DNA from: Chryseobacterium gleum
GTDB lineage: Bacteria; Bacteroidota; Bacteroidia; Flavobacteriales_D; UBA2798
Assembly (NCBI GenBank): GCA_945865695.1
Contig: CAMBFX010000004.1
Span: 1 to 48,191 of the forward strand
Direction of reading: 5' to 3'
DNA length: 48,191 bases
In this document: piece after piece, positions 1-48,191 of the stretch
How positions within the stretch are numbered: position 1 is the first letter of the stretch
How the letters are laid out: the number at the start of each line of letters is the position of its first letter
Program-made: the position numbers and the translations under genes
The notes under the pieces: generated by a model
Seen by the model: only the letters and a program-made list of their open reading frames with translations
Databases searched by the model: none
What the model was told of the DNA's origin: nothing

Positions 1-233
1 GATTTTTCAATTTCCGCCAAATATTGATGTGCTGCTTTGGCCACATAAATAGAATGATTTTTTCCTCCAGCATAAAAATAAATTTTGAATCTTTCATATG
101 AAAAACTTTGCCATAAAAATTGATTGTATTGAACGCGACTTTTACCGAACTCTTGATTAGAGCCATTGTAAAATTGTGCTTGAGAAATCAGCACAGTAAA
201 AACAGTCAATATGAGTAAAAGGATTTTCTTCAT
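1..233 (-). CDS. TolB-like/PD40-type exported protein, N-terminal fragment
   Basis: Only the first 77 codons lie in the window; the gene continues past position 1. The start ATG is at 233 and is followed by a clear signal peptide (MKKILLLILTVFTVLISQAQ). The mature start has the pattern FGKSRVQYNQFLWQSFSYERFKIYFY-like in spacing and composition, which I recognise from Bacteroidota proteins annotated as TolB-like or PD40 beta-propeller proteins with a peptidase-like N-terminal domain. Function cannot be read from this piece alone: the family is exported to the periplasm or outer membrane. It is divergent from the metallo-hydrolase at 300, with only 66 bp between starts. The family call rests on recall of homologous N-termini and is moderately sure; the coding call is firm. 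Confidence 0.7.
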   Translation of the reverse strand, partial: MKKILLLILTVFTVLISQAQFYNGSNQEFGKSRVQYNQFLWQSFSYERFKIYFYAGGKNHSIYVAKAAHQYLAEIEK

Positions 234-273
234 AACTCTTATGGTAAAATTAACGAAAATGTGGCAATTATAG

Positions 274-281
274 TATTTTTG
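274..281 (+). promoter_or_regulatory. Bacteroidota -7 promoter element
   Basis: TATTTTTG matches TAnnTTTG. It sits 18 bp before the ATG at 300 and overlaps the longer GTG-started reading frame (261), which argues that translation begins at 300. I see no good -33 TTTG at the usual distance. Confidence 0.45.
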
Positions 282-299
282 GAGCCTGAAACTTATTCA

Positions 300-938
300 A
301 TGGGACTTCCTGTCATTTTAACGTTCAATCCTTTTCAACAAAACATGAGCTTAATCTCTTCAGGTGGTGAATGTGTCATTATTGATCCTGGTTGTTTTGA
401 CCGCAATGAAAAACAGGAACTTGAAGATTTTATTAAGGAAAATGCACTAAAACCGGTCCGTTTGTTGAATACTCATTGCCATATAGATCATATTTTGGGA
501 AATGCCTTTGTTTGCGACAAATGGAACTTGAAACCCGAAATTCATGAGTTGGATTTGCCGATTATGAAAGCCTTACCCAATTATGGACATATGTTTGGCG
601 TTGGAAATTTAGAAGAGTCACCACTTCCTGAGAAATATTTGAATGAAGGTGATGTGATTGAATTCGGAGATGTAAAATTGGATATTTTATTTGTTCCAGG
701 ACACGCACCTGGACATATCGTCTTTGTCAACCACAAAGAAAAATATGTGATTGGTGGAGATTGTTTGTTTAGAGAAAGTATTGGCCGAACCGATTTACCA
801 GGTGGTGATTATGATACATTGATTAAAAGTATTCGCGAAAAATTATTCACACTTCCTGATGATTATACTGTTTTTCCCGGCCACGGACCAGAGACAACGA
901 TTGGTTATGAGAAGAGGAATAATCCTTTTTTAAAGTGA
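300..938 (+). CDS. MBL-fold metallo-hydrolase (glyoxalase II-like)
   Basis: A 212-residue metallo-beta-lactamase-fold hydrolase. The metal-binding motif THCHIDH is visible about 50 residues in, followed by a GHAPGH motif, an Asp in GGDCLF and a final His in FPGHGP, so the full binuclear zinc ligand set is present. The family includes YcbL-like and glyoxalase II-like thioester hydrolases; the substrate here is unknown and the enzyme is cytoplasmic, with no signal peptide. I chose ATG 300 over GTG 261 because homologues start just before the TFNPFQ motif and a -7 promoter element lies between the two. It stands alone, convergent with the gene at 1082. Confidence 0.88.
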   Translation: MGLPVILTFNPFQQNMSLISSGGECVIIDPGCFDRNEKQELEDFIKENALKPVRLLNTHCHIDHILGNAFVCDKWNLKPEIHELDLPIMKALPNYGHMFGVGNLEESPLPEKYLNEGDVIEFGDVKLDILFVPGHAPGHIVFVNHKEKYVIGGDCLFRESIGRTDLPGGDYDTLIKSIREKLFTLPDDYTVFPGHGPETTIGYEKRNNPFLK

Positions 939-961
939 ATGTTGAATTGGTAAACTTCGGT

Positions 962-991
962 TGTCATTCTGAGCAAAGTCGAAGGGTGACA
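962..991. repeat. Single copy of a dispersed palindromic repeat
   Basis: A 30-bp element starting TGTCATTCTGAGC and ending GGGTGACA. The outer 5 bp (TGTCA/TGACA) are inverted repeats. It lies between two convergent genes. The core TTCTGAGC..AGTCGAAG resembles short interspersed repeats common in Bacteroidota intergenic DNA (from memory, not searched). Confidence 0.5.
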
Positions 992-1081
992 TGTTCCTTA
1001 ATTAATAAGACCTGAGTTTATACTTACTGTAGTTGAAGTGCTAATGATGCTACAAGATTTTTAATTATTAATTATAAATTT

Positions 1082-2359
1082 TTAATTAATCTTAAGTTGC
1101 CCCTCAAAAACCCTCTGCCATCCCTTCCACTTCCAATAATCGTTCACCGATTCATTGTGCCAGAGCAGAGTGAAATTACCACCTGTAGTTTTTAAAGAAT
1201 CATAAATATTTTGAGAATATTCTAAAGCTTTTTCGGGCGATAGACCTAAGTATCTTTTTAAAGTAGCATCCATCATCACAAATGGAAAAACACGCAAATT
1301 TGTTTCTTTTTCATTTGATAAATCATACCAATAAAAAGGTTGTGATGTTCCAGCACGATAACCGGGCTCATCTGCAAAGCCCATCGTATGATCTTCGGTG
1401 ATTCCACAATTAATGAGAATTTGATAAGATTTTGGTAATTGCATTCGCAAAAAATGCTGACGGGAAATATTTACCTTTTTACCAATGATATTTTCTAATC
1501 GACTGGTTTCTTCTTTTACTTTATTTTCATCCAAAAACGATTGATAAGAAGGATGAATTCCACATTGGGCAAATTGAGAAATGAATTTTATTTTTTCTCT
1601 TAATTCTTTGGTTTGATGAGAAAGATTAGTGTCGTTTTTACCTTGATTTCCCAATAGAAAAAAGAATTTCAAATCCACTTTATTCTCCTTGGCCTTTTCT
1701 AAAATATATTCATAAGTATCAAAAGGATCTTTCATTTTTCCTCGCGCCACTTTGATTCTGTCTTTAAATGCTCCGAAATCTGTTTTAATTAGATTTCTTA
1801 CACTTCCACCCAATGAACGAACTATTCCTTTATGCGCAAAAGCAAAAGCATTATCCACATCAATGGTCAATGTTTTTACAATCGATTTTTTCTCTGTTTC
1901 AATTTTTAAAACCTCAACCAATTTCTTTCCCCATTGATCAATTAATGGTTGAAGCAATAAATTATTCTTGAATAAAAAAGAGTCTTTACCACTAAAACGC
2001 GAATGATTATCTGCCGTATGTGGCAAATATTCTTCGTAACGCGTCAACAACCAAAAAGAAGCCGCAAAAACATCAAATGGTAATTTTCCCTCTGAAGTTT
2101 TGAAAAAACAGGGAGTTTCTTCCCATTTTTCGATTTTTAATTCCTGAGATTTTATTCCTTTCTCAAATAATAAATTACTTGGAATGATTTGAAAATCACA
2201 TGCTAAATTTTTATTTGAATAATTTAATTTTATTCCATTTTCATTGGAGAAAACAGTCTCATCTAAAGTAACCTCAGCATTATTTATTCCCGCTAGAGAA
2301 CAAAATGTTTTTATTGCATAATCAATTCTAGAATTTCTATGTTCGCAATAAATCAGCAT
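1082..2359 (-). CDS. Polysaccharide deacetylase-like protein (DUF7033 type)
   Basis: 425 residues. The C-terminal two thirds carry NodB-fold polysaccharide deacetylase features: TIDVD near residue 165 (catalytic/metal Asp), a central GIHPSY motif (metal His) and LLWHNE near the end. The N-terminal part matches the DUF7033-type domain seen in Bacteroidota relatives. No signal peptide is visible, so it is probably cytoplasmic. The start at 2359 gives a TGATG overlap with the stop of the UDP-GlcNAc 2-epimerase gene, which implies translational coupling; a longer frame reaching 2389 would overlap that gene by 31 bp. The coupling suggests a role in amino-sugar or surface-glycan metabolism. Actual deacetylase activity is inference. 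Confidence 0.8.
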   Translation of the reverse strand: MLIYCEHRNSRIDYAIKTFCSLAGINNAEVTLDETVFSNENGIKLNYSNKNLACDFQIIPSNLLFEKGIKSQELKIEKWEETPCFFKTSEGKLPFDVFAASFWLLTRYEEYLPHTADNHSRFSGKDSFLFKNNLLLQPLIDQWGKKLVEVLKIETEKKSIVKTLTIDVDNAFAFAHKGIVRSLGGSVRNLIKTDFGAFKDRIKVARGKMKDPFDTYEYILEKAKENKVDLKFFFLLGNQGKNDTNLSHQTKELREKIKFISQFAQCGIHPSYQSFLDENKVKEETSRLENIIGKKVNISRQHFLRMQLPKSYQILINCGITEDHTMGFADEPGYRAGTSQPFYWYDLSNEKETNLRVFPFVMMDATLKRYLGLSPEKALEYSQNIYDSLKTTGGNFTLLWHNESVNDYWKWKGWQRVFEGQLKIN

Positions 2360-3504
2360 CAAGCCAACCATTTTAACATCTCTCCACAAATGAACTCTGC
2401 TGCTTTTCCATCTCCGTAAAGTGGGGGCAATTCTGAAAATTTCTTAGCTAATAAAGTTTTGCAAGCATCTTTAATTCTTTTTTCATATGCATCAGCTAAA
2501 ATAGCTGCGCCTACTTCCACTATTTCCACCCACTCGGTTTGTGGACGTAAAATCACACAAGGCTTATTGAAAAAGAAAGCCTCTTTTTGTAATCCGCCAG
2601 AATCGGTGGTAATCATTCTACAATTTTTCTCCAATGAAATAATCTCCAAAAAAGAAACTGGATCAGTTAATACAAATTTCTTATTATTTTCAATTTCTTT
2701 TCTTAAATCTTCACTTAAATTCTCTTTCATCTTTGCTTTCGTGCGAGGATGAACGGGTAAAAAAACGATTAAATCATTTTCCTTACTGATATCATTTAAG
2801 GCTTTGAAAATAGCAGAAAGTCTTTTCGGATCATCGGTATTATTGTCGCGATGTATCGTTGCCAAAATGAAATTATCTTTCTTCAATCCGAATTTTTCAT
2901 ATTTCGAAAATTCTTTTTCTGACACTTCTGCGAAATAAAGTGAATTGTCATACATCACATCCCCTGAATGATAAACTTTGGGATTATCGTTAGAATAAGG
3001 TGCATTATTCTCCAATGAAAACCCTTCCTTTTTTAAATTATCTACTCCTGTTTTTGTTGGAGAAAACAATAGAGTAGAAACATGATCACATAAAATACGA
3101 TTCACTTCTTCTGGCATTTTTTTATTGAATGATCGTAAACCAGCTTCAATATGTACAACGGGAATATGAATTTTAGAAGCGGCAATGGCTCCTGCTAAAG
3201 TAGAATTGGTATCTCCGTATAAAACTACCGCTTGAGGTTTTTCTTTCAGTAAAATTTCTTCAATTCCCTCTGTCATTAATGCGGTCATTCTTCCATGAGA
3301 GCCAGAACCAACATTCAAATTATAATTTGGTTTTGGAATATTCAATTCAGAAAAAAATTGTTCCGACATATTTTCATCGTAATGTTGACCCGTATGAACA
3401 ATCATTTCTATAATCTTATCAGAAAATTTATTTCGAATAGCGCGACTTAATGCCGCCGCTTTTATGATTTGAGGTCTCGCCCCAATGATAGTGATTATTT
3501 TCAT
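2359..3504 (-). CDS. wecB: UDP-N-acetylglucosamine 2-epimerase (non-hydrolysing)
   Basis: 381 residues, the usual length of the non-hydrolysing family, which interconverts UDP-GlcNAc and UDP-ManNAc for surface polysaccharides. Visible signatures in order: GARPQIIKAA at the N-terminus, HTGQHYD, YGDTNS, HIEAGLRS (acidic active-site segment), THR-type motif as ATIHRDNNTD, and TDSGGLQKEA near the C-terminus. All are standard for WecB/MnaA. It is cytoplasmic. It overlaps the downstream deacetylase-like gene by one base and follows radC by 8 bp, so it may be read from further upstream. The window holds no UDP-ManNAc dehydrogenase, so the final product is not determined. Confidence 0.95.
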   Translation of the reverse strand: MKIITIIGARPQIIKAAALSRAIRNKFSDKIIEMIVHTGQHYDENMSEQFFSELNIPKPNYNLNVGSGSHGRMTALMTEGIEEILLKEKPQAVVLYGDTNSTLAGAIAASKIHIPVVHIEAGLRSFNKKMPEEVNRILCDHVSTLLFSPTKTGVDNLKKEGFSLENNAPYSNDNPKVYHSGDVMYDNSLYFAEVSEKEFSKYEKFGLKKDNFILATIHRDNNTDDPKRLSAIFKALNDISKENDLIVFLPVHPRTKAKMKENLSEDLRKEIENNKKFVLTDPVSFLEIISLEKNCRMITTDSGGLQKEAFFFNKPCVILRPQTEWVEIVEVGAAILADAYEKRIKDACKTLLAKKFSELPPLYGDGKAAEFICGEMLKWLA

Positions 3505-3512
3505 GAATTAAT

Positions 3513-4211
3513 TTAAATCATTCCTTCGTCTGCGAAGCTAAAATAACCATTATCGGTTACAATGAGATGGTCAAGCACAGGTATTTCCAAAATCTTACCC
3601 GATTCCACTAATCTTTTGGTTAATTGAATATCTTGATCACTCGGTTTTAAATTTCCACTTGGGTGGTTATGACAAATGATAATTGCTGTAGATAATTGTT
3701 CAATGGCTGATTTAAAAATAAGACGTGTATCTGCAACTGTGCCTACAACTCCTCCTCTACTAATCATTGTTTTAGTAGTAATGTAATTGGCGCGATTCAA
3801 ATGTAAAACCCAAAATTCTTCATAGGGCAAATCCATTAAAGTTCCTTTGATATAATCAAATCCATTTTTACTGTTTACCACTCTCACTCTATCGGACTCT
3901 TCCTCTGTTTTTCTTCTTCTTGCTAATTCTAAAGCAGCTACAATGGTAATTGCTTTTGCTTCTCCAATTCCTTTAAATTTGGTTAGATCTGCTACTGATG
4001 AGCGTGCTAGTTTGTTCAAATTATTTTCAACGCCTTCTGCCAAAATTCTCCGCGATAATTCAACCGCTGATTCTTCGTTATTTCCACTTCCAATTAAAAT
4101 GGCCAACAACTCGGCATCCGACAAAACCGATTTTCCTTTTAAAAGTAATTTTTCCCGCGGGCGATCATCTTCCGCCCATTGCGAAATAGGTATTTTCTCT
4201 AAGTGATTCAT
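3513..4211 (-). CDS. radC: RadC family JAB-domain protein
   Basis: 232 residues. An N-terminal helix-hairpin-helix-like region (KFKGIGEAKAITIVAALELA, around residues 80-100) precedes a JAB/MPN metalloprotease-fold domain with the complete HNHPSG...SDQD signature (His-x-His, Ser and Asp positions all present). RadC was named for DNA repair, but its molecular role remains unsettled. The ATG at 4211 is used because the longer frame starts with TTG and homologues begin near the ISQWAEDDRPREK motif. It reads away from the rpsT terminator. Here it lies among housekeeping genes, not in a mobile island. Confidence 0.9.
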   Translation of the reverse strand: MNHLEKIPISQWAEDDRPREKLLLKGKSVLSDAELLAILIGSGNNEESAVELSRRILAEGVENNLNKLARSSVADLTKFKGIGEAKAITIVAALELARRRKTEEESDRVRVVNSKNGFDYIKGTLMDLPYEEFWVLHLNRANYITTKTMISRGGVVGTVADTRLIFKSAIEQLSTAIIICHNHPSGNLKPSDQDIQLTKRLVESGKILEIPVLDHLIVTDNGYFSFADEGMI

Positions 4212-4237
4212 TGTAATCAATTGAAAGGTATTAAAAC

Positions 4238-4260
4238 TAAAAAATCCCGCTAGTAGCGGG
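4238..4260 (-). terminator. Rho-independent terminator of rpsT
   Basis: On the minus strand CCCGCTACTAGCGGG forms a GC-rich hairpin followed at once by a T-run (ATTTTTTAG). It lies 24 bp past the rpsT stop and just before radC, so it separates rpsT from the radC-wecB group. Confidence 0.85.
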
Positions 4261-4283
4261 ACTTTCTCGAATATTATTAAATA

Positions 4284-4535
4284 TTAAAGTTTATTTACGT
4301 GGATAGCTAAACCAGATTTAAGGTTTGCTGCCTTATTTTTATGGATAACGTTTTTCTTCGCCAATTTATCAATCATTGAAAAAGCTTCCACTAACATTGT
4401 GGTTGCTTCTTTTTTATCGGTAACCATTTTTAATTTTTTCAAATAGGTACGAGTAGTTTTAGTATAATACCTATTACGAAGACGTTTTGCATCGTTGCTA
4501 CGAATTCTCTTAATTGACGACTTATGATTTGCCAT
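4284..4535 (-). CDS. rpsT: 30S ribosomal protein S20
   Basis: 83 residues, normal S20 length, Lys/Arg-rich. The start [20 protein letters not shown] is the classic S20 N-terminus; the three-helix pattern continues to [19 protein letters not shown]. It binds 16S rRNA in the body of the small subunit. A terminator follows 24 bp downstream. It lies in the same direction as tRNA-Glu (90 bp upstream), so both could be made from the strong promoter at 4797-4827. Confidence 0.97.
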
Positions 4536-4624
4536 AATCTAAAAATTTTAAGGATTTTACTCCTCTTGTTTAATTTATTTGGTGATGCATTTGCTCTCGC
4601 AATCTACAATCACACTATTTTTCG

Positions 4625-4696
4625 TAGCCCGTAGGGGAATCGAACCCCTGTTTACAGAATGAAAATCTGCTGTCCTAACCCCTAGACGAACGGGCC
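4625..4696 (-). tRNA. tRNA-Glu (anticodon TTC)
   Basis: 72 nt read on the minus strand. The acceptor stem GGCCCGT pairs with ACGGGCT (first pair G-U), the D stem is GTCT/GGAC, the anticodon stem GCAGA/TCTGT encloses the loop TTTTCAT with anticodon TTC, and the T arm is AGGGG-TTCGATT-CCCCT. The discriminator base is A and CCA is not encoded. It is the only gene in the 308-bp stretch between rpsT and the unknown gene at 4844. Confidence 0.97.
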
Positions 4697-4796
4697 AAAA
4701 GTTTTTCAGTTTTCAGTTTTTTTTAAATAACTGAAATCCTAAATATTGTTCTGGTGTGTTTAATATAAAAAAGAACTTCCCATTTTTTGGGGAGTG

Positions 4797-4827
4797 CAAA
4801 TGTAACGAGAATTTTTATTTCAACAAA
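4797..4827 (-). promoter_or_regulatory. Consensus Bacteroidota promoter for tRNA-Glu
   Basis: On the minus strand TTTG (4827-4824) is followed by exactly 19 bp and then TACATTTG (4804-4797). This is a full match to the Bacteroidota sigma-ABfr consensus TTTG-N19-TAnnTTTG. Transcription would start near 4790, giving a leader of about 95 nt before tRNA-Glu. Confidence 0.85.
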
Positions 4828-4843
4828 AGCCCCTTAAAAAAAT

Positions 4844-5536
4844 CTATTCTAAATCGTCAGAATCTGCTTGAAACTTGAATCCCAGCCTTTTACCGGTTTT
4901 AATTTGCATGTTTTCGCTTAACTCCTTCAGTTCCATCACCGAAATTTCTTTGATTTGGTCGTAGGGAGTGGCCAAAAGATCAAAATCAATGGTGTATAAA
5001 AACACGGTTTGAACGATTTCCTTAATTTTTTCGGCCGTTAGCTCAGAATTCATGAAATCGTTGTACAAAAAACCTAATTGTCTTTTACCCTGAATCATAA
5101 AATGATTTTCCTTATTGATGAAGATTCTTGCGATCAAATATCCCACATCGCCCAATCGGTTGTATTTAACCGAATCTGCCAAAAAATTGAAAATATTAAT
5201 CACTCCGCAATAGCCACGCGTAGAATCTTCTTTTAAATAAGAAGTTTTCCAAAGGGGATTAGCCTGATCAAATAAGAAAACATTGGTATGCATTTGAAAA
5301 TAGAGAATATCACTTCCTAAATTTACCTGAACTTCAAATTCGCCCCTGTTTTCATAACCAAATTTTAATCGAGTATCCTTTTTATGAACGTCTTCGGTCA
5401 ACTGATTAATTACTGAATCTAACTCCTTTTTTAATAGGCCAAATTGCTTAAAGGTATTAGCATAAACATCCTGCTTAAGTGAACCTTTTTCACTCAAGGA
5501 TTTTTTAATCATTTCATAAGCAGGTGTCTTTTCCAT
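4844..5536 (-). CDS. Conserved hypothetical protein downstream of proS
   Basis: 230 residues, cytoplasmic in appearance with no signal peptide or membrane segment. I do not recognise the family. The N-terminal 60 residues look helical (KKELDSVINQL), the middle is mixed alpha/beta with GYENRGEFEVQVNLG and a GYLIARIFINKENHF stretch, and the C-terminus is acidic. ATG 5536 is chosen because it leaves a one-base gap after the proS stop; the longer frame to 5602 would overlap proS by 65 bp and its extra residues are a shadow of proS. It is almost certainly co-transcribed with proS. Confidence 0.75.
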   Translation of the reverse strand: MEKTPAYEMIKKSLSEKGSLKQDVYANTFKQFGLLKKELDSVINQLTEDVHKKDTRLKFGYENRGEFEVQVNLGSDILYFQMHTNVFLFDQANPLWKTSYLKEDSTRGYCGVINIFNFLADSVKYNRLGDVGYLIARIFINKENHFMIQGKRQLGFLYNDFMNSELTAEKIKEIVQTVFLYTIDFDLLATPYDQIKEISVMELKELSENMQIKTGKRLGFKFQADSDDLE

Positions 5537-5537
5537 A

Positions 5538-7016
5538 TTAATAAGCTTTTGCAAATAAAACTTTACGTGTGGATGGTTTTCCAGAAACCACACAAACTCC
5601 ATTTTCTATTGGTGAATCCAAAGGTATACAACGAATAGTGGCTTTCGTTTCATTCTTTATTTTCTCTTCCGTTTCTTCTGTTCCATCCCAATGCGCCATC
5701 ACAAATCCAGCATCATCATCCATTAATTTTTTGAATTCTTCATAGGTATTCGCAGAAAACGTATGGGCTTTTCTAAACTCGACTGCTTTAGTAAATAAAT
5801 CCTTTTGCATTTGATCTAAAATATCTATCACTTTTTGCGTTAATCCTTCTTGAGAAACAGATTCCTTGGTTTTTGTATCTCTACGCGCTAATTCAATCGT
5901 TCCATTTTGCAAATCACGTGGACCCATTGCCAAACGAATTGGCGTTCCTTTCAATTCATGTTCGGCAAATTTCCAACCTGGTTTATTTTTATCCGAATCA
6001 TCAAATTTCACTCTTATGCCTTTCGATTCTAAATCTTTTTTAATCACCAAAACTTTCTCAGCAATATTTTTCAATTCCTCTTCTCCTTTATAAATCGGAA
6101 CAATGATTACTTGCGTTGGCGCCAATTTCGGAGGTATCACTAATCCTTGATCATCTGAATGCGCCATAATTAAAGCACCCATTAAACGAGTAGAAACACC
6201 CCAAGAAGTAGCCCAAACGAAATCTAATTTCCCCGTTTGATCGGCAAATTTTACATCAAATGCTTTTGCAAAATTTTGTCCTAAAAAATGAGAGGTTCCC
6301 GCTTGTAAAGCTTTTCCATCTTGCATCATTGCTTCAATGCAATAAGTTTCTTCGGCACCTGCAAATCTCTCGGACGGAGTTTTGATTCCTTTTATTACTG
6401 GCAAAGCCATATAATTTTCTACAAATTCTGCATAAACACCCAACATTTTTTCGGTTTCTTCAATCGCTTCTGCTTTGGTTGCATGAGCAGTATGTCCTTC
6501 TTGCCATAAAAATTCAGCCGTGCGTAAAAATAAACGTGTACGCATTTCCCATCTCACCACATTCGCCCATTGATTAATCAATAATGGTAAATCGCGATAA
6601 GATTGAATCCATCCTTTATAGGTATTCCAAATAATTGCTTCCGAAGTGGGACGAACAATTAATTCTTCTTGTAATTTAGAATTAGGATCTACAATCAATT
6701 TTCCTTTGTTATTCGGGTCGGCCATTAATCGGTGATGAGTGACCACTGCACATTCTTTGGCAAATCCTTCGGCATGACCTTCTTCAAGCTCCAAAAAGGA
6801 TTTAGGAACAAAAAGAGGGAAATAAGCATTCACATGTCCAGTCTCTTTGAACATAGTATCCAACTGTTTTTGGATATTTTCCCAGATGGCATAACCGTGT
6901 GGCTTGATCACCATGCAGCCTCTAACTGCCGAGTGGTCAGCTAAATCAGCATTGATTACAATATCATTGTACCATTTAGAATAATCTTTGTCTCTTGGCG
7001 TTATAACTTTACTCAT
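5538..7016 (-). CDS. proS: Prolyl-tRNA synthetase (archaeal/eukaryotic type)
   Basis: 492 residues. This class II aminoacyl-tRNA synthetase charges tRNA-Pro. Motif 2 ([25 protein letters not shown] region), the RPTSEAIIW segment and the anticodon-binding domain are all seen. It lacks the long insertion domain of E. coli-type ProRS and ends in ...AKAY with a terminal Tyr, as in the archaeal/eukaryotic type that Bacteroidota use. The extra C-terminal domain (from about residue 400) is present. ATG 7016 fits the family start [18 protein letters not shown]; an upstream in-frame extension to 7070 has no support and contains promoter DNA. Confidence 0.96.
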
Positions 7017-7054
7017 GTTTGTAATTTGTAAATGAAAAACTGGTATAAAATTTG

Positions 7055-7062
7055 TACATTTG
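7055..7062 (+). promoter_or_regulatory. Putative -7 element for the lipoprotein gene at 7149
   Basis: TACATTTG is a perfect match to TAnnTTTG, about 87 bp before the lipoprotein ATG. No TTTG is found at the ideal 19-21 bp upstream, so the strength is uncertain. It lies nearly back to back with a minus-strand element for proS. Confidence 0.45.
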
Positions 7063-7067
7063 AAATG

Positions 7068-7075
7068 CAAAAATA
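7068..7075 (-). promoter_or_regulatory. Putative -7 element for proS
   Basis: On the minus strand TATTTTTG lies 51 bp upstream of the proS ATG (7016), with TTG about 21 bp further upstream (7099-7097). It places the proS start site downstream of the longer frame beginning at 7070. Confidence 0.45.
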
Positions 7076-7148
7076 GAATTTATTTGCGATGAATAGCAAT
7101 TTCAAAATATCTAAACTTATCTCCTTGACGAACGTAAAACGTAGTACT

Positions 7149-8630
7149 ATGAAAACAACACTTTTTTCAGCAGCTTTGGCAGCATTGATTCTGTCTTCCT
7201 GCGGTAGCCATGCAAAGTACATCACTTTTGATGATGATGATGATGTATATTCTCAGCCAGGACGTGATGAGGCAAAAGCCGAGCGCAAAAGAACTGAAGA
7301 GAAAAAGAAAATCGAAGAAGAAGCTTATAACGGTTTCGGAGCTGATGACTATTATGATCCACGTGAAGCAGAAAGAATTTCAACTACTAGTTCTTCTACT
7401 ACTAGTTCTTCTACTACAACCACAGATGATTATTATGATCCTAACTATTCGAATAGTAATATGAATGGTAATTATAATTACAACAATAATTATTATAATT
7501 CTCAAAACGGCTATAATGGTTACGGTAATAACGGATATGGTTACGGATACGGGAATAATTGCTGTAATAATGGATATTACGGAAGTAACTATTACGGAAA
7601 TTCCTATGGAAATGGTTACGGGAATAATTATTATGGTAATGGTTATGGTTATGGAAATAACTATTATGGTAGTGGTTATGGAAATGGTTTCGGGAATAAT
7701 TATTATGGAAATAACTATTATGGAAACGGATACGGTTATGGAAACAACTATTATGGAAATGGTTGGGGAACTGGTTTAATGTTTGGTTTCGGAAATGGAT
7801 ATGGAAATAATTATTATGGAAACAACAACGGTTGGGGAAATAATAATAACGGTTACGACAATAATAATTCCAATGCAAATTATGGACACCGCGGAAGCAG
7901 TTCTACCAATAGCACTTCTGGTTCTACTTATGGTGGAAGAAGTGAAAGTGATTATGATGTGATTACTTATGCTTCAGAAAATCGTTCTGCAACTTATACT
8001 ACAAATTCAAAACCGGGAACATTACTTTCTGCTAATGCAAATAAAGTATCTGGAATTCCAGTTCATGTAACAACTGTTTCTACTAGTGATAATTCAGTTG
8101 TTTCAGTTAGTAGTAAAGATATTTCTCCAACAGTTGGTTCATTTTACTCTAATAATGAATCTGGTTCAACATTTACTAGATTGAATAAAGTGGATAGAAA
8201 TGATAACACTCAAACTTCTGCATGGTCAAAAGACAGACCAAGTTATTCAGGAAATACTACATCTAATTCCACTTATACAAATACCAATTCATCAAGTGGA
8301 ACTTCAAAACCTCGTTATGAAAATAACTATTCAAACGGAACAACTTCAGGAACTAATTATGGAACTACATCTGGATCAACAACCGGTTCGGCAAGAAGTG
8401 ATAATTACAATTCTTATTCTGTAAAAGGAGATAATTCTTCTAATAGTTCATCTGGTTCTTATTCTGGTGGAGCTTCATCATCAGGTAGAAATTCTGGCGC
8501 AACTATTAATACTGGCGGAAAATCTTCTGGTTCTTCTTCATCAGGAGGAAGTTCTTCAGGCGGACGTTCTGGTGGAAGTTCTGCAGGAAGCAGTTCAGGT
8601 GGAAAATCTTCAGGTGGTGGTAGAAGATAA
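7149..8630 (+). CDS. Low-complexity Gly/Asn/Tyr-rich lipoprotein
   Basis: 493 residues with a lipoprotein signal peptide (ALILSSC, Cys18). In order: an Asp run at residues 28-32, a charged coiled-coil-like segment (residues 40-60), Ser/Thr repeats, then about 150 residues (roughly 98-244) made almost only of Gly, Asn and Tyr in degenerate repeats of NNYYGNGYGYG. A central segment of ordinary composition (around residues 270-350) follows, then a Ser/Gly/Thr-rich tail ending in repeated SSGG units and GGGRR. A Cys pair at 138-139 interrupts the repeats. It is presumably anchored in the outer membrane and largely disordered. ATG 7149 is chosen over 7089 because it gives the correct lipobox distance. 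It is 12 bp upstream of a FadL-type porin gene and probably co-transcribed with it. I know no function. Confidence 0.85.
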   Translation: MKTTLFSAALAALILSSCGSHAKYITFDDDDDVYSQPGRDEAKAERKRTEEKKKIEEEAYNGFGADDYYDPREAERISTTSSSTTSSSTTTTDDYYDPNYSNSNMNGNYNYNNNYYNSQNGYNGYGNNGYGYGYGNNCCNNGYYGSNYYGNSYGNGYGNNYYGNGYGYGNNYYGSGYGNGFGNNYYGNNYYGNGYGYGNNYYGNGWGTGLMFGFGNGYGNNYYGNNNGWGNNNNGYDNNNSNANYGHRGSSSTNSTSGSTYGGRSESDYDVITYASENRSATYTTNSKPGTLLSANANKVSGIPVHVTTVSTSDNSVVSVSSKDISPTVGSFYSNNESGSTFTRLNKVDRNDNTQTSAWSKDRPSYSGNTTSNSTYTNTNSSSGTSKPRYENNYSNGTTSGTNYGTTSGSTTGSARSDNYNSYSVKGDNSSNSSSGSYSGGASSSGRNSGATINTGGKSSGSSSSGGSSSGGRSGGSSAGSSSGGKSSGGGRR

Positions 8631-8642
8631 AATCATTCGCTG

Positions 8643-10124
8643 ATGCGAAAAAATATCTACATATCATTTATAGCCTGTTTGCTATTTTCTAATTTTTCAT
8701 TCTCACAAAACGAAACAGATGCTTTACGTTATTCTTGGATTGGAACAGGAGGAACAGCGCGTTATCAATCTTTAGGTGGAGCAATGGGCGCTATAGGCGG
8801 AGATCCATCTTGTATGGCCATGAATCCTGCTGGATTGGCTCGATTTACAAAATCAGATTTCACGATTTCATTCGCACAATCAACTATCAGCACTTCTACA
8901 CTTTATAATGGAACAACTACCAATAATGGAAAAGGAAATTTTACGATAAATAATATTGCCTTAGTTGGCGCCACAAAAAGCAGTGAAGATTCAGAATGGA
9001 AATCGGTACAATTCGGAATTGGATTTCAAAAGCTTTTTAATTTCAATAATTCTATTTCGATGTCGGGATATAGTCCAAATTCATTATTAGATCAGTTTGC
9101 AGGAGATGCGCACGGGGTGGATCCAACTGCCTTAGGTGATGTTTTACCTTATACCTCAATGCTTGCCTATCAAACGTATTTAATAGATCCAGATCTTACT
9201 TCAACAGATGATTCTTATACCACACAAACATTTAACGATACCGTTTTTCAATCGAGGTATATCAATAAAAAAGGCGGATTGAGTGAAATGAATATTTCCA
9301 TCAGCGGAAATTATTTGGATAAAGTTTATTTAGGAATGAGTATTGGGTTTCCTTTTATTAGATACTCTGAAACTTATTCTCATCACGAAGAGGTAACTGA
9401 TACCACTCTCTTCTTGCAAAATTTTGATTATACCCAAGATTTATATACACGCGGAAACGGAGTAAATTTAAAACTAGGTGCCATTTATACGCCTACCGAA
9501 TGGTTGCGATTAGGATTGGCTTTACAAACTGCTTCCTCCATTGGTTTAACGGATGAATGGAGCAATACGATGCAATCGCAATTTGATAGCAATATTGCTT
9601 TTGATACTACTTCGCCCAATGGATTATTTAATTATCGATTAAGAACTCCAGGAAGAATAACTGCGAGCGCTGCTTTTATTATTTCTAAATGGGGATTGGT
9701 TTCTGTAGATTATGAATATTTAAATTACGGTAAAGCAAAATTCAAACCCGATAATTTTAATGGCGGTGGTGGCTATTCTTTTGCCTCCGAAAATTTAGTG
9801 ATTAAATCTATTTACAATACAGCATCTAATTTACGTGTTGGTTTAGAGGGAAGATACAATTGGGTGAGTTTACGAGGAGGAATTTCTATTTACGCTAATC
9901 CATTTAAAGATGAAGATGGAATAAATGCAACCACAGTAGATGCCACACGCATCACCTACTCGGGTGGATTAGGATTTAGAATGAAAGGATTTTATGCCGA
10001 TTTAGGATATTCCATCACCCAATGGAACGAAGCTTATTTTATGTTTGATCCTTTATTGGTAAATACCGCCAATATCGAAACAAACTTCAAACAGTTTGTG
10101 GTGACGGCAGGGTTTAGGTTTTAG
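8643..10124 (+). CDS. OmpP1/FadL-family outer-membrane protein
   Basis: 493 residues: signal peptide (cleavage after SFSQ, about residue 22) and a predicted outer-membrane beta-barrel. The N-terminal YSWIGTGGTARYQSLGGAMG and AMNPAGLAR segments are the conserved start of Bacteroidota OmpP1/FadL/TodX-type transporters, which in other phyla move hydrophobic compounds. Alternating aromatic beta-strands continue to a C-terminal Phe (TAGFRF), a typical barrel end. The substrate is unknown. It lies 12 bp after the low-complexity lipoprotein gene. Confidence 0.85.
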   Translation: MRKNIYISFIACLLFSNFSFSQNETDALRYSWIGTGGTARYQSLGGAMGAIGGDPSCMAMNPAGLARFTKSDFTISFAQSTISTSTLYNGTTTNNGKGNFTINNIALVGATKSSEDSEWKSVQFGIGFQKLFNFNNSISMSGYSPNSLLDQFAGDAHGVDPTALGDVLPYTSMLAYQTYLIDPDLTSTDDSYTTQTFNDTVFQSRYINKKGGLSEMNISISGNYLDKVYLGMSIGFPFIRYSETYSHHEEVTDTTLFLQNFDYTQDLYTRGNGVNLKLGAIYTPTEWLRLGLALQTASSIGLTDEWSNTMQSQFDSNIAFDTTSPNGLFNYRLRTPGRITASAAFIISKWGLVSVDYEYLNYGKAKFKPDNFNGGGGYSFASENLVIKSIYNTASNLRVGLEGRYNWVSLRGGISIYANPFKDEDGINATTVDATRITYSGGLGFRMKGFYADLGYSITQWNEAYFMFDPLLVNTANIETNFKQFVVTAGFRF

Positions 10125-10149
10125 GGAATTAATTTCAAATTAATTTATC

Positions 10150-10560
10150 ATGTCACGTTATTTACTTTTAATTTCTGTAATTTTTCTTTTCTCTTGCAAA
10201 AAAGATAAACTGAAAGACGATAAAGAAATATTTATTGGGAACTGGAAGTGGGTTTATTCGATCAAGAGTGAAAGGTTTGCTTGTGATAATCCGGCAGTGA
10301 TTACTATTTTAAACCCAACAAGTGTAGGAGCAGATTATTATCTTGATTTTAATAAAAAGGGCTGTGCTACTTTCTACCAAAACACAGAAAAAAAGGAGAA
10401 ATATAGGCTTGTTTTTACTGCATGGGATTTCGGCTTAAATCCATATACCAATTATTACACCTTTGGAATTCGATTGGATAATGATGACAAGGAAGTGTTT
10501 GACGGTTATGTAAAGTCCGACACCTTGATTGATCGGGGTAAATCCGAATCCTACGAGTAG
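10150..10560 (+). CDS. Small lipoprotein, C-terminally truncated paralogue
   Basis: 136 residues, starting with a lipoprotein signal (FLFSCKKDK). It is clearly paralogous to the product of 10759-11226: both have SCKKD.LK.DK.IFIG.WKW, NPTS.G..Y, Y.FGI..DN and a KSDTLI/KNDTLI segment. The similarity stops right after that segment (about position 10530). The last residues, DRGKSESYE, come from reading a T9SS sorting-domain sequence in the wrong frame. The paralogue has about 25 more residues with a CPCC motif here. So this is a broken copy that may still be translated as a shortened lipoprotein. Function unknown. Confidence 0.7.
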   Translation: MSRYLLLISVIFLFSCKKDKLKDDKEIFIGNWKWVYSIKSERFACDNPAVITILNPTSVGADYYLDFNKKGCATFYQNTEKKEKYRLVFTAWDFGLNPYTNYYTFGIRLDNDDKEVFDGYVKSDTLIDRGKSESYE

Positions 10561-10762
10561 CTTAGTAAAAGTCACATTAAAAAATCAAATACAAGAAAAA
10601 TACAAGATATATTTAGTTGACAATAAAGGATCCTTAATTGAATCCAAGGATTTGTCTGGTGAATTCGTTATATTTGATATGACATCTCTTGAAAAAGGAA
10701 TTTATTTTATCATTTTAGAAGTAAATACCAAAAGAACGATTAAGAAAGTAATAAAAACATGA
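10529..10762 (+). pseudogene. Remnant T9SS C-terminal sorting domain
   Basis: In the +1 frame relative to the lipoprotein upstream, this segment encodes a complete Por-type (type A) sorting domain: GVNPNPTSSLVKVTL at the start, a Y-I-L-V-D-N-KG turn, and a SLEKGIYFIILEV strand before a basic end (KKVIKT). There is no proper start codon and no secreted protein body in front of it, so it cannot work alone. Its stop overlaps the ATG of the next lipoprotein by 4 bp (ATGA). It reads as the tail of a lost T9SS cargo gene, fused out of frame to the lipoprotein by deletion. Confidence 0.8.
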
Positions 10763-11226
10763 AGAAAAATATTATTTATCTCCTAATTATTTTTTCTCTT
10801 TTCTCTTGCAAAAAAGATAGACTAAAAGGTGATAAGGCAATTTTTATTGGTAAGTGGAAATGGATTTATACCAAAACACTACAAAATAGTTGCGGGGGTG
10901 GTTCGCAATATTATACTTATAATGACCCAACTTCAGAAGGGTTAAATTATGAGATTGAATTTCTTAAATGCGGCAAAGTTATTTATTATGAGAATGGGGA
11001 AAAAACAACAAAAGACAGAATTGTTTTTGAAAGATTCGCTCCATCAACTTCCAGTTTATGGAACGATTACTATTCGTTTGGTATTGACGGTGACAATAGA
11101 GACGAAAAAGCAATTGACGGATTAATTAAAAATGATACATTAATACTTATTGGCAACACAAAATGGCCTCATTTTAATGAGGTATGTCCTTGTTGTACTG
11201 GATATATTTATTTCATAAGAGAATAG
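10759..11226 (+). CDS. Small lipoprotein, intact paralogue
   Basis: 155 residues, lipoprotein signal peptide with SLFSC. The body begins KKDRLKGDKAIFIGKWKWIY, and the C-terminus has VCPCCTGYIYFIRE. It resembles lipocalin-like small Bacteroidota lipoproteins (a WKW-containing first strand followed by short beta-strands), but I cannot assign a family. It is the intact counterpart of 10150-10560. The next gene, a T9SS-secreted protein, starts 7 bp downstream, so the two probably form one transcriptional unit. Confidence 0.75.
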   Translation: MKKNIIYLLIIFSLFSCKKDRLKGDKAIFIGKWKWIYTKTLQNSCGGGSQYYTYNDPTSEGLNYEIEFLKCGKVIYYENGEKTTKDRIVFERFAPSTSSLWNDYYSFGIDGDNRDEKAIDGLIKNDTLILIGNTKWPHFNEVCPCCTGYIYFIRE

Positions 11227-11232
11227 AATAAA

Positions 11233-12489
11233 ATGGATTTCATTTCTTCACTTCTGCTTTTTTGTATGTTGATTTCTTATAATTCAGCATCTGGTCAAGA
11301 ATGGCGAAAATATGACGAAACTAATTCAAGCTTAGGAAACTCATATGTTAGAGATATAGTTATTGATTCAAATGGAGTTGCTTGGCTCGGAACTTCAGAA
11401 GATTTGTTTAGTTTTGATGGATTAAACTGGAATCATTATACTATAAATGTTACAAATTCAAATCCAAACATTACTTATGTAGAGGATATGTGCTTATTGA
11501 ATAATAATGATATTTTAATTGGAACCTCATACGGAATTTGCATTTTTAATACACTAACTAAAACTGTTGATTATTCACTTAATTCAAATATTCCATTTAG
11601 TCATATAGAATCTGTTGGGCAATCAGATGATGGAATAATTTGGATTGGTGAAAGTGTAACAGGGGGAAGGATAGCCTATTTTTCAAATTATTCCTGGGCG
11701 ACATTTCAAGCATTTGGTTCCTCTGAAACTATCTATGCCATGACTAATAATGGAAATGAAATGTGGTTTGGTTCAGGTTCAGTGAAGAAATATGATAATG
11801 GAATCTTCACTCAATATTATTATGGAAACAGTCCCATCACTCAGGGGGCTTTAACAAGTGCTCTCGCTTTTGATCCAGATGGCAATTTATGGCTGGATGC
11901 TCCGAGCAATGCAGTACCAACTATTTATCGATTAATGAAATTTGATGGAATCAACTGGTACGAATATGATACATTAAATTGCGTAATTGATGGCTCCCAT
12001 ATTCAAGATATTTACCATATGGATTCTGTGATTTGGTTCTCATTACAATTTCAAGGTGTAGTTGAATTTAACTATTATACAAATGAATGTAATTTTTATG
12101 ATGAAAATAATAGCCCAATTTCTTCTTATAATTTTGGTGGCTTAGTAAAAGATGATAATGGGAATATTTTTATTGGTACAAGTTCCGGTTTGATAATTTA
12201 TAATGAGGATAAAATTATCATCGATGCTTTTAAATATACTGATCTTTATATTTATCCTAATCCCTTTGACGAACTAATCAATTTGCGATTTTTTGCCGAA
12301 ACCGATCAAAATATTTTAATTTCAATTTATAATGAAATTGGCCAAATCGTGTATTCTTCTTCTGTTGAAGTATCTTTTGGTAAAATTGATTACCCAATAG
12401 AAATAGGCAATTTCGAACGTGGAATTTATATACTGAAATCACAAATTAACAATCAAATGGTGACTGAGAAATTAATGAAAATAAATTAA
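11233..12489 (+). CDS. T9SS-secreted protein with Reg_prop-like propeller repeats
   Basis: 418 residues. The signal peptide ends near SASGQ. Several repeats of the pattern VRDIVIDSNGVAWLGTS..LFSFDG (also DPDGNLWLDAP and KDDNGNIFIGTSSGL) match two-component-regulator propeller (Reg_prop) blades. The last about 80 residues, from LYIYPNPFDELINL to MVTEKLMKIN, are a type A T9SS sorting domain, so the protein should be exported through the type IX system and attached to, or released from, the surface. No enzymatic domain is seen. Preceded at 7 bp by its lipoprotein partner; followed by a terminator. Confidence 0.85.
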   Translation: MDFISSLLLFCMLISYNSASGQEWRKYDETNSSLGNSYVRDIVIDSNGVAWLGTSEDLFSFDGLNWNHYTINVTNSNPNITYVEDMCLLNNNDILIGTSYGICIFNTLTKTVDYSLNSNIPFSHIESVGQSDDGIIWIGESVTGGRIAYFSNYSWATFQAFGSSETIYAMTNNGNEMWFGSGSVKKYDNGIFTQYYYGNSPITQGALTSALAFDPDGNLWLDAPSNAVPTIYRLMKFDGINWYEYDTLNCVIDGSHIQDIYHMDSVIWFSLQFQGVVEFNYYTNECNFYDENNSPISSYNFGGLVKDDNGNIFIGTSSGLIIYNEDKIIIDAFKYTDLYIYPNPFDELINLRFFAETDQNILISIYNEIGQIVYSSSVEVSFGKIDYPIEIGNFERGIYILKSQINNQMVTEKLMKIN

Positions 12490-12505
12490 CTAATTTTTTA
12501 AAGAC

Positions 12506-12538
12506 AAAAAAAATCCGAAGGTTTCCACTCGGATTTTT
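12506..12538. terminator. Bidirectional terminator between convergent genes
   Basis: An A-run followed by ATCCGA, a short loop, TCGGAT and a T-run. The hairpin works in both directions, closing the T9SS gene (ending 12489) and, more distantly, the minus-strand gene ending at 12638. Confidence 0.8.
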
Positions 12539-12637
12539 CATTTATATATTTTCTAAAAATTAGTCCTGATGTTTCAATCTGGATTAATTCGACTTACAAT
12601 TTTCCCATCGCTTTAAGCTCCTGAAAACTGAGTCTCA

Positions 12638-13408
12638 TTAATTTGCTTTCGGATCCGCGTTAATCGCTTTATCCACCAAAATTCTTCCGCAGTGCTCACA
12701 AACTGTTACCTTTTTGTGCATACGAATGTCTAACTGACGTTGTGGAGGAATTTGATTGAAACAACCACCACAAGCATCACGCTCAACAGCAACAACTGCT
12801 AATCCGTTTCTTGCATTTTTACGTAATCTATGGTAAGCTTTAATTAAACGTGGTTCAATTTTAGCTTGCGCAGCCGCTGATTTATCAATTAAATCTTGTT
12901 CTTCTTTTGAAGTTTCGTCAGTGATTTCTTGCAACTCTTGTCTCTTCACTTCAAGATCTTTCTTTCTTTCAGTTAAAGCTTCCTTTGAAGTAGCCACAGA
13001 TTCGGTTTTAAAACCCATTTGTGCTTTGAATTCTTTAATTTTCTTTTCTGATAATTGAATTTCTAATGTTTGGAATTCAATTTCTTTAGAGAGTGAATCG
13101 TACTCACGGTTATTTCTAACTTTCACTTGTTGCTCTTCGTATTTTTTAATCGCTAATTGCGATTCTTTCATTGCGTTTTTACGATCGGTAATTCCGTTTT
13201 CAAGATCAGCCAATTCTTGTTCGATTCTTTCAAAACGAGTTTCCAAACCTGCAATTTCATCTTCCAAATCTTGAACCTCGAGTGGTAATTCTCCTCTAAC
13301 CGTTCTGATTTTATCAATTTGAGAATCGACTAATTGAAGGTTAAATAATGCTTTTAATTTTTCTTCTACTGAAGTCGCATCGATCTTCTTATCTGCCACT
13401 TTTGCCAT
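12638..13408 (-). CDS. C4-type zinc-ribbon coiled-coil protein
   Basis: 256 residues. Residues about 15-185 form a long two-stranded coiled coil rich in Glu, Lys and Leu. The C-terminus carries a zinc ribbon with paired cysteines CGGC and CEHC, separated by about 20 residues. This is the CT398/CdsZ-like family; the role in most bacteria is unclear (nucleic-acid binding or scaffold functions have been proposed). It is cytoplasmic. The gene starts 3 bp after the nif3-like gene, so the two are an operon, a pairing that recurs in many bacteria. Confidence 0.9.
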   Translation of the reverse strand: MAKVADKKIDATSVEEKLKALFNLQLVDSQIDKIRTVRGELPLEVQDLEDEIAGLETRFERIEQELADLENGITDRKNAMKESQLAIKKYEEQQVKVRNNREYDSLSKEIEFQTLEIQLSEKKIKEFKAQMGFKTESVATSKEALTERKKDLEVKRQELQEITDETSKEEQDLIDKSAAAQAKIEPRLIKAYHRLRKNARNGLAVVAVERDACGGCFNQIPPQRQLDIRMHKKVTVCEHCGRILVDKAINADPKAN

Positions 13409-13411
13409 AGG

Positions 13412-14509
13412 TCAATAATAATTAACTGGGTTAGTATTTATTTCCGTAATTCGGACTGCAAATGTATTAAATTTTTTCGTTATCCAATCACTCAACAGAC
13501 TCATTGTAAACTGCTCACTTTCAAAGTGTCCGATATCCAAAACCAAAATTTTTCCATCCGCATCAAAAAAATCGTGGTATTTGAAGTCAGAAGTGATCAA
13601 AACATCGGCCCCAGCCCCTTTTGCTGAATCTAATAGAAATCTACCCGAACCTCCGCAAACCGCCACCAGCTTGATTTTTCGATTCAAAAATCCCGTGTGA
13701 CGAATTAATTTAGTTTGCATTTTTTCTTTCACCAACTTCAAAAAATCTTCCTCGTTCATTTCATTTTCCAATTCGCCTTTCATTCCTGATCCAGCCATAG
13801 AAAAATCATTTTTTAGTGAATAAATATCATAAGCTACTTCTTCATAAGGATGAGATTTTATCATGGCAGAAACTACTTTGGAAGTAAGATAATTAGGTAG
13901 AATCACTTCTATTTTCATTTCTTTTTCCGAATGAATTTCTCCCTTTTTTCCAACAAAAGGATTTGAATTTTCGTTCCCCATAAAAGTTCCTGTTCCCTCT
14001 GAGCTAAAACTGCAATCCGAATAATTGCCAATCAATCCTGCGCCCGCTTCGCACATGGCAGAGCGAACTTTTTCTGCTTGTTCATTCGGACAAAAAACCA
14101 CTAACTTTTCCAATGTATTTTTTTTCGGTTGAAGAATTTTTGAATTTTTCAAACCTAGTTTTTCCGAAATTTTTGCATTTACGCCATTATGAATAGCATC
14201 TAGATTGGTATGAATAGAATAAATAGAAATATCATTCTTAATTGCCTTCAATAAAATACGTTCCACATAATTAGTTCCTGTCAATTTTTTAATTCCTTTG
14301 AAAATCACCGGGTGATGTGAAATAATCAAATTGCATTTTTGAGAAATGGCTTCATCTATAACTTTTTCTGTTACTTCTAAACAAAGTAAAACTCCAGTAA
14401 CTGAAGATTCAGGATTACCGCATTGCCATCCCGAATTATCATAATCTTCTTGTAGTTGTCTGGGAGCCAGCGATTCTAAATATTGAGTAATCTCTTTCTT
14501 TAAATTCAT
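13412..14509 (-). CDS. Nif3-like dinuclear metal-centre protein
   Basis: 365 residues, the longer type with a CutA/PII-like domain inserted in the middle (about residues 125-230). The NIF3 metal-binding core is visible as LIISHHPVIFKGIKKL early on and GHFESEQF near the C-terminus, with a GGSGR loop between. Related to E. coli YbgI and GTP cyclohydrolase I type 2 annotations; the family forms hexameric toroids with two metals, and its biochemical role is unsettled. ATG 14509 is chosen over a longer frame to 14545 because a -7 promoter element lies at 14534-14527. Confidence 0.92.
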   Translation of the reverse strand: MNLKKEITQYLESLAPRQLQEDYDNSGWQCGNPESSVTGVLLCLEVTEKVIDEAISQKCNLIISHHPVIFKGIKKLTGTNYVERILLKAIKNDISIYSIHTNLDAIHNGVNAKISEKLGLKNSKILQPKKNTLEKLVVFCPNEQAEKVRSAMCEAGAGLIGNYSDCSFSSEGTGTFMGNENSNPFVGKKGEIHSEKEMKIEVILPNYLTSKVVSAMIKSHPYEEVAYDIYSLKNDFSMAGSGMKGELENEMNEEDFLKLVKEKMQTKLIRHTGFLNRKIKLVAVCGGSGRFLLDSAKGAGADVLITSDFKYHDFFDADGKILVLDIGHFESEQFTMSLLSDWITKKFNTFAVRITEINTNPVNYY

Positions 14510-14526
14510 TTCGGTCAATTTTTTAT

Positions 14527-14534
14527 CAAATATA
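14527..14534 (-). promoter_or_regulatory. Putative -7 element for the nif3-like operon
   Basis: TATATTTG on the minus strand, 17 bp upstream of ATG 14509. It fits TAnnTTTG and supports this start. No clear -33 box. Confidence 0.5.
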
Positions 14535-14608
14535 ACACAGTTCAACGGCTTGTTGATTTCTACTTGGGTTTTAGAGGCAATTATTTTATTTAGAATGAGT
14601 TTATCTTC

Positions 14609-14616
14609 TATTTTTG
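14609..14616 (+). promoter_or_regulatory. Putative -7 element for lpxK, near-leaderless
   Basis: TATTTTTG ends 7 bp before the lpxK ATG (14624). If used, the transcript would have almost no 5' leader. No strong -33 box is seen. Confidence 0.45.
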
Positions 14617-14623
14617 TGACCCG

Positions 14624-15703
14624 ATGATAAGAATCCTTCGCCTTTTATTATTTCCATTCGCCGTTCTGTATTTCATTGGAACTGAATTCAGGAATTTTCT
14701 GTTTCATACACGAATACTAAGATCATTAAAATTTGACCGACCTGTTATTTGTGTAGGAAATCTTTCTACTGGTGGAACAGGAAAAACACCAATGACAGAA
14801 TACATTATTCGATTATTAAAAAGCAATGAAATCAAACCAGGTGTTTTGAGTCGTGGATATGGAAGAAAATTACCCGGTTTCAGAATGGTAGAAGTAGATG
14901 CTAAAACGCATGAATGCGGAGATGAACCACTTCAAATCAAACAAAAATTTCCGGATATTGATGTTGCAGTTTGTGAACAAAGAGTGGACGGAATAGTTTT
15001 TCTATTGAAAGAATCCGAAAAAATTGAATGTATTTTATTAGATGATGCCTATCAACATCGAGCGATAAAACCCTCCTTCTCTATTCTTACTACTTCCTTT
15101 TCTCAACCATTTTTTAGCGATTTTATTTTGCCTATTGGAAATCTTCGTGAAATGCGTAAAAATGCTTCACGTGCCAACGTAATTGTGGTGACTAAATGTC
15201 CAGAATGGATGAATCAAGCAGACATTAATTATTGTACAATAGCCATTCAACAATATTCAAAAGCACCTGTATTTTTCAGTCAAATAATTTATGGAGAAAT
15301 CAAGCCGGTTTTTGGTTCAGGAAAACCTATTTCACTCACGCACCACGTTTTACTTGTAACAGGAATAGCTCAAACCGAATCATTGGTAAAACATATTGAA
15401 CAAAAATCAAAAGTAAAACATCTCCTTTTTGGCGATCATCATCGATTTGAATCTAAGGATATCACTAAAATTGTCGATTTATTTAATAGTTTTGCAAACG
15501 AAGATAAAATCATTATCACAACTGAGAAAGACGCGAAAAGATTTCAATCTCTGCCGGAGGAAATGATTCAACCTTTAAAAAATATTCCGATTTTTTTCAT
15601 TGAAATGGAAACCCAAATAATCAATGATACCTCGAGAGGATTTATAAATGAACAAGAAAAATTTGATCAACTAATACTATCGCATGTTAACAGCTTTGAA
15701 TGA
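14624..15703 (+). CDS. lpxK: Tetraacyldisaccharide 4'-kinase
   Basis: 359 residues. LpxK phosphorylates the 4' position of the lipid A disaccharide at the inner face of the cytoplasmic membrane. An N-terminal hydrophobic segment (residues 4-20) anchors it, and the Walker A motif GNLSTGGTGKTP lies at residues 45-56. The segments LDDAYQHR and VVTKCPEW are characteristic of the family. Its 3' end overlaps the PNP gene by 20 bp. Together with lpxH at 23469 it shows that the organism makes lipid A. Confidence 0.95.
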   Translation: MIRILRLLLFPFAVLYFIGTEFRNFLFHTRILRSLKFDRPVICVGNLSTGGTGKTPMTEYIIRLLKSNEIKPGVLSRGYGRKLPGFRMVEVDAKTHECGDEPLQIKQKFPDIDVAVCEQRVDGIVFLLKESEKIECILLDDAYQHRAIKPSFSILTTSFSQPFFSDFILPIGNLREMRKNASRANVIVVTKCPEWMNQADINYCTIAIQQYSKAPVFFSQIIYGEIKPVFGSGKPISLTHHVLLVTGIAQTESLVKHIEQKSKVKHLLFGDHHRFESKDITKIVDLFNSFANEDKIIITTEKDAKRFQSLPEEMIQPLKNIPIFFIEMETQIINDTSRGFINEQEKFDQLILSHVNSFE

Positions 15704-16499
15704 AACCGTAAATTTTGTCAAGAATAAAATTAAGGACACACCTGAGGTAGGAATTATTTTAGGAACAGGTTTAGGAGGATTAGTAAATGAAATCGAAACG
15801 ATTCATGAAATTCCTTATGGAGAAATTCCAAATTTCCCAGTATCTACTGTGCAAGGTCATAGTGGAAAATTAATTTTTGGAAAATTAGGAGGCAAAAAAG
15901 TTCTGGCCATGCAAGGACGCTTTCATTTTTATGAAGGTTATACTATGCAACAAATCACTTTCCCAGTGCGTGTAATGAAACTTTTGGGAATAAAAACGTT
16001 ATTTTTATCTAATGCCGCAGGAGGAATGAATCCTAATTTTGAAATCGGTGAAATCATGTTGATTAAAGATCATTTGAATCTTTTTCCTACCAATCCTTTG
16101 ATTGGAAAAAACGAAGATTCATTGGGTCCACGTTTCCCAGATATGAGTCAACCATATGATCATCAATTGTTAAAAAAAGCTAAAGAAATTGCTGCAAAAA
16201 ATAATATAAGAGTAGCCGAAGGAGTTTACGCTGGACTTTCTGGTCCGTGTTTTGAAACCCCTGCCGAATATAAAATGGTGGCTATTTTAGGAGCCGATGC
16301 TGTTGGAATGAGCACTGTGCCCGAAGTAATTGTGGCTCGTCATATGAGTATTCCGTGCTTTGCAGTTTCCATTATTACCGACTTAGGTGTAGAAGGAAAA
16401 ATCATTGAAGTTACCCATGAAGAAGTTCAAATTATTGCTAAAAAATCAGAACCTAAGATGACACTTATCATTAAGGAACTGTTGGCATCCATTGAGTAA
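15684..16499 (+). CDS. Purine-nucleoside phosphorylase
   Basis: 271 residues. The trimeric PNP family (inosine/guanosine phosphorylase) splits purine nucleosides with phosphate. Signatures: GIILGTGLGGL (phosphate loop), GHSGKL, MQGRFHFYEGY, SNAAGGMN, and SGPCFETPAEY with MSTVPEVIVARH for base and ribose binding. It is cytoplasmic and of normal length. Its ATG lies inside the last codons of lpxK (20-bp overlap), implying coupled translation, although no functional link with lipid A synthesis is obvious. Confidence 0.95.
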   Translation: MLTALNETVNFVKNKIKDTPEVGIILGTGLGGLVNEIETIHEIPYGEIPNFPVSTVQGHSGKLIFGKLGGKKVLAMQGRFHFYEGYTMQQITFPVRVMKLLGIKTLFLSNAAGGMNPNFEIGEIMLIKDHLNLFPTNPLIGKNEDSLGPRFPDMSQPYDHQLLKKAKEIAAKNNIRVAEGVYAGLSGPCFETPAEYKMVAILGADAVGMSTVPEVIVARHMSIPCFAVSIITDLGVEGKIIEVTHEEVQIIAKKSEPKMTLIIKELLASIE

Positions 16500-16542
16500 T
16501 TCAGAAAAAAAAATGCTTATTTTTACACTTCGTTTTTAATTT

Positions 16543-18000
16543 ATGAGTGATATTTACGATACATACGAGGTGATTATTGGTTTAGAAGTGCATACGCAAC
16601 TTCTTACTAAGAGCAAAAACTTTTCTCCCGACCCAACTGAATTTGGAGGTTTGCCTAATCATCATGTGAGTGTTATTTCACTGGGACATCCAGGTACTTT
16701 ACCAAAGGCAAATAAAAAAGTAGTTGAGTTTGCAGTTCGTTTAGGATTAGCTTGTGGTTGTGAATTAACTAAAGAAATGAATTTCGCACGAAAAAATTAT
16801 TTCTATGCCGATTTACCAAAAGGATATCAAATCACACAAGATTTAACTCCCATCTGTAGAAAAGGACATATCACTATCAAGGATGACAATGGAAATGAAA
16901 AAATAGTTGATTTAACTAGAATTCACATTGAGGAAGATGCTGGAAAAAGTATCCATGATATTGATCCGTATAATTCATTGGTAGATTTAAATCGTGCTGG
17001 TGTGGCGTTATTGGAAATCGTAACAGAACCTGTTATGCGTACTAGTAAAGAAGCTTATAATTTTTTACAGGAAGTTAGAAAATTGGTTCGTTATTTAGAT
17101 ATCTGTGATGGAAATATGGAAGAAGGATCACTTCGTTGTGATGCGAATATTTCGGTGATGAAAAAAGGCGCTAAAGAATTCGGAACAAAGATTGAAGTGA
17201 AGAACATGAACTCTATTCGTAATGTTCAGCGTGCCATCGAATTTGAAATAATTCGTCAGGTGGATGCGTTGGAAAAAGGAGAAAAACTTTTCATGGAAAC
17301 CAGAACCTTCGATGCTGTAAATGGAATTACCATTGGTATGAGAAGTAAAGAAAGTGCACATGACTATCGTTATTTTCCAGAACCCGATTTACAACCTTTG
17401 AAAATTACGAATGAATATATTGAGGAAATTAGAAAAACACTTCCTCCTCTTCCCAACGAACTTTTGAAAAAATATATTTTAGATTATAGTTTACCTGAAT
17501 ACGATGCGAGTATTTTGACTGAACATAAATCAACGGCATTGTACTTTGAAGAAATTACGAAATTTACTAAGAATTATAAATCGGCTTCTAATTGGATGAT
17601 GGGAGAAATAAAATCTTACCTCAATGAAGCTGCTTTAGATATTGAAGATTTTATTTTGAAGCCAGAACAAATTGCAGAAATTATTTCTTTGATTGATACG
17701 GGTAAAGTGAGTCATACCGCAGCAGCAGGAACTATTTTTCCGGAGATGATAAAAAATCCGAGTGCAAGTCCGATTTCTATTGCTGAATCAAAAAATTTAG
17801 TTCAGGAAAGCAATACCGATTTATTAGCCGATTTCGTTCAGCAAGCTATTGCTAAATATCCGGATAAAGTGGTAGAATATAAAAACGGAAAAGTGGGATT
17901 AGCTGGTTTGTTTATGGGAGAAGTGATGAAACTTTCAAAAGGAAAAGCCGATCCCAAGGTAGCCAATAAATTATTAACTGAAGCTTTAGAAAAAGCATAA
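16543..18000 (+). CDS. gatB: Aspartyl/glutamyl-tRNA amidotransferase subunit B
   Basis: 485 residues. GatB is the kinase/transamidase subunit of GatCAB, which converts Glu-tRNA-Gln (and Asp-tRNA-Asn) to the amidated form. The typical start YEVIIGLEVHTQL, the FARKNYFYADLPKGYQITQ segment, the zinc-site region with GCEL, and the C-terminal YqeY-like tail domain (from about residue 335) are present. GatA and GatC are not in the window. 43 bp separates it from PNP. Confidence 0.97.
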   Translation: MSDIYDTYEVIIGLEVHTQLLTKSKNFSPDPTEFGGLPNHHVSVISLGHPGTLPKANKKVVEFAVRLGLACGCELTKEMNFARKNYFYADLPKGYQITQDLTPICRKGHITIKDDNGNEKIVDLTRIHIEEDAGKSIHDIDPYNSLVDLNRAGVALLEIVTEPVMRTSKEAYNFLQEVRKLVRYLDICDGNMEEGSLRCDANISVMKKGAKEFGTKIEVKNMNSIRNVQRAIEFEIIRQVDALEKGEKLFMETRTFDAVNGITIGMRSKESAHDYRYFPEPDLQPLKITNEYIEEIRKTLPPLPNELLKKYILDYSLPEYDASILTEHKSTALYFEEITKFTKNYKSASNWMMGEIKSYLNEAALDIEDFILKPEQIAEIISLIDTGKVSHTAAAGTIFPEMIKNPSASPISIAESKNLVQESNTDLLADFVQQAIAKYPDKVVEYKNGKVGLAGLFMGEVMKLSKGKADPKVANKLLTEALEKA

Positions 18001-18020
18001 AATAAATTCAAACCAAAAAA

Positions 18021-19199
18021 ATGAAATATAATTTTTTAATATTATCTCTCTCCATTTTACTTTTCTCATGTGGAGAATCTAAAGTAGAAAAAAGTGGTTC
18101 TGCCATAGAAAATTCAGTTTCTGGTATCATTAAAAATGGAGCTGGAAGAAAAATTTATCTCGAAGGATTCGATATGAATGGAATCATTAAATTAGATTCT
18201 ACAGAAATTGCGGAAGACGGTTCATTTCAATTATCTGCTACTGCAAAAACAAATTTTTATAGAGTAGGTTTTAACAATACTAATTATATTTTATTAGCCA
18301 TTGATAGTACTGATAAAAATGTAAAAATTACTGGAAATGCCGATTCACTTAGTATTGGATACAAAGTGGAAGGCTCACCATTTTCGCAAGACATTCTTGA
18401 ATTTGTGAATGAGCAAACGCCATTTATGGCTAACCGTTTGAAAATTCTAGAAAGTATCAATGTGGACAATCAAGAAGATACTTCTGTAACAGGTAATGCA
18501 CAAAGATCCATTATGCGATTAGATGCTGCGTTTAACGCTTTCGTGGTGAATTTCGTTGAAAAGAACCCTAAATCTCCATCTACATTTTTGGCTTTATCCT
18601 TTCTTGATCCAAATAATCAATTAGACATTATCAAAAAAGTAGAACAAGCCATTTCTGTATCCATGTACAATTCTCCTCTACATGTTGACATTCTAAATAA
18701 AATCGGACAACTAGAATCAAAAAAGCAAATTAATGATGCTCAATTGGTGGAACAAGAAAAAACAATGGGCCATTTAAAGAATGGAAATACATCTCCTGAA
18801 ATAAATTTACCTTCACACAAGGGTGGAAATATTTCCTTGTCATCACTAAAAGGCAAAGTAGTTCTAATTGATTTCTGGGCTTCTTGGTGTGCGCCTTGTC
18901 GTGCAGAGAATCCTAATGTGGTGAAGATGTATAATAAATACAAAGACAAAGGATTTACCGTTTATAGTGTTTCATTGGATAAGGATAAAACCAAATGGCT
19001 AAGTGCTATTCAAAAAGATGGATTAATTTGGCCGAGTCATGTGAGTGATTTGAAGTCTTGGCAGTCTATTGCTGCGCAGGCTTATGGAATCACTTCTATT
19101 CCGTTTACCGTTTTGATTGATAAAGATGGTAAGATAATTGATAAGAATTTAAGAGGATCACAATTAGAAGAAAAATTAAAAGAGATTTTAGGGTCTTAA
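18021..19199 (+). CDS. TlpA-like thioredoxin lipoprotein with DUF4369
   Basis: 392 residues. A lipoprotein signal (ILLFSC) is followed by an N-terminal DUF4369-type beta domain (about 30-130), a helical middle, and a C-terminal TlpA/AhpC-TSA-like thioredoxin fold with WASWCAPC (Cys290, Cys293) and the cis-Pro segment TSIPFTVLID. It should be a membrane-anchored thiol-disulfide oxidoreductase facing the periplasm. The next gene is a close paralogue in tandem. Such DUF4369-TlpA proteins are numerous in Bacteroidota; partner proteins are unknown. Confidence 0.9.
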   Translation: MKYNFLILSLSILLFSCGESKVEKSGSAIENSVSGIIKNGAGRKIYLEGFDMNGIIKLDSTEIAEDGSFQLSATAKTNFYRVGFNNTNYILLAIDSTDKNVKITGNADSLSIGYKVEGSPFSQDILEFVNEQTPFMANRLKILESINVDNQEDTSVTGNAQRSIMRLDAAFNAFVVNFVEKNPKSPSTFLALSFLDPNNQLDIIKKVEQAISVSMYNSPLHVDILNKIGQLESKKQINDAQLVEQEKTMGHLKNGNTSPEINLPSHKGGNISLSSLKGKVVLIDFWASWCAPCRAENPNVVKMYNKYKDKGFTVYSVSLDKDKTKWLSAIQKDGLIWPSHVSDLKSWQSIAAQAYGITSIPFTVLIDKDGKIIDKNLRGSQLEEKLKEILGS

Positions 19200-19209
19200 A
19201 AAGAAATTT

Positions 19210-20379
19210 ATGAATAAAATAAAACTTTTTGTACTTACAGTGGCACTGTCACTTTTTGCAATTTCATCACAAGCGGCAATAATTAGTGGAACATTTACCA
19301 ATGCTGCCGGTAAAAAAGTTTATTTGGAACGATTCGAAGAAAATCGTCCTGTAAAAATTGATAGCGTAACCCTTAGTAAAAAGGGTAATTTTAAATTTAC
19401 ATTAAAAGATACTTTGACTGATTTTTACAGAATCTCTTTTCAACCCACCGATTTCATCGTTTTAATTCTGACCAAAAATGATAACGTTCAACTTACAGCT
19501 GATGGTAATAGCTTAAATAAAACTTATAAAATAAAAGGATCTGAACATTCAGAAAATCTTTTGTCTTTTGTGAATTTAGTAAACACCTATATCAAAACCA
19601 AAGATTCCATTAATACACTTGCATTAAAAAACAATGATGGAACAAAACCAGAATTAATTTCGCAATTAAATGCAGAAATGAATTCGAAATATGCCACATT
19701 TTTAAAAGACAGAAATAAGTTCATGGATGATCATGCTGCCTCTCCTGCATTGGTTGCCGTTACGAATCATTTAAATTTACAAAACGATGCCAAAGGTGAA
19801 TTGGTTTATCTTAAGAAAATTGACGCGGCTCTCGAAAAATCTATTCCCAATACCTATTATCATAAATCAATTCATGACATGGTGATTTCTATTGAAGAAC
19901 AAGTGAAAATTGAGGAAAAACAAAAAGAAGCGGAAGCTAACAAAGTAAAAATGAATGAGCCCGGATCTGACGTAATTGATATTGTGATGAAAGATGTGGA
20001 TGGAAAAGAAATTGCCCTCTCTTCTTTAAAAGGAAAATATGTTTTATTAGATTTCTGGGCTTCTTGGTGTGGACCTTGTAGAAAAGAAAATCCGAATGTG
20101 GTAAAATTATATGAAAAATATAAAGACAAAGGATTTACGATTTACAGTGTTTCTATTGACAATAACAAAGACAAATGGTTGGAGGCAATTAAAAAAGATA
20201 ATTTAACTTGGCCATACCATGTGAGTGAATTGAAAGGATGGCAAACTCCTGTATTGGCAGATTTTGGTGTAAATGGTATTCCGTTCACCGTATTGATTGA
20301 TAAAGAAGGAAAAATTATACAAGCTAATTTAAGAGGGCCTTCATTAGAAGCTAAACTTCTAGAAATTTTTGGATTCTAA
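19210..20379 (+). CDS. TlpA-like thioredoxin with DUF4369, periplasmic paralogue
   Basis: 389 residues, colinear with its upstream neighbour over the whole length (GKKVYLERFEENRPVKIDS against GRKIYLEGFDMNGIIKLDS). The redox motif is WASWCGPC (Cys287, Cys290) in place of WASWCAPC, and the leader is an ordinary signal peptide (AISSQAA) with no lipobox. So the tandem pair has split into an anchored and a soluble form with different active-site dipeptides, which usually shifts redox potential. Its stop shares a base with the start of the M1 peptidase gene (TAATG). Confidence 0.9.
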   Translation: MNKIKLFVLTVALSLFAISSQAAIISGTFTNAAGKKVYLERFEENRPVKIDSVTLSKKGNFKFTLKDTLTDFYRISFQPTDFIVLILTKNDNVQLTADGNSLNKTYKIKGSEHSENLLSFVNLVNTYIKTKDSINTLALKNNDGTKPELISQLNAEMNSKYATFLKDRNKFMDDHAASPALVAVTNHLNLQNDAKGELVYLKKIDAALEKSIPNTYYHKSIHDMVISIEEQVKIEEKQKEAEANKVKMNEPGSDVIDIVMKDVDGKEIALSSLKGKYVLLDFWASWCGPCRKENPNVVKLYEKYKDKGFTIYSVSIDNNKDKWLEAIKKDNLTWPYHVSELKGWQTPVLADFGVNGIPFTVLIDKEGKIIQANLRGPSLEAKLLEIFGF

Positions 20380-23300
20380 TGAGAAAACTTTTATCGTTAT
20401 TTTTTTTATTGACAATCGTTTTTTGTTCCGCACAAAAAAAAGTGGAAGGACCTTCGGGCTACTGGCAGCAAGAAGTTAAATATAAAATTAACGTTGCATT
20501 AGATGATGTTAATCATACACTCCAAGGGTTTGAAGAAATTACGTATATCAATAACTCTCCTCATACCTTAAATTATCTCTATTTTCATCTATGGCCCAAC
20601 GCCTATAAAAATCAAACCACCGCTTTAGCTAAACAACTTTTAGAAAACGGTGAAACCGATTATTATTTCGATAATAATAAATACAACGGTTATATCGATT
20701 CACTTAATTTCATGATGGATGGTGATACTTTAGAGTGGGAATTCAAAGGAGATAGCATTGACATTTGTAAAATAAAATTAAAATGTCCCGTTTCACCTAA
20801 TGATTCAATAGTTATTTCTACTCCATTTTTTGTAAAAATTCCAAGTGGAAATTATTCTCGATTGGGGCATATTGGACAATCGTATCAAATAACACAATGG
20901 TTTCCAAAACCAGCAGTGTATGATAAAAATGGATGGAACGAAATGCCTTATTTAACACAAGGAGAATTTTATTCTGAATATGGATCTTTTGATGTGAAAA
21001 TAACTTTACCAGCAAATTATTATGTTGGACACACAGGTTATTTGGTAAACGATTTTAAAGAAATTGATGTATTGAAAAAGCGTGCCGAAGAAACCGAAAA
21101 AATGTTGGGCTCTCATATTAATAAGGTAGGAAATATAATAGATCCAAATAATAATGGATTTCCCGCTTCTTCAAAAGAATTAAAAACACTTCATATTAAA
21201 CAACAACGTGTACATGATTTTGCATTTTTTGCGGATAAAAGATATTATATTTTGAGGGGAGAGGTTGAATTACCCTACTCTAAGAAAAAAGTGAAAACAA
21301 TGGCGATGTTCACAGCGGGCAATTCACGTTACTGGGCAAAAAGCATTGAGTACCTCAACAATTCTATTTACTATTATTCATTATGGAATGGCGATTACCC
21401 TTATTCGCAATGCACAGCAGTTGATGGAACCATTAGCGCAGGTGGAGGAATGGAATATCCCAACGTAACCGTGATTGGTGATGTGAATAGTGATGAGTCA
21501 TTAGAAACAGTCATAATGCATGAGGTGGGACATAATTGGTTTTATGGCATTTTAGGAAGTAATGAAAGAGAACATCCTTGGATGGATGAAGGAATAAATT
21601 CTTTCAATGAAATGCGTTACAATAGAACTTTACATCCCGAAAGAAGTTTAATTGGCGGTATAGCAAATGTGAGCAACAATTTGATGAAAAAATTTGGTGT
21701 GGATCATTTAAAAAGTATGCACCAATATTACTTAGCCTATTTATTAAGTGCCAGAAAAAATAATGATCAACCTATTGAAGCGCCCGCTGCTGATTACACA
21801 GGAATGAACTACGGAACAATTGTATATTCAAAAACAGCTGTTGCGTTTGATTATTTACACGATTTTCTGGGGGCAGAAGTTTTTGATAAAGCCATGCGCG
21901 TTTATTTTGATACTTGGAAATTCAAACATCCTTCTCCTCAAGATTTACAAATGGTATTCGAGTATGTAAGCAAACAAGATTTAAATTGGTTTTTCAAGGA
22001 TTTAATTGAAACTAATAAAGTGGTGGATTATAAATTTGTTCGTAAGTTAAAAGTAAATACCAAATCAACCGTCACATTTGGTTGGTTGAAATATGAAGAA
22101 ACCTTAGTCGTAAAAAATGTAGGAGATATTTCTGCTCCATTTTCTATTAGTGGAATTTTTAAAGATACCGATAGTGTTTTATATGAAAAATGGTATCCTG
22201 GATTTAAAAAGACAATGCAACTTCAATTTCCGAATTGCGAATGCGATCGATTTGTAATTGATTACGGACAACATTCAACAGAATTTAGAAGAAGCAATAA
22301 TACTTTACATGAACGAAAATTATTTAAAAAATTGGAGAAACCAAGATTTCAATTTATTGGATCCATTGAAAATCCAGAACGAACATTAATTAATTGGGTG
22401 CCTGTTTTTGGCGCGAATGCTTATGATGGCTTCATGGCAGGAATGGCTTTTTATAATTCTGTTTTCCCTGCTAAAAATTTCGAATATACGTTAATGCCGA
22501 TGTACTCTATCCGCAATAACAAAGCGAGAGGTTATGGCTCGATGTCATATAGATTTCACGGACGACAATCTTCTTTTATTCATTCGATAAAACCCGGTGT
22601 TCAGTTTTCTACATTCGGAAAATCTACCTTATCTTCCTCTCAAGATTATAATGCTTATTCTGATTTTATAAAAATTGCACCTTCATTAGAAATAAAATTC
22701 AAAAAGAAAACAGCAAGAAGTGAAAATCAACATTCCATTACTTATCGTTATCTTTTCATTGAGGAAAAAAGCGCTTCTTTTTGTGAAAGTTGCGATTCAT
22801 TGACTAATTTATTTCTAAATGATAATCAATTTCACGAGCTAAATTACCATTTTGTGAACTCTAATACTATTCATCCTTGGAATGTAAAATACACGGCACG
22901 TTACCACAAAGAATTTCTTTTAAATATGTTGGAAGCAAATTACAAGCATCTCTATAACGAAAAAGGTAGTTCCATTTATATCCGATTTTTTGTTGGAGGA
23001 TTTTTCTCCAATAATTCAAGCAATAGTCGTTATAATTTAAGAATGGATGGGCAAAGAGGATTTCATGATTATACTTATGATGAAGTTTATCCAGCACGAT
23101 TTGAAACTGAAGGTATATGGTCGCAACAATTCACCGAGAGTTACGGTGCTTTCAAAGTTCCAACTGCTTATGGGCAAAGTAATAAATGGATAGCGGCTTT
23201 AAATTTAAAAGCAGATTTACCTATACCCATTATTTTTCCATTTATTGATTTAGGTGTTGGTGCGCAATCGGGTTCTGTGCAATTTTTATATGATGCTGGA

Positions 23301-23468
23301 ATAGGAATTAATATTGGAAAAGGATGGTGTTCGGTTTATTTCCCATTCTTATTTTCAAAAGAAATCCAAACAGAAATAGAGGCTAACAACAGAAAATTCA
23401 ATGACCAAATTCGTTTTACATTTAACTTGAGCAAAATAAATCCATTAAAATTGGTGAGAGATATTTAA
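20379..23468 (+). CDS. M1-family metallopeptidase with long C-terminal extension
   Basis: 1029 residues, signal peptide ending near CSAQ. The M1 aminopeptidase fold occupies about residues 30-560: the exopeptidase motif appears as GGGMEYP, and the zinc site is HEVGHNW (His381, Glu382, His385) with the third ligand Glu404 in WMDEG, correctly spaced. The remaining about 400 residues are not part of the peptidase fold: they have alternating aromatic strands, with a glycine-rich IIFPFIDLGVGAQ segment and an end FTFNLSKINPL, suggesting a beta-barrel. It is secreted and perhaps outer-membrane anchored. One-base overlaps at both ends place it in an operon with the thioredoxin and lpxH. Confidence 0.9.
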   Translation: MRKLLSLFFLLTIVFCSAQKKVEGPSGYWQQEVKYKINVALDDVNHTLQGFEEITYINNSPHTLNYLYFHLWPNAYKNQTTALAKQLLENGETDYYFDNNKYNGYIDSLNFMMDGDTLEWEFKGDSIDICKIKLKCPVSPNDSIVISTPFFVKIPSGNYSRLGHIGQSYQITQWFPKPAVYDKNGWNEMPYLTQGEFYSEYGSFDVKITLPANYYVGHTGYLVNDFKEIDVLKKRAEETEKMLGSHINKVGNIIDPNNNGFPASSKELKTLHIKQQRVHDFAFFADKRYYILRGEVELPYSKKKVKTMAMFTAGNSRYWAKSIEYLNNSIYYYSLWNGDYPYSQCTAVDGTISAGGGMEYPNVTVIGDVNSDESLETVIMHEVGHNWFYGILGSNEREHPWMDEGINSFNEMRYNRTLHPERSLIGGIANVSNNLMKKFGVDHLKSMHQYYLAYLLSARKNNDQPIEAPAADYTGMNYGTIVYSKTAVAFDYLHDFLGAEVFDKAMRVYFDTWKFKHPSPQDLQMVFEYVSKQDLNWFFKDLIETNKVVDYKFVRKLKVNTKSTVTFGWLKYEETLVVKNVGDISAPFSISGIFKDTDSVLYEKWYPGFKKTMQLQFPNCECDRFVIDYGQHSTEFRRSNNTLHERKLFKKLEKPRFQFIGSIENPERTLINWVPVFGANAYDGFMAGMAFYNSVFPAKNFEYTLMPMYSIRNNKARGYGSMSYRFHGRQSSFIHSIKPGVQFSTFGKSTLSSSQDYNAYSDFIKIAPSLEIKFKKKTARSENQHSITYRYLFIEEKSASFCESCDSLTNLFLNDNQFHELNYHFVNSNTIHPWNVKYTARYHKEFLLNMLEANYKHLYNEKGSSIYIRFFVGGFFSNNSSNSRYNLRMDGQRGFHDYTYDEVYPARFETEGIWSQQFTESYGAFKVPTAYGQSNKWIAALNLKADLPIPIIFPFIDLGVGAQSGSVQFLYDAGIGINIGKGWCSVYFPFLFSKEIQTEIEANNRKFNDQIRFTFNLSKINPLKLVRDI

Positions 23469-24221
23469 ATGCAAGAAGGAAAAAAAATATATTTTGCTTC
23501 TGATTTTCATTTAGGCGTGAATGGTGTTCATTCCTCTGAACAACGAGAGAAATTCATTGTGCAGTGGCTCACAGAAATTGAAAAAGATGCTGAAGAAATA
23601 TTTTTAGTGGGTGATTTATTTGATTTTTGGTTTGAATATAAACGTGCCGTTCCAAAAGGATTTGTTCGTTTGTTGGGAAAGCTAGCTGACTTAACGGATA
23701 AAGGAATTCCTGTACATGTTTTTATTGGCAATCACGATATGTGGATGTTTGATTATCTCCCAAAAGAAACGGGAGTGAAACTTTATCGCGAACCCATCGA
23801 AAGAGAATTTGCAGGAAAGAAATTTTTCATCGGACATGGTGATGGACTTGGCCCAGGAGATAAAGGTTATAAATTCATCAAGAAAATTTTCAGAAATCGT
23901 TTTTGTCAATGGATGTTTGCTCGACTTCATCCCAATTTCGGAATAGGATTAGCCAATTATTTTTCACGTTCCAGTCGTAAAAAAACGAAACATGAAAATA
24001 AATATTTAGGTGATGAAAAAGAATTTTTGGTTCAATTCATTTTAGACCTGGAAAAAACAAAACATTTTGATAGTTATGTTTTTGGTCATCGTCACTTACC
24101 CATTCAAATGAAAATTCAAAATTCGGATTATATCAATCTTGGAGATTGGATTGAGTTTTATACGTATGTCGAATTTGACGGAGAGAAATTGGAGTTGAAA
24201 AAATATCACCCAATTCGCTGA
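23469..24221 (+). CDS. lpxH: UDP-2,3-diacylglucosamine hydrolase
   Basis: 250 residues. A calcineurin-like phosphoesterase of the LpxH type, which splits UDP-2,3-diacylglucosamine to lipid X in lipid A synthesis. Metal ligands: SDFHLG (Asp12, His14), GDLFDFWFEY, GNHDMW, GHGDGLGPGD and GHRHLP, all in the expected order. It follows the M1 peptidase stop with no gap. The last 16 bp overlap the 3' end of gapA on the opposite strand, so no terminator lies between them. Confidence 0.93.
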   Translation: MQEGKKIYFASDFHLGVNGVHSSEQREKFIVQWLTEIEKDAEEIFLVGDLFDFWFEYKRAVPKGFVRLLGKLADLTDKGIPVHVFIGNHDMWMFDYLPKETGVKLYREPIEREFAGKKFFIGHGDGLGPGDKGYKFIKKIFRNRFCQWMFARLHPNFGIGLANYFSRSSRKKTKHENKYLGDEKEFLVQFILDLEKTKHFDSYVFGHRHLPIQMKIQNSDYINLGDWIEFYTYVEFDGEKLELKKYHPIR

Positions 24222-25195
24222 ACCAAATCTGCCAATCGAGCAGAATAACCTGCTTCATTGTCATACCATCCAACCACTTTAATCATGTTTCCAATCACAG
24301 AGGTAAGTTGAGCATCAAAAAGTACGCTATGACGGTTTCCAATACAATCTACCGAAACGATTGGATCTTCGGTATATTCCATGATTCCTTTTAAATTTCC
24401 ATTGGCAGCTTCTTTAAATGCTTGATTTATTTTTTCTACTGCGATAGGATTTTTTACAATGAATGTAATATCTGTCAATGATCCATCAGGGACAGGAACA
24501 CGAATTCCGCAACCACCCACTTTTCCCTCAAGAGATGGAAATATTTTTGTAATGGCTTTTGCTGCACCAGTAGTTGTTGGAATAATGGACAAGGCTGCCG
24601 CTCTAGATCTTCGCAAATCAGAATGCGGAGCGTCATGTAAACGTTGATCACCAGTGTAAGAATGTATAGTAGAAACATAACAACTTTCAATCGCACATAA
24701 TTCGTCTATTACTTTAATCATGGGTGCTGCACAATTCGTGGTGCAAGAGGCATTGCTTAAAACTACATCCGAACTATTTAGTAAATGATCATTTACACCA
24801 AGAACAATGGTTTTGATATCTTCTGATTTTGCTGGAGCCGAAATAATTACTTTTTTAGCTCCTGCCTTGATATGTTTTTCTACTTCTTCGCGTGTGGTAA
24901 AATGTCCAGTTGATTCTATCACCACATCAATTTTTAATTCTTTCCAAGGAAGTTCTTCTGGATTTTTAGCTGCGTAGCATAAAATAGTTTTATCTCCAAT
25001 AAGAATAGATTTATTTCCTGCTTTTACTGCTTCGGGATAAGTTCGATGAACAGAATCGTATTTAAAAAGATGCGCCAATGTTTTTTCATCGGTAAGATCA
25101 TTGATGGCAACCAGTTCAATGTTTTTATTTTCGAGAAGATATCTAGCAGTGATTCTACCTATTCTTCCAAATCCATTAATTGCGACTCTAATCAT
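24206..25195 (-). CDS. gapA: Glyceraldehyde-3-phosphate dehydrogenase
   Basis: 329 residues, type I GAPDH. NAD-binding motif INGFGRIGR at the N-terminus, the catalytic SNASCTTNCAAP segment with the active-site Cys, and the catalytic His in the STIHSYTGDQ segment. It catalyses the phosphorylating oxidation of glyceraldehyde-3-phosphate in glycolysis. It lies alone on the minus strand behind its own -7 promoter element, just below the terminator of the T9SS gene upstream. The C-terminus ends LVQRIG, overlapping lpxH by 16 bp. Confidence 0.97.
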   Translation of the reverse strand: MIRVAINGFGRIGRITARYLLENKNIELVAINDLTDEKTLAHLFKYDSVHRTYPEAVKAGNKSILIGDKTILCYAAKNPEELPWKELKIDVVIESTGHFTTREEVEKHIKAGAKKVIISAPAKSEDIKTIVLGVNDHLLNSSDVVLSNASCTTNCAAPMIKVIDELCAIESCYVSTIHSYTGDQRLHDAPHSDLRRSRAAALSIIPTTTGAAKAITKIFPSLEGKVGGCGIRVPVPDGSLTDITFIVKNPIAVEKINQAFKEAANGNLKGIMEYTEDPIVSVDCIGNRHSVLFDAQLTSVIGNMIKVVGWYDNEAGYSARLADLVQRIG

Positions 25196-25211
25196 TTTTT
25201 ATTTATTTATT

Positions 25212-25219
25212 CAAAATTA
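25212..25219 (-). promoter_or_regulatory. Putative -7 element for gapA
   Basis: TAATTTTG on the minus strand, 16 bp above the gapA ATG and directly after the T-run of the upstream terminator. The -33 region would fall in the hairpin and shows no TTTG. Confidence 0.4.
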
Positions 25220-25221
25220 TA

Positions 25222-25252
25222 AAAAAACCCCCGCTTAAGGGCGGGGGTTTTT
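25222..25252 (-). terminator. Rho-independent terminator of the 25274-28045 gene
   Basis: CCCCCGC TTAAGG GCGGGGG hairpin flanked by A- and T-runs. It lies 22 bp past the stop of the minus-strand T9SS gene, and would insulate gapA from it. Confidence 0.9.
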
Positions 25253-25273
25253 CCTTCTTAAAAATTATTATTA

Positions 25274-28045
25274 TTAATGTGTTACCACTAATTTATCTGT
25301 TCCGGTTTCATCACCAGCCTTAATCATTACTACGTAAGATCCAGATGCTAATTCAGCAACATTAATTTCAGTATTAACATCACCTGCATTCATCTCACCT
25401 AAGTTTTTAGTAAGTACGATTTTACCAGCTAAATCCATCACGTAAAGATCAACGTTGTTTCTTTCTTTTAATTTGAAAGAAATAGTTCCGTTAGTATTCA
25501 TTGGATTTGGATAAGAATTTATTTGGGTTACTTCTACATGCGCTACAGCTGTTGCATCAGAATCATTAATTCCAACTAGTGAATTAGAACTCCAGACTCC
25601 ACGTCCAAAAGTTCCAAGATAAACTACACCGCTATTCCAGCAATCAGAAGTTCTCCATTGTTGACGTACCGCTTCAACAGGCACTAATCCCATTTGTGGT
25701 TGATAAACCCAAGTAGAACCACCATTATCGGTAACATAAACACCCGTTTCTGTTCCCATAACAATTGTATTTGGATCTTGGTAATCGATAATTGCATCAT
25801 AAGTTCCAACAGCAGGTAAAGAAGCGGTGATTTCAGAGAAAGAACCAATTCCAGTTGCAGTAGTTCCCGAACTAGTTTCATGTAAAGAATTTCCATTTGC
25901 CACCACAATATGATCTTCGTCTTGTGGGTCTACACCGATTCCGCCAATAAAACTAAAACCATTTATAGTTGTAACGGTTACCCCCGAAATATCATTCGTA
26001 GGAGAATAAAAAGTATTTAAATTTTCAACAACGTATAGAGTACCATTTGTTGTTCCTACATACATAACTTTACCATTAGCTGCAAATTCGATAGCGGTAA
26101 CATTACCCGTAACTGATGGAAGAACTTTTTCCCATTCAGGCGTTACATTAAATCTCAAAGCGTGACGTGTAATATAAAGACCGTTTGAGCCATTAAAACC
26201 AACTGCAAAAATAGATTGAACAGGATCTTGTAGTGAGATTGTATCCCCTTCTGCTAATGCAACCGTTAAGGTATGCGTAAGCGGCACTTGTTGTGTTCTT
26301 GAAATATAATTAATGACATCACCAATATTATAAATGGTATCTGCAATAAACATAACAGAATCTTGACTATCGGTATCGTTCGGATTTTCATAAAGTCTAC
26401 CTACAGAAGCAAACGGTGCGTTGGCAATATTAGGAGTGAAATTATCCCAAGCAGCACCTTCATCACTTGAACGTCCCCAATTTCCTTCTTGAGAAGATGC
26501 AAAAAATACTTCAGGATTGATATGAGAAATATCACAATCAAAACCATCTCCAGAATACACTTCAGTATATTCTAAACTAGTAGCTCCAGTGAAATTTTTG
26601 TATTGTGTTCCGTTATCTTGGTTACCACACATCGTGTGACCAAATTTATTAAAGGCAACACTGTAGGCTTGAGTAACATTATAACCGCGGTTCTGAGGTA
26701 CCCAAATATTTTCACCATTATCATAAGATTTAGCAACACCGCCATCGCTACCAATATAAAGCATTCCATTTTGATCCCATTTAATCTCATGCTGATCAGC
26801 ATGAACATAGATTGGACTGAATTCAGAGGCGTAAGCAAAAGTTTTTTGGTACCATTGTCCGAAAACTGGATTTGCTGTTGAACTTTTTACCCATTTATAA
26901 ATTGCTTGCGTTCCTCCAATTAAAACTTGATTCGGATTCCCAGGAACAGCACCTAACATATTATCGTATACACCTTGACAGTTAGTTCCAGGATTGCTAA
27001 AAGGATCGAAATTACTTGACCCTGGAGGGGCAATTTCATACCAGGTATTTCCATTGTCTTCTGAAATCCAAACACCTTTTAAGCAGGATGACGAAGCAGC
27101 TGCAGCAGCATAAATGGTATAGTTGTTTGAACTATTCTTGTCAAAAGAAACCGCATATTCCATTCTTGCAAGTACGTTTGTAATTTGACCTGAACCACTT
27201 CCTGAAACATTAGTAAAAGTATTTCCTGAATCGGTAGATACAAATGTAATTACTGACCCAGCACCCGATCTTCCCGCAACTACGATTGTTCCATCAGGAG
27301 ACATTTTTAAATCTCCATAAGAAGCGCTTGTTAAATTGCCTGCGGCAACAAATCCTCCTCCTGGAGTATATGTTTTTGCCCCACCAGAGGAATTATTACC
27401 AGCAATCCAAATTTTATCTGCCACGTTTGCATCAGCTAACAATTCATTTACATCCGACCAAGCGGTAGAACCAGGAACTAATGTCCAAGTAACTCCATTA
27501 TCTGTTGAAGACCAAATTCCATCACCACCCCAATTATCAAATGAACTTCCTGTTCCCACATAATAAGTTCCGTCCAAAGTTTGACACATCGAGGAAATTC
27601 TTAAATATTCACTGAAACCAGCAACCATTGTCCAATTATTAGCAGCGTTATTGGAAACGAAAAGCCCACCAGAAACACTTCCAGCGAAAACGTGATTAGC
27701 ATCGTTTCTATCTATACAGATTGCACGCGTTCTTCCACCTACGTTATCTGGACCCTCTTCCATCCAATTTAAAGCCGTTGCTCTAGTCTGGTTTTCTAAA
27801 TTATAAGCAATCATATTATTGCGCATTGCACGAAGATATGTCTCGTCATATAAACCTGTTGCAGGGTTTAAACGTTTTGAACGATAATACTCCTTCGCTG
27901 CATCAGCACCGGTATAAAGAGTTTTATCTGCTCCTCTTGGATGGTAAACTGATTTCTCGGTTTCTACTAAAGGATTAATAACTGTTATGGCGACAACCGA
28001 AAGGGTTACCAATGATCCGACTAAAAGTAAATTTTTATTTTTCAT
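25274..28045 (-). CDS. T9SS-secreted BNR/propeller-repeat protein
   Basis: 923 residues. A signal segment at residues 5-24 is followed by a propeptide-like stretch and then many propeller blades with the Asp-box-like pattern S.DNG.TW (SSTDNGVTWT, SEDNGNTWYEI, VTDNGGSTWVYQP). The motif EGPDNVGGRTRAI near residue 100 is common to Bacteroidota relatives that are annotated as sialidase- or VPS10-like. The C-terminal 80 residues from YPNPMNTNGTISF to TDKLVVTH are a type A T9SS sorting domain. It is secreted to the cell surface or medium; no catalytic residues can be assigned. Its terminator is at 25222-25252. The 252 bp upstream (28046-28297) contain no gene I can see and no clear consensus promoter. 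Confidence 0.88.
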   Translation of the reverse strand: MKNKNLLLVGSLVTLSVVAITVINPLVETEKSVYHPRGADKTLYTGADAAKEYYRSKRLNPATGLYDETYLRAMRNNMIAYNLENQTRATALNWMEEGPDNVGGRTRAICIDRNDANHVFAGSVSGGLFVSNNAANNWTMVAGFSEYLRISSMCQTLDGTYYVGTGSSFDNWGGDGIWSSTDNGVTWTLVPGSTAWSDVNELLADANVADKIWIAGNNSSGGAKTYTPGGGFVAAGNLTSASYGDLKMSPDGTIVVAGRSGAGSVITFVSTDSGNTFTNVSGSGSGQITNVLARMEYAVSFDKNSSNNYTIYAAAAASSSCLKGVWISEDNGNTWYEIAPPGSSNFDPFSNPGTNCQGVYDNMLGAVPGNPNQVLIGGTQAIYKWVKSSTANPVFGQWYQKTFAYASEFSPIYVHADQHEIKWDQNGMLYIGSDGGVAKSYDNGENIWVPQNRGYNVTQAYSVAFNKFGHTMCGNQDNGTQYKNFTGATSLEYTEVYSGDGFDCDISHINPEVFFASSQEGNWGRSSDEGAAWDNFTPNIANAPFASVGRLYENPNDTDSQDSVMFIADTIYNIGDVINYISRTQQVPLTHTLTVALAEGDTISLQDPVQSIFAVGFNGSNGLYITRHALRFNVTPEWEKVLPSVTGNVTAIEFAANGKVMYVGTTNGTLYVVENLNTFYSPTNDISGVTVTTINGFSFIGGIGVDPQDEDHIVVANGNSLHETSSGTTATGIGSFSEITASLPAVGTYDAIIDYQDPNTIVMGTETGVYVTDNGGSTWVYQPQMGLVPVEAVRQQWRTSDCWNSGVVYLGTFGRGVWSSNSLVGINDSDATAVAHVEVTQINSYPNPMNTNGTISFKLKERNNVDLYVMDLAGKIVLTKNLGEMNAGDVNTEINVAELASGSYVVMIKAGDETGTDKLVVTH

Positions 28046-28297
28046 AAGTCAATTTATTCTTTTTATAAATACTACAACTTGTATTTTAATCTTGAAAAAA
28101 GGAATTTAGACTTTCCTCAAGACTTACAAATTAAAAAAGTTTTTTCGATTAAATCAAGCCCTTCTGAACATTTGGTTGAAATCATTTAGGTATTGGTAAA
28201 ATGAATTACTCCTTTATTGACTAAAAGTATTAAAAACACTGGTTTTTTGGGGTGCAAGGAGAAATAAATAAAATTTAATACTACACATTTCCAAAAC

Positions 28298-29173
28298 TTA
28301 GAAAATATGCTTTTCGGCATGATAGGAAGAACGAACAAGAGGGGCGCTTTCTACGTATCTAAAACCTTTTTTAAGTGCAATTAATCTATACTCCTCAAAT
28401 TTTGAAGGTATTATAAAATCGGCAACGGGCAAATGTTTGGGTGTTGGTTGAAGATATTGGCCCATCGTTAAAATATCCACACCAACACTTCTAAGGTCAT
28501 CCATAGCTTCTAAAATTTCTTCTTCTGTTTCCCCTAATCCTAACATGATACCCGATTTTGTTCTCATTCCACCTTGTTTCAGGCGCAACAAAACTTCTAA
28601 ACTACGATCATATTTTGCTTGTATCCTGACTTGTTTTGTTAACCTGCGAACTGTTTCAAGATTATGAGACACGATTTCGGGAGCAACATCAATAATATTT
28701 TGAAGATTTTCCCATTTCCCCATAAAATCAGGAATGAGCGTTTCAAGAGTTGTTGAAGGAGATTTTCTTCTAATAGCTCTAACGGTAATTGCCCAAATTT
28801 CTGAACCACCATCTTTCAAATCATCACGATCTACAGAGGTAATTACACAATGTTTTACTTTCATTAAATGAACAGAAAGAGCAACTTTTGCTGGCTCAGT
28901 CCAATCTGCTTCTAATGGTTTTCCGGTTGCAACCGCACAAAATCCACAAGAACGAGTACAAACATTTCCTAAAATCATGAACGTGGCCGTTCCTTCACCC
29001 CAACACTCTCCCATATTTGGACAGTTTCCACTTTCGCAAATCGTATGAAGTTTGTGTTCACTCACCAATGAACGAACCATTTTATAATTTTCACCCGTAG
29101 GTAATTTAACCCTTAACCATTTTGGTTTAGGAGTTCGGATAGCTAAATTTTCGGTGGAGATAATTGATTCCAT
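28298..29173 (-). CDS. lipA: Lipoyl synthase
   Basis: 291 residues. A radical-SAM enzyme inserting two sulfurs into octanoyl groups on lipoyl domains. The auxiliary cluster motif [12 protein letters not shown] (Cys46, 51, 57), the radical-SAM motif CTRSCGFC (Cys72, 76, 79) and the C-terminal RSSYHA motif (Ser cluster ligand) are all present. Cytoplasmic. It starts one base after the stop of the upstream 248-residue protein, so the two are co-transcribed; lipB is not in the window. Confidence 0.97.
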
Positions 29174-29920
29174 TTAGTAATATTTCCGTCCTAAAAAAAG
29201 TTTTAAATAAATTGAAATAAAAAAATTGTTCGCTTTATTTTGCGTCATCAATTCAACTGGCACAAAATAAAAATCTAGCAAAGAACCTAATTCAATTGCT
29301 CTTATAACGTCATCTTCATTAGCATATTCAAATTGAATTCCAAATTTTGCAAATGCGCCTGGATTAATTTTAGTTTCACCCAATCCTTTTGAGCCTTTTG
29401 ATCTTCCATAAATATTATCTACAGTATGAAAGGAAGGATCATATTTTTCGTCAGTAAAGGTGAATAAAAACGGATCATTAGTTGGATTAATAATTTGAAG
29501 ATAAACTGGCTTTAATAATCCGAAAGACGGCCCAATAGAATAACTCAAACTAATTTCTACTCCTTTTTCACGCAATTTTTCGAAATAAATTCTTGTTAAA
29601 CCAATTCCCGGTCTCAACATGAAAAGTGAGTTTAGCTTACCATAAAAATATCCCTTTCCATCATCAAAATTAGGATTAAAAACTTTAATTTCTTTTGGGT
29701 GATGCATGCTTACTAATTCCAAAGAAAAATTTAATCGTTTGTTGTAGGTTAACTGTTTTCCGTATCTAAAACATCCACCCCAACCCTCACCATGAATGAT
29801 TATACCACCAACAGCATCTGATCGGTAATTTACAAATCGTCCTTCATCTGCCGGCTTTTGTGCAAAAGCTTTGGTCGCAAAAGTTGCAAGAAATAATAAT
29901 ATGGATACGGTTCTAATCAT
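29174..29920 (-). CDS. Hypothetical outer-membrane beta-barrel protein
   Basis: 248 residues, signal peptide MIRTVSILLFLATFATKAFA. Strand-like alternation follows, with GGIIIHGEGWGGCFRYGKQL at the first strand, a RPGIGLTRIYF strand and a C-terminal FFISIYLKLFLGRKYY. The pattern suggests a small outer-membrane barrel; I do not recognise a named family. It has a -7 element 18 bp upstream and is immediately followed by lipA. No obvious link to lipoate metabolism. Confidence 0.7.
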   Translation of the reverse strand: MIRTVSILLFLATFATKAFAQKPADEGRFVNYRSDAVGGIIIHGEGWGGCFRYGKQLTYNKRLNFSLELVSMHHPKEIKVFNPNFDDGKGYFYGKLNSLFMLRPGIGLTRIYFEKLREKGVEISLSYSIGPSFGLLKPVYLQIINPTNDPFLFTFTDEKYDPSFHTVDNIYGRSKGSKGLGETKINPGAFAKFGIQFEYANEDDVIRAIELGSLLDFYFVPVELMTQNKANNFFISIYLKLFLGRKYY

Positions 29921-29937
29921 TACATTTACCAGTCAAA

Positions 29938-29945
29938 CAAATATA
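29938..29945 (-). promoter_or_regulatory. Putative -7 element for the barrel protein-lipA operon
   Basis: TATATTTG on the minus strand, 17 bp upstream of the ATG at 29920. It matches TAnnTTTG. A TTTC occurs about 22 bp further upstream. Confidence 0.5.
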
Positions 29946-29977
29946 CGAATTAATAATATTTAAAAGTGAAACTTATT

Positions 29978-30391
29978 ATGGAAACGGCTAAAATCATTTA
30001 TGAATCGGATTTAAGAACAGAAGCTACTCACATTTTAAGTGGTACAAAAATTAATACCGATGCCCCTTTGGATAATAATGGAAAAGGAAGTGCTTTTTCA
30101 CCAACCGATTTATTAAGTACCTCTTTAGCTACTTGTATGATTACTTTAGCAGGAATAAAAGCTCAAAAAAATGGGTTTGCGCTGGGTAAGATTGAAGCTA
30201 CTGTTTTTAAAACTATGGGTATTGAACCGAGAAGAGTCGTGAAAATTAAAGTTGAATTATTTTTTGACAGAGACTATAAAGAGTCTGAAAAAGAAATCAT
30301 TGAAGAGGCGATTTACAACTGTCCAGTTGCTAAAAGTTTACATCCTGAAATTATTCAGGAAATTGAATTTCATTATAATTACACTAAATAA
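29978..30391 (+). CDS. OsmC family protein
   Basis: 137 residues, the usual length for OsmC/Ohr-like proteins. They are cytoplasmic, dimeric, thiol-dependent hydroperoxide reductases. The redox cysteines appear in LATCMITLAG (about residue 50) and YNCPVAKSL (about residue 113), with SPTDLLSTSLATC as the helix motif. ATG 29978 is used; an upstream GTG at 29966 would add four residues and is less likely. Whether it is the OsmC or a YhfA-like subgroup is not determined. Confidence 0.9.
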   Translation: METAKIIYESDLRTEATHILSGTKINTDAPLDNNGKGSAFSPTDLLSTSLATCMITLAGIKAQKNGFALGKIEATVFKTMGIEPRRVVKIKVELFFDRDYKESEKEIIEEAIYNCPVAKSLHPEIIQEIEFHYNYTK

Positions 30392-30430
30392 AAGCGGTCA
30401 AAACGCCCCTAAAAATGCAATCTAAAAAAA

Positions 30431-30550
30431 TTAACGCTTAATGGATTGATAAGCCGGGCAACGGTCTTTACCTCCTTTAAACAACTTACAAGACCCTATT
30501 GAAGCTCCTACAACAAGAACTACTAATGTATAGACAAATGCTTTTTTCAT
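30431..30550 (-). CDS. 39-residue lipoprotein (small ORF)
   Basis: ATG 30550 to TAA 30431 encodes 39 residues. It begins MKKAFVYTLVVLVVGASIGS, a hydrophobic lipoprotein-type signal with Cys at residue 21 after IGS. The mature part is only KLFKGGKDR, CPAYQS and IKR. Similar miniature lipoproteins ending in a CPAY motif occur in Bacteroidota (from memory). The body past the lipidated Cys is 18 residues with one further Cys (31). It has no partner gene. It fills most of the 270-bp gap between OsmC and ung and was found by reading the minus strand directly. Confidence 0.65.
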   Translation of the reverse strand: MKKAFVYTLVVLVVGASIGSCKLFKGGKDRCPAYQSIKR

Positions 30551-30661
30551 GAAATTTGAATTACTTTTTGGTGTTTTTATCAAAAACAAAGCCACAAGTT
30601 AGGCAAAGTTTTTAATTTGCAAAAAAAAAAGACGAAAATCTGATAACTTCTCCAAAAAGAC

Positions 30662-31354
30662 ATGGAATCACCGATAATATTAGCTCAAAAGTTACAAATT
30701 GAACCAGAATGGACCCATGAACTTAGAGGCGAATTCCAAAAAGATTATTTTAAAAAACTAATTCAATTTTTAGTTAATGAGGAGAAACAACAAACCATTT
30801 ATCCGTCAAATGAGAATGTGTTTGCGGCTTTCAATCACACTCCATTTTCGAAGGTAAAAGTGGTGATTATCGGACAAGACCCTTACCATGGGCCAAATCA
30901 AGCAAATGGGCTTTCTTTTTCTGTTTCAAAAGGAGTACCAAATCCACCTTCATTGAAAAATATTTTTAAAGAATTAAAAACGGATTTAGCCATAGAAATA
31001 CCCACGCATGGTGATTTAAGCAAATGGGCCGATCAAGGCGTTTTACTATTGAATGCTACTTTAACGGTTAGAGCAGAGCAAGCAGGTTCTCATCAAAATA
31101 AAGGCTGGGAAACCTTTACAGATTCCGTTATTAAAATTCTATCTGAAAAAAGAGAAGGACTAATTTTTCTTCTCTGGGGAAAATTTGCGCAAGGAAAAGA
31201 AATTCTAATCAATGCCCATAAGCATCCTATTTTAAAAGCAGCACATCCTTCACCTTTAGCAAGAGGAGCATTTTTTGGATGTAAACATTTTTCAAAAACA
31301 AATGATTTTTTAATAAAATCGGGTAAATCACCTATAAATTGGAATATTGAATAA
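30662..31354 (+). CDS. ung: Uracil-DNA glycosylase
   Basis: 230 residues, family 1 UDG. It removes uracil from DNA. The catalytic motif GQDPYHG lies at residues 71-77 with Asp73, followed by ANGLSFSV, LLLNATLTV and the HPSPLA motif carrying the second catalytic His. It is of normal length and cytoplasmic. The gene downstream starts 31 bp after its stop and may be co-transcribed. Confidence 0.97.
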   Translation: MESPIILAQKLQIEPEWTHELRGEFQKDYFKKLIQFLVNEEKQQTIYPSNENVFAAFNHTPFSKVKVVIIGQDPYHGPNQANGLSFSVSKGVPNPPSLKNIFKELKTDLAIEIPTHGDLSKWADQGVLLLNATLTVRAEQAGSHQNKGWETFTDSVIKILSEKREGLIFLLWGKFAQGKEILINAHKHPILKAAHPSPLARGAFFGCKHFSKTNDFLIKSGKSPINWNIE

Positions 31355-31385
31355 GAAAAGCAAAATATTTTCGTTTAGTTCCATC

Positions 31386-33101
31386 ATGCGTTGGATCCTT
31401 TGCTATTTATTCATTTTATCTTTTCAATCTGTTCATGGACAAAAATTGAACTTAGCCATTGCTTCAGAAAATTCAACCATTGAATTAAAATACAAAAAAG
31501 AAGTTTCCAATGTAAAAGAATCCGAAAAAGAATTGCAAAAAGTTTTTTTACAGCTATTTGATAAAGGCTATTTATCGGCCTATGTGAAAAGTAAAAATGT
31601 GAGCACAGAAAATATTCAAATTAATCTAGAAATTGGAAAGGAATTTGCTTTTGGAGAAATCAGGAAAGGAAATGCAGAAGAACAATTACTAAGTAAAATT
31701 GGCTATCGCGAAAAAATATATCATGGTAGAATTTTGTCTGAAAAAGCTATCGGTGATTTGGCTCAAAAAATAATTTCTTACTATGAAGAAAATGGTTTTC
31801 CTTTTGTTTCTTTCACCTTAGATAGCGCAGAATTCATTGCAAATAAATTTTCCGCATCCTTAAAAATTGAAAAAAATCAACTTTACAAAGTGGATAGTTT
31901 AATAATCAAAGGAAATGCCAAAATCAAAGAAAACTATATTGAAAATTACATTTCTATCCAAGAAGGTGATTTATATAATGAGGATTTAATAACCTCTATT
32001 GACCAGCGATTAAAAGAGCTTCCATTTGTGCAATGGGTAAAACCGACAGAAGTAGTTTTTACCAAAACACAGTGTTTGGTTTATATTTATATTAATGAAA
32101 AAAAAGCAAGTCAATTTAACGGAATATTGGGAATTTTACCCGACAATAATACGGGCAAAATAACCATCACTGGAGATGCGAGAATCAGACTAAAAAACTC
32201 TTTGCGTTCTGGCGAATTATTTGATTTGAATTGGAGAAAATTAAATACAGATGTTCAAGATTTAAAAATTAATTTAAATTATCCATTTTTATTTAAATCC
32301 TCATTTGGTTTTGATGGAGTATTTAAATTATTTAAAAAAGACACTACCTTTTTAGAATTAAATCAAAATGTAGGCTTGCTCTATATTCTCAAGAGCGGTA
32401 ATTTTTTAAAACTAACTTTCAATTATCAATCTTCGTTTTTATTAACTCCATCCATGTATGAATTTGCTCAATCATTGCCCGAATTTGCCGATGTCAATTC
32501 AACGATGTATGGGATAGGAACAAAAATAGAAAAATTAGATTATCGATTAAATCCCACCAAAGGATTTATGGTAGAGGCAGATGTAAGAGCGGGAAAAAAA
32601 ACCATAAAAAAAAATAATGCGTTAAATGAAAATTTATATGAAGATATTGCTTTAAAAACCGTTAAATACTTTGTTACATTTCAAGGGGATTTATATTTCT
32701 CATTGGTAAAACGAACAGCCATTAAGTTAGGTTCACAACTGGGATGGCTAGAAAATGAAAATTTATTTGTGAATGAATTGTTTCGATTAGGTGGTATAAG
32801 AACGCTTAGAGGTTTTAATGAAGAATCCCTTTTTGCTTCCTTTTATTCGGTTGGAACTATAGAGTTTAGATATCTATTGGAACAAAATTCAAATATATAC
32901 GTATTCTTCGACCAAGCTTATTATGAACGAAAAATGAGAGATAACTATTTTCATGATTCCCCTTATAGTTTTGGTGCAGGGATTAGTTTTCAAACGAAAG
33001 CTGGAATATTCTCTATGAATTATGCATTAGGCTCGGAACAAGATAACCCGATTCAATTCAAAGGAGCAAAAATACATTTTGGCTTTATCAATTATTTTTA
33101 A
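31386..33101 (+). CDS. Omp85-family (BamA/TamA-like) outer-membrane protein
   Basis: 571 residues, signal peptide ending SVHGQ. Residues about 30-240 contain one or two POTRA-like domains (YKVDSLIIKGNAKIKENYIENYI is the classic strand-helix pattern), and the rest is an Omp85 barrel with the conserved RTLRGF motif, matching the TamA/BamA L6 motif VRGF. The protein is shorter than BamA, so a TamA-like or specialised role is more likely. ATG 31386 is chosen over TTG 31347 since it gives a clean signal peptide and does not overlap ung. It precedes an L,D-transpeptidase by 2 bp. Confidence 0.87.
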   Translation: MRWILCYLFILSFQSVHGQKLNLAIASENSTIELKYKKEVSNVKESEKELQKVFLQLFDKGYLSAYVKSKNVSTENIQINLEIGKEFAFGEIRKGNAEEQLLSKIGYREKIYHGRILSEKAIGDLAQKIISYYEENGFPFVSFTLDSAEFIANKFSASLKIEKNQLYKVDSLIIKGNAKIKENYIENYISIQEGDLYNEDLITSIDQRLKELPFVQWVKPTEVVFTKTQCLVYIYINEKKASQFNGILGILPDNNTGKITITGDARIRLKNSLRSGELFDLNWRKLNTDVQDLKINLNYPFLFKSSFGFDGVFKLFKKDTTFLELNQNVGLLYILKSGNFLKLTFNYQSSFLLTPSMYEFAQSLPEFADVNSTMYGIGTKIEKLDYRLNPTKGFMVEADVRAGKKTIKKNNALNENLYEDIALKTVKYFVTFQGDLYFSLVKRTAIKLGSQLGWLENENLFVNELFRLGGIRTLRGFNEESLFASFYSVGTIEFRYLLEQNSNIYVFFDQAYYERKMRDNYFHDSPYSFGAGISFQTKAGIFSMNYALGSEQDNPIQFKGAKIHFGFINYF

Positions 33102-33103
33102 TT

Positions 33104-33727
33104 ATGAATTACTTGCTATTCATTTTGAGTTTTGCGTTTTTTGGAATTTTTCTTCCTGACCCCGAACCTGAAATAATTATTGAAAAAAGATTAGCCGAAT
33201 TAGTACAAGAATTTGTTTCTATCAAATATTCTAAATTTAAAATGAAGGAATATATTTATGTGGGAGTAAAAAGGCAAAGAGTCTATTTAATTTCGGATAC
33301 AAAGGTTGTGCTTTCATTTCCCATTTCAACATCAAAGTATGGCGTTGGATCGGAAAATTTAAGTGAGAAAACACCAATCGGTCTTCATAAAATTGAATCT
33401 ATGATTGGAGAAAATGCTCCACTTAATGGGATTATTTTAGGCACAAAATATACTGGTAAAACCGCAACTATTATTTCTGAAGCTAAGGCAGGAGGCACCG
33501 ATGATGTCACCACGAGGGCTATGCGATTAAAGGGATTGGAGAATAAAATTAATCAAGGAGGAGATAAAGATTCGTATTCTAGAGCTATTTTCATCCATGG
33601 AACACCAGAAGAAGGATTGATTGGTACACCTGCTTCACATGGTTGCATAAGAATGAAAAACAAAGATGTGATCGAATTATTTAATCGTGTTAAAACTGGC
33701 ACTTACGTTATTATTCTAAATAACTAA
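33104..33727 (+). CDS. L,D-transpeptidase (YkuD fold)
   Basis: 207 residues. A short N-terminal hydrophobic segment (residues 1-16) precedes a YkuD domain. The catalytic motif HGTPEEGLIG..SHGCIRM has His at about 164 and nucleophile Cys181 in SHGCIRM. It cross-links peptidoglycan through 3-3 bonds or attaches proteins to it. It starts 2 bp after the Omp85-like gene. The N-terminus carries no clear cleavage site, so membrane anchoring is possible. This adjacency suggests a link between outer membrane and peptidoglycan, but that is inference. Confidence 0.92.
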   Translation: MNYLLFILSFAFFGIFLPDPEPEIIIEKRLAELVQEFVSIKYSKFKMKEYIYVGVKRQRVYLISDTKVVLSFPISTSKYGVGSENLSEKTPIGLHKIESMIGENAPLNGIILGTKYTGKTATIISEAKAGGTDDVTTRAMRLKGLENKINQGGDKDSYSRAIFIHGTPEEGLIGTPASHGCIRMKNKDVIELFNRVKTGTYVIILNN

Positions 33728-33799
33728 CCATTTCCGGTTAAAGTTTCCCTCAATTTATTAATTTTACTTTCTAAACGTATTTAAGATTAGAATTCATAT

Positions 33800-35011
33800 A
33801 TGGAAAATAAAATCAAATGTCCGAGATGTGGTCACCAGTTTGAAGCCACTGATGCTATCAGAGATGAAGTGCAAAGAGAATTAAACCTTAAAGCGAAAGA
33901 TTGGCAATCTAAAAAAGAAGAAGAATATAAAAAGAAGGAAGAGGAGATTGCAAAAAAAAACCAGGAAGAAATGGTAAAACAAAAACTTCAGATGGAAGAA
34001 TTAATTCGAAAGAATGTTGCGGCAGACTTTGAATTACAATTAAAAATGTTGAAGGAAAGCAACGAGAGTAATGAAATAAAATTGAAGGAATCTCGAAATA
34101 AAGAATTAGAATTTTTAAGAAAAGAGGCTGAGTTAAAAAATAAAACTGCTGAATTAGAAATTGAGGTGGAGAAAAAATTAATGGTGGGAAGAGATGAAAT
34201 AACACAAACTATTCGTAAGCAAGAAGCAGAAAAAAATGAATTAAAGCAGAAGGAATACGAGAAAAAGATGGAAGATCAGCTAAAAATGATTGAGGAAATG
34301 CAACGAAAAATAGAACAAGGTTCGATGCAAATGCAGGGTGAAGTAATGGAATTAGCTTTAGAAGATTTATTGAAAACGGAATTTAAATTTGATATTATTG
34401 ATGAAGTAAAAAAAGGTGCAACAGGCGCTGATGTAGTTCAAACAGTAGTAAATTCATCACAACAGATATGCGGAAAAATAATTTTTGAAAGTAAAAGAAC
34501 CAAAACATTTTCTGATTCATGGATTGAGAAATTAAAAAATGACCAACGAGAAGAAGGTGCATCTTTGGCAGTGTTAGTTACTGAAGTAATGCCAAAAGAT
34601 ATGACTCGATTTGGAAGTAAAGATGGAGTTTGGATTTGTAATTTTCAAGATACAAAAAGTTTGGTTCATATTTTACGTGAAATGATTGTAAGAGAATATT
34701 CAGTTAGATCTGCAGAAGAAAACAAAGGTGATAAAATGAGTTTATTGTATCAATATATTACCAGTGAAGAATTCAGGCATCGTGTTGAAGGCATTGTGGA
34801 AGCTTTTTCGACTATGAAATCTGATATTGATACGGAAAGAAGATTGTTTACAAAAAGATGGAAAGAAAGAGAAAAGCAAATTGAAATAGTGATGAACAAT
34901 ACTATTAACATGTATGGAAGTGTGAAAGGCATTGCTGGTAATGCAGTTGGAAGTGTAAAAGCTTTAGAAATTCCAGAATTCACTGATGGAGAAAATGAAG
35001 AATTAGAATGA
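33800..35011 (+). CDS. DUF2130 protein with nuclease-like core
   Basis: 403 residues. The N-terminus has a CxxC (KCPRCGHQFEATDA), followed by a long charged coiled coil (residues about 40-180). The C-terminal half is the DUF2130 domain with an Mrr/PD-(D/E)xK-like triad: Asp211 in TGADVV, then Glu230 and Lys232 in IIFESKRTK, and downstream KNDQREEGASLAVLVT with a conserved Gln. This pattern fits a nuclease fold, but I know of no demonstrated activity. It is cytoplasmic. It overlaps the GWxTD gene by 4 bp (ATGA), so they are translationally coupled. Confidence 0.88.
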   Translation: MENKIKCPRCGHQFEATDAIRDEVQRELNLKAKDWQSKKEEEYKKKEEEIAKKNQEEMVKQKLQMEELIRKNVAADFELQLKMLKESNESNEIKLKESRNKELEFLRKEAELKNKTAELEIEVEKKLMVGRDEITQTIRKQEAEKNELKQKEYEKKMEDQLKMIEEMQRKIEQGSMQMQGEVMELALEDLLKTEFKFDIIDEVKKGATGADVVQTVVNSSQQICGKIIFESKRTKTFSDSWIEKLKNDQREEGASLAVLVTEVMPKDMTRFGSKDGVWICNFQDTKSLVHILREMIVREYSVRSAEENKGDKMSLLYQYITSEEFRHRVEGIVEAFSTMKSDIDTERRLFTKRWKEREKQIEIVMNNTINMYGSVKGIAGNAVGSVKALEIPEFTDGENEELE

Positions 35012-36276
35012 GGAAACTATTTCTATATATTATTTTAATTTCACCCTTGTTATCGTTCATTATGATGACTCGTAATTCTACTTCTCAACAGCAGGTTGGG
35101 CCGAAAGCATTACCTAATGAAAAAAAATTCTTTCCAAACATTACTATTTTTCATGAATCAAAAGATTCTTCGATTATTTATATTTCTGTAAAATCTGATG
35201 ATTTATTGTACATAAGATCTCAAGCTAGTGCTGAGTTTTCGGCCCGAATGAATATAAATTATCAAATATTTAAAGAAGGTACAAAAATTCCGTTGGATAC
35301 CGGTTCCATTAAATTAGTCGATTTTGGCAATTCAAAAAACAAAACATTAGTAGCTCGTAAGAAAATAAAACTGGAATCAGGTAAAGTTTATGAATCGGAA
35401 TTTAAATGTTTAGATTTAAATCGCGAAGAAAAATACACTGCTGAAATTATCATTAATAAACAAAACGAAAACAATCGTCAAAATTTTTTACTGTTAAAAG
35501 AAAACTATGAGCCCATTTTCAACAATGTTACCAATGAAAAAAATATTTGGTTGGCACATCCAAAATTATCTTCACAAACCCTTTGGGTAAGATATTATAA
35601 TAGAAAATTTGATGTTCCTACGCCTCCTTTTTCAGATAATAAACTAGTCAAGTTTTCTTATAAAGCCGATTCCATGTATGCTGTTCAACTTAATGATACT
35701 GGTTTTGTAAAATTAAATTTAAATGGAAAAGGATTTTATCATTTTCAACAAGACACTGCTAAACAAGAAGGATTGACTTTATTCATTTATAAAGGAAACT
35801 ATCCTGAAATTACACATATTGATCAATTGACCGAGCCATTGCGATATTTGACTAGCACACTTGAATTTTCAAATATTGTAAATAGCGATGATATTAAAAG
35901 TGCAGTGGATTATTTTTGGTTAGATAAGTGCGGAAGTAAAGAAAGAGCCCGAGAAACCATTAAACAATACTATAGCCGAGTGGAAAAAGCAAACAAACTA
36001 TTTTCTTCATTTATTGAAGGCTGGAAAACAGATCGTGGAATGATTGCAATAATATTTGGCGAACCTCATTCAATTTCTAGGTCAGTGGATAGCGAAACTT
36101 GGTTTTACAATAAAGAAAGAGCCTATTCATATATGACCTTTTCATTTATAAAAGTAAAAAATCCATTTACAGATAATGATTATATTTTATCGCGCGATCC
36201 TGGATTTAAACCCCAATGGTATCGCGCAGTAGAAAGTTGGAGACAAGGGAGAGCCTATAACGCAAATAATTTTTAA
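35008..36276 (+). CDS. GWxTD domain-containing protein
   Basis: 422 residues with a hydrophobic N-terminal leader (LFLYIILISPLLSF). The diagnostic motif SFIEGWKTDRGMIAIIFGEP lies near residue 345. The region before it is a long beta-rich segment of unknown fold. GWxTD proteins are widespread in Bacteroidota and linked to the cell envelope, but their function is unknown. The start overlaps the stop of the DUF2130 gene (ATGA) and the stop shares a base with rlmB (TAATG), so the three form a tight unit. Confidence 0.9.
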   Translation: MRKLFLYIILISPLLSFIMMTRNSTSQQQVGPKALPNEKKFFPNITIFHESKDSSIIYISVKSDDLLYIRSQASAEFSARMNINYQIFKEGTKIPLDTGSIKLVDFGNSKNKTLVARKKIKLESGKVYESEFKCLDLNREEKYTAEIIINKQNENNRQNFLLLKENYEPIFNNVTNEKNIWLAHPKLSSQTLWVRYYNRKFDVPTPPFSDNKLVKFSYKADSMYAVQLNDTGFVKLNLNGKGFYHFQQDTAKQEGLTLFIYKGNYPEITHIDQLTEPLRYLTSTLEFSNIVNSDDIKSAVDYFWLDKCGSKERARETIKQYYSRVEKANKLFSSFIEGWKTDRGMIAIIFGEPHSISRSVDSETWFYNKERAYSYMTFSFIKVKNPFTDNDYILSRDPGFKPQWYRAVESWRQGRAYNANNF

Positions 36277-37028
36277 TGCAACACGAAGTAAACGAAAGTG
36301 ACATGATTTTTGGCATACGTGCTACCATCGAAGCCATTCGAGCGGGAAAAGAAATCAATAAAATAATTATCCAAAAAGGATTGCAAGGAGATTTATTCCG
36401 AGAATTCAAAAACGAAATGGCAGGGATGGAAAGTTTGATTCAATTAGTTCCGATAGAAAAATTAAATCGAATTACCAGAAAAAATCATCAAGGTGTAATT
36501 TCATTTGTAAGTCCGGTTACCTATTACCGTATTGAAGAAATTGTGCCTAAAATTTTTGAAGAAGGAAAAAATCCGTTGTTATTGATATTAGATCGTGTTA
36601 CTGATGTGCGAAATTTCGGTGCTATTTGCCGTTCTGCGGAATGTTTAGGTGTGGATGCAGTAATTATTCCTTCGAGAGGATCGGCAGCAATTAATGCAGA
36701 TGCTGTAAAAACTTCGGCTGGAGCTTTGCATACATTGCCAGTTTGTAGAGAAAATAATCTAAAGCAAACTATTGATTATTTATTGGAAAGTGGAATTCAA
36801 GTAGTGGGTTGCACAGAAAAAGGATCAGAAGATGTGGAGACTTGTGATTTTTCTCCTCCCACCGCAATCATTATGGGTTCGGAAGACGAAGGAATTTCTC
36901 CTGAGTATTTAAAACGGTGCAATGCAAGAATAAAAATTCCTATGACTGGAAAGATTGAATCTTTAAATGTTTCAGTAGCAACAGGAATTATATTGTATGA
37001 AGTAGTTCGACAACGTTTAAAATTATAA
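36276..37028 (+). CDS. rlmB: 23S rRNA (guanosine-2'-O-)-methyltransferase, RlmB type
   Basis: 250 residues, SpoU/TrmH superfamily. The N-terminal substrate-binding domain is followed by the SPOUT knot with motifs VTDVRNFGAICRSAECLG, IIMGSEDEGIS and KIPMTGKIESLNVSVATGI. RlmB methylates G2251 in the peptidyl-transferase loop of 23S rRNA; related TrmH and TsnR enzymes act elsewhere, and the exact nucleotide is inferred from homology. Coupled by one base to the GWxTD gene. Followed at 3 bp by a lipoprotein gene. Confidence 0.92.
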   Translation: MQHEVNESDMIFGIRATIEAIRAGKEINKIIIQKGLQGDLFREFKNEMAGMESLIQLVPIEKLNRITRKNHQGVISFVSPVTYYRIEEIVPKIFEEGKNPLLLILDRVTDVRNFGAICRSAECLGVDAVIIPSRGSAAINADAVKTSAGALHTLPVCRENNLKQTIDYLLESGIQVVGCTEKGSEDVETCDFSPPTAIIMGSEDEGISPEYLKRCNARIKIPMTGKIESLNVSVATGIILYEVVRQRLKL

Positions 37029-37031
37029 AAA

Positions 37032-37565
37032 ATGAATAAATTAATTTTACTTTTAGCTGTGCTTGCTATTGGTGCTTGCGGAACAGAAAAAAAAGAAGAC
37101 CAATCTAGTTCTAAAAAAAAGAAGGAAGAAAAATCCCAACCTGAATCAATTCTCTCTATTAAAGATTTAAATTTCATGGAAGGAAACTGGATTGATGCTT
37201 CAGGGGCAATGCCAGGTTTTAATGAAAAATGGGTACTTATAAATGAATCATTATTTCAAGTAATCGGATATTTTGCCACTGAAAAAGATACTTCTATTAT
37301 GGAAGCTATTAAAGTAAAAATGGTGGATGGAATTTTAAATTACATTCCTAAAATTGAAAATCAAAATGAGGGGGCGGAAATTTCTTATGCACTTCAAGAT
37401 TGGTCAACTAAAGATTCTATCGTTTTCGGAAATTACAAGCACACCTTTCCACAAGAAATTATTTATGTAAGAAAATCTCCAGATTCTGTTGTGGTATATT
37501 TGAAAGGAATTGACGAAAATAAAAAACCGAAGGAATATTTGTTGCAGTTGAAAAGAGGAGAATAG
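37032..37565 (+). CDS. DUF6265-like lipoprotein
   Basis: 177 residues, lipoprotein signal with AIGAC. A Lys/Glu-rich linker (residues 20-45) precedes a lipocalin-like beta domain starting LNFMEGNWIDASG, the N-terminal signature of DUF6265. The rest alternates beta-strands and turns. It has no known activity. It starts 3 bp after rlmB and so is probably the last gene of the DUF2130-GWxTD-rlmB unit. A tandem heptamer repeat follows. Confidence 0.8.
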   Translation: MNKLILLLAVLAIGACGTEKKEDQSSSKKKKEEKSQPESILSIKDLNFMEGNWIDASGAMPGFNEKWVLINESLFQVIGYFATEKDTSIMEAIKVKMVDGILNYIPKIENQNEGAEISYALQDWSTKDSIVFGNYKHTFPQEIIYVRKSPDSVVVYLKGIDENKKPKEYLLQLKRGE

Positions 37566-37568
37566 AAA

Positions 37569-37621
37569 ATAGACATTAGACTTTAGACATTAGATTTTAG
37601 ACATTAGACATTAGACATTAG
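37569..37621. repeat. Degenerate TAGACAT tandem repeat
   Basis: About seven units of TAGACAT/TAGACT/TAGATT separated by 0-1 T, ending in TAGAA. It lies right after the DUF6265 gene, in the 227-bp gap to the convergent gene at 37793. The rest of the gap (37622-37792) is AT-rich with no ORF or clear signal. Confidence 0.85.
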
Positions 37622-37792
37622 AATAAAAACGAACATTAAATACAATATTATGTTTATGAAAAGATTGTTTTTTTCATGAATGGGATATATTTTAATTTCT
37701 TTTGGAGAAAAATGATTTCGAAGCAAAATAAAAGCCTTTTAGGAAATGGAAAATTGAATTTTTATTGAAAAGGGAGTTACTTTTAAATAGTA

Positions 37793-38293
37793 TCACAAAA
37801 ATCTCGAATGCCAACCAGCATTCAATTTCACTAACCAATTTTTATCCAAATCAGTTTTAGTGGCAACCAAATTGTCAAACACCAATGAATTTTCATGGAT
37901 AATTCCTTGATTTTTCAAATCAGATAATTTATTTAAATCAGAGATAATTATTTTTCCATCTACCAAAACGCCCACTTTCATTCTATTGGTTAAAGAAGCT
38001 CCTAAATAATTTTCAACTTCCTTCACAAATTGCAAAGATTTATCAATGGAACATCCACTCGCTTTTGCCTGTTCTTCATCCGCCATTACAATCAAAAATA
38101 AATTCTCTAAAACTGCAATTTTCGCTCTCAAGGGAGTTCCGTGTGCATTCCATCCTGCAACAAAACGATTTCCTTCTTCATTGATAGCATTTACTTCGTG
38201 TGGCGCTAAAAAACGTTCACATTGATAAATCCAAACCCTTGAATGATCTGGCAAAGTAGAAAACACTTCGGCATTTATTTTTTCAGAGGTCAT
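37793..38293 (-). CDS. Conserved small protein annotated elsewhere as 'ABC transporter ATPase'
   Basis: 166 residues, cytoplasmic. Homologues in Bacteroidota are labelled ABC transporter ATPase, but I see no Walker A, signature motif or Walker B in this sequence, so the name is not supported. The fold cannot be assigned: RVWIYQCERFLAPHEVNAI and FVAGWNAHGTPLRA at the N-terminus and LVKLNAGWHSRFL at the end are likely family markers. ATG 38293 overlaps the stop of the CCG Fe-S gene by 11 bp (the longer frame starts with TTG). The tight coupling with the Fe-S gene suggests a shared function. Confidence 0.75.
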   Translation of the reverse strand: MTSEKINAEVFSTLPDHSRVWIYQCERFLAPHEVNAINEEGNRFVAGWNAHGTPLRAKIAVLENLFLIVMADEEQAKASGCSIDKSLQFVKEVENYLGASLTNRMKVGVLVDGKIIISDLNKLSDLKNQGIIHENSLVFDNLVATKTDLDKNWLVKLNAGWHSRFL

Positions 38294-39077
38294 TTGCACT
38301 GGCAATTAATTCGGCAATATCTAAAATCTTCACTTCATTTTCTTTATTGAAATTCTTTACACCATCTGTCATCATGGTATTACAAAATGGACAACCTGTT
38401 GCAATTACATTGGGAGAAGTTTCTAATGCCTCTTCTGTTCTTTCTATATTCACTTCTTTATCTCCGTGTTCTGCTTCTTTGAACATTTGTGCTCCACCAG
38501 CTCCACAACAAAATCCTTTTGTCTTGCAGCGTTTCATTTCTACTAATTCAGCATCTAATTTTTCGAGTAATTCACGAGGTGCTTCATATTCTCCATTCGC
38601 TCTTCCCAAATAACAGGGATCATGGAAAGTAATTCTTTTTCCTTTGAATTCTCCACCACCTTTAATTTTCAATTTTCCTTCGCGAATTAATCCATTTACA
38701 AATTGAGTATGATGCATCACTTCGTAATTTCCTCCCAATTCGGGATATTCATTTTTCAATGTATTAAAACAATGCGGACAAGAAGTAACTATTTTTTTAA
38801 TTCCGTATCCATTCATAATTTGAATATTCTGCATAGCCTGCATTTGAAATAAAAATTCATTTCCTGCACGTTTAGCTGGATCACCTGTGCATGTTTCTTC
38901 AGTTCCAAGCACTGCGAATTTTACATTGGCAGAATTAAGAATTTTTACAAGAGCTCGAGTGATTTTTTTTGCACGATCATCGAAAGAACCCGCGCAACCT
39001 ACAAAAAACAAAACCTCCGGAGTTTCACCTGCCGAAAGCATTTCTGCCATTGTACGTATTTGTAAATTGTTACTCAT
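38283..39077 (-). CDS. CCG-domain Fe-S protein (HdrB/LutA-like)
   Basis: 264 residues. Two cysteine-rich CCG-type half domains: SCPHCF with a GCAGSF segment early, then HDPCYLGR..GFCCGAGGAQMF and TGCPFCN. The family includes heterodisulfide reductase B, glycolate oxidase GlcF and lactate-utilisation LutA, all binding unusual Fe-S clusters. No membrane segment, so it is probably a soluble partner of the membrane Fe-S protein at 39982-41301. It overlaps the downstream small gene by 11 bp. The electron donor and acceptor are not determined. Confidence 0.88.
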   Translation of the reverse strand: MSNNLQIRTMAEMLSAGETPEVLFFVGCAGSFDDRAKKITRALVKILNSANVKFAVLGTEETCTGDPAKRAGNEFLFQMQAMQNIQIMNGYGIKKIVTSCPHCFNTLKNEYPELGGNYEVMHHTQFVNGLIREGKLKIKGGGEFKGKRITFHDPCYLGRANGEYEAPRELLEKLDAELVEMKRCKTKGFCCGAGGAQMFKEAEHGDKEVNIERTEEALETSPNVIATGCPFCNTMMTDGVKNFNKENEVKILDIAELIASANDL

Positions 39078-39091
39078 ATATTTTTAGTTTT

Positions 39092-39133
39092 AACCGCAGA
39101 GACGCAGAGAACCGCAGAGGTTCGCTTCGCGAA
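39092..39133. repeat. Dispersed GC-rich repeat, single arm
   Basis: AACCGCAGAGACGCAGAGAA, then CCGCAGAGG, followed by the palindrome TTCGC-TTC-GCGAA. It fills most of the 59-bp gap between the CCG gene and the HAD-like gene. The same arm occurs at 46324-46351 and, inverted, at 46417-46444. Confidence 0.85.
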
Positions 39134-39136
39134 TGT

Positions 39137-39562
39137 TTAATCTTGAAAAACTTGTATACTCGCTTCTCTTTCCACTAATTTTGTAAACTTTCCATTGTAA
39201 CGAGTTGCTCTTACCATGTGATTATCGATCCAATGATAATTTCCTCCACGAGGTTTTCCCATTAGTAAACCATGATATTTAAATCCATGTTTGTTCAACC
39301 ATTTTTCAGTTACTGCACGATGCTCTTCGGTGCGTGAAGTAAAAAATGTAATGATATGTCCTTCATCATACCATTTGATTAATGTCACTAACGCATCTGG
39401 ATATATGCAAGCATCTTCCATTCTCCAAGGTTCTTCATTAGGAATATCATCGCAAATCGTTCCATCGATATCCACCAGGTAATTTTTGATATGCTCTGGT
39501 AAAATAGGGGATAGTTTTTCACCGTTCACTTCGATTTCATTCAATGGAGGATTAGTTTGCAT
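39137..39562 (-). CDS. HAD-like hydrolase-fold protein
   Basis: 141 residues, cytoplasmic. The HAD motif 1 DIDGT is present (LVDIDGTICDD, Asp31 and Asp33). A second segment FFTSRTEEHR provides the motif 2 Ser/Thr position, and the end GGNYHWIDNHMVRATRYNGKF replaces motif 4. Similar proteins are called phosphoheptose isomerase or capsule-biosynthesis phosphatase in databases, names not supported by the sequence. Substrate unknown. Part of the minus-strand run ending with the CCG gene. Confidence 0.8.
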   Translation of the reverse strand: MQTNPPLNEIEVNGEKLSPILPEHIKNYLVDIDGTICDDIPNEEPWRMEDACIYPDALVTLIKWYDEGHIITFFTSRTEEHRAVTEKWLNKHGFKYHGLLMGKPRGGNYHWIDNHMVRATRYNGKFTKLVEREASIQVFQD

Positions 39563-39565
39563 AAA

Positions 39566-39970
39566 TTACTTTTTATGAGTTTGATTGTACACGTATCGTT
39601 TTCGCATTTCAGTTGACATTCCTACAATAGGAATATTGTATTTAACTAATTCTTTAAAATTTCCATACTCATTTTTTACTGAAATGGTAATCACACTAGT
39701 TTTTCCGATGCTTGTTACAGGAGCTTTTACACTATAAATTACTTTTTCTGCATCTTTCAACAGAATGGAACAACCTGTAGCGGTAATAGAAATTGATTTC
39801 AAATTATAACTAGTTTCCAATTGAAATTCTGTATCAAAACCTGTAACAATTGTATCAGTAAAAACAGAAAATTTCAGCGTAGGATATTCGGGTTGGTCTT
39901 TCGCAAATAAAGTACTATTTACCATCAAAAATATGATCATAACAAAAACTACTTTCAAGTTATTCTTCAT
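39566..39970 (-). CDS. Exported hypothetical protein
   Basis: 134 residues with a signal peptide (MKNNLKVVFVMIIFLMVNST, cleavage around LFAK). The rest is beta-rich (TLKFSVFTDTIVTGFD, TSVITISVKNEYGNFKELV) and could be one Ig-like domain. No family recognised. Its gene is sandwiched between the membrane Fe-S protein (12 bp) and the HAD-like protein (3 bp), so it belongs to the same transcript. Confidence 0.65.
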   Translation of the reverse strand: MKNNLKVVFVMIIFLMVNSTLFAKDQPEYPTLKFSVFTDTIVTGFDTEFQLETSYNLKSISITATGCSILLKDAEKVIYSVKAPVTSIGKTSVITISVKNEYGNFKELVKYNIPIVGMSTEMRKRYVYNQTHKK

Positions 39971-39981
39971 TATACTTTAAA

Positions 39982-41301
39982 TTAATTCTCATTTGCCCAA
40001 TTCAATCTATCACTAGGAGAAAACTGCCATGGTGCTCCATTGTTTTCAATATTCGTAAACATTCCAGTTAATTCTGTTGGTGCTTTTGATTCTTCCATCA
40101 CTAAATATCTTCTCAAATCGATAATAATTGAAAGCGGATCTATATTCACTGGACATTCTTGTACGCAAGCATTACAAGAGGTGCATGCCCAAATTTCTTC
40201 GGCTAAAATATAATCACCCAATAACGATTTATTATCTGTAAAATCTTTTCCGTTTTTCTTTTTCGCTTTTCCTAATTCTTCCAATCGATCTCTCGTATCC
40301 ATCATGATTTTACGCGGAGAAAGTAATTTTCCGGTTTGATTGGCAGGACATGAAGATGAGCATCTACCACATTCGGTACAAGAATAAGCATCCATCAATT
40401 GTTTCCAAGTAAGATCTGTAACATCTTTTGCTCCGAATCTTTTGGGAGTGGTATTAGCTGGCGCAGCAGCATAAGGATCAGCATTCGGATCCATCATTAA
40501 TTTTACTTCTGCAGTTACACTTTCTAAATTGGTCATTGCACCTTTTGCATTCAAATTAGAATAATAAGTATTGGGGAATGCAAGAACAATGTGTAAATGT
40601 TTTGAGTAAGGTAAATAATTTAAAAAAGCAAAAATTCCGATAATATGAAACCACCACATTCCACGTTCAATCATTACTAAAGAATCAGTAGAAAAATTTT
40701 CCATGATGGGCACCAACAAATTTCCACTAATTGGAAAAGATCCTGCGGAAATATAATGCTCAACCCCTCTTGCTTGTAAAATGGAATCTACTGCATTCAT
40801 TTTTAAAAAAGCACCCATCAACAAAACTTCTATAATCAAAATAAGATTGGCATCTGTCTTTGGCCATTTCGTCATTTCTTTATAGTGAAAACGTTTTACT
40901 TTGGCGATATTTCTTCTCATCAAAAAAATAACACAAGCCACTAAAACTAGAAAGGCTAGAACTTCGAAAGAAGCAATAAGAAAATTATAAAATCCACCTA
41001 AAAAAGCAAAAACGCGATGTGTTCCCGCTGCACCATCAATAATAATTTCTAGCACTTCGATATTGATAATAATAAATCCGGCATAAACGAAAAAGTGAAG
41101 AATGGCTGGAAAAGGACGTGTCATCATTTTCGTTTGACCAAAGGCAACCCGTAACATCGTTTTTAATCTTTCTGATTTACGATCGGAACGATCTAATGCT
41201 TGGCCGAGTTGGATATTAAAAATTATTTGACGTATGTTAATCGTAAATAAAACAGATGCGGCAATAAATAAAGCGATAAAAATAAAATTCGCAATGATCA
41301 T
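39982..41301 (-). CDS. Membrane Fe-S protein, NarI/HdrC-like with two 4Fe-4S clusters
   Basis: 439 residues. Residues about 1-250 contain around five transmembrane helices with conserved His residues (LHFFVYAGF, WWFHIIGIFAF, KHLHIVLAF) suitable as haem b ligands, as in NarI-type subunits. The soluble C-terminal part has two ferredoxin-like [4Fe-4S] motifs, CTECGRCSSSCP and CTSCNACVQECP. It looks like a quinone-linked electron carrier and probably pairs with the CCG protein at 38283, giving an HdrBC-like or GlcEF-like membrane complex. No catalytic flavoprotein is present in the window. Confidence 0.88.
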   Translation of the reverse strand: MIIANFIFIALFIAASVLFTINIRQIIFNIQLGQALDRSDRKSERLKTMLRVAFGQTKMMTRPFPAILHFFVYAGFIIINIEVLEIIIDGAAGTHRVFAFLGGFYNFLIASFEVLAFLVLVACVIFLMRRNIAKVKRFHYKEMTKWPKTDANLILIIEVLLMGAFLKMNAVDSILQARGVEHYISAGSFPISGNLLVPIMENFSTDSLVMIERGMWWFHIIGIFAFLNYLPYSKHLHIVLAFPNTYYSNLNAKGAMTNLESVTAEVKLMMDPNADPYAAAPANTTPKRFGAKDVTDLTWKQLMDAYSCTECGRCSSSCPANQTGKLLSPRKIMMDTRDRLEELGKAKKKNGKDFTDNKSLLGDYILAEEIWACTSCNACVQECPVNIDPLSIIIDLRRYLVMEESKAPTELTGMFTNIENNGAPWQFSPSDRLNWANEN

Positions 41302-41302
41302 A

Positions 41303-42319
41303 TTACGGTTGCTTTAATAAATCTTTCAATTCTTTTTCTTCGGCAGCAGTTAATTTCAGCCCCTTTTCTTTGGCGCCAAAAACAGAGAAATGCAAATAAC
41401 GTGTTGGATGCTCAGTGATATTTGCAATCAAATCTTGTACTTTTTTATTGGTAGCTAATAATGCATTGTGCAAACTATCTGATTTAATTAATTTGCCTAG
41501 TGAACCTTCACCTTTGTCAACAGCATCAAGAATAGTATTAACTTTCGCTAAGGTGTTATTCAATTCACCAATGGTTTTACTTAAATCTGCTTTAGAAACA
41601 TCATTCGAAATTTTTGCAAAATTATTAATGATACTATTTATTTTATCATTGTTATTTGCTAAATTATTAGTGATGGAACGAACATTAGTTAAGGTAGCAG
41701 AAATTTTCGGTTTTTCTTCGGCAATAAATCCCTCCAATGAAATTGCGGTATTTTCTAAACTTTTAACTGTTCGTTGAACACTAACCATACTTGCATTCAA
41801 TCCGCTTTGATTGTCTCCAATAACTGTTTTTACAATGGTCACTAACGTATCGATTGAACCTAATAATTCTTCGGCTTTTTTCTTAACCGGGGCAATTTCT
41901 TGGTTAACTCGATCACCTAATGATTGTGAATTGGCTCCTGTCAATTGATCGCCATCATGCAGCACATCTTTGCTTTTTCCAAAATCCAAACTAATAGCTC
42001 GTGTTCCTAATAAGTCGGAACTAAAAATAGTTGCTTTCGAATCTTTCGGAATTTGAATATCATCATTATCGATGACGAAAGTGACGATGATATATTCTCC
42101 ACCATTTACAATTTTTACCTCAGTAACCTGACCCACTTTCATCCCTTTATAAATAACGGGACTTGCAGTTACTAAACCATCAATCTGTTCATACTTTGCA
42201 GTGAACATTCGATTTGTTTTGAATAGATTAATTCCTTTGAGATAATTTATTCCTACGATGAGAAATACAATTGCAACAATTACGGTTAAACCGATTTTGA
42301 TTTCTTTGGATGCCTTCAC
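41303..42319 (-). CDS. MlaD/MCE-family lipid-transport protein
   Basis: 338 residues. One N-terminal transmembrane segment (residues 8-26) and an MCE domain (about 35-115) with IDGLVTASPVIYKGMKVGQVTEV and LLGTRAISLDFG as the family core. The C-terminal half is a long helical, coiled-coil-like region. MlaD-type substrate-binding proteins carry phospholipids between the membranes, together with MlaE and MlaF, which are not in the window. It is 1 bp from the Fe-S membrane gene and 8 bp after the amidase gene. Confidence 0.9.
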   Translation of the reverse strand: MKASKEIKIGLTVIVAIVFLIVGINYLKGINLFKTNRMFTAKYEQIDGLVTASPVIYKGMKVGQVTEVKIVNGGEYIIVTFVIDNDDIQIPKDSKATIFSSDLLGTRAISLDFGKSKDVLHDGDQLTGANSQSLGDRVNQEIAPVKKKAEELLGSIDTLVTIVKTVIGDNQSGLNASMVSVQRTVKSLENTAISLEGFIAEEKPKISATLTNVRSITNNLANNNDKINSIINNFAKISNDVSKADLSKTIGELNNTLAKVNTILDAVDKGEGSLGKLIKSDSLHNALLATNKKVQDLIANITEHPTRYLHFSVFGAKEKGLKLTAAEEKELKDLLKQP

Positions 42320-42327
42320 TTCAATTT

Positions 42328-43530
42328 TTACTTGTTATTGGCCATTTCACGCGCCACATTGAGATCTTTAATTCTTGCACCGTCTTTGAATGCTACAATG
42401 AAAGCTGTAGTGTATCCTTTTGAACGGGCCGCCTCCAACGCTGATTTAGCTTGGTCAAAATTATTACTTTTTTCGTAAGTGTATTTAAACATTCCACCAT
42501 CCGAGTAAACATCCACTCCTTCGAGGCCTTTAAAATTAGTGGCAGAACGCTCTATCTCCTTGGAAGACGTGGTGATTTGAACTTTGAAAACTACCTTTGC
42601 CTCGTTAATTTTATTTTTTTCAACAATATCCGATTTATTGTTCACTACCACGGTTGTGTCGGGTTTTTCGGGTTTTTCAATGATTTTCACCTCTTCCTTC
42701 ACTATTACCTTCTCCTCCGTTTTTTCAGTTGTGGTTATTCCGTTTTTCTTATCTACATTGATTTTATAATCAACAAAAGCATCAAAAATAGCATCTGCCA
42801 TCTTAGTTTGATAGGCATCATCAGTCAATATTTTTTCTTCATCAGGATTAGTTAAAAATCCAGTTTCTACCAATACACTTGGCATATTTACTTGATGTAA
42901 AACCAAAAATCCAGCTTGTTTTACGCCTCGATCGGAATAACCTTCAGTATTGGTGATATATTTTTGAATAAGGGCAGCAAATTCAATACTTTGATCTAGA
43001 TATAAATCAGTTTTTAATCCAATGATAATATCAAAATCAGGATCATTGGGGTCTAATTTTTCATAACTAGCGCCTTTGTCATCTTCAATAAGAATTACAT
43101 CATTTTCACGCTGTGCCACTTTAGCATTTGCATCACTTTTATGTAAACCTAGAACATAGGTTTCGCTGCCTTTGGCATGTGAAGGACCAGAATTGGCATG
43201 AATACAAATAAATAAATCGGCATGGTTTTTATTGGCAATTTTCGCTCTTTCTGCCAATTCTACGAATTCATCTTTTGTGCGAGTATAAATCACTTTGATT
43301 TTGGAACCATACTTCTCCTCAATCATTTTACCAAATTTTAACGAAATAGCCAAAGCAACGTCAGCCTCATGGGTTTTGGTTGGCCCAATACAGCCAGGAT
43401 CAGAGCCACCGTGGCCTGGATCTATCACAATTGTTCTGATTCCCAATGAATCCTTTCCTGCAATTGCTAAATGAAAAAAACAGGAAATAAGAATCACCAT
43501 CATACCAAAACTTCTCAAATTCCGTTTCAT
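42328..43530 (-). CDS. N-acetylmuramoyl-L-alanine amidase with C-terminal SPOR-like domain
   Basis: 400 residues, signal peptide ending HLAIA. Amidase_3 domain: zinc ligand His40 in VIDPGHGG, Glu in KTHEADVAL, His in FICIHANSG, and catalytic Glu in VLVETGFL. After a Lys/Glu-rich linker (about 265-310), the last 90 residues (VVFKVQITTSSKEIE to TTAFIVAFKDGARI) form a SPOR-like peptidoglycan-binding domain. It cleaves the amide between MurNAc and L-Ala in the periplasm, typically in division or outer-membrane maintenance. Divergent from lptD, and first gene of the minus-strand run with MlaD. Confidence 0.93.
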   Translation of the reverse strand: MKRNLRSFGMMVILISCFFHLAIAGKDSLGIRTIVIDPGHGGSDPGCIGPTKTHEADVALAISLKFGKMIEEKYGSKIKVIYTRTKDEFVELAERAKIANKNHADLFICIHANSGPSHAKGSETYVLGLHKSDANAKVAQRENDVILIEDDKGASYEKLDPNDPDFDIIIGLKTDLYLDQSIEFAALIQKYITNTEGYSDRGVKQAGFLVLHQVNMPSVLVETGFLTNPDEEKILTDDAYQTKMADAIFDAFVDYKINVDKKNGITTTEKTEEKVIVKEEVKIIEKPEKPDTTVVVNNKSDIVEKNKINEAKVVFKVQITTSSKEIERSATNFKGLEGVDVYSDGGMFKYTYEKSNNFDQAKSALEAARSKGYTTAFIVAFKDGARIKDLNVAREMANNK

Positions 43531-43621
43531 TTTATCGTTTTTGCTTTAATTGTTTACGTTATCCTCAAAAAAATGTTTGCTAAATACTGTAATAACTTTC
43601 ATTTCTGTTCGACTGTTCGAT

Positions 43622-43629
43622 TAGTTTTG
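43622..43629 (+). promoter_or_regulatory. Putative -7 element for lptD
   Basis: TAGTTTTG, with TTTC 21 bp upstream (43597-43600). It is 43 bp before the TTG start at 43672 and 94 bp before ATG 43723. A minus-strand TAATTTTG at 43661-43654 could serve the amidase operon. Confidence 0.45.
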
Positions 43630-43671
43630 CAGCAGAATAAAAATTTCACCTTACAAAATTAACCAGCAGAT

Positions 43672-46242
43672 TTGCCTTTTAATCACCGAATCATACAACT
43701 TTTCCCCTCTGTCGTGTTGATAATGACCTTTCTTTCATTGTCTATGCTAGTTTTTGCGCAATCCGACTCACTAAAAACAGATACTTTAAGAGACGAATCG
43801 TTAAAATCTGAAATTTATTACAACGCTCGCGATTCTATTCGAATTGATATCAAAAAACAAATCGTTTACCTCTATGGTGAAGCATCGGTAGAGTATGAAG
43901 AAGCACATCTAACAGCAGCCTACATGGAAGTTTCGATGGGTGAAGACAAAGTTTATGCCAGAGCAGAAAAAGACAGCACAGGAAAATTGATTGGCAAACC
44001 TGTTTTTGATGATGGAACACAAGCTTTGACCATGGAAGAAATCACTTATAATCTAAAAACAAAACGAGGTGTGATTCATGAAGTTTTTATGCAGGAAGGT
44101 GAAAGTTTTATTCACATGGGAATTTCTAAAAAGCAATCCAACGATGAAGTTCATTTACGCGATGGAAAATATACTACTTGTAATTTAGAAGATCCACATT
44201 ATTATTTTCATTTGAGTAAAGCCATTATGATTCCAGATGATAAAATTGTTTCGGGGCCGGTAAATTTGGTGATTGCTGATGTTCCTACTCCACTAGGTTT
44301 GCCTTTTGGATTTTTTCCCAATAAAAAAAGAGAATCAAAGGGAATTATTATTCCCACTTATGGAGAATCTCCAGGTTTAGGATTTTATTTATTGAATGCT
44401 GGATACTATTTTCCTATTGGTAAAAAAATGGATATGCAGATTTTGGGTGATATTTATTCGAGAGGAAGTTGGGGAGCGAAAACGATTATGCGATACAATA
44501 ACAAATATCATTATAATGGAAATTTTAATTTGTCGTATACTAACATTAAACGTAGCGATAGAGAATTTCCAGATTTTAGTATTAGCCGAGAGTTTTTTAT
44601 TCGTTGGACACATAATCAAGATCCCAAATCAAGACCCAATAGTCGATTTTCTGCCAATGTAAATGCAGGAACAAGTAGTAATTTCCGGAATAATTTCAAT
44701 ACAAGTTTAAATGATTATTTATCGAATACATTCCAATCAAATATCTCTTATTACTATTCCATTCCCAATAAACCGATGAACTTTACGGTCAATGCACGAC
44801 ATAATCAGAACAACGTAAATCATATTGTCAATTTCACCTTACCTGAATTTACTTATAATGTAAATCGAATTTTCCCATTCAAAAAAATAAATACCAATGG
44901 GAAAAAGAATCCTTTTATAGATGCATATCAAAATTTTGGTGTGAGTTTTTCTACCAATTTTAGAAATGATGTAACGATTGCCGATTCTTTGATAGATATT
45001 AATAATTTAGATCGTGTTTTTAATACGATGCGCAATGGTGTGCGACATAATGCGGCAGCATCTACTACTTTAAAATTAGCGAATGGTAAATTTACTTTTA
45101 ATCCTTCGGCTACGTTTACAGAAAGATGGTATTTTCAAACTTTGAATAAAACGTATGATGCACTTTCAGAATCATTAGTAACCGATACAATAAGTGGATT
45201 TGCTCGAGCGCATGAATACAGCATCAATGCGGCATTGACTACTAAATTGTATGGAATGTATAAATCTACAGGTAAAAAACAAACCACATTGCGACATGTT
45301 TTAACTCCAGCCATTACTGCACAATACCGTCCAGATTTTAATTCAAATATTACAGGTTCATTTGGCCCGAATGATAATATTGTTATGAATTATTCTCCTT
45401 ATGATATAGGTATTTTTGGAAAACCTGCCAATGGAGAAATCGGTTCGATGGGAATTTCTATCATCAATAATATTGAGATGAAAAGAAAATCATCTAAGGA
45501 TACTGTTACGGGTTATAAAAAAACGATGATCATTGAAAATTTCTCTATGAATACGAATTATAATTTCTTGCGAGATTCTTTGAATTTATCGAGTATTAAT
45601 TTATCGGGAAGAACAAATCTTTTTAAGAATGTGGGAATCGTTTATTCTGGGGCGATAGATCCGTATATTTATAATAATGGAGTAATCACAGGAGAATTGA
45701 TGATTCAAAATGGACAAGGAATTGGAAAATTTGCCAGAAATGATGTGGCCATTTCTACAAGATTGAAGAGTAAATCGAAGAACACAACCGTAACTTCGAC
45801 CCCTTTGACAGGTTCAGGAACCGGGGTTTCGACAAGCTCAACCTCCGTGGATGAATTAGAAATGAATGAAGTGAATCAAAACAGAAATGGCTATGTGGAT
45901 TTCAATATTCCATGGACATTAAATTTGAATTTTGTTTTTCGTTCTTCACGAGCGTTCAGTAACGGACAAGATACTTTAGTTTTTTCACAAGCGATTACAT
46001 TTGATGGAGACATTTCATTAACCAAAAACTGGAAAGTTGGTTTCATGTCGGGATATGATTTTGTGCAGCAAAAAATAACACCAACTGAAATTACCGTTTA
46101 TCGCGATTTACATTGCTGGGAAGCACAATTTAGAATTATTCCCTTTGGCGTATTGAAAAGTTACTCTATTCAAATCAATGTGAAGTCATCGTTGTTGCAA
46201 GATTTGAAGTTGCAACGGAGACGGAGTTGGTACGACAATTAA
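43672..46242 (+). CDS. lptD: LPS-assembly protein LptD (Bacteroidota type)
   Basis: 856 residues from the TTG at 43672. The signal peptide ends LVFAQ. The N-terminal OstA/LptA-like domain (residues 40-190: KKQIVYLYGEASVEYEEAHL) is followed by the LptD barrel; GGPVNLVIADVPTPLG-type and GIIIPTYGESPGLGFYLLNAGYYFP segments are characteristic of the plug/barrel start. It inserts LPS in the outer leaflet of the outer membrane. ATG 43723 is an alternative start but gives a shorter signal peptide. A Thr/Ser/Gly-rich insertion about residues 708-727 matches a dispersed repeat (45792-45850). Confidence 0.88.
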   Translation: MPFNHRIIQLFPSVVLIMTFLSLSMLVFAQSDSLKTDTLRDESLKSEIYYNARDSIRIDIKKQIVYLYGEASVEYEEAHLTAAYMEVSMGEDKVYARAEKDSTGKLIGKPVFDDGTQALTMEEITYNLKTKRGVIHEVFMQEGESFIHMGISKKQSNDEVHLRDGKYTTCNLEDPHYYFHLSKAIMIPDDKIVSGPVNLVIADVPTPLGLPFGFFPNKKRESKGIIIPTYGESPGLGFYLLNAGYYFPIGKKMDMQILGDIYSRGSWGAKTIMRYNNKYHYNGNFNLSYTNIKRSDREFPDFSISREFFIRWTHNQDPKSRPNSRFSANVNAGTSSNFRNNFNTSLNDYLSNTFQSNISYYYSIPNKPMNFTVNARHNQNNVNHIVNFTLPEFTYNVNRIFPFKKINTNGKKNPFIDAYQNFGVSFSTNFRNDVTIADSLIDINNLDRVFNTMRNGVRHNAAASTTLKLANGKFTFNPSATFTERWYFQTLNKTYDALSESLVTDTISGFARAHEYSINAALTTKLYGMYKSTGKKQTTLRHVLTPAITAQYRPDFNSNITGSFGPNDNIVMNYSPYDIGIFGKPANGEIGSMGISIINNIEMKRKSSKDTVTGYKKTMIIENFSMNTNYNFLRDSLNLSSINLSGRTNLFKNVGIVYSGAIDPYIYNNGVITGELMIQNGQGIGKFARNDVAISTRLKSKSKNTTVTSTPLTGSGTGVSTSSTSVDELEMNEVNQNRNGYVDFNIPWTLNLNFVFRSSRAFSNGQDTLVFSQAITFDGDISLTKNWKVGFMSGYDFVQQKITPTEITVYRDLHCWEAQFRIIPFGVLKSYSIQINVKSSLLQDLKLQRRRSWYDN
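45792..45850. repeat. Dispersed repeat read in frame inside lptD
   Basis: Two related half-units beginning TTCGAC: the first (45795) is TTCGACCCCTTTGACAGG and continues to an AACCGG end, the second (45828) is TTCGACAAGCTCAACCTCCG. They encode a Ser/Thr/Gly-rich stretch between barrel strands. The sequences resemble interspersed repeats in Bacteroidota (recall only). Confidence 0.5.
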
Positions 46243-46243
46243 A

Positions 46244-46319
46244 CAGAGTGAGTGTGATTGTGAGTGCGAGAGCGGAAAACAGTACGAGAATGAGAGCGAA
46301 AGCGATGAAAGAAGAGAAG
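46244..46319. repeat. Degenerate hexanucleotide repeat (GnGnGA-like)
   Basis: About eleven purine-rich six-base units (GTGCGA, GTACGA, GAGCGA, AAGCGA) following the lptD stop. Not coding. Confidence 0.6.
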
Positions 46320-46323
46320 ATTT

Positions 46324-46444
46324 AACCGCAGAGTCGCAGAGAACAGCAGAGAAAAAAAATTCTAATCCTAAGCTTTAATAAATAGTCTTTTCATTATTAT
46401 GAATTAAGAATTAATGCCTCTGTGAACTCCGCGTCTCTGCGGTT
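46324..46444. repeat. Inverted-repeat element with GC-rich arms and AT-rich spacer
   Basis: Left arm 46324-46351 starts AACCGCAGAGTCGCAGAG; right arm 46417-46444 is its imperfect reverse complement, ending CTCTGCGGTT. The spacer of 65 bp is AT-rich with no ORF. Arms are related to the single arm at 39092-39120. This and the hexamer repeat fill most of the 263-bp gap before the gene at 46506. Confidence 0.85.
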
Positions 46445-46505
46445 TTTCTTTGGTATTTAAAATGAACTTCTATAGTTAATTCCGAAAATTCTTTACATTT
46501 ACACT

Positions 46506-47087
46506 ATGGTTTTACTACGCAAAATAATTCTCGCTACTCAATACGGACTCGCCATCACGGTTCTGATTATGGGAATTATGTTGTGGATAGGCTCAATGGA
46601 TTTTAAAAATGTTGCGCATTTTCTAGCTTTAGTTTCATTTATGACAGGATGCATTATTTTTACTTCTTGCACTTCACCTAAAATAATAACGATGAAAAAA
46701 TTCTTTCCTGCTTTAGCCTTTGCAGGTTGGTTTGCAGGAATGGGAAGTGGATTAGTTTTTTGGCAAACATTACCGATTGACGCTTGGTATTATTTTAATC
46801 TAATTCTTGTTTTAGGAATATGTTTTAGTCTTTTTGCAGAAACAGAAAACCCCGCCCGAACGACTGATTTTGTTCAGTCGGGCGGGAGTACAGCCAAAAA
46901 AGAACGCAGTGTAATTCATGTAGTAGCTTCAATAATTATTCTCATCACTCTTTTCTTTTTATCTCTTCATGTTTTAGGATTAATTGATATACGATTACCA
47001 CTTTTAATTTTGATAGCAGCAATAACGGTTCTTTTAGTGATGGTGGTAGTGAAGAATAGAAAGAGGGAGAAAATCGAAATTCAATAA
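46506..47087 (+). CDS. Multi-pass membrane protein with repeat insertion
   Basis: 193 residues with about five predicted membrane segments (residues 12-28, 36-54, 66-84, 92-110, 136-158, 163-182; one may be re-entrant) and a basic C-terminus. I do not recognise a family. It lacks a signal peptide and has no catalytic motif. Between the fourth and fifth segments lies a palindromic element (46851-46886) read in frame as NPARTTDFVQSGGS. A near-consensus TACATTTA lies 5 bp before the ATG. Its stop abuts the end of a convergent gene remnant. Confidence 0.7.
   Translation: MVLLRKIILATQYGLAITVLIMGIMLWIGSMDFKNVAHFLALVSFMTGCIIFTSCTSPKIITMKKFFPALAFAGWFAGMGSGLVFWQTLPIDAWYYFNLILVLGICFSLFAETENPARTTDFVQSGGSTAKKERSVIHVVASIIILITLFFLSLHVLGLIDIRLPLLILIAAITVLLVMVVVKNRKREKIEIQ
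46851..46886. repeat. REP-like palindrome inside a coding sequence
   Basis: CCCGCCCG-AACG-ACTGA, a 6-nt loop, then TCAGT-CGGGCGGG: a 13-bp stem with a 4-nt bulge. GC-rich in AT-rich surroundings, 36 bp long (a multiple of three), in the hydrophilic loop of the membrane protein at 46506. Confidence 0.85.
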
Positions 47088-47327
47088 TCAATCTATAATT
47101 ATTCTAGTTACCCGGCTATCATTTGGGTCCTCCTTATCATAAATTACAATACAAGAATAACCAACACAATTATTTTCTCTGCAACCAGAATATTTAATTG
47201 TTGACTTTCCGTAATAAAGTTTACCATCAACAGTAAACTTAAATTCAATTCTCTGAGTCCGACCAAAACCCTTTATTGAAATAACTTCTCCTTTTGTTTC
47301 GTTTCCGATCCATTCTCGGTTATAATT
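47088..47327 (-). pseudogene. 5'-truncated gene remnant
   Basis: Minus-strand frame open for 79 codons to a TGA at 47088. It starts after a TAG at 47330-47328 with no ATG or GTG in a usable place. The product reads YNREWIGNETKGEVISIKGF, then QRIEFKFTVDGKLYYGKSTI, then SGCRENNCVGYSC and ends VTRIIID; the F.VDGK.Y.G pattern occurs in small Bacteroidota proteins with a DUF3592-like beta domain. The missing N-terminus ends about 18 bp from an inverted-repeat element (47345-47446), so the gene was probably cut by the arrival of that element or a linked rearrangement. Confidence 0.6.
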
Positions 47328-47344
47328 CTAAAAAGTACCCGTTC

Positions 47345-47446
47345 GCGCGGATTTGCAATCCGTGCAAGAAATTTTATTAAGTAATACAATATTTGAATAT
47401 TTCATTAATTATAATTTTACCTTATGCACGGATTGCAAATCCGCGC
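47345..47446. repeat. Inverted-repeat element, perfect 22-bp arms
   Basis: Arms 47345-47366 and 47425-47446 are exact reverse complements (left arm begins GCGCGGATTTGCAATCCG). Each arm also holds a smaller palindrome, CGGATT-TGC-AATCCG. The spacer is 58 bp and AT-rich. No ORF inside. It lies between a truncated gene and the SPOR-domain gene, 16 bp before that gene's stop. Confidence 0.9.
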
Positions 47447-47462
47447 CATCTACATTCGGGAA

Positions 47463-48185
47463 TTACATCTTATAAATCCACGCATCGATTCCTTCCTTGC
47501 TTTTCAATTTTTGCAAAGTATCATTAGCCGTTTCTTCGTTTTTAAATCCACCTACGGCTGCATAAGTCATTCCATTTTTGTTTTTGATGATGGTGGCGGT
47601 ATAACCTTTGGCAATGAGATTGGAAGTTAATTTAGAGGCGTTGGATTCAACTTTGAAGCTGCCTACGATGATGTAGATGTTGCCTGAAGAAAAATTTTGT
47701 TCAAGGTTTAAAGTTTCAAGTTTAAAGTTCTTGCCCTCCGATTTAGCTATTTCCTTAATGACAGGATTAGTCTTCTCCATTTTTTTCTTATTCGTTGCAA
47801 CCGCTACTTCCTTTTTACTTGAACTAAACTTAGTAGAAGAGGCTACTAATTTTTCTTCTGGTTTTTTTTCTTCCACCGGTCGCGAGTTCGCTGTTTCTAA
47901 TTTTGGTTTTAATGTCAATGTATTTTTTGTTTCCGCTGAGGCAAAAAACGAATCAGTCATTTTACCGAAATAATCAAATGCAGAAGCAAGTTGATCTTTC
48001 ACATTAAATATTTCATACCATTCGGAGCCTCCTGGATAATAAATATCTCGATAAACCATTAAACATCCCGAATAACAAGCCACCCAAACTTCATTATTTT
48101 GACTGTCGAAAGTGATTCCGATGGGATGTTCTTTGGTTTCTTGTTGTTCGGTGACTTCGAATTTTTTCAAATCCACTTTGCTCAT
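47463..48185 (-). CDS. SPOR-domain protein, possibly N-terminally incomplete
   Basis: 240 residues from ATG 48185; the frame stays open to the window end, so the true start may lie outside. The first 60 residues include ITFDSQNNEVWVACYSGCLM, reminiscent of a propeller-like strand. The middle is Lys/Glu/Ser-rich and probably disordered. The last about 75 residues (IYIIVGSFKVESNASKLTSN to WIYKM) are a SPOR peptidoglycan-binding domain. No signal peptide is seen at this start, which supports the idea that more N-terminal sequence exists upstream. It likely acts in the periplasm at the septum. Confidence 0.75.
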   Translation of the reverse strand: MSKVDLKKFEVTEQQETKEHPIGITFDSQNNEVWVACYSGCLMVYRDIYYPGGSEWYEIFNVKDQLASAFDYFGKMTDSFFASAETKNTLTLKPKLETANSRPVEEKKPEEKLVASSTKFSSSKKEVAVATNKKKMEKTNPVIKEIAKSEGKNFKLETLNLEQNFSSGNIYIIVGSFKVESNASKLTSNLIAKGYTATIIKNKNGMTYAAVGGFKNEETANDTLQKLKSKEGIDAWIYKM

Positions 48186-48191
48186 TTTATT

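Follow-up and report, generated by a model that had tools for sequence, protein, structure and literature searches.

Polysaccharide utilisation loci of Bacteroidota provide a described case of enzyme-lipoprotein neighbours, in which lipoprotein genes, such as those of the DUF1735 lipoproteins, stand beside genes for secreted enzymes (PMC11216935). In Capnocytophaga, the motif of surface-exported lipoproteins (LES) is C-X-K-(D/E)2, located after the lipobox cysteine (PMC5080379). DUF5060-domain glycoside-hydrolase-like proteins have been solved (9gmj, 9gpc), and T9SS type A sorting domains are described by PF18962 and TIGR04183. Bare T9SS sorting domains are easily mistaken for small secreted proteins or for relics of a neighbouring gene. 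In the literature searched, no description was found of an operon combining an S74-like gene, a glycosidase-like cargo and tandem lipoproteins, and nothing directly relevant was found on T9SS-lipoprotein toxin/immunity pairs, lipoprotein gene conversion in Flavobacteriales, or DUF5060.

The locus studied here lies in a 48,191-nucleotide stretch of Chryseobacterium gleum DNA (the window), and its features are collected in the table below. Our findings suggested that the region is likely a relocated, mosaic piece of an operon that recurs in Flavobacteriales and runs from an S74-like surface protein through a ~930-aa T9SS cargo to one or several small lipoproteins. Rearranged leftovers of such an operon would have been inserted between a FadL-like outer-membrane gene and a zinc-ribbon gene.

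Table. Features of the locus, in window coordinates.
Feature	Start	End	Strand	Remarks
Inserted block	10125	12507	.	Between the outer-membrane protein gene, which ends at 10124, and the terminator preceding the zinc-ribbon gene; right edge approximate
Lipoprotein A	10150	10560	+	3' end truncated; lacks the last beta-strand and the YFVRE end
Orphan T9SS sorting domain	10529	10762	+	77-codon frame; PF18962; assigned as the 3' end of a ~930-aa cargo gene
Junction, lipoprotein A remnant / cargo 3' end	10531	10539	+	DNA alignment with the C236 lipoproteins
Segment common to window and contig C236	10625	10841	+	Cargo tail and lipoprotein leader; 91.7% DNA identity
ATGA overlap	10759	10762	+	Cargo stop and lipoprotein B start; from sequence
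Lipoprotein B	10759	11226	+	Intact; lipid-box Cys17; predicted small beta-rich barrel-like domain
Inferred recombination breakpoint (approximate)	10843	10843	+	Inside lipoprotein B; divergence step vs C236 lipoprotein 1
Propeller gene	11233	12489	+	T9SS cargo with two-component-regulator-type propeller repeats; PF07494 (Reg_prop) and PF18962
Terminator	12508	12539	.	Common to the block and the convergent zinc-ribbon gene

The block, ~2.4 kb from the stop of the outer-membrane gene to the terminator, is an insertion between two genes that are otherwise adjacent. These flanks, the FadL-like gene (8643-10124) and the zinc-ribbon gene (12638-13408), converge directly on each other in three related genomes (G001, G002 and G025, comprising both same-family genomes and one of another family), with 50-58 bp between them and a hairpin at the corresponding position in the relatives' sequences. 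The initial annotation had proposed a tandem duplication of a two-gene unit at this site, a claim that the empty site in these three genomes contradicted. A search for target-site duplications or inverted ends of the block returned only 9-bp AT-rich chance matches, and a search for a promoter before it gave no signal (14 promoter-like sites vs 16.2 expected). Further upstream in the window, positions 7089-8630 encode a 513-aa low-complexity protein rich in Gly, Asn, Tyr and Ser with no Pfam match; a similar gene also precedes the FadL-like gene in relatives.

The two lipoproteins of the block share ~40% protein identity, and their genes are 84% identical over 77 bp (10181-10257 / 10793-10869), the only DNA-level duplication found within the block. 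Lipoprotein B carries all features of the family, namely the lipobox Cys, a K/D-rich tether, a GxW motif and a C-terminal Y[FI]xRE strand, the last of which is missing from lipoprotein A. Similarity of lipoprotein A to its relatives stops at about 10531-10539, the final ~nine residues being unrelated, so that the earlier description of a broken paralogue held up. Lipoprotein A is a dead-end stub; nearest to it are lipoproteins 2 and 3 of contig C236 of the same assembly (type 2/3), while the leader of lipoprotein B is of type 1 of the same contig. The AlphaFold2 model of lipoprotein B reached a pLDDT of 88.9 and a pTM of 0.80. The lipoproteins gave no match above cut-off in Pfam or NCBIfam, their profile matched no solved structure, and in a structural search made with regard to lipocalin-type barrels, the best PDB matches were diverse small barrels at an E of 0.005 or worse, with TM <=0.4 by query length. 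Lipoprotein B probably functions as an envelope lipoprotein of the type usually found with a secreted enzyme.

The intact lipoprotein and the T9SS propeller gene that follows it were both present as previously annotated, in direct adjacency, at a distance of 6 bp instead of the 7 bp given before. The two probably belong to one transcript. No close paralogue of the propeller gene was found, and it is a separate T9SS cargo, located here 3' of lipoprotein B.

The orphan frame between the two lipoproteins scored 43.5 bits against PF18962 (cut-off 27) and 35.6 bits against TIGR04183, confirming the earlier view of a bare sorting domain left over from a larger secreted protein. A TGA at 10526-10528 shuts the frame directly upstream, the first codons already fall inside the domain, and both an N-terminal Sec signal peptide and a cargo body are missing. 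Because it has no signal peptide, the orphan domain cannot be exported, and it is not usable as a T9SS substrate; translational coupling to lipoprotein B is the most that it could show. The four-base overlap of the orphan domain with lipoprotein B had been missed in the initial annotation, and by this overlap the two belong together, revealing here the source gene of a bare sorting domain.

The orphan domain had been read as the second member of a duplicated lipoprotein-propeller unit, a claim that comparison of the sorting domains (CTDs) did not support. Its best match was the C-terminus of a homologous cargo in G002, at 36% identity over 78 aa (E=8e-11), whereas it was 21% identical to the sorting domain of the propeller gene (E=0.002), which was absent from the 64 matches with E<=1 that the orphan domain gave in its own genome. 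The alignment of lipoproteins and sorting domains suggested earlier bore out the duplication for the lipoproteins and failed for the sorting domains. By these alignments, the orphan domain is what remains of the C-terminus of a ~930-aa cargo, the partner that the lipoprotein usually has upstream, and does not stem from a second propeller gene. A parent cargo was not found in the assembly, where the cargo search gave only the cargos of contigs C6 and C7, and upstream of the orphan domain lie lipoprotein A and the FadL-like gene instead of an S74-like gene and an intact cargo. The last 46 codons of the orphan domain recur at C236 with 6 synonymous and 6 nonsynonymous changes (dS 0.25, dN 0.06), which may reflect constraint on the domain or divergence before it was orphaned.

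A 19-sequence lipoprotein profile was searched against 399 genomes of the order, and relatives were found in 58; the cargo profile matched in 174. This survey exposed a recurrent operon of an S74-like surface protein, a glycosidase-like T9SS cargo and tandem small lipoproteins, the name S74-like being a label for the common C-terminal region of proteins that matched no Pfam family. The order S74-like protein, cargo, lipoprotein(s) was observed at C6 and C7 of this genome and in G002, G043, G104, G336, G233, G011, G090 and G304. At C6 and C7, the lipoprotein lies directly 3' of T9SS proteins of 931 and 919 aa, with overlaps of 4 and 11 bases. When the first lipoprotein per cluster was taken, a cargo or cargo remnant stood directly upstream with overlapping ends in 11 of 36 clusters, and the sorting domain-lipoprotein B pair of the window comes in addition. 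The overlap was -4 (ATGA, as in the window) in seven clusters (C236, C6, G002, G043, G336, G233 and G166) and -11, -16, -16 and -26 in four others. A ~930-aa DUF5060/glycosidase-like T9SS protein was the directly upstream, overlapping gene at nine other loci. Two further clusters of the 36 had a T9SS gene <430 bp upstream, with one small gene between in G011 and a different T9SS gene at 422 bp in G279.

A T9SS gene downstream of the lipoprotein, the adjacency that the initial annotation suggested seeking in related genomes, occurred in 2/36 clusters, the window and C7, both in this genome. The suggestion that lipoprotein and secreted protein work as a pair stood in so far as the pairing recurs; its order and partner did not. 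It is reasonable to regard lipoprotein and T9SS gene as a recurrent pair in which the partner is the upstream cargo. Many family lipoproteins in the 36-cluster survey stand without a cargo, and therefore the partnership is not obligatory. The cargo itself has solved DUF5060 proteins among its relatives (E 2.5e-35), and both glycosidase-type Glu positions align, so that it looks like a glycosidase-like secreted enzyme, with catalysis suggested by these residues. A fold of the 931-aa cargo predicted from four sequences reached a pLDDT of 41.8 and was not used.

Recurrent loss of the cargo body, in which the overlapping tail and the lipoprotein are kept, is indicated by the cases in G011 and G166. 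In G011, an intact set of S74-like, cargo, 119-aa, lipoprotein and outer-membrane genes is followed by a second set in which the cargo consists only of a 97-aa sorting-domain frame, 47% identical to the same domain of the neighbouring cargo. In G166, the cargo is cut to 188 aa before the lipoprotein and adjoins an IS200-type transposase; in G336, a transposase gene of similar kind lies next to a lipoprotein truncated at its 3' end. The locus in G011 (L182 754-7098) also showed two extra operon genes, one 119-aa lipoprotein-like and one of ~195 aa, both repeated behind the remnant. The transposase genes beside truncated cargo or lipoprotein in two genomes were of the IS200 (Y1) type (L178 6551-7183; L180 7774-8343).

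Contig C236 is the counterpart of C6, with flanks 90% (RNA-binding-protein genes) and 92% (radical-SAM gene) identical. It lacks the S74-like gene, cargo and lipoprotein of C6 and holds instead a 46-codon sorting-domain tail followed by three lipoproteins (tail-lipo1-lipo2-lipo3). The body of its first lipoprotein is 59% identical in amino acids to that of C6, vs 30% to lipoprotein B. Between lipoprotein B and C236 lipoprotein 1, divergence rises from 9% to 56% at about 10843, and at third positions from 0.14 to 0.58, a step whose statistic was reached by 0/2000 shuffles. As selection on the protein is not expected to give such a step at third positions, recombination inside the lipoprotein B gene would be the natural reading. 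Within C236, the leaders of lipoproteins 2 and 3 are 98% identical and their bodies 70%. C236 may instead represent a sister strain captured in the same bin (contamination 2.83%), in which case the exchange would be inter-strain and not intragenomic. Both of these lipoprotein loci are preceded by three to four tandem small RNA-binding-protein (RRM-like) genes (L113 1430-2543; L009 1-883), and a ~580-bp deletion disrupts the radical-SAM gene found 3' of the lipoprotein at C6, an intact copy being present in C236 (L113 7327-7725; L009 2604-3668). In another genus, six tandem family lipoproteins were observed in G021 (L103 6010-9488), of which those at 7329, 7818 and 8306 are mosaic, with near-identical first parts and differing second parts.

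The join between the lipoprotein A stub and the cargo tail had been explained by one deletion, which is possible, and a junction formed by tandem duplication or by recombination is equally compatible because the order at C236 is a tail followed by three lipoproteins. A tandem-duplication junction of tail-lipo1-lipo2 would produce the succession seen here (type 2/3 stub, tail, type 1), and a plain deletion yields the same sequence. A simple deletion in an ancestral lipoA-S74-cargo-lipoB arrangement, eliminating at once the end of lipoprotein A, the S74-like gene and the body of the cargo, would make the same operon assignment as the preferred reading, without carriage by recombination. It would produce the observed junction in one step, and cargo-body loss is seen in G166 and C236; however, a family lipoprotein stands directly upstream of S74-cargo genes at no surveyed locus, and C236 points to an exchange of tail and leader and not to deletion alone, leaving simple deletion a possible but somewhat unlikely origin. 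The original proposal, in which a lipoprotein-propeller unit was duplicated and one deletion joined what is left of lipoprotein A to the first propeller copy's CTD, accounts for the gene order lipo-CTD-lipo-propeller, and C7 does have a T9SS gene of propeller type that follows its lipoprotein at a distance of 242 bp. We consider it highly improbable, given the low identity of the two CTDs, the restriction of DNA duplication to the lipoproteins, the rarity of downstream T9SS genes, the empty site in relatives, and the overlap of the CTD with lipoprotein B, as in cargo genes at other loci.

A mis-join of two loci at 10531-10539 during assembly would be conceivable in a draft genome of 264 contigs with several paralogues. 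However, the 105 bp around the junction had no other match in the genome, leaving no repeat within the assembly to cause such a mis-join, and the join of sorting domain and lipoprotein leader is independently present at C236; an artefact is accordingly very unlikely. As to function, the T9SS cargo might be an antibacterial effector and the tandem variable lipoproteins its immunity proteins, orphaned after cargo loss. Arrays of two to six lipoproteins with variable bodies, and their retention where the cargo body is lost, are in line with this idea, but the cargo resembles a secreted glycosidase with apparently conserved catalytic-type Glu positions, it matched no toxin family, and many lipoproteins are solitary, making a toxin-immunity role improbable.

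Under the preferred reading of a relocated mosaic operon fragment, recombination or duplication that moves or re-leaders a lipoprotein would carry the cargo sorting domain along, since the cargo gene's 3' end immediately precedes the lipoprotein leader, and bare sorting domains would result. A more specific and rather doubtful proposal is that the cargo 3' end and lipoprotein leader act as a recombination handle, by which homologous exchange would swap lipoprotein bodies between loci in a manner resembling antigenic variation, with orphan sorting domains as footprints. If true, diversification of envelope lipoproteins would be tied to a T9SS-secreted enzyme. The sharp leader/body mosaic among the operon's lipoproteins is a testable candidate mechanism of diversification.

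The locus can be placed beside several known systems. The Capnocytophaga LES motif differs from the sequence found here, C-K-K-D-R/K-L, which has a single acidic residue, and the motif of this organism may be different. Orphan-immunity arrays of polymorphic toxin systems likewise keep tandem variable small genes after a large upstream gene is lost; here, however, no toxin domain was found, and the conserved part exchanged is the leader with the tail of the upstream gene. The ~930-aa cargo of intact operons aligns with the solved DUF5060-domain proteins over DUF5060 and barrel, including both acidic positions, whereas the window retains only the C-terminal sorting domain. Like T9SS type A proteins, the orphan frame has a full-length sorting domain with a PNPT start; unlike them, it stands without signal peptide and cargo body. 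As in polysaccharide utilisation loci, a small envelope lipoprotein gene lies beside the gene of a secreted enzyme, but the lipoproteins described here fall outside Pfam and NCBIfam families and are tandemly amplified.
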